A DNA stretch of 64,000 nt from Hansschlegelia beijingensis. GTDB taxonomy: Bacteria > Pseudomonadota > Alphaproteobacteria > Rhizobiales > Methylopilaceae. Of the stretch, positions 1 through 64,000 are shown piece by piece; positions within the stretch are counted from its first letter, which is position 1; each line of letters begins with the position of its first letter. Made by a program: the position numbers and the translations under genes. Under the pieces are notes generated by a model. That model was given only the letters and a program-made list of their open reading frames with translations, was not told the origin of the DNA and did no database searches. Where the stretch lies: assembly GCF_014196425.1 (NCBI RefSeq), contig NZ_JACIDR010000002.1, forward strand, positions 434,001 to 498,000. Direction: 5' to 3'.

Positions 1-251
1 AACTCGAGCGCATCGAGGTCGAGGGCGCGTCCGGCGGCGGCGCGGTCCGCGTCACCCTGTCCGCGAAGGGCGACCTGCGCAGCGTCAAGATCGAACCCAG
101 CCTGCTGAAGCCCGAAGAGGCCGAAATCCTCGAGGACCTTCTGGTCGCAGCCCATTCGGATGCGCGCGGCAAGGCCGAGGCCGCCGCTCAGGAGAAGATG
201 CAGGGCCTCACCGCCGGTCTTCCGATTCCGCCCGGCATGAAGCTGTTCTGA
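1..251 (+). CDS. ybaB: YbaB/EbfC family nucleoid-associated protein (5' end missing)
   Basis: This is the last 82 codons of a reading frame that enters from the left edge and stops at TGA 249-251. The visible part has the family pattern: a beta region ([17 protein letters not shown]), then GDLRSVKI, a helix with [14 protein letters not shown], and the C-terminal tail [10 protein letters not shown] typical of alphaproteobacterial YbaB. The family forms small DNA-binding dimers. It is nearly always found between dnaX and recR, and recR follows here after 50 bases in the same direction, which supports the call. The start codon and N-terminal helix lie outside the window. Confidence 0.9.
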
Positions 252-301
252 GCCCCTCTGTCCCTCCCGAACCTCGCGGGACGGATAAGCCCCTCGCCCT
301 G

Positions 302-907
302 ATGTCCCGCTCCGCCGCCGGCCCCGAGATCGAGCGCCTGATCCAGCTTCTGGGCAAGTTGCCGGGGCTGGGCCCTCGCTCCGCCCGGAGGGCGGCGCTG
401 CACCTGCTCACGCGCAAGGACAAGCTGCTCGCGCCGCTGTCGGACGCGATGCGGCTCGCCTGCGAGCGCGTCACGACCTGCTCGGCGTGCGGCAATGTCG
501 ACACCCAGGATCCGTGCGCGATCTGCCGCGACCCGCGCCGCGACGGGGCGACGATCGTGGTGGTCGAGGACGTCTCGGACCTCTGGGCGCTCGAGCGGTC
601 CGGCGCGGTTTCGGCGCGCTATCATGTGCTCGGCGGCACGCTGTCGCCGCTCGACGGACGGGGACCGGAGGACCTGAATCTCGCGACCCTGCCCGGTCGC
701 GCGGCGGCTCCGGAGGTGCGCGAGGTGATTCTCGCGGTGAACGCCACCGTCGAGGGACAGACCACGGCGCATTACGTCACCGATCTGCTCGCCGGGGCCG
801 ACGTCAAGGTCACCCGGCTCGCCCATGGCGTGCCGGTCGGCGGCGAGCTCGATTACCTGGACGACGGCACGCTGGCGGCCGCGATCCGGAGCCGGACGGC
901 GTTCTGA
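302..907 (+). CDS. recR: Recombination mediator protein RecR
   Basis: The 201-residue protein has the usual RecR length. An N-terminal helix-hairpin-helix (about residues 10-34, [14 protein letters not shown]) is followed by a four-cysteine zinc finger with Cys60, Cys63, Cys72 and Cys75. A Toprim domain begins near residue 84 ([16 protein letters not shown]). RecR works with RecF and RecO to load RecA onto SSB-coated single-stranded DNA during gap repair. It follows ybaB closely and is probably co-transcribed with it. The gene downstream, rmuC, is on the opposite strand and ends 31 bases away. Confidence 0.96.
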
Positions 908-937
908 AGCTGCGAGGCCGCAGAGGCGATCCTCGCG

Positions 938-2116
938 CTATTCCGCCGCCTCTCTCCGGAGCGGGTTCGGCAGGGTTTCGGCGGGCGCAGCGGCGCCCAG
1001 CTCCAGTTGCTCGAGCCGCGCCCCTCGCCGCGAGATTTTCTCGGCCGAGATCGCGATCTGGTCGAGGTCGGCGACCGTCTGCCCAAAATGCCCTTTGAGC
1101 TTCTCGACGCGTTCGCCAATGCGCCTGACGTCGTCGAGCAGGCGGCCGACCTCCGCCTGCAGGAGATGCGCCTGATCGCGCATCGCGGCGTCGCGGGTCA
1201 GCCCCTGCACGACCTGAACGGCCAGCATCAGCAGCGAAGGCGAGACGATCAGCACGCGGGCCCGGTGCGCGCGCCCGACCATGTCCTCGAACCGTTCGGC
1301 GAGCTCCGCGTGGATCTGCTCCGAGGGCACGAAAAGCAGCGCGACGTCCTGGGTTTCCCCCGGCAGGAGATATTTGGCGGCCACGTCCGAGACGTGCTTG
1401 CCGACGTCGCCGCGCACTCGCGCTTCCGCCGCCTTCTGGGCGTCGGGCCCGTCCGCTGAGCGAAGCCGCTCGAAACCTTCGAGCGGGAACTTTGCGTCGA
1501 TCACGAGCGGCCGGTCGTCGCCCGGCAGCCGGATGAGCGCGTCCGGCCTGACGCCGGTCGAGAGCTGAGGCTGGAACGCGTAGGCGGAGGGCGGAAGCGC
1601 GTCCTTCAGGATGGCCTCCATGCGGCCCTGGCCGAAGGCGCCGCGCGCCGGCTTGTTGGCCAGGATCGCCTTGAGGTCCGTCACCTGGCCTGCGAGCGCC
1701 CCGATGCTGGCGCCTGCGGCGTCGATCACCGCGAGCCGGGCCTCCAGCCTCGAAAGCTGTTCGGCCGTGGCCTGGCCGTTCGCCGCAAGTCCGTCTCCGA
1801 CGCGCGCGCCTACGGCGTCCAGCCGTTCGGCGACGCCGCGCGCGAGATCGGCCTGACGCGCGCCGAGGGCCGAGGCGAACGCCTGCAGGCGCCCCATCGC
1901 CTCGGACTGCAGCCGTTCGACTGCGGCGAGCCGTCGGTCGGCCTCCTCGGCCCGGAACGCGGCCTCCCGCGCCTCCGCCCGCCGGGCGGCTCCGGCCCGC
2001 AGCAGAATGATCAGCAGCAGGCACAGCGCGGCCACTGCGGCGGCGGCGAGCCCCGCCAGCGCCTCGCCGGACGACACCGGGCGGCCAGCGACTACGAAGA
2101 GGACCTGTTCAGCCAT
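938..2116 (-). CDS. rmuC: DNA recombination protein RmuC
   Basis: The 392-residue protein opens with a hydrophobic segment (about residues 17-41). An Ala/Arg/Glu-rich coiled-coil stretch of roughly 100 residues follows, then the RmuC nuclease-like domain (about residues 140-360). The conserved stretches RPDALIRLPGDDRPLVIDAKFPLEGFE (shown by its ends RPDALIRL and VIDAKFPLEGFE), DVALLFVPSEQIHAEL and VLIVSPSLLMLAVQ are visible. RmuC limits recombination at inverted repeats in E. coli, and its biochemical activity is still poorly defined. The start is the ATG at 2116. The gene diverges from def, leaving about 100 bases for both promoters. Confidence 0.92.
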   Translation of the reverse strand: MAEQVLFVVAGRPVSSGEALAGLAAAAVAALCLLLIILLRAGAARRAEAREAAFRAEEADRRLAAVERLQSEAMGRLQAFASALGARQADLARGVAERLDAVGARVGDGLAANGQATAEQLSRLEARLAVIDAAGASIGALAGQVTDLKAILANKPARGAFGQGRMEAILKDALPPSAYAFQPQLSTGVRPDALIRLPGDDRPLVIDAKFPLEGFERLRSADGPDAQKAAEARVRGDVGKHVSDVAAKYLLPGETQDVALLFVPSEQIHAELAERFEDMVGRAHRARVLIVSPSLLMLAVQVVQGLTRDAAMRDQAHLLQAEVGRLLDDVRRIGERVEKLKGHFGQTVADLDQIAISAEKISRRGARLEQLELGAAAPAETLPNPLRREAAE

Positions 2117-2217
2117 GTCGGACCTTGAATGCGGAACAAATAATGAACATGTTGACGCGCAGGACGCAAGGCCCTATCGGCGGTCTTCAACCTTCCCGCA
2201 CGCACCCCCGTTGAGAC

Positions 2218-2787
2218 ATGGCAGTCGCGCCGCTCGTTTATCTGCCCGACCCGAAGCTCAGGCTCGTCAGCGCTCCCGTCGAGCGCAGCGACGCCGAGGT
2301 GCGGGCGCTCGTCCAGACCATGTTCGACACGATGTACGATTCGGCCGGGATCGGGCTCGCGGCGATCCAGATCGGCGTGCAGAAGCGCGTGGTGACGATC
2401 GACCTCGCAGGCCAGGACGAGGAGCCGAAGCCGCTCGTGCTGATCAATCCCGAGATCGTCAGGGCCTCGGATGAGCGGCAGGTCTATGACGAGGGCTGCC
2501 TCTCGATCCCGGAGTATTTCGAGGAGGTCGAGCGCCCGGCCCGCGTCACGGTGCGTTATCTCGACGTCGAGGCGAAGCCGCAGGAGCTCGAGGCCGACGG
2601 CCTGCTGGCGGTCTGCGTGCAGCACGAGATCGACCATCTGAACGGCGTGCTGTTCATCGACCACATCTCGCGCCTCAAGCGGGATCGCGTGACCCGCAAG
2701 TTCGAGAAGGCGCGCGCGGTCGGGGAGCTGCCTTCTTTCCCGAAGCGGGAGCGCGACCGGCGCGAGCCGGAGCCCGTCGCGTCCTGA
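2218..2787 (+). CDS. def: Peptide deformylase
   Basis: The 189-residue metalloenzyme removes the formyl group from the N-terminal methionine of new proteins. All three family motifs are intact: GIGLAAIQ (residues 44-51), EGCLS (92-96, with the metal-binding cysteine) and QHEIDH (135-140, with two histidines and the catalytic glutamate). Its partner methionyl-tRNA formyltransferase starts 19 bases downstream, and truA follows. The def-fmt-truA order is common in alphaproteobacteria and suggests one operon. Confidence 0.97.
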
Positions 2788-2806
2788 GCGGTCGGGGCGC
2801 GCAGGG

Positions 2807-3742
2807 ATGACGCTGCGTCTCGTCTTCATGGGGACGCCGGACTTCGCCGTCCCGACGCTGTCGGAACTCGTCGGCCAGGGACACGAGATCGCGGCCGTCT
2901 ACACGCGGGCGCCGAAGGCCGCAGGCCGCCGCGGCATGGAGCTCACCAAGACTCCCGTCCACCTGTTCGCCGAGAGCTGCGGTCTCCCGGTCCACACGCC
3001 GCGGACGCTGCGCGAGGAGGACACGCTCGACGTCTTCTCAGCGCACCAAGCGGACGCGGCCGTGGTGGTCGCCTACGGGCTGATCCTGCCGAAGGCGGCG
3101 CTCGAAGCGCCGCGGCTCGGCTGCCTGAATCTGCACGCCTCCCTGCTGCCGCGCTGGCGCGGCGCTGCGCCGATCCAGCGGGCTGTCATGGCCGGGGACA
3201 CGGAGACGGGCGTGATGGTGATGCGCATGGAGGAAGGGCTGGACACCGGGCCTGTCGCGGCTGCGGAGCGCCTTCCGATCGGACCGGACGAAACGGCCGG
3301 AGAACTGCACGACCGGCTCAGCCGGCTCGGCGCCGACCTGATGGGGCGCGCCGTCGGCGCGCTGGAGCGCGGCGGGCTCGCCTTTCAACCGCAGGACCAG
3401 GACGGCGTCACCTACGCGGCGAAGATCGAGAAGGCGGAGGCCCGGATCGACTGGAGCCGCCCGGCCAGCGTGGTCCATAACCAGATCCGCGGGCTTTCGC
3501 CGTTCCCGGGCGCGTGGTTCGAGGCGCCGGGACCGCGCGGCCCGGAGCGGGTGAAGGTTTTGCGCGCAACGCGCGCGGAAGGCTCAGGCCAACCGGGCGA
3601 GCTCATCGACGACCGGCTGACCGTGGCCTGCGGGGAGGGCGCGGTGCGGCTTCTGCTGCTGCAACGCGCCGGCAAGGCCCCCGTGGACGCAGGCGCGTTC
3701 CTGAACGGCGCGCGTCTCGGGCCGGGCGCACGGCTCGGCTGA
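2807..3742 (+). CDS. fmt: Methionyl-tRNA formyltransferase
   Basis: The 311-residue enzyme transfers a formyl group from 10-formyl-THF to initiator Met-tRNA. The N-terminal Rossmann-like domain begins [15 protein letters not shown]. The catalytic triad is visible as Asn108 and His110 in [17 protein letters not shown] and Asp146 in [11 protein letters not shown]-terminal OB-like tRNA-binding domain follows residue 210 ([26 protein letters not shown], shown by its ends ARIDW and GLSPFPGAW). The length is normal. It lies between def and truA, four bases before truA. Confidence 0.96.
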
Positions 3743-3746
3743 CGCG

Positions 3747-4511
3747 ATGCCGCGCTACCGCATGGTCATCGAATATGACGGACGCCCGTTCGTCGGATGG
3801 CAGCGTCAGGCGAACGGCCTCTCCGTGCAAGGCGCGCTGGAAGCGGCGATCGCGGCGTTCACGCATGAGACCGTGACCGTAAAAGGCGCCGGCCGCACCG
3901 ATGCGGGCGTTCATGCCTCGGGCCAGGTGGCGCATGTCGATCTCGCCCGTGACGTGCGCCCGGACGTGCTGCGGGACGCCGCCAATGCGCATCTTCGCCC
4001 GCACCCGGTGGCGGTGCTCGAGGCGTCCGCCGTCCCTGAGGCGTTCGACGCCCGCTTCTCGGCGATCCGCCGGCATTACGTCTATCGCATCGTGGATCGC
4101 AGGCCGCCGCTCGCGCTCGATCTCGGGCGCGCCTGGCGGGTCCCGAAGCGGCTCGACGTCGCCGCGATGGACGCCGCGGCCAAGAGGCTTCTCGGCCGTC
4201 ACGACTTCACGACCTTCCGATCGGCGGCCTGCCAGGCCTCGAGCCCGCTGCGAACCCTCGACCGGCTCGACGTGGAGCGCTCGGGCGACGCCGTGCTGAT
4301 CAGCACCAACGCGCGCTCGTTCTTGCACAATCAGGTGCGGTCGATGGCGGGTTCTCTGGTCCAGGTCGGGCTTGGCCGCTGGAGCGCCGACGACCTGGCG
4401 ACCGCGCTCGCCCGGGCGGACCGCTCCGCCTGCGGCCCCGTCGCGCCGCCCGACGGGCTGACGCTCGTGCAGGTCGATTATCCGGATGCGGGTGAGGCTT
4501 CCCCGACCTAG
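3747..4511 (+). CDS. truA: tRNA pseudouridine(38-40) synthase TruA
   Basis: The 254-residue protein modifies uridines 38-40 in the anticodon stem-loop of tRNAs. The catalytic aspartate is Asp52 in [15 protein letters not shown]. The start [21 protein letters not shown] is typical of the family. The later motifs [13 protein letters not shown] and [17 protein letters not shown] are intact. It is the last gene of the def-fmt-truA operon. Its 3' end overlaps the end of the convergent ialB gene by four bases. Confidence 0.96.
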
Positions 4512-5068
4512 CGCGCCTTGAGCGCCGTCGGCCGGCACTCCGCGTTGATCTTGTCGAGAGCCGCCGAGATGCCCGCCAGCGAGTAGCTCTGCGTCGCCTG
4601 CCGCCCGCGCGCCGGAACCGCCTTCACGGTCATGTCCTTGCGGCCCTCGCGCATGGCTTTCACCAGCGCCTGCTGCTCCTCGTTCGAGCTCATGAAGGCG
4701 CCGTCGCCGCGCACGAACAGCGTGAACTTCGCGTCGTCGACGTCGAGCTCCACCTGGCTGTCGGGCTTCAGCGCGAAGCCGGGCATCACGCTGACCTCGT
4801 TGACTACGCCGTCCTGCGGGCGGTTCGAGATGAAGAAGTACGCGCCGGCGGGCGGATTGGCCGATCTGCGCCGGCCTTTTTCGGGCGTGGCGAGCGCGTA
4901 GCAGACCTTGCCGCCCTTCACGGGCGCCGCGTAGGCGTTCCAGTCCTTGAATTCACCGAGCAGCGTCGGCTGAACGCCGGCTGGCGCGCCCTGAGCCAGG
5001 GCGCCGCCGACGCCGCAGACGGCCAGGCCAGCGGCGAGCAGGAGAGCAGGACGGAGGCGGTCTGTCAT
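4508..5068 (-). CDS. Invasion-associated locus B (IalB) family protein
   Basis: The 186-residue protein is secreted. A signal peptide (about residues 1-25, ending ALAQGA) precedes the IalB domain. Family features include [23 protein letters not shown], shown in part as FKDWNAYA and KVCYALATP, then [20 protein letters not shown] and a C-terminal Cys in INAECRP that may pair with the first Cys. The family is named from a Bartonella factor but is widespread in free-living Hyphomicrobiales. Its role there is not settled, so no pathogenic function is implied. It converges on truA with a four-base overlap. Confidence 0.88.
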
Positions 5069-5476
5069 GGCGTCGCTTTCGTTTCAGGCGCCCGGCGCGC
5101 TAGGCCGCCGGGGCATTGAAGAGTGGGCGCGCTGCGAAGGCGCATTCGGCGCTGAAGCCCCATGTCGCGCATGAGATTACGTCGAAAAGTTTAGAAAATT
5201 CGACCATGCGGCGCAGGTTAGCCTCGGCGAAAAGGTCGTGCTTTAGTGCCGCTCCGCAGAGCGTCCGGCGCTGGAGGACGGTTTCGCGAAGCCGTGATGG
5301 TCGGCCCGCTTCTCCGAGATAGGGCAGGAGGCGACGCCGGCTGCGGCGGGAGGCCGACACCGCCGAGGAGGCGATCGGGTCCTGCACGGATCACGAAGTG
5401 CCGGCGTCGCGTCCCGGCGCTTGCGCCGGAAGCCTGAACTCGGCGGCCTTCCCGCCCCCTGTCTGAAGGATCACCC
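5069..5476. other. Intergenic region, AT-rich in its middle
   Basis: About 400 bases without a convincing gene separate ialB from the oxidoreductase. Bases 5165-5245 are much richer in A+T than the rest of the window. They contain an inverted repeat with arms GTCGAA (5181-5186) and TTCGAC (5199-5204), flanked further out by CGCATG (5169-5174) and CATGCG (5205-5210). TTTAGAAAATTC in the loop resembles half of the Irr-type ICE motif, but the other half fits poorly. A 95-codon frame on the minus strand (5100-5387) has no recognisable domain and an odd Ser/Arg-rich composition, and I do not call it a gene. Confidence 0.5.
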
Positions 5477-6451
5477 GTGAAAGCCGTCGCCTGCGTCGAA
5501 CTCGGTCCGCCTGAGCGTCTCCAACTGGTCGAGTTGCCGGACCCGGAGCCCGGCCCAGACGAGGTGGTGATCGACGTCGCCTACGCGGCGCTGAATTTCT
5601 TCGACACCCTGATCATCCAGGGCAAGTACCAGACGAAGCCGACGCTGCCATTCTCGCCTGGAGGCGAGGTTTCGGGCTGGATCTCCGCGGTCGGCTCCAG
5701 GGTCGAGGGACTGGTCGTCGGAGACCGCGTCGCGGGCTATCTGGGCTATGGCGGCTGCCGCGAGAAGGTCGTGGCGCGTCCCGAGGCGCTGACGCTGGTG
5801 CCCGAGGAGCTCGATCTCGACCGGGCCGCCGGGCTTATCATCGCCTATGGAACGACGCTGCATGCGCTTGCGGATCGCGGCGAGCTTCGGCCGGGCGAGA
5901 CGCTGGCGGTGCTGGGCGCGAGCGGCGGGGTCGGGCTCGCGGCGGTCGAGATCGGCAAGCTCCTCGGCGCGCGGGTCATCGCCTGCGCCTCGTCAGCCGA
6001 CAGGCTGGCCTTCGCGCGCGAACGCGGCGCCGACGAGACCATCGATTACGCGTCCGAGGACCTGAAGACGCGGCTGAAGGAACTGACCGGAGGCGCGGGC
6101 GCGGACGTGGTCTACGATCCGGTCGGCGGCGCGTTCACCGAGCAGGCGGTTCGCGCGCTCGCGTGGCGGGGACGTCTGCTGGTGATCGGTTTCGCCGCCG
6201 GCGACATACCCAGACTGCCGCTCAACCTGCCGATGCTGAAAGGCGCCGACATTCGCGGCGTGTTCTGGAGCGAGCACGCGCGGCGGGAGCCGCAGGCGCA
6301 CGCGGCCGAACTCGCGCGGCTGTTCGACTGGGCGGTCGACGATCAGATTTCCGCCCATGTCGACGCCGTGCTGCCGCTAGCCGAGACGCCCGAGGCGATC
6401 GCTCGCATCGCGAGGCGCGAGGCGCGCGGCAAGATCCTGGTCAGGCCGTGA
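5477..6451 (+). CDS. NADPH:quinone oxidoreductase / zinc-independent alcohol dehydrogenase family protein
   Basis: The 324-residue medium-chain dehydrogenase has a GroES-like N-terminal half and a Rossmann half with GASGGVG at residues 147-153. It lacks the cysteines of the structural zinc lobe, which points to the quinone oxidoreductase (QOR) branch. The conserved GGCREKVVA, YGTTLHAL and YDPVGGAFTEQAVRAL stretches agree. The physiological substrate cannot be told. The start is the GTG at 5477, with GAAGGA just upstream as ribosome-binding site. It converges on the TlpA gene four bases after its stop. Confidence 0.87.
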   Translation: MKAVACVELGPPERLQLVELPDPEPGPDEVVIDVAYAALNFFDTLIIQGKYQTKPTLPFSPGGEVSGWISAVGSRVEGLVVGDRVAGYLGYGGCREKVVARPEALTLVPEELDLDRAAGLIIAYGTTLHALADRGELRPGETLAVLGASGGVGLAAVEIGKLLGARVIACASSADRLAFARERGADETIDYASEDLKTRLKELTGGAGADVVYDPVGGAFTEQAVRALAWRGRLLVIGFAAGDIPRLPLNLPMLKGADIRGVFWSEHARREPQAHAAELARLFDWAVDDQISAHVDAVLPLAETPEAIARIARREARGKILVRP

Positions 6452-6455
6452 GGAG

Positions 6456-7100
6456 CTACCTGCCGAGCGCGGCGTCGATGAGCTTCATTCCCTCGGCGCT
6501 CGCCCATTCGGCGGGACCCGGCAGATAGGCGATCTCGCAACCGGAACGGTCGAGGATCAGGGTGGTGGGAAGGCCGCTGCCGCGCCCGACCGATTTCATC
6601 GTCTGAAGCATCTTGCCCGAGGGGTCGGCGTAGAGCGGCAGGTTTTGCGCCCCGATCTCCTTGAGGAAGGCCTTGGGCTTGTCCGCAGAACCGAGGTCGA
6701 AAGACACCGGCACGACGGCGAAGTCCGCCCCGCCTTTCTGCTGCTCGAGCGCGTCCAGAGCCGGCATTTCGCGGCGGCACGGCGCGCACCAGGTCGCCCA
6801 GAGGTTCAGCAGCACGATCTTGCCTCGGAACCGGTCAAGGCCCACATCCGCGCCGTTCTCGTCCTTGAATGACACCGCGGGCAACGGCCGCGGAGCGGAG
6901 GGCGTCACCACTCCCGCGAGTTCACCGACCGCGGCGGCGCGGATCGCCGCCAGCGTCTCGGGCCGCGCTTCGCAGGCCGCGGCCTTGTCCCGGCCGCCGA
7001 TCCCGTATAGGGCGAACGCGCCTGCTCCAAGAGCGAGAACGACCGCGACTGCGCCCCAGCGGGCAGAGGAGCGGCGCGGGCGGACCGGCGGTTCGGACAT
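6456..7100 (-). CDS. tlpA: TlpA-family thiol:disulfide reductase, membrane-anchored
   Basis: The 214-residue protein has an N-terminal membrane anchor (about residues 14-34) and a periplasmic thioredoxin-fold domain with the active site WCAPC at residues 104-108 (cysteines 105 and 108). The later cis-proline motif [12 protein letters not shown] is intact. TlpA proteins keep periplasmic cysteines reduced and serve cytochrome oxidase and cytochrome c assembly in related bacteria. I chose ATG 7100 (MSEPPVR) over an upstream TTG at 7109. It diverges from argH with a 54-base gap. In several alphaproteobacteria tlpA is the neighbour of argH, as here. Confidence 0.9.
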
Positions 7101-7154
7101 AGGCTTCAACCTCGATCGGCGCGGCGCCGGAGCCGGCCAGGAACGCGACAGACA

Positions 7155-8564
7155 ATGAGCAACGCGATGTGGGGCGGCCGTTTCGCCGAGGGGCCGGATG
7201 CGGTCCTCGAGGCGATCAACGCGTCGATCGATTTCGACCGCCGTTTCTATGCCCAGGACATCCGCGGCTCAAAGGCTCACGTCGCCATGCTCGCCGCGAC
7301 CGGCGTGGTTTCTCAGGAGGACGCCGCCGCGATCGCCGAGGGTCTGGACCAGGTATTGGGCGAGATCGAGAGCGGCCGCTTCACCTTCTCGCGAGCCCTC
7401 GAAGACATCCATATGAATGTCGAGAGCCGGCTGGCCGAGATCGTCGGCCCGGCGGCGGGGCGGTTGCACACCGCGCGCTCCCGCAACGACCAGGTGGCGA
7501 CCGACTTCCGCCTGTTCGTCCGCGACGCGCTCGACGCGCTCGGCTTATCCCTGCTGCGGCTGCAGCAGGCGCTGGTCGAGAAGGCGGAGAAGCACGCCGG
7601 CGACGTCATGCCGGGCTTCACCCATCTGCAGAGCGCGCAGCCGGTGACGTTCGGTCACCACCTGCTGGCCTATGTCGAGATGATCGGCCGCGACCGAGGC
7701 CGGCTTGCGGACGCCCGCAAGCGCCTCAACGAGTCGCCGCTCGGCTCCGCCGCGCTGGCGGGCACCTCCTTCCCGATCGATCGCGAGATGACCGCGAAGG
7801 CGCTCGGTTTCGACCGCCCGACCGCGAATTCGCTCGACGCGGTCGCCGACCGCGATTTCGCGCTGGAGACGCTGGCCGCCGCCTCGATCTGCGCCGGCCA
7901 CCTGTCGCGCTTCGCGGAGGAGATCGTGCTGTGGTCGACGCCGCAGTTCGGCTTCATCCGCCTGTCCGACCGGTTCTCCACCGGTTCGTCCATCATGCCG
8001 CAGAAGCGCAATCCGGATGCGGCCGAGCTCGTTCGCGGCAAGACCGGCCGCGTAGTCGGCGCGCTCGTGGGACTGCTCACGGTCATGAAGGGTCTGCCGC
8101 TCGCCTATTCGAAGGATATGCAGGAGGACAAGGAGGGCCTGTTCGATGCGCTCGACACGCTCGACCTCTGCATCGCGGCGACCGCCGGCATGGTGACGGA
8201 CATGACGCCCGACGTGGCCGCCATGCGGCGCGCCGCGGGCGCAGGCTACGCCACTGCGACCGACCTGGCGGACTGGCTGGTGCGGGCGCTCGGCATGCCG
8301 TTCCGCGAGGCGCATCACGTCACCGGCCGGGTGGTCGCGGCCGCCGCCGAACGCAAGGTCGCCCTGGAGAAGCTGCCGCTCGAGGTCATGCAGGAGATCG
8401 AGCCGCGGATCACCGAGGAGGTGTTCGGCGTGCTCGGGGTCAGGAATTCGGTGCGCAGCCGCACCAGCTACGGCGGCACCGCGCCGGCGAATGTCCGCCG
8501 TCAGGCGGCGCGCTGGCGCCGCACGCTTGCGAAACAGCTCTCCGGGCTGGAAAAGAAGGCGTAG
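7155..8564 (+). CDS. argH: Argininosuccinate lyase
   Basis: The 469-residue enzyme performs the last step of arginine synthesis, splitting argininosuccinate into arginine and fumarate. The general acid His157 lies in [10 protein letters not shown]. The catalytic Ser279 lies in the signature [28 protein letters not shown] and the N-terminal start MWGGRF are also typical. The partner enzyme ArgG is encoded far away at 56-57 kb. The gene leads a likely operon with the small lipoprotein and lysA, with short gaps of 21 and 19 bases. Confidence 0.97.
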
Positions 8565-8585
8565 CGTTCGCGCGCTGAAGGCTGC

Positions 8586-8801
8586 GTGAAGCGCGTAAGG
8601 GGGAAAGCCTTGCCGAGCCGCACCATAGCTGTCGCCGCCGCGCTGGCCGCCGCGCTGGCGCTTTCCGCCTGCGGCAAGAAGGGCGATCCGGAGTTTCCGC
8701 CTGGAACGCAGTTCGAGACCGTCCCGAACGCGCAGGGGAAACTCGAGAAGCGCCCGAAGAAGCCGCAGCGGCCTTTCGCCCTCGACGGCCTGCTGAACTG
8801 A
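8586..8801 (+). CDS. lptM: Small lipoprotein of the LptM type
   Basis: This 71-residue protein has a signal sequence ending in the lipobox LSAC (Cys29), followed directly by GKKGDPEFPPG. That hydrophobic-LSAC-GKKGxPxxP layout is the hallmark of LptM (formerly YifL), which helps oxidative maturation of the LptD-LptE lipopolysaccharide translocon in E. coli. The position between argH and lysA is conserved in Hyphomicrobiales. The start could be the GTG at 8586 or the TTG at 8610, which has a strong AAGGGGG six bases upstream and would give 63 residues with a cleaner signal peptide. Confidence 0.82.
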   Translation: MKRVRGKALPSRTIAVAAALAAALALSACGKKGDPEFPPGTQFETVPNAQGKLEKRPKKPQRPFALDGLLN

Positions 8802-8820
8802 TCGCCGGACGGCCGACCGA

Positions 8821-10089
8821 ATGCATCATTTCGACTATCAGGACGGCGCGCTCAGCGCCGAAGGCGTGCCGCTCGCGCGTATCGCCGAAGAGGCCGGCAC
8901 GCCGACCTATGTCTATTCGACCGCGACCCTGACCCGACACGTTCGGGTTTTCGACGAGGCGTTCGCAGGGGTCGACCACCTCGTCTGCTACGCCGTGAAG
9001 GCGAACTCCAATCAGGCGGTGCTGACCACCATTGCGCGCCTCGGGGCCGGCATGGACGTGGTCTCGGGCGGCGAACTCACCCGCGCCCTTCGGGCCGGCG
9101 CGCCCGCAGACCGGATCACCTTCTCGGGCGTCGGCAAGACGGCGGAGGAGCTCGCGGCCGCGCTCGACGCCGGCATCCTCTGCTTCAACGTCGAGAGCGA
9201 GCCCGAATTGCGGCTGCTGTCGCAGATCGCCGAGCAGAAGGGCGTCCGGGCTCCCGTGGCGCTGCGCGTGAATCCGGACGTCGACGCCAAGAGCCACGCC
9301 AAGATCTCCACGGGATCGGCGGAGACCAAGTTCGGCGTTCCGATCGACGTCGCCCGCAGGGTCTACGCCGAGGCGGCGGCGATGCGGGGCGTGACGGTCG
9401 CGGGCGTCGACATGCATATCGGCAGCCAGATCACCGACCTCGAGCCGTTCGAGAAGGCGATCGCGCGGCTCGTAGCTTTCGTGGGCGAGCTCCGGTCCGA
9501 CGGTCACGCGATCCATCACGTGGATTTGGGCGGCGGCCTGGGCATTCCCTACCGCCTCAGCAACGAGCCGCCGCCGCTGCCGGCGGCCTATGCGGAGATG
9601 GTGAAGCGGCTTACGGCCGGAATCGACGCCAAGCTCATTTTCGAGCCGGGCCGGCTGATCGTCGGCAATGCGGGGATCCTGCTCACTCGCGTGATCTACG
9701 TGAAGCAGGGCGCGCAGAAGACCTTCGTGATCGTCGACGCGGGCATGAACGACCTGATCCGGCCGACGCTGTACGAAGCCCATCATGAGATTTGGCCGGT
9801 CTCCGAGGCTGCTCCCGACGCCCCGCGCGCGCGCGTCGACGTGGTGGGACCCGTCTGCGAGACGGGCGACTATCTCGCCCTCGACCGCGAGATGCCGCTG
9901 CCGAAGCCGGGCGACCTGCTGGCGGTGATGACGGCGGGGGCCTACGGCTCCGTCCAGGCGTCGACCTACAATTCGCGCCCTCTGGTGGCGGAAACGCTCG
10001 TCGACGGGGCGAATTACGCGCTGATCCGGCCGCGCCCCTCGGTCGAGGATCTGATCGCCTTGGACCGCGTGCCCGACTGGCTCGCCTGA
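8821..10089 (+). CDS. lysA: Diaminopimelate decarboxylase
   Basis: The 422-residue PLP enzyme converts meso-diaminopimelate to lysine. The PLP lysine is Lys60 in CYAVKANSN. The barrel glycine loop is HVDLGGGLGIPY, and FEPGRLIVGNAG and the catalytic cysteine motif GPVCETGDY from the partner subunit are all present. The length is standard for the family. It is the third gene of the argH-lptM-lysA run. Confidence 0.97.
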   Translation: MHHFDYQDGALSAEGVPLARIAEEAGTPTYVYSTATLTRHVRVFDEAFAGVDHLVCYAVKANSNQAVLTTIARLGAGMDVVSGGELTRALRAGAPADRITFSGVGKTAEELAAALDAGILCFNVESEPELRLLSQIAEQKGVRAPVALRVNPDVDAKSHAKISTGSAETKFGVPIDVARRVYAEAAAMRGVTVAGVDMHIGSQITDLEPFEKAIARLVAFVGELRSDGHAIHHVDLGGGLGIPYRLSNEPPPLPAAYAEMVKRLTAGIDAKLIFEPGRLIVGNAGILLTRVIYVKQGAQKTFVIVDAGMNDLIRPTLYEAHHEIWPVSEAAPDAPRARVDVVGPVCETGDYLALDREMPLPKPGDLLAVMTAGAYGSVQASTYNSRPLVAETLVDGANYALIRPRPSVEDLIALDRVPDWLA

Positions 10090-10184
10090 CCGGCGGCGCC
10101 CGGCCAGGGCGCCAGTGGTGGCCGCCCGACGGTCCGTGTTAATGTCTCCTCGGGGCGTTCTCGGCGGGGGTCGGAGACCGGCGA

Positions 10185-12818
10185 TTGGCGATCGAAGAGC
10201 GCGGCGCGCCGCGCGAAACCAGGCTGGAGGCGCTCATCTGGCGAGCGCGCTTCGCTCTGTTCTGGGAGAGCGCCTGGCCTTGGCTCGCCGCCGCCCTGGC
10301 GGTGGTCGTCCTGTTTCTCACCGTGTCGTGGCTCGGGCTGTGGGACGCGCTCCCACCCATAGGGCGGATGGCGGGCGTCGCGCTGTTCGCTCTCGCCCTG
10401 GCGGCCGCGCTGGCGCCGCTCGTCCGCGCCGCCGCGCCTGACCGCCGCGCAGCGCTGAGCAGGGTCGATCGCGAAAGCGGCGTGCCTCACCGGCCGGCCA
10501 CGAGCCTCGACGACTCGCTGGCCGCCGCGTCGGAGGACCCCCTCACGCGCGCCCTGTGGGGCGCGCACCAGCAGAGGAAGGCGCAGGAGGCCGATCGCCT
10601 GCGGGCCGGCGCCCCGACTCCGCGGCTCGCCGCCCGGGATCCCTACGCGCTGCGCTTCCTGCTCGGTCTCGTGGCGGTGGCAGCGTTCGCCTTCGCGGGC
10701 GCGGACCGCGGCGACCGCGTGCTGGCGGCGTTCGACTGGCGCGACCCCGCCGCCGATGTCACGCCCGTTCGCATCGACGCCTGGCTCGCGCCCCCCGGTT
10801 ACACCGGACGTCCGCCGATCTTCCTGACCTCGCGCCAGGCTGCGCCGGACGGACCGGCGGCCGCGCCTACGGCCGTCGAGGTCATCCGGGCGCCGCAGAA
10901 CTCGGTGGTCGTGGTGCGGGTCGCCGGCGGAACCGCGGACATCGCGACGACGGGCCGATTCGAGCCGGTGGAAGCCGACGAGAAGCAGCCCGAGGGCGTG
11001 ACGGAGCGCCGTTTCAGGCTGGCGGGCGAGGGCGAGCTTGCCGTCGCTGCGGCCGGAACGCCCGACCGGACCTGGCGGTTCGCGGCGATCCCGGACGCGC
11101 CGCCCTCGATCAAGCTCGATGGTCCGCCTCAGCCGAACGCGCGCGGCACCGCGACGGTCGCTTATGAGGTCAAGGACGACTACGGCGTCGCGGCCGCCGA
11201 GGCCCGATTCGAACTCAGGCGCGCGCCTCCGCCGCCGCGAGCGGCCGCTGCGGCTGAGGAAGCTCCGCCCGCGGCTGCGCCTCGGCCTCTCTATGAAGCT
11301 CCGAAGGTCGCGCTGGCGCTGCCGCGCGCCAAGGCGCGCGAGGGTCGCGCCGAGACTCCACTCGACGTCATGGAGCACCCGTTCGCGGGCGCGGACGCGA
11401 CGATGACGCTCTACGCCCGCGACGAGGCCGGCCAGGAAGGGAGCAGCGAACCGCTGCAGGTCCGGCTGCCGGCGCGCAGCTTCAAGAAGCCGCTCGCGCG
11501 GGCGCTCGTCGAGCAGCGCCGGCTGCTGGCGTCTGACGCCAACGCGAAGCCGGAGGTTCTGCAGGCGCTGCGCGCGCTGATGATGTTCCCGGAGGAGTTC
11601 ACCCCGCAGGCGGGCGTCTATCTCGGCCTGACCACGGCTTACCGGCGGCTCGAGAACGCGCTCAGCGACGATGAGCTCCGCGGCGCTGCCGACTACCTCT
11701 GGGAGATCGCGCTCCGGATCGAGGACGGCGACCTGCCGGACGCGGAGCGCGCGCTTCGCGCCGCCGAGGAGGCGCTGCGGAAGGCGCTCGAGAACAACGC
11801 CTCCGAGCAGGAGATCCAGAAGCTCACGCAGGATCTCCGGCAGGCGCTCGAGAAGTTCATGCAGGAGATGGCCCAGCAGGCGCGGCAGCAGCCGCAAAGC
11901 CCGCGGCGCGATGCTCAGAGGGGCGCGCAGCAGATCCGGCCGCAGGACCTCCGCAGCATGATCGATCGCATGGAAAGGCTCGCGCAGCAGGGCTCCCGCG
12001 ACGCCGCCAAGCAGGCGCTCGCCGACCTGCGCAACATGCTCGACAACCTGCAGAACGGGCAGCAGCAGCCCGATCCGAACGCTCAGGCCCAGCAGGAGCG
12101 GCTCGACAAGCTGCAGGACATGATCCGCGAGCAGAGCAAGCTGCGCGACAAGACGTTCCAGCAGTACCGGCAGAACCAGCAGACCGAACGCAACATGTGG
12201 GGCCAGCCGCAACAGCGGCGGAAGGAGCAGGCCAAGGAAGGCGAGAAGGCGATGCGGGATCTCGCCGAGCAGCAGCGGCGGCTCCGGCAGAAGCTTGAGC
12301 AGATGACGAAGGAGATGCAGCAGGGGCAGCAGCAGCAGCGCGAGCAGGGCCAGCAGAAAGGTCAGCAGAAGGGGCCGGGCAAGCAGCCGGGCGCGCCCGG
12401 AGAGCAACCGGGCTCGGAGGCGCTGGGGCAGGCCGGGGAGAGCATGGGCCAGGCCCAGGGCGCGCTCGGGCAGGGCGAGAGCGGCGAGGCGCTGGATCAG
12501 CAGCAGCAGGCTCTGGAGAACATGCGCAAGGGCGCGCAAGCCATGGCGCAGGCGATGGAGGGCGAAGGCCAGCAGCCCGGACAGAAGGGGCGGCAAGGCC
12601 AGCAGGGCGCGCAGAACGGCGAGGAGGGCAATGGCGACGACGATCCGCTCGGCCGGCCCTCCCGGCGTCGCGAAAGCGACGGCGCGACCACCCGGGTTCC
12701 GGGCGAGATCGACGCTCAGCGGGCGCGGCGGGTGCTGGACGAGTTGCGCCGCCGCCTCGGGGACACCGATCGTTCGCGCGAGGAGCTGGACTATCTGGAG
12801 CGGTTGCTGGCGCCGTGA
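10185..12818 (+). CDS. TIGR02302 family membrane protein
   Basis: The 877-residue protein is a Hyphomicrobiales-type TIGR02302/DUF4175 protein of unknown function. It has two or three N-terminal membrane segments (about residues 30-50, 58-82 and 155-175). A periplasmic-looking middle with the RIDAWLAPPGYTGRPPIFL motif precedes a long helical C-terminal half that is very rich in Gln (about residues 540-830). It ends in a conserved segment RVPGEIDAQRARRVLDELRR, which is a family landmark. The start is a TTG at 10185, giving LAIEERGAPRETRLEALI-like family N-terminus. It lies downstream of lysA and converges on ggt, five bases away. Confidence 0.85.
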   Translation: MAIEERGAPRETRLEALIWRARFALFWESAWPWLAAALAVVVLFLTVSWLGLWDALPPIGRMAGVALFALALAAALAPLVRAAAPDRRAALSRVDRESGVPHRPATSLDDSLAAASEDPLTRALWGAHQQRKAQEADRLRAGAPTPRLAARDPYALRFLLGLVAVAAFAFAGADRGDRVLAAFDWRDPAADVTPVRIDAWLAPPGYTGRPPIFLTSRQAAPDGPAAAPTAVEVIRAPQNSVVVVRVAGGTADIATTGRFEPVEADEKQPEGVTERRFRLAGEGELAVAAAGTPDRTWRFAAIPDAPPSIKLDGPPQPNARGTATVAYEVKDDYGVAAAEARFELRRAPPPPRAAAAAEEAPPAAAPRPLYEAPKVALALPRAKAREGRAETPLDVMEHPFAGADATMTLYARDEAGQEGSSEPLQVRLPARSFKKPLARALVEQRRLLASDANAKPEVLQALRALMMFPEEFTPQAGVYLGLTTAYRRLENALSDDELRGAADYLWEIALRIEDGDLPDAERALRAAEEALRKALENNASEQEIQKLTQDLRQALEKFMQEMAQQARQQPQSPRRDAQRGAQQIRPQDLRSMIDRMERLAQQGSRDAAKQALADLRNMLDNLQNGQQQPDPNAQAQQERLDKLQDMIREQSKLRDKTFQQYRQNQQTERNMWGQPQQRRKEQAKEGEKAMRDLAEQQRRLRQKLEQMTKEMQQGQQQQREQGQQKGQQKGPGKQPGAPGEQPGSEALGQAGESMGQAQGALGQGESGEALDQQQQALENMRKGAQAMAQAMEGEGQQPGQKGRQGQQGAQNGEEGNGDDDPLGRPSRRRESDGATTRVPGEIDAQRARRVLDELRRRLGDTDRSREELDYLERLLAP

Positions 12819-12822
12819 GCGC

Positions 12823-14571
12823 CTATTCGCCGACCGCGACGCCCTCGCGCCGCGGATCGGCGGCGCCCGCGAGGCCGTCGGGGCCTATCGCGACCGCCTG
12901 GAGTCCCGAGGTGAGATCGGTGAGGCGGATCTCGTAGCCGAGGTCCCGCAGCGGCGCCGCCATGGCTTCGGCCGACGTCCCTCTTTCGAGCTCGAACGGG
13001 CCGTTCCGGTTCAGCATGTTCGGCAGCGCGACGGCGGCTGCGATGTCCATGCCCCAATCCAGATGCGCGATCAGCGCCTTCACCACGAAGCCGATGATCT
13101 GGCTGCCTCCGGGGGAACCGATCGCAAGGACGGGGCGGCCGTCCTTCAGCACGATGGTGGGCGCCATCGAGGAGCGCGGCCGCTTCCCCGGCTCCACCCG
13201 GTTCAGGACGGGACGGCCGTCCTTTTCGGCCAGAAAGGAGAAGTCGGTCAGTTCGTTGTTGAGCAGGAAGCCTCGCGTCATCAGCCGCGAGCCGAAGCCG
13301 GCCTCGATGGTCGTCGTCATCGAGACGACATTGCCGTCGGCGTCCGCGATCGAGAGATGGCTCGTGCCCGGGAACTCGATCGCCGCGTCCGGCGTGAAGT
13401 TCTCGGCGCGCGTGCCCTTGGGAGAGCCTGGCTCGACGGCGGGCAGGGCCCGCGAGCCGTCGAGAAGGCGGCTCCTCGACTCCAGGTAATCCCGGGCCAG
13501 CAAGCCGGCTGTGGGCTGCGGCGCGAAGGCGGGGTCCGCGAGATAACGGTCGCGATCCGCGAAGGCGAGTCGGGAGGCGTCGCCGATCAGCCGCCAGGCC
13601 TGAGGGCTGTTCGGCCCGAGCGCGGCGATGTTCGTCGGTTCGAGAAGGCCGAGGATCTCGGCGACCGCGACGCCCCCGGAGGAGGGCGGCCCCATGCCGC
13701 AGATCTGATAGACCCGGTAGGCGCCGCAGACAGCTGGTCGTTCGATCGCGCGATAATTTGCAAGATCCGCGGCTGACAGCGCCCCGGGGTTTTGCGCGCC
13801 GCGCACGGTCGCGACGACGTCGGCGGCGATCGGGCCCTCGTAGAAGGCGTCGGCGCCAAGGTCGCGAAGCGTCCTGAGGGTTTCCGCGTAGGCCGGGTTG
13901 TTCAGGCGCTGACCCGCTTCCAGGGGGCGGCCTTCCGGCAGGAAGTAAGCGCGCGCCGCCGGGTCGCGGGCCAGCCGCGGCGCATCCGCCGCGATCTGGG
14001 CGGCGAGCCGCGGCGACACGTCGAAGCCATTCTCCGCAAGCGTCACCGCCGGGCCGAACAGGCGGGCCCAGGGGAGCTTGCCGAAGCGGCGATGCGCCGC
14101 CTCGAGCAGGCGCGGGGCCCCCGGCGTCCCAACCGAGCGGCCGCCGACCACTGCTTCCATGAAAGCGAGCGGCTCGCCGCGCTCGTCCTGAAACAGCGAC
14201 GCGGTCGCGGCCGCCGGGGCGGTCTCCCGCCCGTCGAAGGTCGTCAGCTCCTTGCCCGCCGCATCCCAGGCGACCAGGAAGGCGCCGCCGCCCAGGCCGG
14301 AGGATTGTGGCTCGACCAGACCCAGCACAAGCTGCGCCGCGATCGCCGCGTCGACCGCGCTCCCGCCTTCCCGCAGCATCTCGGCGGCGGCCGCGGCGGC
14401 ATACGGATTGGCGACCGCCGCCATCCAGCGTTTGGCCTCGACCAGCGGCTTGGGCGTAAAGCCGGTCGCGATCTCCGGCGGGAGCCGGGCGGAGGTTTGA
14501 GGAGCCTCCTGGCCGACCGCGGCCTGAACCGACAGCGCGAAGACCAGTCCAAGGATGATCCGGCGGTGCAT
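12823..14571 (-). CDS. ggt: Gamma-glutamyltransferase (autoprocessed, periplasmic)
   Basis: The 582-residue precursor has a signal peptide (residues 1-20, ending AAVGQ). Autocleavage should occur before the nucleophile Thr403 in PGTSHLSIADADGN, which separates large and small subunits. The oxyanion and glutamate-binding stretches GPPSSGGVAVAEILGLLE and TTIEAGFGSRLM agree with the family, as does the terminal GSPGGSQIIGFV. The enzyme hydrolyses glutathione and transfers gamma-glutamyl groups. It stands alone on the minus strand and diverges from the TPR lipoprotein gene. Confidence 0.93.
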   Translation of the reverse strand: MHRRIILGLVFALSVQAAVGQEAPQTSARLPPEIATGFTPKPLVEAKRWMAAVANPYAAAAAAEMLREGGSAVDAAIAAQLVLGLVEPQSSGLGGGAFLVAWDAAGKELTTFDGRETAPAAATASLFQDERGEPLAFMEAVVGGRSVGTPGAPRLLEAAHRRFGKLPWARLFGPAVTLAENGFDVSPRLAAQIAADAPRLARDPAARAYFLPEGRPLEAGQRLNNPAYAETLRTLRDLGADAFYEGPIAADVVATVRGAQNPGALSAADLANYRAIERPAVCGAYRVYQICGMGPPSSGGVAVAEILGLLEPTNIAALGPNSPQAWRLIGDASRLAFADRDRYLADPAFAPQPTAGLLARDYLESRSRLLDGSRALPAVEPGSPKGTRAENFTPDAAIEFPGTSHLSIADADGNVVSMTTTIEAGFGSRLMTRGFLLNNELTDFSFLAEKDGRPVLNRVEPGKRPRSSMAPTIVLKDGRPVLAIGSPGGSQIIGFVVKALIAHLDWGMDIAAAVALPNMLNRNGPFELERGTSAEAMAAPLRDLGYEIRLTDLTSGLQAVAIGPDGLAGAADPRREGVAVGE

Positions 14572-14635
14572 GGCGTCTCCGTCCTGGCGTCGGCGATGTG
14601 GGCGCGGCGGCCGACGGCCGCAACGCAGCCCACCC

Positions 14636-14658
14636 GTTAACCCGGTGTTAGGGTTAAC
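14636..14658. promoter_or_regulatory. Perfect dyad with CtrA-like TTAA spacing
   Basis: Two perfect eight-base arms, GTTAACCC (14636-14643) and GGGTTAAC (14651-14658), flank seven bases. TTAA at 14637 is followed after seven bases by TTAG, one base away from the CtrA consensus TTAA-N7-TTAA. The site lies between the divergent ggt (start 14571) and the TadD-like gene (start 14708), so it could act on either. It is in a locally AT-rich strip with ATATCA just downstream. Assignment to CtrA is inference from spacing only. Confidence 0.45.
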
Positions 14659-14707
14659 GAAATATCACCCTCTTGTTCACCCGCGCGTCCGAGACGGGAG
14701 CCCGCTG

Positions 14708-15427
14708 ATGCCGATCCGCACGTCATTCCTGATCCGCGGCCTTGGCGTCGTGGCCCTTGCGGCGGCGCTCGGCGGCTGCATGGCGGACCGGGACGTCACC
14801 GGCTCGATCATGAAGACCAGCCCCTCGCACGAGGTGACGCCCGAGCAGCGGGAGGCCCGCTGGCGGAAGCTCGCCGTCTCCTATGGCGCGGCCTACCAGA
14901 AGAACCCGGCCGACGCGGCGACGGCCTATGGCTACGGACTGGCGCTGCGGGCGCTCGGCCAGAGGGCGCAGGCTGTCGCGGTGCTTGAGTCCGCCAGCAT
15001 CAAGCATCCTCAGCAGAAGCAGATCCTCGCCGCCTATGGCCGCGCCCTGGCCGATGTGGGACGGCTGGACGAGGCGCTCTCCGTGCTCGAGCGCGCCCAT
15101 ACGCCCGACAATCCGGACTGGCGCATCCTGAACGCGCAGGGCGCGATCCTCGACCAACTTGGCCGGAGCGGCGACGCCCGGGGCTACTATGCGGCGGCGC
15201 TCAAGATCGCTCCCGGAGAACCCTCCATCCTGTCCAATCTGGGCCTGTCCTATGCGTTGACGAAGGATCTGGCCAAGGCCGAGGCGACGCTGCAGCAGGC
15301 CGCCTCGAGCCCCAAGGCCGACGCCGCCGTGCGGGCGAACCTCGCGCTGGTGCTGAGCCTCAAGCGCGGCGATCCGGCGCTGGCCGCGAAGGCCGCCAAG
15401 GCGGCGAAGCCCAAGCCCGCCGCCTGA
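14708..15427 (+). CDS. TadD-like tetratricopeptide repeat lipoprotein
   Basis: The 239-residue protein starts with a signal sequence and a lipobox (AALGGC, Cys23-24 region), then carries TPR repeats across about residues 55-225. The lines AYGYGLALRALGQRAQAVAV, PDNPDWRILNAQGAILDQLG and PSILSNLGLSYALTKDLAKAE match the TadD group linked to Flp/Tad pilus assembly. No tad cluster is visible in this window, so this may be a stand-alone paralogue. ATG 14708 with GGGAG upstream is preferred over an earlier in-frame start. It ends six bases before the convergent pyrE. Confidence 0.8.
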   Translation: MPIRTSFLIRGLGVVALAAALGGCMADRDVTGSIMKTSPSHEVTPEQREARWRKLAVSYGAAYQKNPADAATAYGYGLALRALGQRAQAVAVLESASIKHPQQKQILAAYGRALADVGRLDEALSVLERAHTPDNPDWRILNAQGAILDQLGRSGDARGYYAAALKIAPGEPSILSNLGLSYALTKDLAKAEATLQQAASSPKADAAVRANLALVLSLKRGDPALAAKAAKAAKPKPAA

Positions 15428-15433
15428 TGGGCC

Positions 15434-16132
15434 TCAGCTCGCGCCAAAGGTCGAGGCGCCGCCATGGGCGGCCGACCACTGGGCGGGCTCATTCAGGAAG
15501 GCCTCGACCTCGGCCAGCTTGCCCGAGTCGATCCGGCCATCCTCCTTCGCCACCGCGAGCACGTCCCAGAAGGTCGCGAGCTCGTGGAACTTGACCCCGA
15601 TCCGCTCCATCGTGGCGCGGCTTTCCGGGAAGATGCCGTAGTGGAAGACCACGAAGGCGTGCTCCACGATCTGTCCGGCCTCGCGCAGGGCCTCGCAGAA
15701 CGCGACCTTCGAGCGGCCGTCAGTCGCGAGATCCTCGATCAGCAGCGTGCGGGCGCCCTCGGTGACCGCCCCTTCGATTCTGGCGTTGCGGCCAAAACCC
15801 TTCGGCTTCTTCCGCACATACAGCATCGGCAGCATCAGCCGCTCCGCGATCCACGCCGCGAACGGAATGCCCGCGGTCTCGCCGCCCGCGACCGCGTCGA
15901 GGCTCTCATAGCCGACCTCACGCAGGATGGTGGCGGCCGCGTCGTCCATCAGCTGGCGGCGCAGGCGGGGGTAGGAGATCAGCTTGCGGCAGTCGGTGTA
16001 GACGGGGCTCGCCCAGCCCGACGTGAAGATGAAGGGCTCTTCGGGCCGCACATGGATGGCGCCCACCTCGAGCATCATGCGGGCGACGCGGCGGCCGATG
16101 TCGTCACGGGAAGGAAGCGAAGGCTCGTTCAT
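15434..16132 (-). CDS. pyrE: Orotate phosphoribosyltransferase
   Basis: The protein of about 232 residues couples orotate to PRPP to make OMP in pyrimidine synthesis. The PRPP-binding loop is [16 protein letters not shown]. The segments [38 protein letters not shown] and [17 protein letters not shown] match the alphaproteobacterial form. A GTG ten codons upstream (16162) overlaps the stop of the preceding monooxygenase gene and would add NENFYRIGR. Neither start has a clear ribosome-binding site. I prefer ATG 16132 because it matches the usual N-terminus. Confidence 0.93.
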
Positions 16133-16158
16133 GCGGCCGATCCGATAAAAATTCTCGT

Positions 16159-16488
16159 TCACGCGGCGTCTTTCTGCTTCTTCTCGACGAGCACGGACTC
16201 GAAACCCTCGAACTGGGGATGGCCGGCGTACATCGGCTTGTTGTCGCCCGCGTTGCGGTGGGCGGCCCGGAACGCCTCAGACCGGGTCCACGCCTCGAAG
16301 TCCGCGCGCGAACGCCAGATCGTGTGGCTCGCATAAAGCACGGTGTCCTCGGCCTCAGGGCCCTTCAGGAGCGCGAACTCGACGAAGCCGGGCACCTCGT
16401 CAAGGCGCCGATCGCGGTCGCGCCACACGGCCTCGAAAGCCTCGGCGTCCTTGGCGAACACCTTGAAGCGGTTCATGGCGACGAACAT
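16159..16488 (-). CDS. Antibiotic biosynthesis monooxygenase (ABM) domain protein
   Basis: This 109-residue protein is one ABM/dimeric ferredoxin-like domain. It begins [19 protein letters not shown] and continues with [36 protein letters not shown] and FEGFESVLV, the pattern seen in heme-degrading IsdG-like and related small monooxygenases. A conserved His lies in the YASHTIWRS segment and an Asn near the N-terminus. The true substrate cannot be assigned from sequence; heme or a quinone is possible. It precedes pyrE on the same strand and overlaps one of its possible starts. Confidence 0.78.
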
Positions 16489-16572
16489 GGAGGCTCTCCA
16501 GAGACGTAGCGGTTCGCGCCACCTCTAGCGCGCCGGGAGCCGGCCCGCAAAGACTCCGGCCGTCCGGCGAGC

Positions 16573-17079
16573 TCACCGCCAGACGTAGGCGAACTTCTCC
16601 AGGGTGATGTCGCCGAAGTGCTCGACGCCTCGCGCGGCGAGCTTGCCGCCGAGCCTGGCGTAAAAGCCGCAGGCGGGCTCGTTGCCGGCGAGGGACCATG
16701 CCGAAGCGCCGGAGAGCCCCCGCGCCGCCAGCTCGCTGCGCGCGGCCGAGAACAGGCGCCGACCGAGGCCGAGCCCCTGATACTCGGGCTTCAGATAGAG
16801 CTCGTAAATCTCTCCGCCGACTGCGAGGGACGAGGCGCGGTTGCGGCCGGAGCTCGCATAGCCGACGGTCTCGCCGGCGAAGATCAGCAGACTGACGCGG
16901 CTGCCGCGGCGGATGGCGCCCGCCCACCACGATGGACCGCGACGCTCGATCATTCGCTCCAACTCGCGGCCCGGGATCAGGCCGCGGTAGGCGTTGCGCC
17001 AAGCCGAGTCATGAACGCCGGCGATCGAAGCGGCGTCTTCCGTATGCGCAGGCCTGATCTCGATGGCGACTGTGCTCAC
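16573..17079 (-). CDS. GNAT family N-acetyltransferase
   Basis: The protein of about 168 residues shows the GNAT layout: N-terminal IEIRPAHTEDAASIAGVHDSAW, the beta strand region EIYELYLKPEYQGLGLGRRL with the acetyl-CoA loop Q-x-x-G-x-G, and C-terminal NEPACGFYARLGGKL. The acceptor is unknown. GTG at 17079 is chosen, since longer in-frame starts would run into the trmD start on the other strand and lack family similarity. The gene diverges from trmD with about 140 bases between them. Confidence 0.83.
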   Translation of the reverse strand: MSTVAIEIRPAHTEDAASIAGVHDSAWRNAYRGLIPGRELERMIERRGPSWWAGAIRRGSRVSLLIFAGETVGYASSGRNRASSLAVGGEIYELYLKPEYQGLGLGRRLFSAARSELAARGLSGASAWSLAGNEPACGFYARLGGKLAARGVEHFGDITLEKFAYVWR

Positions 17080-17218
17080 CCGATGAGAGTAAGCCGCGGT
17101 TTCGCATCCGGACAAGCACGGAAACGCGCCGCTCGACGCTTCTCGCCCGAAAGTGTGGACGCCATCGTTGAAAGAGCTGAATAGGGACGGGAAACCATCA
17201 GAAAAGCTGTGTCTCCCG

Positions 17219-17935
17219 ATGTGGCGCGCGACCGTCCTCACCCTCTATCCCGAGATGTTTCCGGGTCCTCTGGGGCATGCCCTCGCGGGCCGGGCGCTCG
17301 GCCGCCTTTGGCGGCTGGAGACGCGCGACATCCGGGCGCACGCGCTCGATCGCCATGGATCGGTGGATGACACGCCGGCGGGCGGCGGCCCGGGCATGGT
17401 CATGCGGCCGGACGTGGTCGCGGCCGCGATCGACGCCGCAGAGAAGGAGACCGGCCCGCGGCCCACGATCCTCCTGACGCCGCGCGGCAGGCCGCTCGAT
17501 CAGGCGCGGGTCCGAGAACTCGCCGCCGGTCCGGGCGTGACGCTCGTCTGCGGTCGGTTCGAAGGCGTAGACCAGCGGGTGATCGACGCGCGCCGGCTCG
17601 AAGAGGTCGCGGTTGGGGACGTGGTTCTGTCGGGCGGCGAGGCGGCGGCCTTGCTGCTGCTCGACGCCTGCGTGCGGCTGCTGCCGGGCGTGATGGGCCA
17701 CGCCGAGTCGGGCGATGAAGAGAGTTTTGAGGCCGGGCTGCTGGAGCACCCGCAATACACCCGGCCGCGCGAGTTCGAAGGCCGGTCGATCCCGCAGGAC
17801 CTTCTTGGAGGCGACCACGCAGCGGTGCGCCGATGGCGGCGGGCGGCCGCGCTGCGGGACACGCGCCTCCGCCGGCCCGACCTCTGGGCGAAATATGTCG
17901 CCGAGACCGTCGACAAACCCGCTCAAACCGAGTAA
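17219..17935 (+). CDS. trmD: tRNA (guanine(37)-N1)-methyltransferase
   Basis: The 238-residue SPOUT methyltransferase makes m1G37 in tRNAs, which prevents frameshifting. The trefoil-knot AdoMet region is intact: [15 protein letters not shown] and [31 protein letters not shown] and [14 protein letters not shown] are also typical. ATG 17219 ([16 protein letters not shown]) matches the normal N-terminus. The usual upstream partners rpsP and rimM are absent here, while rplS follows 72 bases downstream as expected. Confidence 0.95.
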
Positions 17936-18007
17936 TAGCCGCGCCACATCACGAGATCCTCAAAACTCTCGTGCGCCCCGCCATGCGGGTGACGCGGAGA
18001 CCACGCC

Positions 18008-18421
18008 ATGAACATTATCGAACAGCTCGATCGCGAGCAGATGCAGGCTGTCGCGGAGAAGCGGCAGATTCCGGAGTTTGCGCCCGGAGACACCGTCACG
18101 GTCAACGTGAAGGTCAAGGAAGGCGAGCGCGTGCGCGTGCAGGCCTACGAGGGCGTGGTGATCGCGCGCTCGGGCGGCGGCCTGAACGAGAGCTTCACGG
18201 TTCGGAAGATCTCCTATGGCGAGGGCGTCGAGCGCGTCTTCCCGCTTTATTCGCCGCTGATCGACAGCGTGAAGGTGGTGCGTCGCGGCAAGGTCCGCCG
18301 CGCCAAGCTCTATTATCTGCGCGAGCGTCGCGGCAAGTCGGCGCGCATCGTGGAAAAGCAGGATCGCAGCCAGAAGGCTGTGGCCGCGAAGAACAAGGGC
18401 GCGGCCGCCGCCGCGAAGTGA
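18008..18421 (+). CDS. rplS: 50S ribosomal protein L19
   Basis: The 137-residue protein lies at the 30S-50S interface. The core motifs [60 protein letters not shown] and [16 protein letters not shown] are intact. A short Lys/Ala-rich tail (residues 118-137) is usual in alphaproteobacteria. It follows trmD and is closed by a clear intrinsic terminator 27 bases after its stop. Confidence 0.98.
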
Positions 18422-18447
18422 TCCGCGGCCTTCGGGCCAGAGACGCC

Positions 18448-18477
18448 AAAGGGCGCGGCTTCGGCCGCGCCCTTTTT
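18448..18477 (+). terminator. Intrinsic terminator after rplS
   Basis: A nine-base G/C stem GGGCGCGGC (18451-18459) pairs with GCCGCGCCC (18464-18472) across a TTCG tetraloop closed by C-G, an exceptionally stable loop. Three flanking A-T pairs and a run of five T (18473-18477) follow. It ends the trmD-rplS transcript and lies before the convergent membrane-protein gene. Confidence 0.92.
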
Positions 18478-18494
18478 GCTTTCCGGACGGTCGG

Positions 18495-18929
18495 CTAGCT
18501 CTGCCGCGGCGCCAGGCCGGAGCTTCGGCCTGCGATCAGCCAGTGGACAAAGCCCGCGACCACGCCGCAGGCGATGATGTCAGGCGCGGTGAAGATCGGG
18601 CCGTCGAAACCGCCCGGGCTGAGCGCCCAGGGCAGCGTGGCGGTCACAGCCCCCGCGACCACATGGTAGGCCCAGGAGCGGATCGAGAACATTTCGGCGA
18701 TCAGAACCGCCACGATCGCCGGCGCCGCCATCAGCGGGGCGAGCAGAAAGAGGGCGGTCGCCGCGTTCACCGACATGTCGTAGCCGAGCAGGACGATCTC
18801 GTCCGGCAGCTCGATCATCGGCGTAAGAGCCCTGGTCGTCAGGATCGCCAGCGTCGCGAATCCCGCCAGCACGGCGCAGGCGAAGCCGAGAGGCGCGAGC
18901 AGAAGGCGGGCTGCGAGACGTGCGAGCAT
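18495..18929 (-). CDS. Small four-helix membrane protein of unknown function
   Basis: The 144-residue frame starts MLARLAARLLLAPLGFACAVL and shows four hydrophobic segments (about residues 5-28, 42-66, 72-93 and 115-137) with few charged residues between them. No catalytic motif or named domain is recognisable. An upstream in-frame start (19148) would overlap rlmN and is unlikely. It lies directly downstream of rlmN (48 bases) on the same strand and may share its transcript. It converges on the rplS terminator. Confidence 0.7.
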   Translation of the reverse strand: MLARLAARLLLAPLGFACAVLAGFATLAILTTRALTPMIELPDEIVLLGYDMSVNAATALFLLAPLMAAPAIVAVLIAEMFSIRSWAYHVVAGAVTATLPWALSPGGFDGPIFTAPDIIACGVVAGFVHWLIAGRSSGLAPRQS

Positions 18930-18976
18930 GAACTCAGAACGTCCGCCGCCCTGCTCCGTTGCGCCGGAGCGGTCGA

Positions 18977-20182
18977 TCACTCGGCCGCGAGCGCGAGACG
19001 CTCTTTCGCTCTCATCCGCTGCGTCTCGGATTTCAGCTGGCCGCAGGCGGCCGAGATGTCCCGGCCACGAGGCGTGCGAACCGGACTGGCGTAGCCTGCA
19101 CGGAACACGATCTCGGAGAACTTCTCGATCGTCTCCCAGTCCGAGCACTCATAGGGGCTCGCCGGCCAGGGGTTGAACGGGATCAGGTTGATCTTCGCGG
19201 GAATTCCCTTGAGCAGCCGCACCAGCTCCCGCGCCTCGGCGGGACTGTCGTTGACGCCCTTCAGCATGACGTATTCGAACGTGATGCGGCGCGCGTTCGA
19301 GGCGCCCGGGTAGGTCCGGCAGGCCTCGAGCAACTCCGCGATCGGATATTTGCGGTTGATCGGCACCAGGACGTCGCGCAGTTCGTCCCGAACCGCGTGC
19401 AGCGAGATCGCCAGCTGCGCGCCGGTCTCCTCGCCAAGCCGGCGCATCTCAGGCACGACGCCGGAGGTCGAGACGGTGATCTTTCGGCGGCCCACCCCGA
19501 GCCCCTCGCCATCCGCCATCACCTCGACGGCGTCGCGGACGGCGTCGAGATTGTAGAGCGGCTCGCCCATTCCCATGAACACGATGTTGGTGACGAAACG
19601 ACCGCCGTCTCCGGGCACGACCGCGCCTTCAGGCGCGGCTCCGCCCGACCAGTCTCCGAGGCGGTCGCGCGCCAGAACCAACTGGCCGACGATTTCGGCC
19701 GCGGTGAGGTTGCGAACCAGCGTCTGCGTACCGGTGTGGCAGAAGCTGCAGGTCAGGGTGCAGCCGACCTGACTCGAAACGCAGAGCGTGCCGCGGCCCT
19801 CTTCGGGGATGTAGACGGTCTCGATTTCGGCGGGGCGGGCGCGCGGCCCCTGCGCCGGCAGCCGGAGCAGCCACTTCCGCGTCCCGTCCACCGAGATCTG
19901 TTCGGAGACGATCTCGGGCCGAGCCAGCGTGAAGCGCTCGGCGAGCGCCCCCCGCAGGTCCTTCGAGACGTTCGTCATCGCATCGAACGAGGCCGCGCCG
20001 CGGTTGTGCAGCCAGTGATTGAGCTGAGCCGAGCGCATCTTCAGCTGCCGTTCCGGCACGCCTGCTTCGGACAGGGCCTCGGCCAGCCGCTCCCGGGTCA
20101 GCCCGACAAGCGACGGCTTTGCGGGGGCGGGCGCCGGAGGCGGCGCCGCGGATGCGCGTGAGGGAAGCTCGATCGTGGTCAT
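18977..20182 (-). CDS. rlmN: Dual-specificity 23S rRNA/tRNA adenine-C2 methyltransferase RlmN
   Basis: The 401-residue radical SAM enzyme makes 2-methyladenosine at A2503 of 23S rRNA and A37 of some tRNAs. The 4Fe-4S cysteines are Cys141, Cys145 and Cys148 in CTLTCSFC. The two catalytic cysteines of the family appear as Cys134 ([10 protein letters not shown]) and Cys380 (ISAACGQL). [12 protein letters not shown] and [12 protein letters not shown] are intact. A Pro/Ala-rich N-terminal stretch of about 25 residues is extra. The TetR gene ends upstream on the same strand with a 77-base gap. Confidence 0.96.
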
Positions 20183-20259
20183 CGGCTGCGGGAGCGTTCG
20201 TTTGGCTTCTGGAGTCCGCGGCTTCTAGCACGAAGCGGCTTGCAAATCGACCGCGCGAC

Positions 20260-20901
20260 TCAGGATGCGGGTGGCGTGAAGGCCCGGAGAAACGTCTCGA
20301 CCGCGGAATCGACCACATAGGCGATCCGCTCCTGCGGCGGCGGCGCCTCGCCGCCGACCAGGACCGGCATCGTCACCGCCGTATGGCACATCGTCAGGAA
20401 CTGCCAGGCGGCGAGTTCCGGGTCCCGGCAGTCGAGTTCGCCTTGCGCGATCTTGGCCTCGATCCACTTGGAAAGCCGCCGCACGCCAGCCCGCGGGCCC
20501 GCCTCGACGAACAGCCGGCCGATCTCGGGCTTCCGGTCGGCGGAACCGATCACCATCCGGATGGTCGCGACGTGCCTCGGCTCGATCATCGCGTTGACGA
20601 AGCTGAGGCCCAGACGGGTCAACACATCGCGGAGGTCATGATTGTCGACGTCGAGCTCGAAAAGGCGCTCCGCCGTCAGGGCGCACTGGCTCTTCACCAG
20701 AGCGGCGAACAGCTCCTCCTTGCTCTCGAAGTAGACGTAGAGGGTGCCCTTGGACACGCCCGCGGCCCGTGCGATCTCGCCCATGCTGGCCGCGTCGAAC
20801 CCCTGCGCGAGGAAGACTTGCCGGGCGCCGTCGACGATCTGACGCCGCTTCGCGCTGTCGAGCGCGGCGTGCAGCGAGGTTTCCGCGGGGGTGGGCTGCA
20901 T
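20260..20901 (-). CDS. TetR/AcrR family transcriptional regulator
   Basis: The 213-residue protein has an N-terminal HTH (about residues 15-62: RRQIVDGARQVFLAQGFDAA, then MGEIARAAGVSKGTLYVYFESKEELF) and an all-helical ligand-binding domain of the TetR_C AcrR-like kind (FEL...IRMVIGSADRKPEIGRLFVEAGP, given by its ends). The ligand is unknown. ATG 20901 (MQPTPAETS) is chosen because further upstream codons are unlike the family. An exact 19-base palindrome lies 136 bases upstream between this gene and the L,D-transpeptidase, the likely operator. Confidence 0.88.
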   Translation of the reverse strand: MQPTPAETSLHAALDSAKRRQIVDGARQVFLAQGFDAASMGEIARAAGVSKGTLYVYFESKEELFAALVKSQCALTAERLFELDVDNHDLRDVLTRLGLSFVNAMIEPRHVATIRMVIGSADRKPEIGRLFVEAGPRAGVRRLSKWIEAKIAQGELDCRDPELAAWQFLTMCHTAVTMPVLVGGEAPPPQERIAYVVDSAVETFLRAFTPPAS

Positions 20902-21036
20902 GGTCCTGTCGGTGTTCGATCCTGCCCCAGCCGACCCGGATGGGGAGCTGGCCCCGGACCCTCGCCTAGCGCGAGGGGTTGCGCAATCGCCGAAAGGGAC
21001 AGGCATGGCGGCTACATTCCGATAGCTCGGCCCTAT

Positions 21037-21055
21037 TGACCGAACGGTTCGGTCA
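21037..21055. promoter_or_regulatory. TetR-type operator palindrome
   Basis: Nine-base arms TGACCGAAC (21037-21045) and GTTCGGTCA (21047-21055) form a perfect inverted repeat around a single G. It sits in the divergent gap between the TetR gene (start 20901) and the L,D-transpeptidase (start about 21191). TTGACC at its left edge could serve as a plus-strand -35 element. The size and symmetry fit a TetR dimer site, and autoregulation is the simplest reading. Confidence 0.7.
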
Positions 21056-21190
21056 TAAGTAGGCAGCGCGCCGCGCGCTGTCGACATGCTTTCGCGATCA
21101 GGCGCCTGCTCTGCGTTTTGGGCGGGTTTGGCGCCGATTGTTTACCTTGTTCGACAAGCATCGGCCTCGGCGCAGAGGCGAGGTCGAGAC

Positions 21191-22507
21191 GTGACGGACA
21201 TAGTGCGAGGCGTAGCGGTCGTTATCGCTGCTCTGGCGATGAGCGGCGGCGTCCAGGCGGCGCAGGATGACGACATCGGGCGGCTGATCGTCGGCCAGGC
21301 GCAACTGGCCGAGCCCGAGACCACCGGCTCCGTGGACGGAGATCAATCGCCGTCGACGCCGCCGCTCGCTCCGCCCCCGATCGCCGTCGCTCCTGCGCCG
21401 CGCGCGCCAGCGGCTGCGCGCGAGGCGTCGGACGCCTACCCGGTCGACCTTCTGATCTCCCTCGCCAACGACGCCGTCTTCACGCCGGACCCCTACCCCA
21501 AGGGCCGGCGGTCCGATCCGCGGATGATCAAGCTTCAGGTTCTGCTGGACCGCAACAACGCCTCGCCGGGCGTTATCGACGGGCTGTTCGGCGACAACGT
21601 CGTGAAGGCCGTCATGGCGTTCGAGGAGATGGTCGGCCACAAGGTCGACGGTCAGCTCGACGCCGAGCTTTGGGCCGCGCTCGAAAAGACCTCGGCCGAG
21701 CCGGTGCTTGTGGCCTACACCATCACGCCCGAGGACGTGGCTGGCCCGTTTATTCCCGAGTTGCCCCAGGACTACGCGCTTCAGGCCGAGCTTCCGGGCC
21801 TATCCTACAGGGATGCGGCTGAGATGCTGGCCGAGCGCTTCCACATGGACGAGGCTTTTCTCCGCCGCCTCAACCCCGAGGTCAGCTTCACCGAGGCGGG
21901 CGCCGAGATCGTGGTCGCGAATGTCGGGAAGCCGCTGAAGGCCAAGGTGGCGAACATCGTCGCCGACAAGGGCCGCAAGCAGCTGCGAGGTTATGACGCC
22001 GCGGGGCGGCTCATCGTCGCCTATCCGGCCACGATCGGCAGCTCCGATCTGCCGTCGCCGAGCGGCGTCCACGCCGTCAAGGCGATCGCCGTGAACCCCG
22101 ACTACTGGTACCGGCCAAAGGTCAATTTCGTTCAGGGCTCCAACACCAAGGCGCTTCGCCTGCCGCCGGGGCCGAACGGCCCGGTCGGCGCGACCTGGAT
22201 CGGTCTGGACAAGCCCACCTATGGACTCCACGGCACGCCGGAGCCGTCGAAGATCGACAAGACCAACAGTCACGGCTGCGTCCGGCTGACCAACTGGGAC
22301 GCGCGCGAACTCGCCGGTCTGGTCCAGCCAGGCGTGCCGGTCGACTTCCAGGATCCGGAAGGCGCCTCGGCGCCGGTGCTGGCCGAACAGCCGCCCGTTC
22401 AGGCGCTGGAGCCTGCGCCGCTTTCCGCGGAGACCGCCGACCCCGAATATGCTCCGGAGCCGGCCCGCATCCCCATGCTCCGGGACCGTCGCGCGGATAT
22501 CCGCTAG
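21191..22507 (+). CDS. L,D-transpeptidase with peptidoglycan-binding domain
   Basis: The protein of about 438 residues is exported: from GTG 21191 it begins with a signal peptide ending GGVQAA. A Pro-rich linker follows, then a PG_binding_1-like repeat (about residues 105-165, LQVLLDRNNASPGVIDGLFG), a LysM-like stretch and a YkuD catalytic domain (about 255-390). The active site SHGCVRL puts His361 and Cys363 in the expected places. Such enzymes make 3-3 cross-links or attach proteins to peptidoglycan. An ATG at 21086 would add 35 residues before the signal peptide and is less likely. GAGGTCGAGAC precedes the chosen GTG. Confidence 0.88.
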   Translation: MTDIVRGVAVVIAALAMSGGVQAAQDDDIGRLIVGQAQLAEPETTGSVDGDQSPSTPPLAPPPIAVAPAPRAPAAAREASDAYPVDLLISLANDAVFTPDPYPKGRRSDPRMIKLQVLLDRNNASPGVIDGLFGDNVVKAVMAFEEMVGHKVDGQLDAELWAALEKTSAEPVLVAYTITPEDVAGPFIPELPQDYALQAELPGLSYRDAAEMLAERFHMDEAFLRRLNPEVSFTEAGAEIVVANVGKPLKAKVANIVADKGRKQLRGYDAAGRLIVAYPATIGSSDLPSPSGVHAVKAIAVNPDYWYRPKVNFVQGSNTKALRLPPGPNGPVGATWIGLDKPTYGLHGTPEPSKIDKTNSHGCVRLTNWDARELAGLVQPGVPVDFQDPEGASAPVLAEQPPVQALEPAPLSAETADPEYAPEPARIPMLRDRRADIR

Positions 22508-22508
22508 T

Positions 22509-24515
22509 TCAGGAGCCGACCGTCTCGGCCACCGTCGTCGCCAGCCGGCTGGCCTCGTTGACCGGAGCCGAACAGCGAGCTCCGGCGCACACGAAGGCTG
22601 CGGAGCCGGAGAGGCGCGCCGCGCGCACCGGATGACGCTCCGGAAGGGCGGCGGGCGTGGGTGCGCGCCGCACCACCCGCTCCGTCCAGGGAAGCGCGAG
22701 CGCTTCCTGATGAAGCGCTTCAGCGACCTCGTCGTCTCCGACGACCACGATCGACGCCAGCCGCATCCGCATGTCGAGCGCGTTCAGCAGCCCGGCATGC
22801 CCGATCGGGTTCTGCGCCATCCTGCCCATCAGGGCGGCCAGTTCGCCGTCGAGCCGGGCGAGCCGTTCATCGTCCGCGTCGAACGCCGCGAGGCGGAGCG
22901 CCGCGTTCAGCAACAGCGCCGTGCCGCTCGGAAGCGCCTCGTCGACGATCGCCTCGGGGCGCACCACAAGCTGCGGCGCGTCGTCGGCGTCCATGGCGAG
23001 ACCCGGACCATTCGGATTGCGGTAATTGGCCCAGGCCGCGTCGATCCAGCGGGCGGCGAGGTCGCGGTAGGCCTGCTCCCCTGTGGCGCCGGCGAGCGCC
23101 ATTCCGGCCAGCGCCATTGCGCCATGGTCGGTCGCGAAGCCTGGAAAGACGAGGCGGCCCTGCCGCCACGCGTGTCCGAGGCGATCCTCGCGAGCCATTC
23201 GGGCGACCACGGCGTCAAAGGCTGAGCGGGCGAGCGCCAGAGCGTCCGGGCGTCGCAGGGCCGAGGCCGTCTCCGCGAGAGCCGCGATCATCAGCCCGTT
23301 CCAGTCGGCGAGGATCTTGTCGTCGCGGCCGGGTCGGACCCGCCCCTCGCGATAGGCCAGCATCCGGTCTTTGACGCGCCGCAGCCGTTCCTCGTCGACC
23401 GGGGCTCCGTCGCTCTGGTGAAGGCGGTTCGGGATCGAGACGCCTTCCCAGTTGCCGGATGGCGAAATTCCCAGGCTCTCGGCCGCGAACGCCGCGTCGG
23501 CGGGATCGAGCGCCTCCGCCAGCTCCTCAGGGCGCCAGAGGTAGAACCTGCCTTCGACGCCCTCGCTGTCGGCGTCGAGGCTCGACGCGAAGGCGTCCTC
23601 CACGCGCATCTCGCGCGCCGCCCAGTCGATGATCCCGTGGGCGGCGTCCAGCATCCACGCATCGCCGGCGGCGCTCCCGACGTCCGCGAGCAGCGGCAGG
23701 AGCTGAGCGTTGTCATAGAGCATCTTCTCGAAATGCGGGACCAGCCAGCGCTCGTCCACCGAGTAGCGCGCGAAGCCCCCGCCGACCTGGTCGTGAACGC
23801 CGCCCTTAGCCATCTGGCGGAGCGTGAGCGCGACGGGAGCGGCGAGCTCGGGCTGACCGGCGCGCCGCGACGCGCGCAGCAGTAGCTCGAGCACGCCCGG
23901 CTGCGGAAATTTCGGCGCCCCCTGGAAACCGCCGTTCTGGGGGTCGAGGACGTCCGCGATCCGCCGCGCGAGGCCGTCCAGCTCCGTCGCCCCGAAGGCG
24001 ACGCCGGCGGGGGCCGCCTTCGGCTTCAGCCTCTCCGCGATGGCGGTCCGGTTCTGCGCGACCGTTTCGGGCTCCTTCGCGAAGACCTCCGCGACGGTTC
24101 GCACGACATCGGGAAAGCCGGGGCGGCCATATTGCGCCGTCTTGGGGAAGTAGGTCCCGCCCCAGAAAGGCTCGCCGTCCGGCGTCAGGAACATGGTCAG
24201 GGGCCAGCCGCCTTGCTGCCCGAGCGCATGGAGCGCCGCCATGTAGATCTGGTCGACGTCCGGTCGCTCCTCCCTGTCGACCTTGATCGAGACGACATGC
24301 TCGTTCATCACGGCCGCGACAGCTTCGTCCTCGAAGTTCTCATGCGCCATGACATGGCACCAGTGGCAGGCCGCGTAGCCGATCGACAGAAGAACGGGCC
24401 GGTTCAGCCGCTTGGCTTCCGCAAAGGCTTCGGGTGACCATTCCCACCAATCCACCGGGTTCTCCGCGTGCTGGAGCAGATAGGGGCTTGCCGAGTTGGC
24501 GAGGCGGTTTGGCAT
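22509..24515 (-). CDS. Thioredoxin domain-containing protein, DUF255/YyaL family
   Basis: The 668-residue protein belongs to the conserved family that includes human SPATA20. The N-terminal thioredoxin-like DUF255 domain starts [20 protein letters not shown] and holds Cys50 and Cys53 in [16 protein letters not shown] long six-hairpin glycosidase-like (alpha/alpha barrel) region follows from about residue 190, with [17 protein letters not shown] and [17 protein letters not shown]. The function is not established. ATG 24515 overlaps the start codon of the divergent mnmE, so both genes share the bases CATG at 24513-24516. Confidence 0.88.
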
Positions 24516-25872
24516 GACGGAGACGGCGCTCTTCCGTGATCGGGACGACGGTTCACCTAGCGCGGGTGAGCCGCGCGACACGATCGTGGCGCTCTCGACG
24601 GCCGCCGGCCGCGCGGCGGTGGCGGTCGTCCGGCTGTCGGGGTCGCGCGCGGGGCCGGCGCTCGACGCGATCGCGGGGGCCCGTCCCGCGCCTCGCCGCG
24701 CATCCTACAGGACCTTTCGGAGCCCGACCGGCGGGGAGGTGATCGACAGGGGATTGGCTCTCTGGCTTCCCGGCCCCGGCAGCGCCACCGGAGAGGATAT
24801 CGCCGAACTGCATATCCATGGTGGGCGGGCTGTGGTGGCCGCCGCTCTCGAGGCGGCGCTCAGCGTTCCCGGGGTGCGGATGGCGGAGCCCGGAGAGTTT
24901 ACCCGGCGCGCCTTTCTCGCAGGGCGCATGGACCTCGCGGAGGTCGAAGGTCTCGCCGATCTCATCGAGGCTGAAACGGAGGCGCAGCGCCGCCAGGCGT
25001 TGAGGCAGAGTTCCGGCGAACTCTCGGCCCGCGTGGAGGCCTGGCGCGAGCGCCTGATCGGCGCGATGGCGCTGCTGGAGGCCGCGATCGACTTTTCCGA
25101 CGAGGACGATGTCCCAGCCGGGTTGCGGGAGCGGGCCCAGGAGGAGATCGGCCGGCTCGCCCAGGATCTTTCGGCGGCGCTCGCGGACACGCGGGCCGAG
25201 CGTTTGCGTGACGGCTTCCGGGTGGCGCTCGTCGGGCCGCCCAATGCGGGCAAGTCATCCCTGCTCAACCTGCTCGCCCGACGCGAGGCCGCGATCGTCG
25301 CGGACGCTCCCGGCACGACCCGGGACGTCATCGAGACGCATCTCGACCTGGGGGGCGTGCCGGTGATCGTGGCCGACACGGCGGGCCTGCGCGAGACCGC
25401 CGACGCCGCCGAACAGGAGGGGGTGCGGCGCTCCACGCTCCAGGCCCGTGCAGCCGATCTCGTCATCTGGCTGGAGGACGCAGCGGACCCGACCCAGCCC
25501 TCCATCGAGGCTTCAAGCGCGCTGTGGCGGGTGGCGAACAAGGCGGATCTCGCCGGGGCCAAGAAGGGAGAGGCCGATCATCTGATATCGGTGCGCTCCG
25601 GGCTTGGCGTCGAGGAGTTGATCGCTGCGCTCACCGAAGCTGCGCGAGCGGGCGCCTCAGGCGAGGCGATCGGGCTGACGCGCGCTCGGCACCGGGACGC
25701 CCTGAGCGCGGCCGTCGCCGCCCTCCGCGAGTGCCTTGACCACCCGCTCCCGGAGGAACTGGCGGCCGAGTTGCTCCGGCGGGCCGCAGGGGAACTCGGC
25801 CGCATCACCGGCAAGGTGGGCGTCGAGGACGTGCTCGACCGGCTGTTCGCAAGCTTCTGCATCGGCAAGTGA
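24514..25872 (+). CDS. mnmE: tRNA uridine-5-carboxymethylaminomethyl modification GTPase MnmE
   Basis: The 452-residue protein works with MnmG to place the carboxymethylaminomethyl group on wobble U34. It has the N-terminal THF-binding domain ([21 protein letters not shown], shown by [18 protein letters not shown]), the embedded G domain ([12 protein letters not shown], then [10 protein letters not shown] and the switch DTAGLRET), and the strictly conserved C-terminal CIGK with its catalytic cysteine. ATG 24514 has GAGG nine bases upstream. A parS site and then mnmG follow. Confidence 0.96.
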
Positions 25873-25877
25873 GCGGC

Positions 25878-25893
25878 TGTTTCACGTGAAACA
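25878..25893. promoter_or_regulatory. parS centromere site, perfect consensus
   Basis: The 16-base palindrome TGTTTCACGTGAAACA exactly matches the universal bacterial parS consensus bound by ParB. It lies five bases after the mnmE stop and 37 bases before the mnmG start, the only real gap in this operon. parA and parB are encoded 2.6-4.3 kb downstream. Confidence 0.97.
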
Positions 25894-25929
25894 TTGCCGT
25901 CCCGGGCCGGAGAACCTAAAGCAGCGCCC

Positions 25930-27816
25930 ATGACCGAGATCGCTCCTGCCGCCCCGGCGGCGCGCTATGACGTCGTCGTCGTCGGCGGCGGCCACGCCGG
26001 CTGTGAGGCCGCCGCCGCCGCGGCGCGCATGGGCGCGTCGACCGCGCTCGTGACGCATCGCGTCGCCACCGTCGGCGCCATGTCGTGCAACCCGGCCATC
26101 GGCGGTCTCGGCAAGGGGCATCTCGTCCGCGAGATTGATGCGCTCGACGGCCTGATGGGCCGTTGCGCCGATGAAGGCGGCATCCAGTTCCGCGTCCTGA
26201 ACCGCAGCAAGGGTGCGGCGGTGCGCGGACCGCGCGCGCAGCAGGACCGCGCGCTCTACGCCGCGGCGGTGCGCCGCGCGCTCGCGGAACATTCCGGCCT
26301 CGATCTGGTCGAGGGCGAAGTCGACGATCTCCGCGTTCGCGACGGACACGTCGAGGGCGTGACGCTGAAGGATGGCCGTCGGATCGCGGCCGGGGCGGTC
26401 GTCCTCACGACGGGAACGTTCCTGCGGGGACTGATCCACATCGGGGAAACCACAATGTCCGGCGGTCGCGCCGGAGAGGCCCCGGCCCTCGGCCTGTCGG
26501 ATCGTCTGCTGGCGCTCGGCCTGCGGCTCGGCCGTCTGAAGACCGGCACGCCTCCCCGGCTCGACGGCCGCACCATCGACTTCGCCGCGCTGGAGGCGCA
26601 GCCCGGCGACGCCCCGCCGGAGCCGTTCTCGACCCTGACGGCTGCGATCGATCGCCCGCAGGTCGCCTGTCATGTCACGCGCACGACGGCTGAGACCCAC
26701 GCGCTCATTCGTGCCGATCTCGGTCGCTCGCCGCTCTACTCCGGCCGCATCGAAAGCCGCGGTCCGCGATACTGTCCCTCGATTGAGGACAAGGTGGTCC
26801 GCTTCGCGGACCGCGAGAGCCACCAGGTCTTTCTTGAGCCCGAGGGACTCGACGACCCCACGATCTATCCGAACGGCATCTCGACCTCGCTGCCCGAGGC
26901 GACGCAGCTCGCGCTTGTCCGGACCATGCCGGGCCTGAGCCGTGCGGAGATCCTCCGGCCCGGCTATGCGATCGAGTATGATTATGTGGATCCGCGCGAG
27001 CTGGACCCGACGCTCGAGCTCAAGCGGCTCCGCGGTTTGTTCCTGGCCGGCCAGATCAACGGCACGACCGGTTATGAGGAAGCGGCGGCGCAAGGGTTGC
27101 TCGCCGGACTGAACGCGGCCCGTCGGGCGGGCGACGGGGAAGGCGTCGTTCTGCGTCGATCCGAGGCCTATCTCGGCGTGATGGTGGACGATCTGGTGAC
27201 GCTCGGAGTGACCGAGCCCTACCGGATGTTCACGTCGCGCGCGGAGTACCGGCTGTCGCTGCGAGCCGACAACGCCGATCTCCGGCTGACGCGAAAGGGA
27301 ATGGCGCTCGGTTGTGTCGGCGCTGGCCGGGCTCAGGCCTTCACGATCAGGGCCGAGAGGCTTGCGGCGGCGGAGAAGCTCGCACGCTCGCTCAGCCTCA
27401 CTCCCAACGAGGCCCAGCGCGCCGGCGTCGCCGTGAACCAGGACGGCCGCCGGCGGACGGCCTTCGATCTGCTCTCGCTGCCGGGTTTCGACGCAGCGGA
27501 TCTGCGACGCCTGTGGCCGGCCTTCGCAAGCGTGGACGACGCCACGCTCGCCCAGCTTGAGATCGAAGCCGGGTATGCCCTCTATCTCGACCGACAGGAG
27601 GCTGACATCCGTCGCCGCGCGGCCGAGGAGGAGGCCGCGCTGCCGGCGGACATCGACTACCGAAGCATCCCGGGGCTGTCCGCTGAGCTTCGCGAGAAAC
27701 TCGTGGCAGTCGCGCCGCGCACGCTTGGGCAGGCCGGGCGCATCGAGGGCATGACCCCGGCCGCTCTGGCGCTCGTGGCGTCGCGCCTTCGGCGGGAGCG
27801 TCAGGCCGTTGGATAG
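25930..27816 (+). CDS. mnmG: tRNA uridine-5-carboxymethylaminomethyl modification enzyme MnmG (GidA)
   Basis: The 628-residue FAD enzyme is the partner of MnmE. The dinucleotide-binding motif [13 protein letters not shown] lies near residue 15. [31 protein letters not shown] and the catalytic-cysteine region [12 protein letters not shown] are all present. [19 protein letters not shown] and the C-terminal helical domain ([18 protein letters not shown]) complete it. ATG 25930 gives [18 protein letters not shown]. Its last codons overlap the start of rsmG. Confidence 0.97.
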
Positions 27817-28444
27817 AACCGAAGACCTCGCAGCCGCCAGACGGCTCGTCGATGTTCCACGTGAAACATGGGCGCGGCTGGAGAGCCTCGTGGCGGCGCT
27901 CGACCGCTGGCAGGCGAAGACCAATCTGGTCTCGCCTGCGACGCTTCCGGTGATCTGGACCCGCCACGTCGCAGACAGTCTGCAGCTGTTGCGTCTCGGG
28001 CCGTCAGCCCCTCGGACATGGCTCGACATGGGCTCGGGCGGCGGGTTCCCCGGACTGGTGGTCGCCGCCACGCTCGGGCCTGAGAGCGAGGTCCATCTTG
28101 TCGAGAGCAATCTGAAAAAGGCCGCCTTCCTGCGAGAGGTCGCCCGCACGCTTTCAGCGCGCACGGTGATCCACGCCCAACGGGCCGAAGACGTGCTCGG
28201 TCAGACAGTGACGACGGCCGATGTCGTGAGCGCACGCGCGCTCGCGCCGCTCGTCCAGTTGCTGGGCCTCGCCGCGCCGCTGTTGAAAACAGGGGCGCTC
28301 GGCCTGTTCCCCAAGGGGAAGGAGGCCGAAGCCGAATTGACCCAGGCGCAGGAATCCTGGAGATTCAAAGCCTCGCTCCATCCGAGCCTCACGGACCCCG
28401 CAGCCTGCATCGTGCGGATCGACGGGTTCGAAGGGCCTAGATAG
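27809..28444 (+). CDS. rsmG: 16S rRNA (guanine(527)-N7)-methyltransferase RsmG (GidB)
   Basis: The 211-residue protein methylates G527 of 16S rRNA; its loss gives low-level streptomycin resistance in other bacteria. The AdoMet motif is [16 protein letters not shown], followed by [17 protein letters not shown]. The start is probably TTG 27809, overlapping the mnmG stop by eight bases, which suggests translational coupling. The N-terminal segment DVPRETW is encoded by a parS site (27853-27868), so coding and partition signals overlap here. Confidence 0.94.
27853..27868. promoter_or_regulatory. parS centromere site inside rsmG
   Basis: TGTTCCACGTGAAACA differs from the perfect parS by one base (C for T at position 5), and the C form at this position is itself seen in many natural parS sites. 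It lies within the first 20 codons of rsmG and spells the residues V-P-R-E-T. It is 1.96 kb from the perfect site before mnmG. No further copy was found by eye in the window. Confidence 0.9.
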
Positions 28445-28481
28445 AGGCTTGGCGCACAACCTCGCGCCGGAGTCGTCGCTC

Positions 28482-29303
28482 ATGCTCTCCAGCAATTTTC
28501 CTCCGGGCGCGCCACGCGTGCTCACGCTCGCCAACCAGAAGGGCGGCGTCGGGAAGACCACGACGGCGATCAATCTGGGCACGGCGCTCGCGGCGATCGG
28601 CGAGACCGTGCTGATCGTCGATCTTGATCCGCAGGGCAACGCCTCGACCGGGCTCGGCATCGACCGCAAGGCTCGCAAGCTGTCGACCTACGACGTGCTG
28701 GTCGGCGACGCCGGCTTGCGCGAGGCGATCCACGACACCGCGGTGCCCCGGCTGCATGTCGCGCCGTCGACCATGGATCTGCTTGGCGTCGAGCTGGAGA
28801 TCGCCTCCGCCAAGGATCGCGCCTTTCGGCTGCGGGACGCGATCGCGGCGCTGCACGCATCCGAAGGCGAGCCGCGCTTCACCTATGTGCTGGTCGACTG
28901 CCCGCCTTCGCTCAATCTTCTGACGATCAACGCCATGGCGGCCGCGAACGCGATCGTGGTGCCGCTGCAGTGCGAGTTCTTCGCGCTGGAGGGACTTAGT
29001 CAGCTCCTCCGGACGGTCGAGCAGGTGCGCGGCTCGCTCAATCCGAAGCTCGCCATCCATGGCGTGGTGCTGACCATGTTCGACCCGCGCAACAACCTGT
29101 CCAGCCAGGTGGTGGAGGACGTCCGCCGCTTCATGGGCGACAAGGTCTACGAGACCATGATCCCCCGCAACGTTCGGGTCTCCGAGGCGCCGTCCTATGG
29201 CAAGCCGGTGCTGCTCTACGACTTCAAGTGCATGGGGTCGCAGGCCTATCTGAAGCTCGCTTCGGAGGTCATCCAGCGCGAGCGCGTCCTGCGGGCGGCC
29301 TGA
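28482..29303 (+). CDS. parA: Chromosome partition ATPase ParA
   Basis: The protein of about 273 residues has the deviant Walker A motif KGGVGKTTTAIN with the signature lysine, then VLIVDLDPQGNASTG and VLVDCPPSLNLLTINAM. These mark a chromosomal ParA/Soj that moves ParB-parS complexes over the nucleoid. ATG 28482 has GGAG nine bases upstream and gives MLSSNFPPGAPRVLTLANQK. A TTG at 28449 would add eleven residues. parB follows ten bases later. Confidence 0.95.
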   Translation: MLSSNFPPGAPRVLTLANQKGGVGKTTTAINLGTALAAIGETVLIVDLDPQGNASTGLGIDRKARKLSTYDVLVGDAGLREAIHDTAVPRLHVAPSTMDLLGVELEIASAKDRAFRLRDAIAALHASEGEPRFTYVLVDCPPSLNLLTINAMAAANAIVVPLQCEFFALEGLSQLLRTVEQVRGSLNPKLAIHGVVLTMFDPRNNLSSQVVEDVRRFMGDKVYETMIPRNVRVSEAPSYGKPVLLYDFKCMGSQAYLKLASEVIQRERVLRAA

Positions 29304-29313
29304 GGAGACGGCG

Positions 29314-30195
29314 ATGGCGGAGACCAAGATGGAAGAGCCTCAGCGCTCTAGGCTGGGCCGGGGGCTCGCGGCTCTGATCGGGGACGTCGGCGACGAGTCC
29401 GCGGTGATGGAGCGGTCTCGCCCCCAGCGCCGCGCGCCGATCGCGCAGCTCCGCCCCAGCAAGGCCAACCCGCGCCGCAGCTTCCGCGAGGAGGACCTTG
29501 AGGAGCTGACGGCCTCGGTCCGCGAGAAGGGCGTGATCCAGCCGATCCTCGTGCGCCGCGTGCCGGAAGAGCGCGAGACCTACGAGATCATCGCCGGCGA
29601 ACGCAGATGGCGGGCCGCTCAGCGGGCGGGCGTGCACGACGCTCCGATCGTGGTGCTCGACGTCACGGAGCGCGAGGCGCTCGAGATCGCGATCGTCGAA
29701 AACGTGCAGCGCGCCGATCTCAACGCGGTGGATGAGGCCGCCGGTTACGACCAGCTGATGGGGCAGTTCTCCTACACCCAGGAGGACCTCGCGCGCGTCA
29801 TCGGAAAGAGCCGCAGCCACATCGCCAACACGCTGCGTCTGCTCAAGCTGCCTGACGCGGTGAAGGAGCATCTGGCGAACGGCGCGCTCACCGCCGGCCA
29901 CGCCCGGGCGCTGCTCGCTCTGCCGGACCCGGAGGCTGCGGCGGCCAAGGTGGTGGCGAAGGGCCTGTCGGTGCGCGAGGTGGAGGCCATGGCCCGCGCG
30001 CCGGAGGTCAAGGGCTCCGCCAGGAAGCCGCGCGCCGCGGAGAAGGACGCGGACGTCCGCGCCCTTGAGGCCGAGCTCGGCGAGGCTTTGGGTCTCGATG
30101 TGACGCTGACGGCGCGCGCCGTCGGCGGCGAGATCGCAATCCGCTATCGCAGCCTCGATCAGCTCGACCTGATCGTCAGGCGCCTGCGCGGTTAG
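29314..30195 (+). CDS. parB: Chromosome partition protein ParB
   Basis: The 293-residue protein binds parS and CTP and slides along DNA as a clamp. The N-terminal ParA-contact segment is SRLGRGLAALIGD (about residues 10-22). The CTP-binding core includes IAQLRPSKANPRR, IQPILVRR and YEIIAGERRWRAAQ. The HTH region follows with YTQEDLARVIGKSRSHIAN. The C-terminal dimer domain ends IAIRYRSLDQLDLIVRRL. It is the last gene of the mnmE-parB run and converges on holA. Confidence 0.95.
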   Translation: MAETKMEEPQRSRLGRGLAALIGDVGDESAVMERSRPQRRAPIAQLRPSKANPRRSFREEDLEELTASVREKGVIQPILVRRVPEERETYEIIAGERRWRAAQRAGVHDAPIVVLDVTEREALEIAIVENVQRADLNAVDEAAGYDQLMGQFSYTQEDLARVIGKSRSHIANTLRLLKLPDAVKEHLANGALTAGHARALLALPDPEAAAAKVVAKGLSVREVEAMARAPEVKGSARKPRAAEKDADVRALEAELGEALGLDVTLTARAVGGEIAIRYRSLDQLDLIVRRLRG

Positions 30196-30382
30196 GTCGT
30201 TTTCGGGTTTTCCGGGCAGGGGCGGGGGCCGCAGAAGGGGCGTTTGACTCCATCGGCCTCTGGAGGGGCCGCTGGCGGCGTCGGCGCCGCGGAGGTCCGA
30301 TCACACCGCGCGGGGTCAAAATCGCCGCCAGCGAGTCTCTGTGAGGCGGTTGTCCCGGCCGGCCGCACAACCACAGCGAGAG

Positions 30383-31414
30383 TTATCGATTGGCTCGGGC
30401 TGCCTCGGCGGCGGCGGCGAGCAAGGCGCGTTCCGACGCCGCCTCGCCGAGGGTCGGATGTCTGCGGGTCAGCGCCACCGCGTCGGCGAACCGGGACACG
30501 GCGCCCAGCAGCCGCTCCGAGGTCCAGCGTGACAGCGCGCGCTCCACCGCCTCCTTGCGGCGGAAGTGGATCGCCCCGCCTGCGCCCTCGACCACCGAGC
30601 GGGCGGTGCGCCCGCCGTCGACGTCGCCGCGCATGCGGTGAAGCGACAGGGCGTGCCGCAGCGCCGCGCCGACCACCACGGAGGCGGGCGTGCCGCCGAT
30701 CTTGAGCGAGCGCAGCAGCGCCGCGGTCTCGGCCGTCCTGCCCGTGAAGGCCGCGTCCACCGCCTGGTCCATTCCGACATCGCCGGCGTCGGCGATGACG
30801 GCGGCGACGTCGTCCGGCTCGATGCGTCCCTGGTCCATCGCATAGAGGCAGAGCTTCCGGACCTCTTCGCGCGCCGCCATCCGGTCGCCCGCGAGGTGGG
30901 CGACGAGCAGGGCGCGGGCCTCCGGGGCGATCGACAATCCCGCGGCGCGCATCTCGTCATCGATCAGGCGGTCCCGCCCGGCGGCCTCGTCCGGGTAGCA
31001 GGGCAGGGCCGCGCCGCGCGGGCTCTTCTCGAACAGCGCCCTCAGCGGCGCGCTCTTCTTCAGGTCGCCGGCCTCCAGAATGATCAGCGATTCCGGCGCG
31101 GGACCGTTGAGGAGGCCGTCGACGGCGGCCGTGATCGCGCGGCCGCCGGCGCGGACGCGTATGACTCGCTTGCCGCCGAACAGCGCGATGGTGCGGGCTT
31201 CGTCCGCGAGGCGGCCCGGATCGGAGGCGAGTTCGTCGCCCTCCAGCCGGATCAGCCCGAACGGATCGTCCGAACCCTCGAGCGCCCTGACCGCGAGACG
31301 CTCCGCGCGCTCGGCCACCAGCCCCGCGTCGGGACCGTAGAGCAGCACGGCGAACACGTCAGGCTGGGGCCGCGCCAGGAAGGCGTCGACCGCGGAGGCT
31401 TTGATGGCGACCAT
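30383..31414 (-). CDS. holA: DNA polymerase III subunit delta
   Basis: The 343-residue protein is the clamp-loader delta subunit. Family marks are VLLYGPDAGLVAERAERLA at the N-terminus, the collar helices, SLIILEAGDLKKSAPLRALFE and FPCYPDEA-like ALPCYPDEAAGRD with the AAA-like fold. The length is typical. Facing parB tail to tail is the usual Hyphomicrobiales arrangement. The upstream neighbours lptE and leuS that normally accompany it are missing here; panD follows instead. The 187 bases between parB and holA show no gene and no clear terminator. Confidence 0.92.
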   Translation of the reverse strand: MVAIKASAVDAFLARPQPDVFAVLLYGPDAGLVAERAERLAVRALEGSDDPFGLIRLEGDELASDPGRLADEARTIALFGGKRVIRVRAGGRAITAAVDGLLNGPAPESLIILEAGDLKKSAPLRALFEKSPRGAALPCYPDEAAGRDRLIDDEMRAAGLSIAPEARALLVAHLAGDRMAAREEVRKLCLYAMDQGRIEPDDVAAVIADAGDVGMDQAVDAAFTGRTAETAALLRSLKIGGTPASVVVGAALRHALSLHRMRGDVDGGRTARSVVEGAGGAIHFRRKEAVERALSRWTSERLLGAVSRFADAVALTRRHPTLGEAASERALLAAAAEAARANR

Positions 31415-31456
31415 GGCCGGACCGTGCGGTCGCGGCGGCCGACCGTCAAGCCGCCA

Positions 31457-31900
31457 TCAGCCGACCAGCGCGCGGATCGGCACGACTGCGCCGTCGCTCT
31501 CGATCGTCATGTCGAGCTCGCCCGCCTCATTGCGGAAGACCCGATAGGCGATCTCCTCCGCCACCTCGTTGTCGGGCCGGAAGGTCAGCACCGTGGGCTG
31601 CGCCGCGATCACGTCGTCGACCGCGCCATAGGTGGCGGAGGCGATGATCACCTCGTCGCCGATCTGGCAGGTGCGCGCCGCCGCGCCGTTCAGGATGCAG
31701 CAGCGCGAGCCGGCGACGCCGTAGAGCACATAGGTCGAGATCCGCGCGCCCGAGTTCTTGTTCCAGATCTCCACGAACTCCAGCGGGTCGAGGCCGGCCC
31801 GCCGGCAGATCTCCGGGTCGAGCGTGATCGAGCCATGGTAGTTCAGGTCGGCCCCGGTGACCCGCAGGCCGTGCAGCTTGGCGCGGACGAAACGCTGCAT
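31457..31900 (-). CDS. panD: Aspartate 1-decarboxylase (pyruvoyl enzyme precursor)
   Basis: The 147-residue proenzyme makes beta-alanine for pantothenate and coenzyme A. Self-cleavage should occur at Gly23-Ser24 in [10 protein letters not shown]. Lys8 (AKLHG), Tyr21, the arginine of [11 protein letters not shown] and the LNGAAA motif with the binding asparagine are present. A C-terminal extension of about 25 residues beyond the E. coli length is unusual, and overall similarity to E. coli PanD is moderate. Its ATG shares one base with the stop of the upstream ccr gene (TGATG), so it is translationally coupled. Confidence 0.85.
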
Positions 31901-33183
31901 CACGCCGCAGCCGCGGATTTCGACGCCTGATAAGCCTCGACCACGTCCTCTACGGTGCGCAGCCCGGCCCGCGGCGCGTTCACCAGCACGGCCATGTTGC
32001 CGGGCGCGTGCTGGTTCTTCCACATCTTGGTGTGCGCGGCCGGGATGTCCTTGAACGCGAACACCTCGGACATGCAGGGATCGACGCGCTGCTCGAGCAC
32101 GAACCTGTTGGCCGCGGAGGCCTGCTTGAGATGGGCGAAGTGCGAGCCCTGGATGCGCTTCTGCCGCATCCAGACATAGCGGGCGTCGAAGGTGATGTTG
32201 TAGCCGGTGGTGCCGGCGCAGAACACCACCATGCCGCCGCGCTTCACCACCAGGCAGGAGACCGGGAAGGTCGACTCGCCCGGATGCTCGAACACCATGT
32301 CGACGTCGACGCCCTTGCCGGTGATCTCCCAGATCGCCTTGCCGAAGGCGCGGGCGTTCTTCACCCACACATTGTATTCGGGGCTGTTGACCTTGGGCAT
32401 CTGGCCCCAGCAGTCGAAATCCTTGCGGTTGATCACGCCCTTGGCGCCGAGGCTCATGACGTAGTCGCGCTTCGACTCGTCCGAGATCACCCCGATCGCG
32501 TTGCCGCCCGAGGCCGCGATCAGCTGCACCGCGAACACGCCGAGGCCGCCCGAGGCGCCCCACACCAGCACGTTGTCGTTCGGCTTCAGCGCGTGCGGCG
32601 CGTGCCCGAACAGCATCCGGTATGCGGTGGCGAGCGTCAGCGTGTAGCAGGCCGCCTCCTCCCAGGTCAGGTGCTTCGGCCGCTCCATCAGCTGGCGCGA
32701 CTGCACCCGGCAGAACTGCGCGAAGGAGCCGTCCGGCGTCTCGTAGCCCCAGATCCGCTGGGAGTTGGAGAACATCGGGTCGCCGCCGTTGCACTCCTCG
32801 TCGTCGCCGTCATCCTGGTTGCAGTGGATGACGACCTCGTCGCCGACCTTCCAGCGCTTCACCTTGCCGCCGACCGCCCACACGATCCCGGAGGCGTCCG
32901 AGCCGCCGATGTGGAACGGCGAGCCGTGCCGGTCGATCGGCGAGATCGGCTCGCCGAGCGACGCCCAGACGTGGTTGTAGTTGACGCCGGCGGCCATGAC
33001 GTAGACCAGCACGTCCTCGTCGCCGAGCGGCCAGGTCGGCACCACCTCGAGCTCGTTCGCGCTCTCGGGCGGGCCGTGGCGCTCCTTGCGGACCACCCAG
33101 GCGTGCATGTTCGCGGGCACATGGCCGAGCGGCGGCATCTCGCCGAGGTCATAGAGGTCTTTGCGCTCGGCGGACGCGGTCAT
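31900..33183 (-). CDS. ccr: Crotonyl-CoA carboxylase/reductase
   Basis: The 427-residue medium-chain reductase makes ethylmalonyl-CoA from crotonyl-CoA, CO2 and NADPH, the key step of the ethylmalonyl-CoA pathway for growth on C1 and C2 compounds. The N-terminus [20 protein letters not shown], the segment [20 protein letters not shown], the NADPH loop [14 protein letters not shown] and [20 protein letters not shown] are characteristic of Ccr rather than of ordinary enoyl reductases. ATG 33183 is used; a longer frame adds twelve unlikely residues. panD overlaps its end. Confidence 0.96.
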
Positions 33184-33352
33184 GCGCTGCTCTCCGTCAG
33201 GGGGCGATGTGCAAGGCAATATGCTTCGCCCGGAGGCCCGCGCAATGCGACCATAGCCGGGCGCCGCGCTGCGGCATGGCCGCCGCGGCCGGCCGCCTTA
33301 TCTCCATCCGCGGAGGCGGGATAGGCCGCTCTCCGCGGAGATTGAGGCGCAC

Positions 33353-33616
33353 ATGGAACCTTTCGCAGGCTTCGGCATCATCGCGATCCTGATCATCGGC
33401 GGCATCGCGGGCTGGCTCGCGGGCCTGATCGTCCGCGGCTACGGCCTCGGCATCATCGGCAACATCGCGGTCGGCGTCGTCGGCGCCTTCATCGGCGCCT
33501 GGCTGCTCGGCCGGCTCGGCATCTTCGTCGGCAACGGCGTCCTGGGAGCGATCGTCGGCGCCACCATCGGCGCGGTCGTGCTGCTGTTGATCATCGGACT
33601 TTTCAGACGGGCCTAG
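33353..33616 (+). CDS. GlsB/YeaQ/YmgE family stress-response membrane protein
   Basis: The 87-residue protein consists of three hydrophobic helices full of Gly zippers: GFGIIAILIIGGIAGWLAGL, GLGIIGNIAVGVVGAFIGAW and GVLGAIVGATIGAVVLLLII. This is the transglycosylase-associated (PF04226-type) family, found often in stress regulons. The molecular role is unknown. It stands alone between the divergent ccr and a repeat-filled intergenic region. A 24-base tandem duplication covers its stop codon. Confidence 0.87.
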   Translation: MEPFAGFGIIAILIIGGIAGWLAGLIVRGYGLGIIGNIAVGVVGAFIGAWLLGRLGIFVGNGVLGAIVGATIGAVVLLLIIGLFRRA

Positions 33617-33650
33617 TCCCGCCGGCTCAGACGGGCCTAGTCCCGCCGGC
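33603..33650. repeat. 24-base tandem duplication over the glsB-like stop codon
   Basis: The 24-base unit beginning TCAGACGGGCCTAGTCCC at 33603 is repeated exactly and directly at 33627-33650. The first copy contains the last codons and the TAG stop of the upstream membrane protein. The second lies just outside the gene. It looks like a recent slippage or misalignment event at the edge of the repeat block. Confidence 0.85.
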
Positions 33651-33656
33651 GGCCGG

Positions 33657-33905
33657 CTCTTCTCCCTCCTCACGGCGCAGCCGTGGGGAGGGTGGCCTCG
33701 GCCGACAGGCCGAGGTCGGGTGGGGTCTTCGGGCGTGGGGCGCTGTCCTGAGACCACCCCACCCGGCCGCGCTGCGCGCGTCCACCCTCCCCTCTGCGAG
33801 GGAGGGACAGAGCGCCCTTCGCGCCGGCCCCGCCTCTTCTTCTCCCTCCTCACGGCGAAGCCGTGGGGAGGGTGGACGCGCGCAGCGCGGCCGGGTGGGG
33901 CCGTT
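33657..33905. repeat. Palindromic repeat block, three units
   Basis: Three related units of about 65-70 bases lie at roughly 33660-33731, 33752-33822 and 33836-33902, the middle one in opposite orientation. Units carry GGGGAGGGTGG and GGGTGGGG on one side or the reverse complement CCACCCTCCCC and CCCCACCC on the other. The second and third units contain a perfect 36-base inverted repeat (33757-33792 against 33865-33900). Similar units return at 34.57-34.82 kb. No coding frame fits, and the structure is that of short interspersed repeats of Hyphomicrobiales genomes. Confidence 0.8.
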
Positions 33906-34450
33906 GGGCGTAGAGCGCAACGCCGCAGACGCGCGCCATCCGCCGGGTCGCACGGCGCAAAATCCTCATCCGGTTCAAACAGCGACAGCGGAAGGCGCGG
34001 AGCGCCGGGCCACCGTGGTTTTACGCGTAATCTTTGCCGGTCGCCCGGCGCTCCACGCGCGGCGGCTTGTTCATCGGTCGCGGAAGCCGCGCTCCGGCCG
34101 CGGGCGGCCCGCAGCCCCTTTCGGGGTCGGTCCCTTTGCGGATTTTGGAGTTCGCCGCCTCCGAAGAAGCGCCGTGGCCCAAAACCCATCCCGCGCCTTA
34201 AGGCGCTCGACGGCGCGGCCCCGTCCTAGTGCGGGGCGGGCGGCCTGTAATCCCGTTGGGAAGCAAGCTCCCCACCAGGCCCGCAGCCGACGTCCCGGGA
34301 CCGCAAGCTCCGGTGCTCGCAGGCGCAGGCGCCGCTCCTCCCCCGCATGGCCGGCCGGTCCGGACACGCCTTCCTGTCGGGGAAGGACAGCGGAAGGAGA
34401 GCATGAGGGAGACGGAATGTCAAGGAATAAAAGCCTATAACCTCCCCAGC
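33906..34450. other. Non-coding stretch between the repeat blocks, with a long hairpin
   Basis: I see no supported gene in these 545 bases. A 12-base perfect inverted repeat, GGAGCGCCGGGC (33999-34010) and GCCCGGCGCTCC (34043-34054), flanks a 32-base loop holding the self-complementary TTACGCGTAA (34021-34030). Further G/C-rich half-palindromes follow. Frames in this stretch translate to Arg/Ser/Pro-rich sequence with no domain. It may be a decayed mobile or repeat element. Confidence 0.5.
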
Positions 34451-34545
34451 CGTCATGCCCGCCTTCGCGGGCATCCACGACTTACCTCCAGCCGCGCCGC
34501 TCGACGTCCAAGTCGTGGATACCCGGCCTGCGGCCGGGCATGACG
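34451..34545. repeat. Pair of REP-like hairpins in inverted orientation
   Basis: The first element (34451-34483) contains the stem ATGCCCGC / GCGGGCAT around CTTC. The second (34510-34545) contains ATACCCGGCC / GGCCGGGCAT around TGC. Their outer parts are also complementary: CGTCATG and CCACGACTT in the first match AAGTCGTGG and CATGACG in the second, so the pair can fold as one cruciform. The CGTCATGCCCG...CGGGCATCCACGA pattern is a common REP-type sequence in Hyphomicrobiales. Confidence 0.8.
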
Positions 34546-34565
34546 CGGAGAGGTTCGGGCGAGCG

Positions 34566-34820
34566 CTCCCGCCCCACCCCACCCGGCCGGCTTCGCCGTC
34601 CACCCTCCCCTCTGCGAGGGAGGGAGAAGAGCGCCCTTCATTCGAGGCGCGACGCCTCCTCTCCCTCCTCGCGCGCAGCGTGGGGAGGGTGGCCCTTCGC
34701 GCAGCGAAGGGTCGGGTGGGGTTCTCCGGCGTAGCGCTCTGTCCTGTGATCACCCCACCCGGCCGGCTGCGCCGTCCACCCTCCCCTCTGCGAGGGAGGG
34801 AAAGAGCGCCGTTCGTCCGA
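34566..34820. repeat. Palindromic repeat block, three further units
   Basis: Units at about 34570-34640, 34658-34724 and 34746-34817 repeat those at 33.66-33.90 kb in alternating orientation. The outer two share CCACCCGGCCGGCT-GCGCCGTCCACC-type cores with CCCTCTGCGAGGGAGGG hairpins, and the middle one is inverted. The block ends immediately before the 3' end of yihA, where the hairpins could slow or end transcription. Confidence 0.78.
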
Positions 34821-34831
34821 GGCGCGGCGGC

Positions 34832-35485
34832 TCAGCTGCGCTCGTCGATCAGGCGCGCGATCGCGGCGCGGAGGTCGGCGACGCCGGTTCCCTCGCGGCT
34901 CGACGTCGCCAGCACCACCGGGAAGGCGGCCGGGCGGCGGATGAGGGCGGCGGCGGTCTGCTCGATGCGCTCCGCCTGCTCGGGAAGCTTCAGCTGGTCG
35001 AGCTTGGTGAGCACGATCTGGTAGGAGGTCGCGGCCTGGTCGAGCAGGTCGAGCGCCTCGCGGTCGACCTCCTTCAGCCCGTGCCGGGAGTCAATCAGCA
35101 CGAACACCCGCGCGAGGCTCGCGCGGCCGCGCAGATAGGACTTCACCAGATAGGTCCAGGCGCGCACCTGCTCGACGGGGGCCTGGGCGTAGCCATAGCC
35201 CGGCATGTCGACCATGTAGGCGCGCCCGCCGAGGTCGAAATAGTTGAGCTGCTGCGTGCGGCCCGGCGTGTTCGAGGTCTTGGCGAGCGTCTTGCGGCCG
35301 GTGAGCGCGTTGACGAGGCTCGACTTGCCGACATTGGAGCGGCCCGCGAAGGCGATCTCCGGCCGGTCCATCTCGGGCAGCTGCGCGAGCTTCGCGGCGC
35401 CCATCACGAAATCGCAGCGGCCGGCGAACAGCTTTCGGCCGATCTCCGGATAAGGATCTTCGGGGACTTCGATCTCGTCGGCCAT
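34832..35485 (-). CDS. yihA: Ribosome biogenesis GTPase YihA/YsxC (EngB)
   Basis: The 217-residue GTPase helps assemble the 50S subunit. The G1 motif is [29 protein letters not shown], the G3 region [12 protein letters not shown] and G4 LTKLDQLK are intact. ATG 35485 ([16 protein letters not shown]) has GGAG upstream; a longer frame runs into the intergenic REP-like hairpin. It follows yidC on the same strand, as in most alphaproteobacteria. The usual next gene argB is replaced by the repeat blocks. Confidence 0.94.
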
Positions 35486-35568
35486 GGACGGCTCTCCTTT
35501 CCGGCTGCGCGGCCGGAACCTGCGCCGTCGTCCTCCGGCCTGAGCGTCGGGCTCGACGTCGAACGCGA

Positions 35569-35593
35569 ATGGTCCGGCCTGCGGCCGGACCAT
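35569..35593. repeat. REP-like perfect hairpin between yidC and yihA
   Basis: An 11-base perfect stem ATGGTCCGGCC (35569-35579) pairs with GGCCGGACCAT (35583-35593) around the loop TGC. It resembles the elements at 34.45-34.55 kb and lies in the 169-base gap between yidC and yihA. It could act as a processing or attenuation structure in the shared transcript. Confidence 0.75.
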
Positions 35594-35654
35594 GACGAAG
35601 CGGGACTGTCCCGGACCCGCCCGTGCGGCGGTCCGGGAGGACGGCGCGCCGCGC

Positions 35655-37454
35655 CTAGCTCTTCGTGGCGTCCGCCGGCTTCTTCCGGAACGCGTCCCGG
35701 ATGTTGCCGAACAGGTCCACCTTCACGCCCTGGCGCTTCATGATGATGGACTGCTGGATGATCGACAGCGTGTTGTTCCACGACCAGTAGATCACCAGAC
35801 CCGCCGGGAACGACGCCAGCAGGAAGGTGAAGAACACCGGCATCCAGTTGAACACGAACTGCTGGGCCGGGTCCGCCGGCGCGGGGTTGAGCCGCATCTG
35901 CACGAACATCGTCACGCCCATGATCAGCGGCCAGATGCCGATCATCAGGAAGTGCGGCGGGTCCCAGGGGATCAGGCCGAACAGGTTGAACAGCGTGGTG
36001 GGATCGGGCGCCGCCAGGTCGTGGATCCAGCCGAAGAACGGCGCATGCCGCATCTCGATGGTGATGAACAGCACCTTGTAGAGCGAGAAGAACACCGGGA
36101 TCTGCACCAGCACCGGCAGGCAGCCCGCCAGCGGATTGATCTTCTCCCGCTTGTAGAGCTCCATCAGCTCCTGCTGCTGCTTCGCCCTGTCGTCCTTGTA
36201 CTGCTCGCGCAGCCGCTGCATCTCGGGCTGCACCAGCTTCATCTTCGACATCGAGACGTAGGACTTGTTGGCGAGCGGGAAGAACAGCAGCTTCACGATC
36301 ACCGTCACGATCAGGATCGAGACGCCGAAATTGCCCACGAGCTTGTAGAAGAAGTCGAGCGCATAGAACATCGGCCGGGTGATGAAGTGGAACCAGCCCC
36401 AGTCGATCAGCAGCTCGAAGCGCTCGACGCCGCCTTCCTTCTCGTAGCGGTCGAGCACCGAGACCTGCTTGGCGCCGGCGAACAGCCGGTTCGAGGTCTC
36501 GGCGGTCGCGCCGGGCGCGAGCGTGACGGGCTCGAGCAGATAGTCGCTCTGGTAGGCCTTGCCGCCCTCGGTGGTGGCGGCGAAGCGGCCCGTATAGGGC
36601 TTGTCCTGCGGCGGGATCAGCGCCGAGGCCCAGTACTTGTCCGTGATGCCGAGCCAGCCGCCGGTCACCTTGAAGGTGCGGGCGCCCTCGGAGACCTTCT
36701 TGTAGGACAGCTCCTGCAGCCCCTCGTCGCCCAGGAAGCCGATCAGGCCTTCATGCAGGATGTAGTAGCCCTCGACGTGCGGCTCGCCGCGCCGCGAGAT
36801 CAGCGCGTAGGGATAAAGCGTCTGGGCCGCGGCGCCGGCGTTCGACACCGTGTCCTTGACCGTGAACATGTAGTCGTCGTCGAGCGAGATCGTGCGCCGG
36901 AACGTCAGGCCCTCGCCATTGTCCCAGCTCAGCACCACGGGCGTGGTGGAGGTGAGCGCGCCGGTCGTCTCGGCCTTCCACTCGGTCTGGCCGTCCGGCA
37001 GCTTCACCGTGCCGCCCGGGGCGTTCACGAAGCCGAACTCGGCGTAATAGGGCTGCGGGCTGCCGAGCGGCGCGAACAGCACGATCTCGGGGCTCTTGGG
37101 GTTGACGGTCTCGCGGTAGTCCTTGAGCGAAACGTCGTCGATCCGGGCGCCGGTGAGCGAGATCGAGCCGTTCAGGCGCTCGCTGTCGATCGCCACCCGG
37201 ACGCCCTGCTTGAGGATGTCCTCGCGGGAGCGGGGGGCGGCCGTGGTCGCGGCGGCGGCCGGCGCGTCCGGCCGCGGCGCGGCCTGCTCGCCGATCATCG
37301 GCCCGAGGTCGCGCGTGTCGGCGCTGAGCGCCTGCTGGGTCGCCTGTTGCTGGCGCTGCGCTTCGAGTTGGGGTCGCGCGAAGAAATACTGCCAGCCGAT
37401 GAGGACGCAGATCGACAGGGCGACCGCGATAATCGTGTTGCGAGTGTCCATCAC
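35655..37454 (-). CDS. yidC: Membrane protein insertase YidC
   Basis: The 599-residue protein inserts and folds inner-membrane proteins. The first membrane segment lies at residues 7-23 ([20 protein letters not shown], shown in full at 20 residues). A large periplasmic domain follows (about 60-370). The conserved core with five segments starts at [21 protein letters not shown]. The cytoplasmic loop has [20 protein letters not shown], and [19 protein letters not shown] marks TM3. It overlaps the end of rnpA by four bases. The long gene-proximal linker of Ala/Pro-rich residues 40-85 is usual. Confidence 0.97.
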
Positions 37455-37864
37455 CGTCCGCTTTCGCGCCGGCCGCCCGGCGCCGGAGAAGACCCGGCGT
37501 CCGCCGGGCCGGCGGGTCGGCTGCGCCCATGGGCGCGCTTCGCCGCTTCTTGGATGTCCCGCAGGATGCGCTCGAACGGAACGTCGAGAACAGCGCGGCG
37601 GGCGATCAGCACGTAGTCGCAGCCTGGTCGCGCCACGTCCGTGAGGACGGCGCGGGCGGCGGCGCGCAGCCGCCGTTTCATTCGGTTCCGTTCGACGGCG
37701 CCGCCGACGCGCTTGGTGGCCGTGAAGCCGACGCGCGCCTGGGCGCCCGGCTCTCCACGATCGCGCATCTGCAGCCCGATGATCGGGCCGCCGATCTTGA
37801 CGCCGTCATGCGAGGCGGCGACGAAGTCGCGCCTCTGGCGGATGGTCTCGAGCGGAGCCGGCAT
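37451..37864 (-). CDS. rnpA: Ribonuclease P protein component
   Basis: The 137-residue basic protein supports the RNase P RNA in trimming the 5' ends of pre-tRNAs. The RNR-type motif is [34 protein letters not shown] at the start and [12 protein letters not shown] are also family features. ATG 37864 follows rpmH by 35 bases and the gene ends overlapping yidC by four bases, the classic rpmH-rnpA-yidC chain. Confidence 0.95.
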
Positions 37865-37899
37865 GGGCGCGCCGTTCGGTGCGCCTGCGAGCTCGCGCG

Positions 37900-38034
37900 T
37901 CAGGCGCTCAGCCGCTTGCGGCCCTTGGCGCGACGCGCGGCGATGACCTTGCGGCCGCCGACCGTCGCCATGCGCGCGCGGAAGCCGTGGCGGCGCTTGC
38001 GGACGAGCTTGCTGGGCTGATAGGTCCGTTTCAC
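37900..38034 (-). CDS. rpmH: 50S ribosomal protein L34
   Basis: The 44-residue protein reads [18 protein letters not shown], continues [20 protein letters not shown] and ends RKRLSA, the complete L34. The start codon is GTG at 38034, preceded by GGAG, instead of the usual ATG. It leads the rpmH-rnpA-yidC chain. A strong promoter-like pair lies about 110 bases upstream, with a terminator-like hairpin between promoter and gene. Confidence 0.97.
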
Positions 38035-38096
38035 GAACGTAGTCTCCGGTCGCCGAACCGCCGGACGCCCCGAGGGCGACAGGCTTGCGGCGCGGC

Positions 38097-38127
38097 CAAA
38101 ACGAAAAAGCCCGCGGCGGACGCGGGC
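38097..38127 (-). terminator. Terminator-like hairpin in the rpmH leader
   Basis: On the minus strand GCCCGCG (38127-38121) pairs with CGCGGGC (38115-38109) around five bases, followed directly by five T and, after CG, four more T. It points towards rpmH and lies 60 bases upstream of its GTG. It comes only about eight bases after the expected transcription start, so it may attenuate the operon. Confidence 0.7.
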
Positions 38128-38141
38128 GCGATCACGGCCGG

Positions 38142-38171
38142 CTTATACGGGAGCGCGGCGTCGCAAGTCAA
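38142..38171 (-). promoter_or_regulatory. Sigma-70-type promoter for rpmH-rnpA-yidC
   Basis: On the minus strand TTGACT (38171-38166) and TATAAG (38147-38142) are separated by 18 bases. This is the best promoter match seen by eye in the window. Transcription should start near 38135 and give a leader of about 100 bases before the rpmH GTG. Confidence 0.75.
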
Positions 38172-38293
38172 CGGCGCGTCGGCCCCGGGGGGCGGCGGAA
38201 GGCCCGCGGCGCTCCCGGGCGCGCCGTTGACGAAGCGGGCCCGGAGCCGCATCATCCGGCCGCGCGCACGCGCTTCGTCGCGCCAACAAGATC

Positions 38294-39757
38294 ATGACAG
38301 ACCAGTCGACCAACGCGGAAGCCACCACCGGACGCCTCGGCCTCTCCGGCAAGCTGCTCGCGCTGACGGCGCTGTTCGTCATGGTGTCGGAAATCATGAT
38401 CTTCGTGCCGTCGGTCGCGAATTTCCGGCTGAACTACATCGACGACGAGATGAACCGCGCCCGCACCGCCGCGCTCGCGCTCGACGCGGCGCCGGACGGC
38501 GCGGTGGCCGAGCCGCTGGCGCGCAAGCTGCTCGCGAGCATCGGCGCGCGCGCGCTCGTGCTGAAATCCGGGGAGGCCCGCCGGCTGCTCGCGGTCGCCG
38601 ACATGCCGCCCGAGGTCGCGATCACCATCGACCGGCGCGAGCCGGCGGGCGTCAGCGCGATCCTCGACGCCTTCGACGTCATGCTGAACGGCAAGAAGCG
38701 GCTGGCGCGCGTCGTCGCCGAGGCCCCCGAGCAGGGCGACTTCATCGAAATCGTGGTCGACGAGACCGCGCTGCGCAACGCGATGCTGGGCTTCGCCCGC
38801 AACGTGCTGCTGGTGGCGCTGGTGATCTCCCTCGTCACCGCGGCGCTCGTCTATCTCGCGCTCGACCTGATGATCGTGCGGCCGGTGCGGCGGCTCACCG
38901 CCACCATGGTGGGCTTCGCCGAGGCGCCGGAGGACGCGAGCCGCATCGTGGTGGCCTCGGGCCGCGCCGACGAGATCGGCGTCGCGGAGAGCGAGCTCGA
39001 GCGGATGCAGAGCGAGATCCACGGCCAGCTCCAGCAGAAGTCGCGGCTGGCCGCGCTCGGCCTCGCGGTCAGCAAGATCAATCACGACCTCCGCAACCTG
39101 CTGGCGGCGGCCCAGCTGATGTCCGACCGGCTCGGCACGGTCTCCGACCCGACCGTTCAGAAGCTCGCGCCGAAGCTGGTCGCCACCCTCGACCGCGCCA
39201 TCAGCTTCTGCCAGTCGACGCTGTCCTACGGCGCCGCGCAGGAGACGCCGCCGGCCCGCCGCATGGCGTCGCTCGCCGACATCGTCGAGGAGACCCGCAC
39301 GGCGCTCGGGCTCGCGACCGAGGACGCGCAGATCGGCTTCACGACCGCGGTGGAGCGCGGCCTGCTGATCGACGCCGACCCCGATCACATCTTCCGGATC
39401 CTGCTCAATCTCGGCCGCAACGCGACGCAGGCCTTCGAGAACCGCGGCACGCCGGACCCGGCGCGCGACCAGATCCGCATCTCCGGCCGCCGCGAGGGCG
39501 CGGTGGTGGTGATCGAGGTCTCGGACACCGGCCCCGGCCTGCCGTCCAAGGCGCGCGAACACCTGTTCGAGCCGTTCCAGGGCTCGACCCGGCCGGGCGG
39601 CTCGGGCCTCGGACTGGCGATCGCGGCGGAGCTCGTGCGCGCCCATGGCGGCTCGATCGCGCTCGTGGAGGGCACGATGGGCGCGACCTTCCGCATCACC
39701 ATCCCGGACCGCCCCATCGATCTGCAGGCGCGCGCCCGCGAACGCGCGCGAGCGTGA
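38294..39757 (+). CDS. HAMP-containing sensor histidine kinase
   Basis: The 487-residue membrane kinase has a first membrane segment near residues 20-42, a periplasmic sensor of about 120 residues, a second segment (about 162-187) and a HAMP linker (RPVRRLTATMVGFAEAP). The phosphorylatable histidine is in SKINHDLRNLLAAAQLM. The ATP-binding domain shows NLGRNATQAFE (N box), DTGPGLP (G1) and GGSGLGLAI (G2). The signal is unknown, and no response regulator is encoded next to it. A kinase beside rpmH is common in Hyphomicrobiales. Confidence 0.92.
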   Translation: MTDQSTNAEATTGRLGLSGKLLALTALFVMVSEIMIFVPSVANFRLNYIDDEMNRARTAALALDAAPDGAVAEPLARKLLASIGARALVLKSGEARRLLAVADMPPEVAITIDRREPAGVSAILDAFDVMLNGKKRLARVVAEAPEQGDFIEIVVDETALRNAMLGFARNVLLVALVISLVTAALVYLALDLMIVRPVRRLTATMVGFAEAPEDASRIVVASGRADEIGVAESELERMQSEIHGQLQQKSRLAALGLAVSKINHDLRNLLAAAQLMSDRLGTVSDPTVQKLAPKLVATLDRAISFCQSTLSYGAAQETPPARRMASLADIVEETRTALGLATEDAQIGFTTAVERGLLIDADPDHIFRILLNLGRNATQAFENRGTPDPARDQIRISGRREGAVVVIEVSDTGPGLPSKAREHLFEPFQGSTRPGGSGLGLAIAAELVRAHGGSIALVEGTMGATFRITIPDRPIDLQARARERARA

Positions 39758-39855
39758 CGCGGGCGCTCTCGAGGCGCTCGCCAGCCCCTTGCCAAGCCGC
39801 CGCCGAGCGGCTAACACGTCGCCTCCGCCGCGGCCATTGAGGCCGTCCCGGACGC

Positions 39856-39932
39856 GCGCCCGTAGCTCAGCTGGATAGAGCACCAGACTACGAATCTGGG
39901 GGTCAGAGGTTCGAATCCTTTCGGGCGCGCCA
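39856..39932 (+). tRNA. tRNA-Arg (anticodon ACG)
   Basis: The 77-base sequence folds as a full cloverleaf. The acceptor stem is GCGCCCG (39856-39862) with CGGGCGC (39922-39928). The D loop has AGCTCAGCTGGATAGAG, the anticodon stem-loop is CCAGACTACGAATCTGG with anticodon ACG, and the T arm carries GGTTCGAATCC. The genome-encoded CCA ends at 39932. Anticodon A34 should be edited to inosine so that it reads CGU, CGC and CGA. Confidence 0.97.
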
Positions 39933-40157
39933 TTCTCTTCCTCGAAAATCGAGAGCTTCCGGAAGCCGTCCGCGCTGCGCGCCGGCCTGCGCCTGCGGCC
40001 GTCCGGACTGGAAGACGCTCGGCTCCGACAGATATCCGTCGGTGACCGCCCGGGCTCGCTCGGCCGTCGGTGAGGCGAGCAGGGGTACTGCGCCGTCGCG
40101 TCCGGTCGTGCGGCGCGGCCGCGCCGGGCTGACGGACGCCTTCCAGGGAGAACGCCC

Positions 40158-41138
40158 ATGACCGATTCCCGCTTCGCGCCCCCCGGCCCGCTCGGCTTCG
40201 GCGGCGCGCCGCTCGGCAACATGTTCGACGTCGTGGACGACGCCACCGCCGAGGAGGCGCTCGCGGCCGCCTGGGACACGGGCGTGCGCTATTTCGACAC
40301 CGCGCCGCATTACGGCAGCGGCCTCTCGGAGCATCGCTTCGGGAACATGCTCCGCGCCCGGCCGCGCGAGGAGTTCACCCTGTCCACCAAGGTGGGCCGG
40401 CTGCTGCTGCCGGACCCGGGCCGGCCCGAGAACCCGCCCTTCGTGCAGGGCCTCCCGTTCCGGGTGGAGCACGACTACTCCTATGACGGGACGATGCGGT
40501 CGATCGAGGACAGCTGCCAGCGACTCGGCCTCGCCCGGATCGACGTCGCCTATATCCACGACGTCGCGGAGGACCATCACGGCGCGGCGTGGGAAGAGGT
40601 GTTCGCGGAGGCCATGACGGGCGCGGCGCGGGCGCTGATGGCGCTGCGCGACCAGGGCGTGATCAAGGCCTGGGGGCTCGGGGTGAACCGGGTCGAGCCC
40701 TGCGTGCTGGCGCTCGAACAGTCCGACCCGGACGTCTTCCTGCTCGCCGGCCGCTACAGCCTGCTGAACCAGCCGGCGCTCGGCCGGCTGTTCCCGATGT
40801 GCCTCGAGCGCGGGGTCCATGTCGTCGTGGGCGGGCCATACAATTCCGGCCTGCTGGCCGGCGGCGACACCTTCGAATACGCCGACGCGCCGTCCGAGAT
40901 GATCGCCCGACGCGACAGGATCGCGGAGCTCTGCGAACGGCACGGCGTCGACATCCGGGCGGCCGCGCTGCAGTTCTGCGCCGCGCATCCGGCGGTGGCG
41001 GCGGTCATTCCGGGCGCCAAGCGCGCCGCGAAGGTGCGCGAGAACGCCCGGCTGATGCGCGAGCCGATCCCGGCCGCGCTGTGGAGCGACCTCAAGGACG
41101 CCGGCCTGTTGCCCAGGGACGCGCCGACGCCGGGCTGA
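40158..41138 (+). CDS. Aldo/keto reductase, aldose dehydrogenase-like
   Basis: The 326-residue TIM-barrel oxidoreductase shows the AKR tetrad: Asp in RYFDTAPHYG, Tyr in the same segment, Lys in STKVGRLLLP and His in VAYIHDVAED. The N-terminus GPLGFGGAPLGNMF and the C-terminal AVAAVIPGAKRAAKVREN also fit. Similarity is closest in memory to the D-threo-aldose (fucose) 1-dehydrogenase group, but the substrate is inferred. It is monocistronic. The 225 bases between the tRNA and this gene hold nothing I can name. Confidence 0.88.
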   Translation: MTDSRFAPPGPLGFGGAPLGNMFDVVDDATAEEALAAAWDTGVRYFDTAPHYGSGLSEHRFGNMLRARPREEFTLSTKVGRLLLPDPGRPENPPFVQGLPFRVEHDYSYDGTMRSIEDSCQRLGLARIDVAYIHDVAEDHHGAAWEEVFAEAMTGAARALMALRDQGVIKAWGLGVNRVEPCVLALEQSDPDVFLLAGRYSLLNQPALGRLFPMCLERGVHVVVGGPYNSGLLAGGDTFEYADAPSEMIARRDRIAELCERHGVDIRAAALQFCAAHPAVAAVIPGAKRAAKVRENARLMREPIPAALWSDLKDAGLLPRDAPTPG

Positions 41139-41193
41139 GCCGCGGGGGCCGGCCGCGGCGCCGCGCCGCGGCCGCCCGGCGGGGTCCACGGCT

Positions 41194-41213
41194 TGTAATG
41201 TTATAATGTTACA
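41194..41213. promoter_or_regulatory. Zur-like AT-rich operator with embedded -10 box
   Basis: The 20-base imperfect palindrome TGTAATGTTATAATGTTACA has 16 symmetric positions and a core ATGTTATAA like alphaproteobacterial Zur boxes. TATAAT at 41202-41207 could be the -10 element, so a bound repressor would block transcription. It lies 28 bases upstream of the first gene of the metal transport operon, in a strip far more AT-rich than its surroundings. Confidence 0.68.
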
Positions 41214-41240
41214 TATATCGGTCGTGGAGAAGGAGCCCGC

Positions 41241-41366
41241 ATGGCGTCTCGCGATCCGTTCCTGTCTTCGATGCTGGCCCAGCCGGCGGCGCGCCGCGTC
41301 GCGGCCGCGGCGGCTGTCCTCGTGCTGCTGTGGGGGGCGATCGCATGGGCGATCGCGCTGCCATGA
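41241..41366 (+). CDS. 41-residue membrane peptide leading the metal transport operon
   Basis: The small frame starts at ATG 41241 with a strong AAGGAG six bases upstream. It encodes MASRDPFLSSMLAQPAARRV followed by a hydrophobic helix AAAAAVLVLLWGAIAWAIAL. Its stop TGA overlaps the ATG of the ATPase gene (ATGA, 41363-41366). The strong ribosome-binding site and coupling argue that it is real. The function is unknown; it may be a transporter accessory peptide or only a translation initiator for the ATPase gene. Confidence 0.65.
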   Translation: MASRDPFLSSMLAQPAARRVAAAAAVLVLLWGAIAWAIALP

Positions 41367-42148
41367 GCGTCGGCGCGATCAGCCTGCGCGACGTCACCGT
41401 CGCCTACGACCGCCACCCGGCCGTGCATCATCTTTCGGGCTCGTTCGCGCCCGGCAGCCTGACCGCGATCGCCGGGCCCAACGGGGCCGGCAAGTCGACG
41501 CTGCTCAAGGCCCTGATGGGTGAGCTGCCGGTGAGCGAGGGCGCGATCGACCGCGGCCAGCTCTCCGTGCGGGAGTTCGGCTATCTGCCGCAGGCCGCGG
41601 AGATCGAGCGGCGTTTTCCGATCTCGGTCGCGGACGCGGTGACGCTCGGCGCCTGGCGGCGCACCGGCGCGTTCGGGGGCATGACGCGCGGGATCGCCGA
41701 AGAAGCGCGGCGGGCGCTGAGCGCGGTCGGCCTCGAGGGCTTCGAGCGGCGCCATGTCGGTTCGCTCTCCGCCGGGCAGTTCCAGCGCGTGCTGTTCGCG
41801 CGCCTGCTGATGCAGGACGCCAAGGTCATCCTGCTCGACGAGCCCTTCACGGCGATCGACGCCCGCACCACGCGCGACCTGCTGGAGATCATCCGGCGCT
41901 GGCGCAGCGACGGCCGCACCGTGATCGCGGTGCTGCACGATTTCGAGCAGGTGCGGGCGCATTTCCCCGAGACGCTGCTGCTCGCCCGCGAGCCGATCGA
42001 ATGGGGCGCGACCGCCTCCGCCCTGTCCCCCGCGAACCTGCTGCGCGCCCGCGCGATGGCGGAAAGCTGGGACGAGGGCGCGCAGCCCTGCCGGCCGGAC
42101 GCCCATGCGCACGGTCACGCCCACGCCCGCGCGCACGACCACGCATGA
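41363..42148 (+). CDS. Metal (probably zinc) ABC transporter ATP-binding protein
   Basis: The 261-residue ATPase has Walker A GPNGAGKSTLLKALMG, signature SLSAGQFQRVLFARLL and Walker B VILLDEPFTAID. It belongs to the ZnuC/AztA manganese-zinc-iron group. The last 18 residues are His-rich (AHAHGHAHARAHDHA), a likely metal-holding tail. It starts inside the stop of the 41-residue peptide and overlaps the permease start by four bases, so the operon is tightly coupled. Confidence 0.9.
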   Translation: MSVGAISLRDVTVAYDRHPAVHHLSGSFAPGSLTAIAGPNGAGKSTLLKALMGELPVSEGAIDRGQLSVREFGYLPQAAEIERRFPISVADAVTLGAWRRTGAFGGMTRGIAEEARRALSAVGLEGFERRHVGSLSAGQFQRVLFARLLMQDAKVILLDEPFTAIDARTTRDLLEIIRRWRSDGRTVIAVLHDFEQVRAHFPETLLLAREPIEWGATASALSPANLLRARAMAESWDEGAQPCRPDAHAHGHAHARAHDHA

Positions 42149-43017
42149 CGCTCTATTCCGCGCTCCTGGAGCCGTTCGTGGACTACGGCTTCATGCGCCG
42201 CGCGCTGGTCGCGACGCTCGCGCTCAGCCTCGGCTCCGCGCCGATCGGCGTGCTGCTGATGCTGCGCCGGATGAGCCTCGTGGGCGACGCCATGGCGCAC
42301 GCCGTGCTGCCCGGGGCCGCGATCGGCTTCCTGATCGCCGGCGGCCTGTCGCTGCCAATGATGGGGCTCGGCGGCCTGGTGGCGGGCCTCAGCGTCGCGC
42401 TGCTGTCGGGTCTCGTCAGCCGGACGACCGCGCTCAGCGAGGACGCGAGCTTCGCGAGCTTCTACCTGTCGTCGCTCGCGCTCGGCGTGCTGATCGTCTC
42501 GCTGCGCGGCTCGAACGTCGACCTGCTGCACGTGCTGTTCGGCACGATCCTCGCGATCGACGCGGAGTCGCTCTGCCTGGTCGGCGGCATCGCCTCGCTC
42601 ACCCTGCTCACGCTCGCGGTTGTGTACCGGCCGCTGGTGGCGGAGTGCTTCGATCCCGGTTTCCTGCGTGCGGTCGGCGGCCGCGGGCCCGTCTACCACC
42701 TGCTCTTCATGTTCCTGGTGGTGATCAATCTCGTCGCCGGCTTCCAGGCGCTCGGCACCCTGATGGCGGTCGGCATGATGACGCTTCCGGCCGTGGTGGC
42801 GCGGCTCTGGGCGCAGACGCTTCCGGCGATGTTCGCGGTGGCGGTCGCGGTGGGCGCGGTCTCGGGCCTCGTCGGGCTGATCGTCTCGTTCCATCTCGGG
42901 GTCGCCTCCGGCCCGACCATCATCCTGACCGCGAGCGTGATCTACGCCGCGTCGTTGCTCGCCGGGCCCTCGAGCGCGCTGCGCCGGCTCGTCCGTCGGC
43001 CCCATCTCTCCGCCTGA
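42145..43017 (+). CDS. Metal ABC transporter permease
   Basis: The 290-residue protein belongs to the ABC-3 (ZnuB/AztB/MntB) permeases with eight or nine membrane segments. The N-terminus PFVDYGFMRRALVATLALSL and the segments RMSLVGDAMAHAVLPGAAIG, ALLSGLVSRTTALSEDA and FQALGTLMAVGMMTLPAVVA are typical. ATG 42145 overlaps the end of the ATPase gene (ATGA). The substrate-binding protein follows after 13 bases. Confidence 0.91.
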   Translation: MTLYSALLEPFVDYGFMRRALVATLALSLGSAPIGVLLMLRRMSLVGDAMAHAVLPGAAIGFLIAGGLSLPMMGLGGLVAGLSVALLSGLVSRTTALSEDASFASFYLSSLALGVLIVSLRGSNVDLLHVLFGTILAIDAESLCLVGGIASLTLLTLAVVYRPLVAECFDPGFLRAVGGRGPVYHLLFMFLVVINLVAGFQALGTLMAVGMMTLPAVVARLWAQTLPAMFAVAVAVGAVSGLVGLIVSFHLGVASGPTIILTASVIYAASLLAGPSSALRRLVRRPHLSA

Positions 43018-43030
43018 GAGGACGCTTTCC

Positions 43031-43945
43031 ATGAACGCAGTGTCGAGGCTGTCCGCAGCCCTCCTGGCGGTCGCGGCGCTGTGCGCCCCGGCCGCCGCCT
43101 CCGCCGAGCCGCTGAAGGCGGTGGTGAGCTTCACGGTGCTGGCCGACGTCGTGAAGAACGTCGGCGGCGCGCATGTCGAGGTCCGCAGCCTGGTGCCGCC
43201 GAACGGCGATCCGCACGAGTTCGAGCCGGCCCCCGACCATGCCCGCGCGCTCAAGAACGCCGACGTCGCCTTCGTGGCGGGCGACGGGCTCGAGGGCTGG
43301 TTCGAGCGGCTCGCCAAGGCCGCCGGCTACAAGGGCCGGCCGGTCGCGGTCTCGGCCGGGGTGAAGACCGCGACCATGGAGGAGCACGGCGAGACGGTCA
43401 CCGACCCGCATGTCTGGAACAGCCCGTCCAACGTGCTGGTCTGGGTCGCCAACATCGAGAAGGCGCTGGCCGCGGCCGATCCGGAGAACGCCGCCGCCTT
43501 CAAGGCCAATGCGGCGCGCTATTCGGAGGAGCTGAGGGCGCTCAACGCCTATGGCCATTCGCGCTTCGACGCCGTGCCGCCGGAGAAGCGCAGGGTGCTG
43601 ACCAGCCATGAGGCGTTCGGCTATCTCGGGCGCGAATACGGCGTGACCTTCCTGTCGCCGCAGGGGATCTCGACCGAAGCCGAACCGTCGGCCGGCGGCG
43701 TCGCGGCCCTGATCCGGCAGATCAGGAGCGAGGGCGTGAAGGTCTACTTCCTGGAGAACTCCAACGATCCGCGGCTGATGCGCCAGATCGCCGAGGCGAC
43801 CGGCGCGCGGCCGGGCGGCGAGCTCTACCCGGAGGCCCTGTCGGGACCGGACGGGCCGGCGTCGACCTATCTGGCGATGATGCGCCACAACATCGACCAG
43901 ATCGCCGACGCGGTGGCAGCGCAGAGCGCAGCGCAGGCCCGCTAA
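43031..43945 (+). CDS. Metal ABC transporter substrate-binding protein (zinc type)
   Basis: The 304-residue periplasmic protein has a signal peptide (residues 1-25, PAAASAEP). Three likely metal ligands are His62 (GDPHEFEP), His127 (TDPHVWNSP) and His193 (LTSHEAFGYL). Histidine at the third place favours zinc over manganese, where glutamate is usual. It lacks the long His-rich loop of E. coli ZnuA and resembles the AztC type. The upstream Zur-like box agrees with zinc. Confidence 0.88.
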   Translation: MNAVSRLSAALLAVAALCAPAAASAEPLKAVVSFTVLADVVKNVGGAHVEVRSLVPPNGDPHEFEPAPDHARALKNADVAFVAGDGLEGWFERLAKAAGYKGRPVAVSAGVKTATMEEHGETVTDPHVWNSPSNVLVWVANIEKALAAADPENAAAFKANAARYSEELRALNAYGHSRFDAVPPEKRRVLTSHEAFGYLGREYGVTFLSPQGISTEAEPSAGGVAALIRQIRSEGVKVYFLENSNDPRLMRQIAEATGARPGGELYPEALSGPDGPASTYLAMMRHNIDQIADAVAAQSAAQAR

Positions 43946-43997
43946 CCGCCTGTCAACGCGGCCGCCTCACGCTGCCCCGAACAGGCAGGGGGGCGGC

Positions 43998-45266
43998 ATG
44001 GCCGCTGAGGTCGGCGAGAGGCGCGGCAGGCGGCTGGAACGGGCGGCGGCGGCGCTGTTCGTCGCCGCGCTGACGGCGCTCATGCTGGTCTCCATCGCCG
44101 ACAAGCCGTTTCCGTTTCGCGGGGCGGACGAGCAGGGCCACTTCTCCTATGTGGCCCACCTCTCCCGGAGCGACCGCCTGTGGCCCGACCTTGGCGCCAT
44201 GCCGCTCTACGATCCGGCCGGCGCGCCGACCGGGCGGGCGAACTTCATCAATCATCCGCCCCTGTTCTACTGGACCGCGCTGCCGCTCCATGACGCGCTC
44301 GCGGCGCGCCATGCGGACTTCGGGTGGTTGAGGGTCTATCCGGCGGCGCTCGCGACCGCGGCCTTCGCGGCGATCGCAGCCTTCGGGCTGCGCATGCGGA
44401 TCGGCGCCGCGGGCTTCGCCGTGCTGTTCGCCGGCGCGGCGTTCCTGGATTTCGCGGCGCTCGCGGGCGCCTTCAGCAACGACCAGATGGCGATGCTGGG
44501 CGGCGCGCTCGCCTGCCTCGGGGCGGCGCGGCGGGTCTCGTCGAGCACGGACCGCGCAGGCCTCGCGCTGCTGCTGGCCGGCGTCGCGCTCTGTTCGGTG
44601 AAGCTCACGGCGCTGATGCTGGCGGGCGGCTTCGCGGTCCTCTGCCTGCTGCTTGCGCCCGGCCGGAAGCCGGACCTGAAGGGACTCGCCGCGCTGGCGG
44701 CGGCCGGCGTGATCCTGGCGGTTCCCTACCTGATCCTGTGGCGAAGCTACGGCTCGCCGGCGCCGAGCACCGCCGGCCAGACGCAGATGCTCCGGGACTA
44801 CATCGCCGAATTCGGCTGGGAAAAAGTCCCGCGCGTGGGCCTCGCCGCCTATCTGGCCGACGCGCCGTCGCTGTTCGCGGTGCAGCTCGGGCGGAGCTTC
44901 GCTCACCTCGCGCTGCTGATGGCGATGTGCGCGACGGCGATCGTGGCCTTTCTGCCCGGCGAGAGGGAGGCGCGGCCGGCGGCGACGACGCTGGTGCGGG
45001 CCGCGACGCTGGCGACGGTCGCGACGCTCGCGGTCCACCTCGCCTTCGCCTACCAGCGCTACGCCGAGCATGGCTGGCTCGGCGATCTTTATCCCCGCTA
45101 CTACTTCCCGCTGCTCGCCGCCTACGGCCTGAGCTGGTCTCTCGCCGCCCGTCGGTTTGCGGGACGCCTGGCTCCCGCGGGGCGGGCCAGCGGCGGGGTG
45201 ACGCGGCCTCGGTTCAGCCCGCGGACTCATCCTGAGGCACGCGGCCGTGGACGAGGTCGTGGATGA
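43998..45266 (+). CDS. Membrane glycosyltransferase candidate, GT-C type
   Basis: The 422-residue protein has about ten membrane segments. The first periplasmic loop holds FRGADEQGHFSYVAHLSR, an acidic pair in the place where GT-C enzymes that use lipid-linked sugars have their catalytic residues, and FINHPPLFYWTALPLHD, a motif shared with ArnT/PMT-like and DUF2142 proteins. Donor and acceptor are unknown. The C-terminal 30 residues are Arg/Gly-rich and overlap the convergent metallopeptidase gene by 53 bases, so the true end or a recent 3' extension deserves attention. Confidence 0.68.
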   Translation: MAAEVGERRGRRLERAAAALFVAALTALMLVSIADKPFPFRGADEQGHFSYVAHLSRSDRLWPDLGAMPLYDPAGAPTGRANFINHPPLFYWTALPLHDALAARHADFGWLRVYPAALATAAFAAIAAFGLRMRIGAAGFAVLFAGAAFLDFAALAGAFSNDQMAMLGGALACLGAARRVSSSTDRAGLALLLAGVALCSVKLTALMLAGGFAVLCLLLAPGRKPDLKGLAALAAAGVILAVPYLILWRSYGSPAPSTAGQTQMLRDYIAEFGWEKVPRVGLAAYLADAPSLFAVQLGRSFAHLALLMAMCATAIVAFLPGEREARPAATTLVRAATLATVATLAVHLAFAYQRYAEHGWLGDLYPRYYFPLLAAYGLSWSLAARRFAGRLAPAGRASGGVTRPRFSPRTHPEARGRGRGRG

Positions 45267-46299
45267 AGCCGAGCTTGTGGATCACAGGCTCGGTCAGGAC
45301 GAACGGGTACGGGTCGGGCGCGCCCATCGACCTGTTCAGCGCGTTCAGCGCCGCCGACAGGGCGAGCCAGGACTCGGCGATGTTCGCCATGGTGGTGTTC
45401 GGCGAATAGACGTCGAAATTGATCATCGCGGTGAGGAGGTCGTCGCGGTCCTCGCGCGGGTTGACCACGAAGCCCCAGGCCCGCCCGGTGTCGAGCGTGT
45501 CGGTGATGTGGAAGTAGTGCGCCCAGGTCTCGGCGAAGCCCTCCCACGGATGCGCGGCCGCGTAGGACGACACGAAGTGCAGCTGCCAGTCGGGCTTGGG
45601 CCCGTTGGCGTAGTGCCGCTTCAGCGCCTCGCCGTAATCCTGCGAGTCGTCGCCGAACACGGCCCGGCACGCCGACAGCCTGCCGCCGTCGCGCACCAGC
45701 CGGTCCCAGTACCAGTGGCCGATCTCGTGCCGGAAATGGCCGAGCAGCGTGCGGTAGGGCTCGCCCATCGCGGTGCGCCGGCGCTCGCGCTCGGCGTCGT
45801 CGGCCTCGGCGAGCGCGATGGTGATCAGGCCGTTGTCGTGCCCGGTCATGACGTGGCCGCCATTCTCGGGATCGTGGCTGAGGAACTCGAAGCCGAGCCC
45901 TTCGGGATCTTCTTCGCGCGTCACCAGCGGGAGCTTCAGGCGCAGCAGCGTGTAGAACAGCCGCCGCTTGGCGATCTCCATCTTCTGCCAGAGCGCGACG
46001 TTGGAGGCCTCGCCCAGATTGGGCACGACGAGGTTGTGCCGGCAGGCGAGGCAGAAGCCGCCCTCGCCCTCGCCCGGCACCAGCCAGTTGCAGGCGCCGT
46101 GCGTATAGTTCTCGCAATACCGCCAGGGCCTGCCGTCCGCGTGGCGGCCGACCGAGATCCAGCCGCCGTCGTCGGCCGGCTCCAGCGCCAGCATCGCGTT
46201 GGTCTCCGGCTCATAGCCGAGCGCGTGGTTGCAGCGCTCGCACAGGACGTTCTCGAAGAACACCACCTGGTCGCAGGACGGGCAGGAAAACAGTTTCAT
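45214..46299 (-). CDS. Putative zinc-binding metallopeptidase with zinc ribbons (COG4307-type)
   Basis: The 361-residue protein starts with two zinc-binding cysteine groups: Cys6, Cys9, Cys20 and Cys23 (CPSC...CERC), then Cys62, Cys70, Cys83 and Cys86. The peptidase domain carries HEIGHWYWD with His191, Glu192 and His195. GFAETWAHYFHITDTLDTG supplies a likely third ligand. No signal peptide is seen, so it should be cytoplasmic. Such proteins recur beside the transglutaminase, ATP-grasp and alpha-E genes, and here it diverges from that operon with 160 bases between starts. Confidence 0.87.
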   Translation of the reverse strand: MKLFSCPSCDQVVFFENVLCERCNHALGYEPETNAMLALEPADDGGWISVGRHADGRPWRYCENYTHGACNWLVPGEGEGGFCLACRHNLVVPNLGEASNVALWQKMEIAKRRLFYTLLRLKLPLVTREEDPEGLGFEFLSHDPENGGHVMTGHDNGLITIALAEADDAERERRRTAMGEPYRTLLGHFRHEIGHWYWDRLVRDGGRLSACRAVFGDDSQDYGEALKRHYANGPKPDWQLHFVSSYAAAHPWEGFAETWAHYFHITDTLDTGRAWGFVVNPREDRDDLLTAMINFDVYSPNTTMANIAESWLALSAALNALNRSMGAPDPYPFVLTEPVIHKLGFIHDLVHGRVPQDESAG

Positions 46300-46458
46300 C
46301 GAACGTCCTTTGCACGCGGCGGTTTGTGTCCGGCGCCCGACAATGCCGCGGGACGTTAAACAGTTCCGGACATCCCGCGCCGGCCGCGGCGATCCGCCTT
46401 GCTGCGCCGCGAAAGCCCACTAAGCTGCACGCCGCCAACCCGGAGCGCCGCGCTACGC

Positions 46459-49400
46459 ATGTCGATCCTCGCAGCTCTCCACCATGTCACGCACTACAAA
46501 TACGATCGCCCGGTGGTTCTCGGGCCGCAGGTCATCCGGCTGCGGCCGGCGCCGCATTCGCGCACCCGCGTGCCGTCCTTCTCGCTGAAAATCTCGCCCG
46601 CGAACCACTTCATCAACTGGCAGCAGGACCCGTTCGGCAACTACCTCGCCCGGGTCGTCTTCCCCGAGACGACCACGGAGCTGAAGATCGAGGTCGATCT
46701 TCTCGCCGACATGACGGTCTACAACCCGTTCGACTTCTTCCTGGAGGAGGGCGCGGAGACCTGGCCCCTCGCATATGAGGAGACGTTGCGGACCGACCTC
46801 GCGCCCTATCTCGAGACGCCGCCGGCCGGGCCGGAGCTGCAGGCCTTCCTCTCCGGCCTCGACCGCAGCGAGCCGCGCACCATCGACTTTCTGGTCGGCC
46901 TCAACCGGACCGTCTCGCAGGCGGTCCGCTACCTGATCCGCATGGAGCCCGGCGTGCAGACGCCCGACGAGACGCTCCGGAAGGCGTCGGGCTCCTGCCG
47001 CGACTCCACCTGGCTGCTGGTCCATGTGCTGCGCAATCTCGGCTTCGCGGCGCGCTTCGTCTCCGGCTACCTGATCCAGCTGAAGCCCGACCTCGTCGCC
47101 CTCGACGGGCCGGCCGGCACCGACCACGACTTCACCGACCTGCACGCCTGGACGGAGGTCTATCTGCCGGGCGCCGGCTGGATCGGGCTCGACCCCACCT
47201 CCGGCCTGCTGACCGGCGAAAGCCATGTGCCGCTCGCGGCGACCCCGCACTACCGCTCGGCCGCGCCGATCTCGGGCGCCGCCGGCTATGCGGAGGTCGA
47301 TTTCGACTTCTCCATGTCGGTCGCCCGCATCGCGGAGCGGCCGCGCGTCTCCTATCCGTTCTCCGAGGAAAGCTGGAAGGAGCTCGACCGGCTGGGCGAG
47401 GCGGTCGACGCCGAGCTCGTGCGCAACGACGTGCGGCTCACCATGGGCGGCGAGCCGACCTTCGTGTCGATCGACGACTTCCAGTCGCCCGAGTGGAACG
47501 CGGACGCCACGGGACCGCAGAAGCGGGCGCTGGCGGACGAGCTGATCCGCCGGCTGCGCGACCGCTTCGCGCCCGGCGGCTTCCTGCATTACGGCCAGGG
47601 CAAGTGGTATCCGGGCGAGACCCTGCCGCGCTGGACCTTCTCGCTGTACTGGCGGAAGGACGGCAAGCCGATCTGGCGGAACGCCGAGCTGATCGCCCGC
47701 GAGCGCGCCTCGAACGCCGCGGACGCCCGCGCCGCCGAGGCGCTCGCGACCGACGTCGCCACGCGGCTCGGCGTGCCGGCCGCGAACGTCACGGCGGCCT
47801 ATGAGGATCCGGCGTACTGGCTGACGCGCGAGGCGCAGCTTCCGGAGAACGTGGACCCCAGCAATTCCAGGCTCGCCGACCCGGAGGAGCGCGCCCGCAT
47901 CGCCCGCGTGTTCGACCGCGGGCTCAATGCGCCGACCGGCTACGTGCTGCCGATCCAGCCCTGGCAGGCCGAGCCGGCGATCCGCTGGGTGTCGGAGCGC
48001 TGGTCGACGCGCCGCGACAAGCTGTTCCTCACCCCCGGCGACAGTCCGGTCGGCTACCGCCTGCCGCTCGGCTCGCTCTCCTATCTGACGAAGTCCGAGT
48101 TCCCCTACTTCTTCCCGGCCGATCCGACGGGGCCGCTCGTCCCGCTGCCGGACCCGGACCAGATCGCGCTTGGCCACGAGCAGCGGCAGATCCACGTTCC
48201 GGAGCAGCCCTCGACCGCCGCGGCGCTGCCGGCCGCGCAGGACGAGATCGTCGGCTATGTGCGCACGGCCCTGACCGTCGAGCCGCGCGACGGCAAGCTT
48301 TCGGTGTTCATCCCGCCGATGGAGTCGATCGAGGCCTATCTCGATCTGCTGACGGCGATCGAGGGCGCCGCCGAGGCGCAGGGGCTGCCGATCCAGATCG
48401 AGGGCTACGCGCCGCCGCCCGACCCCCGCGTCAACGTCATCCGGGTCGCGCCTGATCCGGGCGTCATCGAGGTCAACGTGCATCCCGCCGGCTCATGGCG
48501 CGAGGCGGTGGCGATCACCACCGGCGTCTATCAGGAGGCGCGGCTGTCGCGGCTCGGCGCCGACAAGTTCATGATCGACGGCAAGCATTCCGGCACCGGC
48601 GGCGGGAACCACGTCGTCGTGGGCGGCGCGACGCCGCTCGACAGCCCTTTCCTGCGCCGGCCGGACCTGCTGAAGTCGCTGATCCTGCACTGGCAGCGCC
48701 ATCCGTCGCTGTCCTACCTGTTCTCCGGCCTGTTCATCGGACCGACCAGCCAGGCGCCCCGCGTCGACGAGGCCCGCCATGACGGGCTCTACGAGCTCGA
48801 GATCGCGATGGCGAACGTGCCGCCGCCGGGCGCCGGCGCGCCGCCGCCGCCCTGGCTGGTCGACCGGCTGTTCCGCAACCTGCTGATCGACGTCACCGGC
48901 AACACCCACCGCTCCGAGATCTGCATCGACAAGCTCTATTCCCCGGACGGGCCCACCGGCCGGCTCGGGCTGGTCGAGTTCCGCGGCTTCGAGATGCCGC
49001 CGGACGCGCGCATGAGCCTCGCGCAGCAGCTGCTGATCCGGGCGCTGATCGCCCGCTTCTGGAAGAAGCCGGCGGAAGGCTGCTTCGCCCGCTGGGGCAC
49101 GCAGCTGCACGACCGCTTCATGCTGCCGGCCTTCGTGTGGGCGGACTTCCTCGACGTCCTCGCGGACCTCGGCTGGGCCGGCTATCCGCTGCGGCCCGAA
49201 TGGTTCGAGGCGCAGGCCGAGTTCCGCTTCCCGTTCTGCGGGCGGATCGAGCGCGAAGGGCTTGCGCTGGAGCTGCGGCAGGCGCTCGAGCCGTGGCACG
49301 TGATGGGCGAGACCGGCGCGATCGGCGGCACGGTCCGGTTCGTCGACTCGTCCGTCGAGCGGCTGCAGGTGAAGCTCCAGAACGCCGATCCGGCGCGCCA

Positions 49401-49782
49401 CGCCGTCACCTGCAACGGCCGCCTCGTGCCGCTCGCTCCCACGGGCGTCAGCGGCGAACTGGTCGCCGGGGTGCGCTTCAAGGCGTGGCAGCCCGCGACG
49501 GGCCTGCATCCCACCACGCCGGTGCACGCGCCGCTGACCTTCGACATCTACGATCGCTGGTCGAAGCGCTCGATCGGCGGCTGCGTCTACCACGTCGCCC
49601 ATCCGGGCGGCCGGAACTACGACTCGTTCCCGGTGAATTCATACGAGGCGGAGGCGCGCCGGCTTGCCCGCTTCCAGGACATCGGGCATACGCCCGGGGC
49701 CTTCGAGCCGGCGCGCGAGCCGCTCAACGCCCAATTCCCGCTCACGCTCGATCTGAGGCGGCCGGCGGGCCTCACGGGCTGA
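46459..49782 (+). CDS. Transglutaminase-like/DUF2126 protein
   Basis: The 1107-residue protein joins a papain-like transglutaminase domain to a DUF2126 domain. The triad is Cys180 ([10 protein letters not shown]), His229 ([12 protein letters not shown]) and Asp245 (GLDPTSGLL). DUF2126 starts near residue 300 with [20 protein letters not shown], then [38 protein letters not shown] and [20 protein letters not shown]. No signal peptide is visible. Such domains are thought to cut or transfer peptide bonds. ATG 46459 is preferred to an upstream in-frame start at 46399. It heads a plus-strand operon. Confidence 0.9.
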
Positions 49783-49851
49783 CCGCTCGCGGTCGCCAAG
49801 TTTCGCCGGCGGGCGGCATGACGCCGTCCGCTCGCCCTGGAGCCCCAGCCG

Positions 49852-52317
49852 GTGCCCCGATCGTCAACCGCCGACGCGCCGACGCCATCCGTTCACGACG
49901 AACGGCCGTCCGCGGGCCTGCTCCGCGGCTACCGGCCGCCGGCGGGCGTCTTCGACGAGGCGGTCGACGACATGGGCGGCGTGCGGCCGCACTACCGCCC
50001 GCTGATCGCCGCGCTCGCCGCGATGGACGAGCCGGAGCGGGAGCGGCGCTTCTCCAGCGCCGCGCAATATCTGCGCGAGGCCGGCGTCTACTATCGGGTC
50101 TATGGCGGCCCGGAGCGCGGCGGCGAGGACGTCCGGGCCTGGCCGCTGGCGCAGCCGCCGCTGATCATCGCGCAGCAGGAATGGACCGAGCTCGCCGCCG
50201 GCCTCGCGCAGCGCGCGCTCCTGCTGGAAAGGCTGATCGCGGACCTTTATGGCGAGCGCCGGCTGCTCACGGACGGCGTCCTGCCCCCGGCGCTGCTCGG
50301 GCGGAATCCCGAATTCCTGCGGCCGCTCGCGAACCAGGCCGCATCCGGATCGCCGCTGATCCGCTTCATCGCGGTCGATCTCGGCCGCGGTCCCGACGGC
50401 CGCTGGTGGGTGCTCGGCGACCGCGCCCAGGCGCCCTCCGGCGCGGGCTTCGCGCTGGAGAACCGCGTCGCGACCGCGCGCGCCTTCCCGGAGCTGATCC
50501 GCGACCTGAAGGTCCAGCGGCTCGCCCGCTTCTTCCAGAAGTTCCGCGAGACCCTGAACGCGCTCGATGACGGCCGCGGCGCGCGCGTCGGCGTGCTCTC
50601 GCCCGGGCCGCACAACGAGACCTATTTCGAGCACGCCTATCTCGCCCGCTATCTCGGCTTCCTGCTGCTCGAGGGCGGCGACTTGGCGGTCCACGGCTCC
50701 TCGGTGGTCGTCAGGACGGTCGACGGCGCCAAGCCCATCCGGGTGCTGTGGCGCCGCCTCGACGCGGATTTCGCCGACCCGCTCGAACTGCACCCGCGTT
50801 CGCGCATCGGAACGCCCGGCCTCGCGCGGGCCGTGCGGGACGGCGCGGTCGAGATGGTCAACGCGCTCGGATCGGGAATCCTCGAGACGCGCGCGCTGCT
50901 CGCGTTCCAGCCGGCGCTCGCGCAGGCCCTGCTGGGCGAGGAGCTCCGGCTGCCCACGGTCGCGACCTGGTGGTGCGGCCAGGAGGCCGAGCGGGACTAC
51001 GTCAAGACGCATCTCGAGCGGCTGTCGATCGCGCGCGCCTTTCCGCAGACGGTGGAGGACGAGGAGCATCGTCGCCCGCTCGATCTCGGCATGCGGCGCA
51101 CGCCGTCCGAACGGCTGCTCGACGACCTTGCGAACGATCCCGGAAACGTCGTCGCGCAGGAGCTCGTCGGGCTCTCGACGGCGCCGATGTTCTCCGAAGG
51201 CAGGCTTGAGCCGCGGCCGGTGACGCTGCGGGTTTACCTCGCGCGCCACGCGGATGGCTGGAGCGTGATGCCGGGCGGCTTCGCCCGGGTGTCGAGCTCG
51301 ACGGACCCGCTCGCGGTCACGATGCAGTCCGGCGGCCGCTCGGTGGACGTGTGGGTGACGTCGGACCGGCCGGAGCGGCCGGTCTCCCTGCTCGGGACCG
51401 CGCAGGGCTTCGCCCGCCGGCTGCCCAGCGCTCCCCCGGCCCGCGCGGCGGACAATCTGTTCTGGCTCGGCCGCTATGTGGAGCGCGCCGAGGCGGCGAC
51501 CCGGCTCGTCCGGCTGCACGCCGCGCGGCTCGCCGAGGGCGAACGGCGCGGCCCCCTCGAGGCCGAAGTGGCGGAGCTGCTCGCCGGGATCGGGGTGGAG
51601 GTGGCGCTGGGCGACCCGGCCGAGGGGCTGCTCAGGCGGGTGCGCGCGGCTTTCGAGACCGCCTCGCGCATCCGCGACCGTTTCTCGCCCGACGGCTGGC
51701 GCGTGCTGGGCGATCTGGTTGACCTGATGGAGCGGCGGCTCGCGCAGGACGAGCCCGAGGACCTGCCGGGGCTCGCGAGCGAGGTGCTGATCCGGCTGTC
51801 GGGATTCACCGGGCTCGTCCGCGAGAACATGTACCAGTTCACCGGCTGGCGCTTCCTGCAGGCCGGCCGGCTGCTGGAGCGCGGCCAGCTGACGGCCCGG
51901 ATCGCGGCGGCCCTGACCCGCGACGAGCCGCCCGAGGGCGCGCTGGAGGCGCTGCTCGAATTCGCCGACAGCCGCATCACCTACCGGCGGCGCTACTCCG
52001 TCACCCTGTCGCGCGAGACGGTGGTCGACCTGACCGTGCTCGATCCGCTCAACCCGCGCTCGATCGCGTTCCAGGTGAACGGCTTCAAGACCCTGCTGGA
52101 CGAACTGCCCGGCATGCGGCGCGGCGAGACGCCCGCCGACGTGGTGCGCCGCGCCGCCCGGCTTCAGGTGCGGCTCGCGACCGGCGACCTGACCGAGGTC
52201 AACGAGCTGTTCCTGCAGCGCGTCGCGACCGATCTCGGCGACATCTCCGACCTTCTCGCCCAGCAGTTCTTCAGTGCGGCGCCGGGCGTCCAGACGGAGC
52301 GGTCGGAAAGCGAATGA
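49852..52317 (+). CDS. Circularly permuted ATP-grasp/alpha-E fusion protein
   Basis: The 821-residue protein joins two families often encoded separately. Residues about 60-480 form a circularly permuted ATP-grasp ligase: VRPHYRPLIAAL, LIIAQQEWTELAAGLAQRA, DLGRGPDGRWWVLGDRAQAP, VGVLSPGPHNETYFEHAYLA and GRLEPRPVTLRVYLA. Residues about 530-815 form the alpha-E helical domain, beginning ARAADNLFWLGRYVERAEAA and including FRFTG-like ENMYQFTGWRFLQAGRLLER. The start is GTG 49852, 69 bases after the preceding stop. The ligase should join an amine to a carboxylate using ATP; the substrates are unknown. Confidence 0.9.
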   Translation: MPRSSTADAPTPSVHDERPSAGLLRGYRPPAGVFDEAVDDMGGVRPHYRPLIAALAAMDEPERERRFSSAAQYLREAGVYYRVYGGPERGGEDVRAWPLAQPPLIIAQQEWTELAAGLAQRALLLERLIADLYGERRLLTDGVLPPALLGRNPEFLRPLANQAASGSPLIRFIAVDLGRGPDGRWWVLGDRAQAPSGAGFALENRVATARAFPELIRDLKVQRLARFFQKFRETLNALDDGRGARVGVLSPGPHNETYFEHAYLARYLGFLLLEGGDLAVHGSSVVVRTVDGAKPIRVLWRRLDADFADPLELHPRSRIGTPGLARAVRDGAVEMVNALGSGILETRALLAFQPALAQALLGEELRLPTVATWWCGQEAERDYVKTHLERLSIARAFPQTVEDEEHRRPLDLGMRRTPSERLLDDLANDPGNVVAQELVGLSTAPMFSEGRLEPRPVTLRVYLARHADGWSVMPGGFARVSSSTDPLAVTMQSGGRSVDVWVTSDRPERPVSLLGTAQGFARRLPSAPPARAADNLFWLGRYVERAEAATRLVRLHAARLAEGERRGPLEAEVAELLAGIGVEVALGDPAEGLLRRVRAAFETASRIRDRFSPDGWRVLGDLVDLMERRLAQDEPEDLPGLASEVLIRLSGFTGLVRENMYQFTGWRFLQAGRLLERGQLTARIAAALTRDEPPEGALEALLEFADSRITYRRRYSVTLSRETVVDLTVLDPLNPRSIAFQVNGFKTLLDELPGMRRGETPADVVRRAARLQVRLATGDLTEVNELFLQRVATDLGDISDLLAQQFFSAAPGVQTERSESE

Positions 52318-53207
52318 TCTACGACCTCTCGCTCAACATCGCCTACGACTACCCGGCCGCCGTGAAGGAGGCCCGCCACGTCCTGCGGGTCCGCCCGCGC
52401 GAGCTCGAGGGCCAGAGCGTGCGGTCGACGCGCGTGACGGTGACGCCGCAGCCGGACGAGGCCTGGCGCGAGCTCGACTTCTTCGGCAACGCGCTCGACC
52501 AGCTGCTGATCCTGCCGGGGCACGACGCCTTCTCGGTGGCCATGCAGGCGCGGGTCGAGGTCCGCCGCGCGCTTCCCGACCTGGAGGCGACCCCGACGGT
52601 CGCCGAGCTGGCCGCCGCCGCCGCCACGGCGCGCGACTGCGGGCCGGCAGGGCCGATGCATTTCCTCGGCGACAGCCGGATGGCGCGGAAGAGCGAGGCC
52701 GTCACGGCCTATGCGCGGGATCTGATCGATCCGGCCTCGCCCGCGGGCGAGGCGGTGCTGGCCTTCGCCTGCAGCATGAAGGCGGATTTCCAGTTCGCGC
52801 CGGGCGCGACCACGGTCGACACCCCGCTCGAGGAGGCGTTCGCCCGGCGCGAGGGCGTCTGCCAGGACTTCGCGCATGTGATGATCGCCGCGCTGCGCGG
52901 CGTCGGAGTGCCGGCCGCCTATGTGAGCGGCTTCCTCAGGACGTCGCCGCCGCCGGGCCGCCCGCGCCTCCAGGGCGCAGACGCGATGCACGCCTGGGTC
53001 GACGTCTGGCTGGGGCCGGATCTCGGCTGGCGGGGCTTCGATCCCACCAACGGCGTCACGGTGCTGGACGACCACGTGGTCGTCGCGGTCGGGCGCGACT
53101 ATTCGGACGTCGCGCCGATCGACGGGGTGGTGCTGACCGCCGGCTCGCAGAAGACGAGCCACTCGGTCGACGTCATCCCCGTCGGGGAGCTGGCGAGCGA
53201 GGCCTGA
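52314..53207 (+). CDS. Transglutaminase family protein
   Basis: The 297-residue protein has the N-terminal beta domain (IAYDYPAAVKEARHVLRVRP) and a transglutaminase core with Cys183 (EGVCQDFAHVM), His226 (DAMHAWVDVWLG) and Asp243 (GFDPTNGV). It matches the bacterial transglutaminase-like cysteine peptidases that accompany alpha-E genes. Its ATG overlaps the stop of the ATP-grasp/alpha-E gene (ATGA), so the two are coupled. The stop lies inside a 20-base palindrome shared with the end of typA. Confidence 0.92.
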   Translation: MIYDLSLNIAYDYPAAVKEARHVLRVRPRELEGQSVRSTRVTVTPQPDEAWRELDFFGNALDQLLILPGHDAFSVAMQARVEVRRALPDLEATPTVAELAAAAATARDCGPAGPMHFLGDSRMARKSEAVTAYARDLIDPASPAGEAVLAFACSMKADFQFAPGATTVDTPLEEAFARREGVCQDFAHVMIAALRGVGVPAAYVSGFLRTSPPPGRPRLQGADAMHAWVDVWLGPDLGWRGFDPTNGVTVLDDHVVVAVGRDYSDVAPIDGVVLTAGSQKTSHSVDVIPVGELASEA

Positions 53208-53220
53208 GGGGCCTCAGGCC
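53201..53220. terminator. Palindrome across two convergent stop codons
   Basis: Arms GGCCTGAGG (53201-53209) and CCTCAGGCC (53212-53220) form a perfect hairpin around GG. It contains the TGA of the transglutaminase gene and the complement of the typA stop. No T-run follows on either strand, so it is at best a weak or Rho-assisted bidirectional terminator, though the tight two-base loop may be extruded poorly. Confidence 0.55.
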
Positions 53221-55040
53221 ACCTCGGCTTCGGCCTTGCGGCTCTCGCGCTTGCGATCGTTCGGGTCGAGCAGGCGCTTGCGCAGCCGGATCGACTTCGG
53301 CGTCACCTCGACCAGCTCGTCGTCCTGGATCCAGGCGAGCGACCGCTCCAGCGTCATCCGGATCGGAGGCGTGAGCCGGACGGCCTCGTCCTTCGACTGG
53401 GTGCGGATGTTGGTGAGCTTCTTGCCCTTGAGGACGTTGACCTCGAGGTCGTTGTCGCGGCTGTGGATGCCGATCAGCATGCCCTGATAGACCTTCCAGC
53501 CCGGCTCGATGATCATCGGGCCGCGGTCCTCGAGGTTCCAGAGCGCGTAGGCCACCGCCTCGCCCGGCTCGTTGGCGATCAGCACGCCGTTGTTGCGGCC
53601 GGCGATCTCGCCCTTGTACGGGCCGTAGGAGTGGAATAGGCGGTTCATGATCGCCGTGCCCTTGGTGTCGGTCAGCAGCTCGCCCTGGTAGCCGATCAGG
53701 CCGCGGGTCGGGGCGTGGAACACCAGCCGCAGCCGATTGCCGCCCGAAGGCCGCATCTCGAGCATCTCGGCCTTACGCTCCGACATCTTCTGCACGACGA
53801 TGCCGGAGTGCTCCTCGTCGACGTCGATCACGACCTCTTCGATCGGCTCGACCAGCTCGCCGGCCTCGTTCCGCTGCATCACGACGCGCGGACGCGACAC
53901 GCCGAGCTCGAAGCCCTCGCGGCGCATGGTCTCGATCAGGATCGCAAGCTGCAGCTCGCCGCGGCCGGAGACGATGAAGCTGTCCTTCTCGGCCGTCTCC
54001 TCGACCTTGAGCGCGACGTTGCCCTCGGCCTCCTTGAGCAGGCGGTCGCGGATGACGCGGCTCGTCACCTTGTCGCCTTCGGTGCCGGCGAGCGGGCTGT
54101 CGTTGACGAGGAAGGTCATCGACACGGTGGGCGGGTCGATCGGCTGCGCCTGGATCGGCTCGGTGACGGCCGGGTCGCAGAAGGTGTCGGCGACCGAGGC
54201 CTTCACCAGGCCGGCGATCGAGACGATGTCGCCCGCCTCGCCGACGTCGATCGGCTGCCGCTCGATGCCCCGGAAGGCGAGGATCTTGGAGACGCGGCCG
54301 GTCTCGACGAGGTTGCCCTCGCGGTCGAGCACCTTGACCGTCTGGTTCGGCTTCACGGTGCCGGACGCGATGCGGCCGGTGATGATGCGGCCGAGGAACT
54401 GGTTGGCCTCGAGCAGCGTGCCGAGCATCCGGAACGGGCCTTCCTCGACCTTCGCCTCCGGCACGTGCTTGAGGATCAGGTCGAACAGCGGCGCGAGGCC
54501 CTCGTCCTTCGGGCCTTCCGGGGAGGCCGCGAGCCAGCCGTCGCGGCCCGAGCCGTAGAGGATCGGGAAGTCGAGCTGCTCGTCATTGGCGTCGAGCGCC
54601 GCGAACAGGTCGAACACCTCGTTGATGACCTCGGAGGCGCGGGCGTCGGGACGGTCGACCTTGTTGACCGCGACGATCGGCTTGAGGCCGATCTTCAGCG
54701 CCTTCGACACCACGAACTTGGTCTGCGGCATCGGGCCTTCGGCCGCGTCCACCAGCACGATCACGCCGTCGACCATCGACAGGATGCGCTCCACCTCGCC
54801 GCCGAAGTCGGCGTGGCCGGGCGTGTCGACGATGTTGATGCGGGTGTCCTTCCAGACGACCGAGGTCGCCTTGGCCAGGATCGTGATGCCGCGCTCCTTC
54901 TCCAGGTCGTTGGAATCCATGACGCGTTCAGCGACGCGCTGGTTCTCGCGGAACGAGCCGGATTGCTGCAGGAGCTTGTCCACCAGGGTCGTTTTGCCGT
55001 GGTCGACGTGCGCGATGATCGCGATGTTGCGAAGCTTCAT
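53214..55040 (-). CDS. typA: Translational GTPase TypA/BipA
   Basis: The 608-residue ribosome-associated GTPase has the G1 motif AHVDHGKTTLVDKLL, the switch region ERGITILAKATSV, DTPGHADFGGEVERI and NKVDRPDAR. The later TypA-specific stretches FMVNDSPLAG-like TFLVNDSPLAGTEGDKV, NRLFHSYGPYKGEI and TRGLIGYQGELL are present. It supports ribosome assembly and growth at low temperature in other bacteria. It is monocistronic on the minus strand, 6 bases from the convergent transglutaminase gene. Confidence 0.97.
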   Translation of the reverse strand: MKLRNIAIIAHVDHGKTTLVDKLLQQSGSFRENQRVAERVMDSNDLEKERGITILAKATSVVWKDTRINIVDTPGHADFGGEVERILSMVDGVIVLVDAAEGPMPQTKFVVSKALKIGLKPIVAVNKVDRPDARASEVINEVFDLFAALDANDEQLDFPILYGSGRDGWLAASPEGPKDEGLAPLFDLILKHVPEAKVEEGPFRMLGTLLEANQFLGRIITGRIASGTVKPNQTVKVLDREGNLVETGRVSKILAFRGIERQPIDVGEAGDIVSIAGLVKASVADTFCDPAVTEPIQAQPIDPPTVSMTFLVNDSPLAGTEGDKVTSRVIRDRLLKEAEGNVALKVEETAEKDSFIVSGRGELQLAILIETMRREGFELGVSRPRVVMQRNEAGELVEPIEEVVIDVDEEHSGIVVQKMSERKAEMLEMRPSGGNRLRLVFHAPTRGLIGYQGELLTDTKGTAIMNRLFHSYGPYKGEIAGRNNGVLIANEPGEAVAYALWNLEDRGPMIIEPGWKVYQGMLIGIHSRDNDLEVNVLKGKKLTNIRTQSKDEAVRLTPPIRMTLERSLAWIQDDELVEVTPKSIRLRKRLLDPNDRKRESRKAEAEVA

Positions 55041-55163
55041 GGAAAAGACGTGCCTCTAGGCCCGCGAGCCGCGCGGGCCGCCCTTCGATCTGATTGTCTG
55101 ATGTGCGGCGCAACAGATGCGGGAGAACCCCGCAAAACGCAAGGGGTAGGCGGTCAATCGGCC

Positions 55164-56225
55164 TCAGGCGGCGGAGGCTTTCGGGCTCTCCTGCACCCGC
55201 GCGACCATCTCCTCGACCACCTCGAGGACGTCCGCGCGGTCCTCCGGGGACGCCGTCTCGAAGTCGAACACGGACGGCTCGTAGCGGCGTTCGGGGCAGA
55301 GCTCGGTCCACGGGACGCCGAAATAGGCCTGGGCGAAAGCTTCGTTCGCGGGCGCGAAGCGCTCGCGGATCGCCCGGTAGCCCTCCTGGGTCAGGCCCAC
55401 ATAGGGCTGGGCCTCCCAGTTGCGGCCCTCCATCAGCTTCAGGAAGTGCTCGTAGAGATCGATGTAGTTCGGCAGCGAGCGGATGCGCACGTCGACCCGG
55501 CGCATGATCTCCTGCGCGGCGAACATGCCCTTCACGCCGAAGTTCGGGTTGATCCGGGGCGGCTCCTCCAGCTTGAAGCTTGGCGGCACCCCGATCACGT
55601 CCAGCACGCTGCGCGCGAGGCCATGCTTCACCGCGCGCTCGAACGAGATCGGACGCACGGCGATCCTCGGATGGTCCATGGCGCGCTTCAGGAAGACCCA
55701 CGGGTCCATGTAGCCGCGCTTGATCACATGCGCCTCGAACTCCGCGAAGCTGCGGCGCGAGGCGAAGTTCTTCTGATCCTGCGTGTACCAGGAGTTCATC
55801 CAGATCGGCTGGTCGCGCACGAAGGCGACGATCTCCACCCGGAATCCGTGCTCCTCGAAGAAGCCGATGATGCGCTCGAACCAGCGGTCACGCCGCAACA
55901 GGATCGCGAAGTGCTCGCTCGACACCACGATCGAGCCGGGCGTCGTGTCGAGCAGCGCGCTGAATTCGCTCCACGCCGGCGCATCTCGAAGCTCGCCCGG
56001 CAGCCGCAGATAGGTCTTGCGCGCGAGCGGCGAGTGGTTGCGCCGCCGCCTGCCCTCGGCGCTCAGCGTCGTGGGATAGTACAGCCCGAGCCGCGCCAGC
56101 CGCTTCGCGTTCACGTAAAGCGCGTGCTGGATCGAGGTCGAGCCGGTCTTGTGCGGCCCGATATGCAGGTAGCAGACCCGCTCCGCCGTGCGGGGCGCCT
56201 TACGGCGGAGCAGGTCGAGGATCAT
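55164..56225 (-). CDS. Sulfotransferase-like protein
   Basis: The 353-residue protein opens with a P-loop-like sequence CYLHIGPHKTGSTSIQHAL, the place of the 5'-phosphosulfate loop in PAPS sulfotransferases. IVAFVRDQPIWMNSWYTQ, with an Arg and a Ser-like segment, is a fair counterpart of the 3'-phosphate loop. Downstream parts are not closely familiar. Enzymes of this kind modify surface glycans or lipids, but no such cluster is near. ATG 56225 is used. The gene ends 19 bases upstream of argG's stop, on the same strand as its neighbours. Confidence 0.68.
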   Translation of the reverse strand: MILDLLRRKAPRTAERVCYLHIGPHKTGSTSIQHALYVNAKRLARLGLYYPTTLSAEGRRRRNHSPLARKTYLRLPGELRDAPAWSEFSALLDTTPGSIVVSSEHFAILLRRDRWFERIIGFFEEHGFRVEIVAFVRDQPIWMNSWYTQDQKNFASRRSFAEFEAHVIKRGYMDPWVFLKRAMDHPRIAVRPISFERAVKHGLARSVLDVIGVPPSFKLEEPPRINPNFGVKGMFAAQEIMRRVDVRIRSLPNYIDLYEHFLKLMEGRNWEAQPYVGLTQEGYRAIRERFAPANEAFAQAYFGVPWTELCPERRYEPSVFDFETASPEDRADVLEVVEEMVARVQESPKASAA

Positions 56226-56244
56226 CGGTCGAGAACGTCGCGGC

Positions 56245-57477
<1,233 letters not shown>

Positions 57478-57589
57478 CGGGGAGTCCGGAAGAGGGGTGA
57501 GCGAGCGCGGCGCACTCTAGCCATGAAGGCCTCGGAGGCAAGCGGGGCGGGCGGGATCCTGCCGGCGGCGTCTCTGCGGGCGCGCCGGC

Positions 57590-59887
57590 TCAGCCGCCAA
57601 ACAGCTTCTTCAGGAAGCCGAGCGGCTCGCGGATCGGGTTCGGGGCGCGGCGCTCGCGGACCACATATTCCTCGCGCGGGTAGGAGCCGGCGTAGGGCTC
57701 CTCGTCGCGCGGCGGGCCCTGGCCGGGGCCGGTCTGGTAGACGTCGCCGGGCTGGCGATCGTCATAGCCGGCGACGCGCGGGCTCCAGTCGCCCGGCAGC
57801 GCCGCGACCTCCGCGCCCTCATGGGCGCGCGTCATGAAGCGGCTCCAGATCTCGACCGGCAATCCGCCGCCGGAGGCGTGCCGGGTCGGGCTGTTGTCGT
57901 CATTGCCGAGCCAGACGACCGTGACCATGCGGGACGTGTAGCCGACGAACCAGGCGTCGCGGAACTCCTGGCTGGTGCCCGTCTTGCCGGCGGCGGGCCA
58001 GCCGGCGAGCTTCGCCGAACGCGCCGTGCCGGAGCGCACCGTCTCCTGCAGCATCGCGTTCATCATGCCGACCCGCTCCGGATCGACGATCTCCTTCGGC
58101 GGCTCGACGCGGCGCTGGTAAAGCGACTCGCCGTCGGTCGTCCTGACCGAGCGCACCACATAGGGCTTGGCCTCGAAGCCGCCGTTCGCGAAGGGGGCGT
58201 AGGCGGCCGCAAGCTCGAGCGGGCTGACCTCCGAGGTGCCGAGCGCGATCGACGGGTTGGGCGCGAGCTGCGAGGTGATGCCGACGCGATGCGCGGTGTT
58301 CACGACGTTCTCGGGACCGACCTCGACGCCGAGCCGCACCGCGACCGTGTTGATCGACTGCGACAGCGCGCGGGTCAGCGTCATCGGGCCTTCGTAGCGG
58401 CGCGTGTAATTCTCGGGGTTCCAGCCCTTGAGCTGGACCGGCTCGTCGACCCGGATGGAGTCGGGGGTCAGTCCGAGCTCGAGCGCCGTGAGGTACACGA
58501 AGGGCTTGAACGCAGAGCCCGGCTGACGCCTGGCCTCGACGGCCCGGTTGAACTGGCTCTCGGCGTAGGATTTGCCGCCGACGAGCGCGCGCACCGCGCC
58601 GTCCGGCTCCATCGCCACCAGAACGCCCTGGCTGACCTTGAGCTTGCCGCCGCGCTTGGCGATGCCCTCGGCGAGATCGCGCTCCGCCTCGGCCTCGAGG
58701 GCGGTGTCGATCGTGGTCTCGACCACGAGGTCCTCGTCATAGAGGCCGACCAGCGAGTCGAGCTGGTCCATCACCCAGTCGGCCACATAGCCGACCGCCC
58801 CCTCGGGCTTGGGCAGCGGCGCGGGGGGCGAGGTGCGGAAGGCCGTCTGGGCCTGGTCGCGGGTGATGTAGCCCTCGTCCGCCATCGCCTGCAGCACGAG
58901 GTCGGCGCGCGCCCGCGCGGCCTCCGGATCGTGGCTCGGCGAGAGCCGCGACGGCGCCTTCACGAGGCCGGCCAGGATGGCCGCCTCGGTGATGTTCACC
59001 TTGCGGATCGACTTGCCGAAATAGCGCTGGGACGCCGCCTCCACGCCATAGGCGCCCGCGCCGAAATAGACGCGGTTGAGGTACATCTCAAGGATCTTCT
59101 GCTTGCCGAACTTGCGCTCCAGCCAGAACGCCAGCACGGCCTCCTGCACCTTGCGCTCGAGCGAGCGCGCGGGCGTCAGGAACAGGTTCTTGGCGAGCTG
59201 CTGGGTCAGCGTCGAGCCGCCCTGGGCGACCCCGCCGCGCTCGATGTTGGCCTTGAGCGCGCGCGCCAGTCCGAAGACGTCGACGCCCCAGTGGTCGTAG
59301 AAGCGCCTGTCCTCGATGGCGATGAACGCCTGGGGCACGAATTTCGGCATCTCCGACAGCGGCACGTTGGCGCCGCCGGTCTCGCCGCGGTTGGCGATCG
59401 GCTTGCCGTCCAGCGAGACGATCTGGACGTTCGGCGGCCGCTTCGGGATCTCGAGGTTCTGGATCGGCGGCAGGCGGGACGTGTAATAGGCCACGACGCC
59501 GCCCGCCCCGACCGCGCCGAACAGGCAGAGCGTCAGGGCGAGGGCCGCGAAGCGGCCGAGGAAGCTCCCCCGGCGACGGGGCCGACGGCTCGGCTCGCGG
59601 CGCTTGCGCGAAGGGCGGCTGCGGCCCATCACCCAGTCCCAGTACGAGGTTTTCTCACGCGGAGGGTCTCGCGGCGCGTCATCGTCCGGCGCCCCGAAGC
59701 CGGGCTCGCGGCGGCCGTCCCCGGGACGCGCGTCGAACAGCGGCTCGTCGCGCCGGGCGTTCGCCTCCGCTCGCGGAGCGGGTCCGCCGGTCGGGCGATC
59801 CTCCGGCGACAGACGCAGGTCCGGGGCGTCGGGCCGGACGTCGAAACGCGGCTCGCGTCGTTCCTCCCGCCCCCGTCCAATGCCCAT
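57590..59887 (-). CDS. mrcA: Class A penicillin-binding protein (PBP1A family)
   Basis: The 765-residue bifunctional enzyme polymerises and cross-links peptidoglycan. A long Arg/Pro/Asp-rich cytoplasmic tail of about 105 residues precedes the membrane anchor (about 110-135). The GT51 domain has IEDRRFYDHWGVD and QGGSTLTQQLAKNLFL. The transpeptidase domain shows the serine in PGSAFKPFVYL (near residue 458), SQSINT and KTGTSQEFRDAW. The sub-family is by overall similarity. The C-terminal 70 residues are Pro/Gly-rich and end in PLGFLKKLFGG. Confidence 0.92.
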   Translation of the reverse strand: MGIGRGREERREPRFDVRPDAPDLRLSPEDRPTGGPAPRAEANARRDEPLFDARPGDGRREPGFGAPDDDAPRDPPREKTSYWDWVMGRSRPSRKRREPSRRPRRRGSFLGRFAALALTLCLFGAVGAGGVVAYYTSRLPPIQNLEIPKRPPNVQIVSLDGKPIANRGETGGANVPLSEMPKFVPQAFIAIEDRRFYDHWGVDVFGLARALKANIERGGVAQGGSTLTQQLAKNLFLTPARSLERKVQEAVLAFWLERKFGKQKILEMYLNRVYFGAGAYGVEAASQRYFGKSIRKVNITEAAILAGLVKAPSRLSPSHDPEAARARADLVLQAMADEGYITRDQAQTAFRTSPPAPLPKPEGAVGYVADWVMDQLDSLVGLYDEDLVVETTIDTALEAEAERDLAEGIAKRGGKLKVSQGVLVAMEPDGAVRALVGGKSYAESQFNRAVEARRQPGSAFKPFVYLTALELGLTPDSIRVDEPVQLKGWNPENYTRRYEGPMTLTRALSQSINTVAVRLGVEVGPENVVNTAHRVGITSQLAPNPSIALGTSEVSPLELAAAYAPFANGGFEAKPYVVRSVRTTDGESLYQRRVEPPKEIVDPERVGMMNAMLQETVRSGTARSAKLAGWPAAGKTGTSQEFRDAWFVGYTSRMVTVVWLGNDDNSPTRHASGGGLPVEIWSRFMTRAHEGAEVAALPGDWSPRVAGYDDRQPGDVYQTGPGQGPPRDEEPYAGSYPREEYVVRERRAPNPIREPLGFLKKLFGG

Positions 59888-59988
59888 GTCGCCAGAACCT
59901 CGTCACGCCGCACGCCGCGGCCGCTCCCGGAGAGCGACCGTCCCATGTTCCATCGGTTGGACTTTGAATGCGGCAGGTTTAAGGGCCG

Positions 59989-60696
59989 TTACGGGCCCAA
60001 ACGTCCGCGGACCCCTTGGGTTCCGAGGCGTTTGGCGTCGCTCGCGGCCGCCTGCTTGTGCAGGTGGACGAAGAAAGCCGTTGCGAACAGAGGCGTGAGC
60101 AGGTTCGCGAACGGAATGACCGCGAGCCCGGCCACCATCAGCCCCCCGACGAACACCTTGCCCCTGTGACGGCGGCGCAACGCCGTCGCCTCCGCCTCGT
60201 CGCGGAAGCGCAGCGCGGCGAGCGAAAAATACTCGCGGCTGAGCAGGTAGCCGTTCACGCCGAGCCAGGCGACGAGGTTCACCCCCGGCACGAACAGCAG
60301 CACCAGCAGCAGCAGGTTCATGCCGAGCACGAGCAGCGCGAAGCGCGCCGACAGCAGCAGGCCGCGCCAGAACGGCAGGGCGACGCCCGGCGGATCGTTC
60401 GGGTAGTGCGTGCGCTCGACGTGGGCGGCGATGTCGTCGAGGAACAGACCCGCCACCATGGCGGTCACGGGCGTCACCAGGAACAGCAGCCCGAACGCGG
60501 CCCCGAGCCCCGCGACCAGATGCGCGATCCAGTTCGCGGTCGGGTTCGGCAGCGTGACGAGGCGGTCGGCGGCGGCCTGAAGCCCGAACCAGCCGAGCAC
60601 CAGCAGCGCGAGCGTGATGCCGATCGACTTCCACAGAACCGCGCGGAACTCGGGCGAGAAGGTCTGCCGCGCCGCCTTGATCGCCGCGTCCCACAT
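59989..60696 (-). CDS. EI24/CysZ-like membrane protein
   Basis: The 235-residue protein has four to five membrane segments. The N-terminus AIKAARQTFSPEFRAVLWKS, LLFLVTPVTAMVAGLFLDDI, AHVERTHYPNDPPGVALPF, and LLLVLLFVPGVNLVAWLGVN fit the EI24 domain family that includes the CysZ sulfate transporter. Whether it carries sulfate is inferred only from family name. It lies downstream of plsC by 10 bases and upstream of the PBP1A gene. Confidence 0.82.
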   Translation of the reverse strand: MWDAAIKAARQTFSPEFRAVLWKSIGITLALLVLGWFGLQAAADRLVTLPNPTANWIAHLVAGLGAAFGLLFLVTPVTAMVAGLFLDDIAAHVERTHYPNDPPGVALPFWRGLLLSARFALLVLGMNLLLLVLLFVPGVNLVAWLGVNGYLLSREYFSLAALRFRDEAEATALRRRHRGKVFVGGLMVAGLAVIPFANLLTPLFATAFFVHLHKQAAASDAKRLGTQGVRGRLGP

Positions 60697-60706
60697 CGCG
60701 CCGCCC

Positions 60707-61537
60707 TCAGGCCACGTCTTCAGCGGGGCGGGCGGGCTCCTCCGGCCGTCCCAGCAGGGCGGCGTTGGTCAGCCGGCGCACCTCGCGCTCGATCGTGGCG
60801 GCGAGCCGCTTGCGGTCGGTCGCCTGCTCCGCCGCGATCGGCTCGCCGAAGGTGACGGTCGCGTCGATCGCGCCGTCGCGCAGGATCGACCACAGGTGGC
60901 GCGGAAAGCCCATGTCGCCATACCAGGCCACGAACGGGCGCCCGAGCCGGCCGAGCGGCAGGCCGTTGCGATGGGTGTAGGCGATCGAGACCGGCTGGAC
61001 CCAGACGACGGCGGCCTCGCCGCTCGCCGCCAGCGCGTTCCGGGTGGCGCCGAGCAGCGCGGTCCGGAACGGCAGCACGCGGTTGCCGTCGCTGGACGTG
61101 CCCTCGGCGAACAGCACGACGGGCTGCCCGGCCGCCATGCGCTCCGCCATCTGGCGGTTGACGGCGGCGGTCGCGGTGCGGCGGGAGCGGTCGACGAAGA
61201 TCGAGCGCTGCAGCTTGGCGAGCTGGCCGAACACCGGCCAGTCCGCGATCTCGGACTTCGCCACGAAGCACATGCGGCAGACCGAGCCGAGCACCGGGAT
61301 GTCGAGCCAGGAGCAGTGGTTCGAGGCGATGAGCAGCGGCCGGGCGCTGGCGGGCGCGCCGATCACCCGCACCCGCATCCCCACGATGCGGAGGGCGAGG
61401 CGGTGGAACCGGAGCGGGATGGTCTCCGCCGATGGCCGGCCGAGGCGCAGCATCAGCATCTGGACGGGGGCGAGCGCCACGACCGCCACGATGAGCGCGA
61501 CCGCCGAAGCCGCCGCGCGGAGCCGCCTGTGCGCCAA
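60707..61537 (-). CDS. plsC: 1-acyl-sn-glycerol-3-phosphate acyltransferase (PlsC family)
   Basis: The 276-residue protein has an N-terminal membrane segment (VALIVAVVALAPVQMLMLRL), then the acyltransferase HX4D motif in SNHCSWLDIPVL and FAEGTSSDGN as the second conserved block. It may use lysophosphatidic acid or, as in some related bacteria, a lyso-lipid such as lyso-ornithine lipid; the sequence does not decide. The gene follows fur directly (two bases). The tsaB-rimI-fur-plsC order is common in Hyphomicrobiales. Confidence 0.9.
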   Translation of the reverse strand: MAHRRLRAAASAVALIVAVVALAPVQMLMLRLGRPSAETIPLRFHRLALRIVGMRVRVIGAPASARPLLIASNHCSWLDIPVLGSVCRMCFVAKSEIADWPVFGQLAKLQRSIFVDRSRRTATAAVNRQMAERMAAGQPVVLFAEGTSSDGNRVLPFRTALLGATRNALAASGEAAVVWVQPVSIAYTHRNGLPLGRLGRPFVAWYGDMGFPRHLWSILRDGAIDATVTFGEPIAAEQATDRKRLAATIEREVRRLTNAALLGRPEEPARPAEDVA

Positions 61538-61539
61538 GC

Positions 61540-61968
61540 TCAGCCCTCGTCGTCGAGCGGGATGGCGTAAAGCTCGAGCCGGTGATCGACGAGCCGGTAG
61601 CCCAGCCGGCGGGCGATCTCGGCCTGCAGCTCCTCGATGCCCTCGTCGCGGAACTCGATGATCTTGCCGCTTCTGAGGTCGATCAGATGGTCGTGGTGCT
61701 CGTCCGGCTGCGGCTCGTAGCGCGAGCGGCCGTCGCGGAAGTCGAGGCGCGCGATGATGCCTGCGTCCTCGAACAGCTTCACGGTGCGATAGACGGTCGA
61801 GATCGAGATCCGCGCGTCGATCGCGGAGGCGCGGCGATAGAGCTCCTCGACGTCCGGGTGGTCGTCCGCCTCGCCCACCACGCGGGCGATGACGCGGCGC
61901 TGCTCGGTCATCCGCATGCCCTTGGCGGCGCAGAGCTGCTCGATCGATTCGGTTTTCGGCGTGGACAC
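61540..61968 (-). CDS. fur: Fur family regulator (Mur/Fur type)
   Basis: The protein of about 142 residues has the Fur winged helix (GMRMTEQRRVIARVVGEADD and ISISTVYRTVKLFEDAGIIA) and the metal-binding HHDHLIDLRSGKIIEF motif. In Hyphomicrobiales the Fur protein next to rimI and plsC is usually the manganese-responsive Mur. GTG 61968 has GAGG upstream and gives STPKTESIEQLC, the usual N-terminus. A longer frame from 62058 would add 30 residues of unlikely sequence. Confidence 0.9.
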   Translation of the reverse strand: MSTPKTESIEQLCAAKGMRMTEQRRVIARVVGEADDHPDVEELYRRASAIDARISISTVYRTVKLFEDAGIIARLDFRDGRSRYEPQPDEHHDHLIDLRSGKIIEFRDEGIEELQAEIARRLGYRLVDHRLELYAIPLDDEG

Positions 61969-62062
61969 TTCGGGCCTCGTCCCCGGTCGTCTTGCGGCCC
62001 TCAAGGGCGACATGGCCATCGGGTCGCTTATAGGAGCGGCGCGCCGCGGCGTAAACACGTGC

Positions 62063-62560
62063 TCAGGGCAGCTCGAGCGCGAGCACCTTGGCGGCGCCGC
62101 GCGTTCCGTCGGCGCGCGCGTAATAGGCCGGCCGGCGGCCGACCTGTTCGAACCCGAAGCGCCGGTAGAGGGCGAGCGCGGCGGCGTTGTCCTCGTCGAC
62201 CTCGAGCACGATGCGGCGCACCCCGCGGCCGCAGAGCCTGCCGAGATGGTGGCTGAGAAGCGTCGCGCCGCCGCCGGCGCCGCGCCGCGCCTCCGCGACC
62301 GCGATCGACAGCACCTCGGCCTCGTCCTCCGCCACCCTGGACAGCGCGAAGCCGTAGGCGCGCTCGCGGCCCTCCCGCCGAAGCACGCAGCCGACCACCG
62401 CGCGGTCGTTCAGCAGCGCGTCCATCTCGTCGACGGTCCAGCCGCGGGCGAAGGCCGCCCGATGAAGCTCCGACAGCTCGTCAGCGTCGCCGGCGTCGGC
62501 GTCCTCGACCGCCCAGGCGGCGGAGCGTGACAGGTAGGCGTCCCAGAACCACCAGTACAT
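62063..62560 (-). CDS. rimI: Ribosomal-protein-alanine N-acetyltransferase RimI-like
   Basis: The protein of about 165 residues is a GNAT enzyme: FARGWTVDEMDALL, YGFALSRVAEDEAEVLSIAV, RRGAGGGATLL and LEVDEDNAAALALYRRFGFE, then RRPAYYARADG with the conserved tyrosine. RimI acetylates ribosomal protein S18, though paralogues are hard to separate. The start may be ATG 62560 or GTG 62575, the latter overlapping the tsaB stop (GTGA). Its neighbour tsaB supports the name. Confidence 0.86.
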   Translation of the reverse strand: MYWWFWDAYLSRSAAWAVEDADAGDADELSELHRAAFARGWTVDEMDALLNDRAVVGCVLRREGRERAYGFALSRVAEDEAEVLSIAVAEARRGAGGGATLLSHHLGRLCGRGVRRIVLEVDEDNAAALALYRRFGFEQVGRRPAYYARADGTRGAAKVLALELP

Positions 62561-62571
62561 CGACGTCCCGT

Positions 62572-63249
62572 TCACCGGCGCGCGATCCGGCCCCCCTGCT
62601 GCGGATGCGCGTCCGCCGCCTTGAGGTAAAGCGGACGCGGCGGCTGGTCGGCAGGATCGCACGCGGCTCCGAGTCGCGCGACCCAGACCGGCTCCGGCGC
62701 CTCGTGTCGCGCATGAGCCTTTCGGATCAGGGGGTCCTGCGCGGCGGCGATCACGAGGTCCGCGCCGGAGCCGACCACCAGGGCCGGACCCTCTCCGAGC
62801 GCGCGGGCGGCCTCGCGCGCGTCGATCAGCCGGGGCGAGACGAGGGAGCGGCCGTCGCCCGCGAAAGCCTGGAAGAACACCCGGCCGTGCCGGGCGTCGA
62901 TCGCGGCCGCGACCGGCGTCGCGCCGTCGCCGCCGTCGAGCACGGGCGCGGCGAGCGCCGACAGCGTGGTGACGCCGACCACCGGCAGGTCCGCGCCGAG
63001 GCCGATCGCCCGCGCGCAGGCGAGCCCCACCCTCAGCCCCGTGAAGCTGCCCGGGCCGACGGTCACCACGACGCGTTCGACCCCGGCGAGGCCGCCGGCG
63101 GCGTCCAGAACGCGCTTCACCTCCGGCATCAGCGCCTCGGCGTGGCCGCGCTCCATCGGAAGCGAGGCGACATGGCCCGCGCCGCTCGCCGTATCAACGA
63201 CGGCGGCCGAGCAGGCTCCGAGGGCGGTGTCGATCGCTAGCACGCGCAT
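62572..63249 (-). CDS. tsaB: tRNA threonylcarbamoyladenosine biosynthesis protein TsaB
   Basis: The 225-residue ASKHA-fold protein starts MRVLAIDTALGACSAAVVD and has VTVGPGSFTGLRVGLACARA, the hallmark of TsaB. It joins TsaD and TsaE to make the t6A37 base of tRNAs. PERDARHGRVFF-like IDARHGRVFFQAF is also present. Its stop overlaps the possible GTG start of rimI. It is the first gene of the tsaB-rimI-fur-plsC set. Confidence 0.95.
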   Translation of the reverse strand: MRVLAIDTALGACSAAVVDTASGAGHVASLPMERGHAEALMPEVKRVLDAAGGLAGVERVVVTVGPGSFTGLRVGLACARAIGLGADLPVVGVTTLSALAAPVLDGGDGATPVAAAIDARHGRVFFQAFAGDGRSLVSPRLIDAREAARALGEGPALVVGSGADLVIAAAQDPLIRKAHARHEAPEPVWVARLGAACDPADQPPRPLYLKAADAHPQQGGRIARR

Positions 63250-63302
63250 GTCGGCTGAGTAGCAGGTTTCGGGCGGAGCAGAAGCCGCCGCGCCGCTTCG
63301 CC

Positions 63303-63905
63303 TCAGACGATCTTGCAGAACTCATCGAAGTCGGGCCGCGGCAGGCGGTCCTTGAAGCCCTGTCCGTCGCCATAGCCCAGGTTGACGAGGAAGTTCGTCC
63401 GGAACGTCGTGCCGGCGAAGAAGGCCTCGTCGACCTTCTGCTTGTCGAAGCCCGACATCGGGCCGCAGTCGAGCCCCAGCGCCCGCGCCGCGAGGATCAG
63501 GTAGCCGCCCATCAGCGAGCCGTTGCGGAAGGCGGTCTCCTCGATCAGCGCCTGGTCGCCCTCGAACCAGCTCTTGGCGTCCACATGCGGGAAGAAGCGC
63601 GGCAGATTGTCGAGCCACCGCATGTCATGGGCGACGATCGCCGTGACGGGCGCGGCCATGGTCTTGTCACGGTTGTTGGCCGACAGCGCGGGCTTGAGCT
63701 TCTCCTTGCCCTCCTGCGAGGTCACGAACACGAAGCGGCCCGGCAGGCCGTTGGCGCTGGTGGGCCCCATCTTCACCAGCTCGAACAACGCCCGGAGCGT
63801 CGTGTCCGAGACCGGCTCCGGCCGGAACGAATTGTGCGTGCGGGCGGCGCGGAACAGCGTGTCGAGGGCGGCGTCGTCGATCGGCGCGCGATGGGGTCCG
63901 GTCAA
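63303..63905 (-). CDS. Malonic semialdehyde reductase-like nitroreductase (RutE/HadB type)
   Basis: The 200-residue FMN-dependent protein has [65 protein letters not shown] and [16 protein letters not shown]. This pattern separates the RutE group from ordinary nitroreductases. RutE reduces malonic semialdehyde in pyrimidine breakdown, but no other rut genes are near, so a general reductase role is possible. It is the first gene in the minus-strand run before tsaB, 53 bases away. Confidence 0.88.
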
Positions 63906-63971
63906 TGGTTCGTCCTTGGGCTGAATCAGGCGGGCGGCAGACTAGCAGGGAGGGCGCGCGAAAGGCGCCTG

Positions 63972-64000
63972 TCAGATCGTGTCCACGACGCCGCCGTCGA
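63972..64000 (-). CDS. C-terminal end of a possible short-chain dehydrogenase
   Basis: A minus-strand frame entering from the right edge ends at the stop 63972-63974 and encodes DGGVVDTI. Ending in DGG and a short hydrophobic tail is common in short-chain dehydrogenase/reductases. Only eight codons are visible, so this is a weak call. The 65 bases between it and the nitroreductase fit a gene boundary. Confidence 0.3.

Follow-up and report, generated by a model that had tools for sequence, protein, structure and literature searches.

A conserved transglutaminase-DUF2126 gene block in Hansschlegelia beijingensis appears to depend on a working ATP-grasp relative encoded elsewhere

Within the window, i.e., the whole 64,000-nucleotide stretch of Hansschlegelia beijingensis DNA that we analyzed, four large genes lie together with the following features:

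45214-46299, minus strand: zinc-ribbon metallopeptidase, COG4307-like (Peptidase_Mx, E = 3e-103, and Zn_ribbon_DZR_6; HEIGH motif)
46300-46458, no strand: divergent intergenic region, with no sigma-54 or sigma-70 consensus site above chance
46459-49782 (open reading frame from 46399), plus strand: transglutaminase-fold domain and DUF2126, a putative amidoligase (DUF2126 1320 bits, Bact_transglu_N, Transglut_core)
46996-47193, plus strand: span of the Cys180-His229-Asp245 triad of the first transglutaminase-fold domain, invariant in aligned sequences
49852-52317, plus strand: fusion of a circularly permuted ATP-grasp-like domain and Alpha-E (CP_ATPgrasp_2 433 bits, Alpha-E 188 bits)
50158-51294, plus strand: ATP-grasp-like domain of the fusion
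50416-50424, plus strand: degenerate ExN position, Gly189-Asp190-Arg191 (Glu-Asp-Asn in stand-alone homologues)
51436-52272, plus strand: Alpha-E domain of the fusion
52314-53207, plus strand: second transglutaminase-fold protein, with Cys183-His226-Asp243, overlapping the fusion gene by 4 bp

Profile matches place all four genes at these coordinates with the domains and catalytic triads that a sequence-only reading of the window had attributed to them, and this agreement is far beyond chance. Judged by sequence comparison with related loci, the conserved block is one of three genes (transglutaminase-DUF2126, fusion and second transglutaminase), with the metallopeptidase a looser associate. 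The metallopeptidase itself is as described, in that it matches both Peptidase_Mx and Zn_ribbon_DZR_6 and carries the HExxH motif of the former as HEIGH; this motif is kept in 8 of the 9 named neighbour metallopeptidases, with the one at locus L075 reading HVVGH. Its proposed membership of one system with the other three genes was upheld only in part. The gene co-occurs with DUF2126, being found in 27 of 41 DUF2126-positive relatives versus 5 of 60 DUF2126-negative relatives (G013 and G049, with matches below the cut-off, were scored as lacking it), but it adjoins the DUF2126 operon in only 15 of the 41 (own genome counted), which rules it out as a core gene.

In the window, 69 bp separate DUF2126 from the fusion. 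Across the named loci, the gap before the homologous fusion start has a median of 63 bp (range -28 to 686) and that before the second transglutaminase a median of 4 bp (range -3 to 254). With gaps this short, the inside of the block has little room for the conserved small substrate gene that the reading had suggested looking for. Inspection of the four translations by eye revealed no hydrophobic N-terminal segment, in line with the earlier view that none of these proteins carries an export signal, and the block looks cytoplasmic. Two further open reading frames, 43953-45230 (minus strand) and 43998-45266 (plus strand), were rejected as parts of the system: searches of 22 loci matched neither, and the one at 43998-45266 reads as a membrane protein. 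The domain mix is of the kind predicted from the genomics of ATP-grasp amidoligases, as had been proposed, and the conserved block of ligase and cysteine-hydrolase folds agrees with this. Two ligase-type and two cysteine transferase-type folds in one conserved block would also suit a pathway that makes a small non-ribosomal peptide or a modified amino acid and has no tie to recycling, a reading that we consider rather unlikely, given that the immediate neighbours (BipA and a membrane protein) look unrelated, a weak point in that it concerns the window neighbours only.

The transglutaminase-DUF2126 gene has its conserved start at an ATG (46459) instead of the upstream TTG (46399), and the former fits the C180/H229/D245 numbering of the reading. 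All three residues are invariant in 22 of 22 and in 53 of 53 aligned sequences (the latter alignment including the window), and this first transglutaminase-fold protein gave a fold match to 3isr (E = 8.7e-13). The triad of the second transglutaminase had also been assigned correctly, with C183 present in 15/15 aligned type-2 sequences (window counted). Both transglutaminase domains of the DUF2126 operon retain their Cys (14/14 and 13/13, two of the 13, from G170, being of ambiguous type). Loss of catalytic residues, named by the reading as an argument against one system, is thus not what we find for the transglutaminase domains, since both Cys-His-Asp triads are intact in the aligned homologues.

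By assigning the ligase of the locus to the ATP-grasp fusion, the reading missed that DUF2126, which Pfam describes as a predicted amidoligase, is the operon's own predicted ligase. By fold, DUF2126 may be weakly glutamine-synthetase-like: its part of a structure model with a mean pLDDT of 76 gave weak Foldseek matches to YbdK (E = 0.056, probability 0.85), GmaS (0.074) and MtGS (0.15), which amounts to a weak similarity to YbdK/GmaS/GlnA. Profile comparison by hhalign with 30 GCS2 proteins of relatives detected no kinship of DUF2126 with GCS2 (probability 0.1%, E = 0.46), the score being no better than that of five unrelated control profiles and the profiles being shallow.

Examination of the ATP-grasp half of the fusion demonstrated that residues invariant in stand-alone relatives are missing. 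Every one of the 133 stand-alone ATP-grasp copies has both the Glu and the Asn of the ExN position, whereas none of the 121 fused copies has the pair (Asn in 0/121, Glu in 1/121); the loop Tyr is replaced by a gap in 107 of the 121, and the Lys/Gly-rich loop, invariant in stand-alone homologues, is lacking from the fusion. By comparison with glutathione and glutathionylspermidine synthetases, the Glu/Asn pair and this loop would bind metal and ATP. Because these residues are missing, the ATP-grasp half is probably a pseudoenzyme and not a ligase. The model of the sequence-only reading, a self-contained peptide ligase/peptidase system with the fusion as its ligase, accords with the domain content and the conserved gene block, but we now regard it as highly improbable: in addition to the loss of the Glu/Asn pair, every one of the 41 DUF2126-positive relatives has a second, stand-alone-type copy, and at least one genome, G158, has a complete DUF2126 while the only CP_ATPgrasp copy found is of stand-alone length, for which reason the fusion looks dispensable there. 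Other genomes with a single CP_ATPgrasp copy, besides G133, are G144 and G189 (DUF2126 at contig ends) and G356 (split DUF2126), and we therefore lean on G158 only.

No proteasome-like peptidase (Anbu) is present in the window, as had been observed; the single match in the genome lies on another contig (C1), in a second operon that the reading missed and that seems to be part of the same system. This operon (L004:7383-11493) encodes an intact stand-alone ATP-grasp, an Alpha-E protein, a transglutaminase and Anbu, the first two corresponding by homology to the ATP-grasp and Alpha-E parts of the fusion. To our knowledge, no function has been established for the Anbu operon or for its associated ATP-grasp, Alpha-E and transglutaminase, although these have been recognized since about 2008-2009, and we know of no substrate, product or ligase activity for any family member. 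The transglutaminase of this operon has lost its catalytic Cys in H. beijingensis, and the Anbu protein keeps the candidate Thr, Asp and Lys, the residues named for Anbu in the available part of PMC6376114. The same study describes phosphate release from ATP by a stand-alone ATP-grasp of this family, in a test unable to tell whether the ATP was used for ligation or simply hydrolyzed; it saw no specific interaction of the proteins encoded in the Anbu operon with one another.

Our survey showed that every DUF2126-positive genome carries CP_ATPgrasp_2, which is present in 41 of 41 DUF2126-positive relatives versus 32 of 60 DUF2126-negative relatives, and in 84 of 84 DUF2126-positive phylum-level genomes versus 77 of 215 DUF2126-negative ones. 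The two DUF2126-positive sets together comprise 118 different genomes, 115 of which contain an ATP-grasp of stand-alone length (G298 judged from its fetched stretch); of the other three, G007 is broken and G133 and G303 are without a copy length. Each of the 41 DUF2126-positive relatives has copies of both types, a long one as in the fusion and a short one of stand-alone type (in pieces in G007). In 14 phylum-level genomes the stand-alone ATP-grasp/Alpha-E pair adjoins DUF2126 in one locus (the 60 phylum-level stretches, hence these 14, were hand-picked, and we claim no rate), and just 3 of these 14 merged loci include Anbu, counted within the stretches. In Pseudooceanicola pacificus (L104) the whole Anbu operon is located beside the DUF2126 operon and divergent from it. 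Protein tagging for turnover, where ligases would add a peptide tag to proteins, transglutaminases would transfer the tag or take it off, and the tagged proteins would be degraded by Anbu and the metallopeptidase, draws on the presence of Anbu in 36 of the 41 DUF2126-positive relatives, on the residues retained by Anbu in this genome and on the co-occurrence of the metallopeptidase. We hold it to be unlikely, as Anbu was not found in the other 5 relatives or within 11 of the 14 merged stretches, and as a published test found no peptidase activity for Anbu.

The catalytic Cys of the Anbu-type transglutaminase is lost in 15 of 58 DUF2126-positive genomes versus 0 of 51 DUF2126-negative genomes, and these losses fall in ten clades, all of them DUF2126 lineages. 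This count left out G041 and G093, whose loci lie at contig ends, G007, whose genes are broken in a low-quality assembly, and G170 and G374, where the transglutaminase type is ambiguous; 19 genomes (15 DUF2126-positive and 4 negative) whose fetched stretch contained no stand-alone transglutaminase were treated as absent, not as losses, as was G099, where the intact copy is the DUF2126-operon one, and genomes with extra stand-alone copies (e.g., G221 and G375) were judged from one copy. A rough branch-length null, using branches leading to four or fewer scored tips and midpoint rooting, gave p of about 7e-5; the second sample alone (3/21 versus 0/21) was not significant (p = 0.23). These two limits, and the clustering of DUF2126 in certain families, speak for shared ancestry and genome size, not function, as the source of the co-occurrence and Cys-loss patterns; the confinement of every one of the ten loss clades to DUF2126 lineages and the joining of both gene sets in one locus in families far apart make this quite improbable. 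Replacement of the Anbu-type transglutaminase by the DUF2126 operon is not obligatory, since 43 of the 58 DUF2126-positive genomes keep the Cys. In one clade of Hansschlegelia, the genus of the window, dN/dS of the Cys-less protein is about 0.06; Cys-less copies of other clades evolve fast (44% identity between G038 and G083, where Alpha-E has 89%), as they also would under plain decay, and the Anbu-type transglutaminase evolves faster than Alpha-E in intact pairs too.

We judge it reasonably likely that one amide conjugation/deconjugation system is spread over two operons, of which the window holds one half. The putatively glutamine-synthetase-like DUF2126 would be the ATP-dependent ligase of the window operon, joined on one polypeptide to a cysteine hydrolase/transferase of transglutaminase fold, with the second transglutaminase being another such enzyme. 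The ATP-grasp/Alpha-E fusion would be catalytically dead and serve as an adaptor or regulatory subunit rather than as a ligase, its active paralogues being the stand-alone ATP-grasp and Alpha-E encoded in the Anbu operon. Because the window operon would supply two intact transglutaminases, that of the Anbu operon would be free to lose its catalytic Cys, as in this genome, and the metallopeptidase and Anbu would be optional peptidases for trimming or turnover. We infer, besides the joint action of the two operons, a class of substrate and a direction of chemistry: under nitrogen limitation an amine or peptide may be conjugated temporarily through an amide (e.g., gamma-glutamyl-type), and the conjugate later opened by the cysteine enzymes. 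Nitrogen limitation is perhaps the likely setting because of the analogy with a related Burkholderia cenocepacia cluster (DUF404/407, DUF403, a transglutaminase-like and a large transglutaminase-like protein), which is described in the available text of PMC5491218 as NtrC/sigma-54 dependent. A search of the window and L004 with the sigma-54 promoter pattern TGGCACNNNNNTTGCW found nothing above chance near either operon, a site with two mismatches at 46299-46314 in the divergent gap being within the expected number, and no sigma-70-like sites were found in 45100-53400.

A broader proposition, to which we give an even chance, is that DUF2126 systems are obligate enzyme-pseudoenzyme assemblies encoded in two unlinked operons, where the dead fusion pairs with a live stand-alone ATP-grasp/Alpha-E and the live transglutaminases relieve the Anbu-operon one, which would then repeatedly turn into a pseudoenzyme, i.e., one machine with the Anbu peptidase optional. 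The pattern suggests testing DUF2126 together with the stand-alone ATP-grasp and Alpha-E instead of the fusion by itself; it also names a probable pseudoenzyme subunit, points to nitrogen limitation as the growth condition, and predicts a negative result when the fusion is assayed for ATP-dependent amide formation.

The peptide-tagging system that Iyer et al. are said to have predicted in 2009 consists of an ATP-grasp and a glutamine-synthetase-like ligase, which we take to be DUF2126, with an Anbu-type peptidase and an alpha-helical domain, and has circularly permuted ATP-grasp, Alpha-E, DUF2126 and transglutaminase families in common with the window. Unlike that system, the genes here are split over two distant operons, the ATP-grasp of the DUF2126 operon is degenerate, the Anbu-operon transglutaminase is Cys-less, and the window operon has no Anbu-type peptidase. 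The E. coli glutathionylspermidine synthetase/amidase and trypanothione synthetase, both fold matches of the window fusion, pair a ligase with an opposing cysteine amidase; in the window, by contrast, the cysteine domain is of transglutaminase type and is joined to DUF2126 rather than to the ATP-grasp. The Anbu operon outlined in the available parts of PMC5666114 and PMC6376114 comprises ATP-grasp, Alpha-E, transglutaminase and Anbu, whereas the window operon is without Anbu, contains DUF2126 and has its ATP-grasp and Alpha-E fused. In the Rlo and Rim systems of Pseudomonas (PMC12239564), an ATP-grasp (RloC being likened to RimK) occurs with a peptidase and, in Rlo, also with an inactive transglutaminase; the peptidase is aspartic, the transglutaminase is a membrane protein, and the portion of that paper available mentions neither DUF2126 nor Alpha-E, the different peptidase and architecture ruling out the window locus as a member of Rlo. 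The I35_5080-5083 cluster of B. cenocepacia H111 combines a stand-alone ATP-grasp (DUF404/407) and an Alpha-E protein (DUF403) with two transglutaminase-like proteins under nitrogen control; unlike here, no fusion or Anbu is named in the available text of PMC5491218, and the description given there of the large protein, I35_5083, suggests that it is a DUF2126 protein.

Four genes make up the locus, all of them confirmed at the positions where the sequence-only reading had placed them, and the two cysteine-peptidase-like triads that it assigned (C180/H229/D245 and C183/H226/D243) match as well. With their Pfam domains, and the gene that follows, these are:

45214-46299, minus strand: metallopeptidase (Peptidase_Mx and Zn_ribbon_DZR_6)
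46459-49782, plus strand: transglutaminase-DUF2126 protein (Bact_transglu_N, Transglut_core, and DUF2126 at 1320 bits)
49852-52317, plus strand: ATP-grasp/Alpha-E fusion (CP_ATPgrasp_2 and Alpha-E)
52314-53207, plus strand: second transglutaminase (Bact_transglu_N and Transglut_core)
at 53214, opposite strand: BipA, next after the second transglutaminase

None of the four matched a model in NCBIfam. The transglutaminase-DUF2126 gene most likely starts at ATG 46459, the position at which homologues align, and the fusion and second transglutaminase genes overlap by 4 bp. DUF2126 is encoded once and CP_ATPgrasp_2 twice in the genome (3.66 Mb, 12 contigs), and the closest named relative found was Methylopila sp. 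Yamaguchi (84% identity).

Our survey identified DUF2126 in 41 of 101 relatives, own genome included. In the other 40 positive relatives, the fusion adjoins DUF2126 in 38 (in one of these the ATP-grasp and Alpha-E parts occupy different frames, and in another the fusion is fragmented) and the second transglutaminase lies beside it in 37. All of the 80 most similar named loci carry a transglutaminase domain on the DUF2126 protein, and 69 of the 74 whose downstream sequence reaches 4.5 kb or more show the order fusion, then transglutaminase, after DUF2126. Mean column identity in the alignments used here was highest for DUF2126 (70%), followed by the fusion (51%) and the second transglutaminase (44%, in an alignment that contains one copy from an Anbu operon, described below). 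The locus, conserved and widespread, belongs to a predicted ligase/hydrolase system.

The metallopeptidase adjoins DUF2126 in 15 of the 41 positive genomes (our own, 12 of the same genus and 2 of another family), and 9 of the 80 named loci include it. It co-occurs with DUF2126, being present in 27 of 41 positive versus 5 of 60 negative genomes (Fisher p 1.5e-9, ancestry uncorrected). In Aurantimonas marianensis (L075:8724-9803, minus strand), the copy beside DUF2126 reads HVVGH rather than HExxH, a replacement by which it may be inactive. In two DUF2126-negative genomes (stretches L263 and L265), the metallopeptidase gene adjoins Anbu and a stand-alone, i.e., unfused, ATP-grasp/Alpha-E pair, with no transglutaminase found within these stretches. 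Near the zinc metallopeptidase of the window are a metal ABC transporter substrate-binding protein resembling zinc AztC, under the curated cut-off (43031-43945), an accompanying ABC ATPase (41330-42148), and a predicted membrane protein (43998-45266, plus strand) with no match in Pfam or NCBIfam. The reading frame of this membrane protein overlaps the metallopeptidase gene at the 3′ end of the latter.

Comparison of the fusion with its stand-alone relatives showed that the Glu and Asn of the motif LED-N-x-R-x-PSG are present in 133 of 133 stand-alone ATP-grasps, whereas among 72 fused copies Asn occurs in none and Glu in at most one (the six listed residues account for 71 of the 72). When the set was widened to 121 fused copies (Alpha-E shares the frame in 119), Asn was again in none and Glu in one; the pair never occurs together. 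Stand-alone enzymes have a loop VK-x(4)-SGGYG, whose Lys survives in 5 of the 121 fused copies and whose Tyr aligns with a gap in 107 of them. By our own count, of 64 polar positions listed with 95% or higher conservation among stand-alone copies, 35 are marked as altered in the fused ones. We take the Glu-x-Asn pair and the Lys/Gly loop to serve metal and ATP binding, after glutathione and glutathionylspermidine synthetases. The fusion is probably a pseudo-ATP-grasp. The earlier interpretation holds in part: the conserved ligase/hydrolase-type block stands, but its ATP-grasp seems dead. As modelled by AlphaFold (pLDDT 85, pTM 0.81), the fusion still resembles 3n6x, the solved structure of a stand-alone relative, as well as enzymes of the glutathione synthetase type, so that the fold is retained. 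All 50 fold matches listed for this model were ligases, none assigning the Alpha-E half, and sequence searches with that half gave one chance-level match (E 0.51).

DUF2126 itself is annotated by Pfam as a putative amidoligase. The model of the whole transglutaminase-DUF2126 protein (pLDDT 76, pTM 0.70) has a clear fold match to the transglutaminase-like enzyme 3isr (E 8.7e-13), with weak glutamine-synthetase-superfamily matches ranked lower among transglutaminases, i.e., YbdK (E 0.056), gamma-glutamylmethylamide synthetase (E 0.074) and M. tuberculosis glutamine synthetase (E 0.15). A profile comparison of DUF2126 with GCS2 failed. The DUF2126 part has 119 polar residues invariant across 53 sequences, as would be expected of an active enzyme, though not proof of one.

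The proteasome-like peptidase Anbu, reported earlier as not seen, is indeed missing from the window and is present elsewhere in the genome:

L004:7383-11493, contig C1: Anbu operon in the classic layout (stand-alone ATP-grasp, Alpha-E, transglutaminase, Anbu)

This Anbu starts MTYCV and, by eye, carries the Asp and Lys that one would expect by comparison with the Yersinia protein, the residues compared being those which the abstract of PMC6376114 names. A leucyl/phenylalanyl-tRNA protein transferase gene (Leu_Phe_trans, L004:2687-3355) lies about 4 kb upstream of the operon.

All 41 DUF2126-positive relatives contain CP_ATPgrasp_2, with two copies each (in G007, two copies in four pieces), versus 32 of 60 negative relatives, with one copy each in our table; Anbu is present in 36 of the 41. 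In a second, phylum-level sample of 299 genomes, all 84 with DUF2126 contain CP_ATPgrasp_2, versus 77 of 215 without it, some few of the 77 matches falling under the family cut-off. Since the fusion itself scores as CP_ATPgrasp_2, the stand-alone copy is the telling point, and a copy of stand-alone length is present in 115 of the 118 DUF2126-positive genomes of both samples (7 shared), the others being G007, where it is broken, and G133 and G303, which have no printed length. The 115 include G298, a long open frame with a separate Alpha-E nonetheless in its stretch. In one genome (G158), which has a complete DUF2126, the sole CP_ATPgrasp_2 copy found has the length of a stand-alone protein. 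Stand-alone ATP-grasp and Alpha-E adjoin DUF2126 in 14 phylum-level genomes picked by hand (Anbu in 3 of these stretches, a clear stand-alone-type transglutaminase in 2), and in Pseudooceanicola pacificus (L104) an entire divergent Anbu operon adjoins the DUF2126 operon; this physical linkage supports one system. Another genome, G099, in which no Anbu was found, has stand-alone ATP-grasp and Alpha-E immediately upstream of its DUF2126 operon (L041:2413-5090), and the second transglutaminase there (L041:11551-12693) has a long C-terminal tail rich in Pro, Gln and Ala.

The transglutaminase of our Anbu operon (L004:9793-10626) reads GTAQD versus GVCQD in most others, the catalytic Cys being replaced by Ala with the His and Asp of the triad retained. 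We examined 133 genomes that carry a stand-alone ATP-grasp, of which 73 are relatives and 60 are phylum-level genomes. Among them, the transglutaminase next to the ATP-grasp is without the Cys in 15 of 58 DUF2126-positive versus 0 of 51 negative genomes (Fisher p 3e-5); outside this count, it was absent from the stretch in 15 versus 4 and unscored in 2 versus 3. The first sample alone gives p 3e-4 (ancestry uncorrected) and the second p 0.23. On the ATP-grasp tree, the losses form ten clades, all DUF2126-positive, with branches leading only to positive tips making up 39% of eligible length (p about 7e-5 under a rough null). In the DUF2126 operon, the Cys is retained in both transglutaminase domains (14/14 and 13/13 in the second sample, two of the 13 ambiguous in type). 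In a clade of the window's genus (G006, G009 and G011), the Cys-less transglutaminase is under purifying selection (dN/dS about 0.06, dS 0.27-0.43); the remaining Cys-less pairs evolve fast (44-54% identity), and the Anbu-type transglutaminase outpaces Alpha-E in intact pairs too.

Iyer et al. 2009 reportedly united these families into a predicted peptide-tagging system. Evidence for three points seems to be new: that the ATP-grasp of the DUF2126 locus is dead; that a live ATP-grasp accompanies it, in our genome within the Anbu operon; and that loss of the Anbu-operon transglutaminase Cys is confined to DUF2126-positive genomes among those examined. The term DUF2126 was not found in the open-access literature searched, nor, in the parts of it examined, anything on a dead fusion or the Cys loss, either of which Iyer et al. 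could mention. According to excerpts of PMC6376114, the Yersinia ATP-grasp releases phosphate from ATP, Yersinia Anbu cleaved no tested peptide, and a specific interaction looked for among the Anbu-operon proteins was not detected. Neither the window nor L004 showed sigma-54 sites above chance. The cluster I35_5080-5083 of Burkholderia cenocepacia H111 consists of DUF404/407, DUF403, a transglutaminase-like protein and a large transglutaminase-like protein, which we infer to be a DUF2126 protein; DUF403 has since become Alpha-E and DUF404/407 was renamed CP_ATPgrasp_1 (excerpts of PMC3597751). When nitrogen is limiting, this cluster is strongly lowered in the ntrC mutant (-8.2, -9.4, -9.4 and -6.0 in a table of the paper; excerpts of PMC5491218), and Anbu is reported as raised in nitrogen-limited P. 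putida (excerpts of PMC5666114 and PMC6376114).
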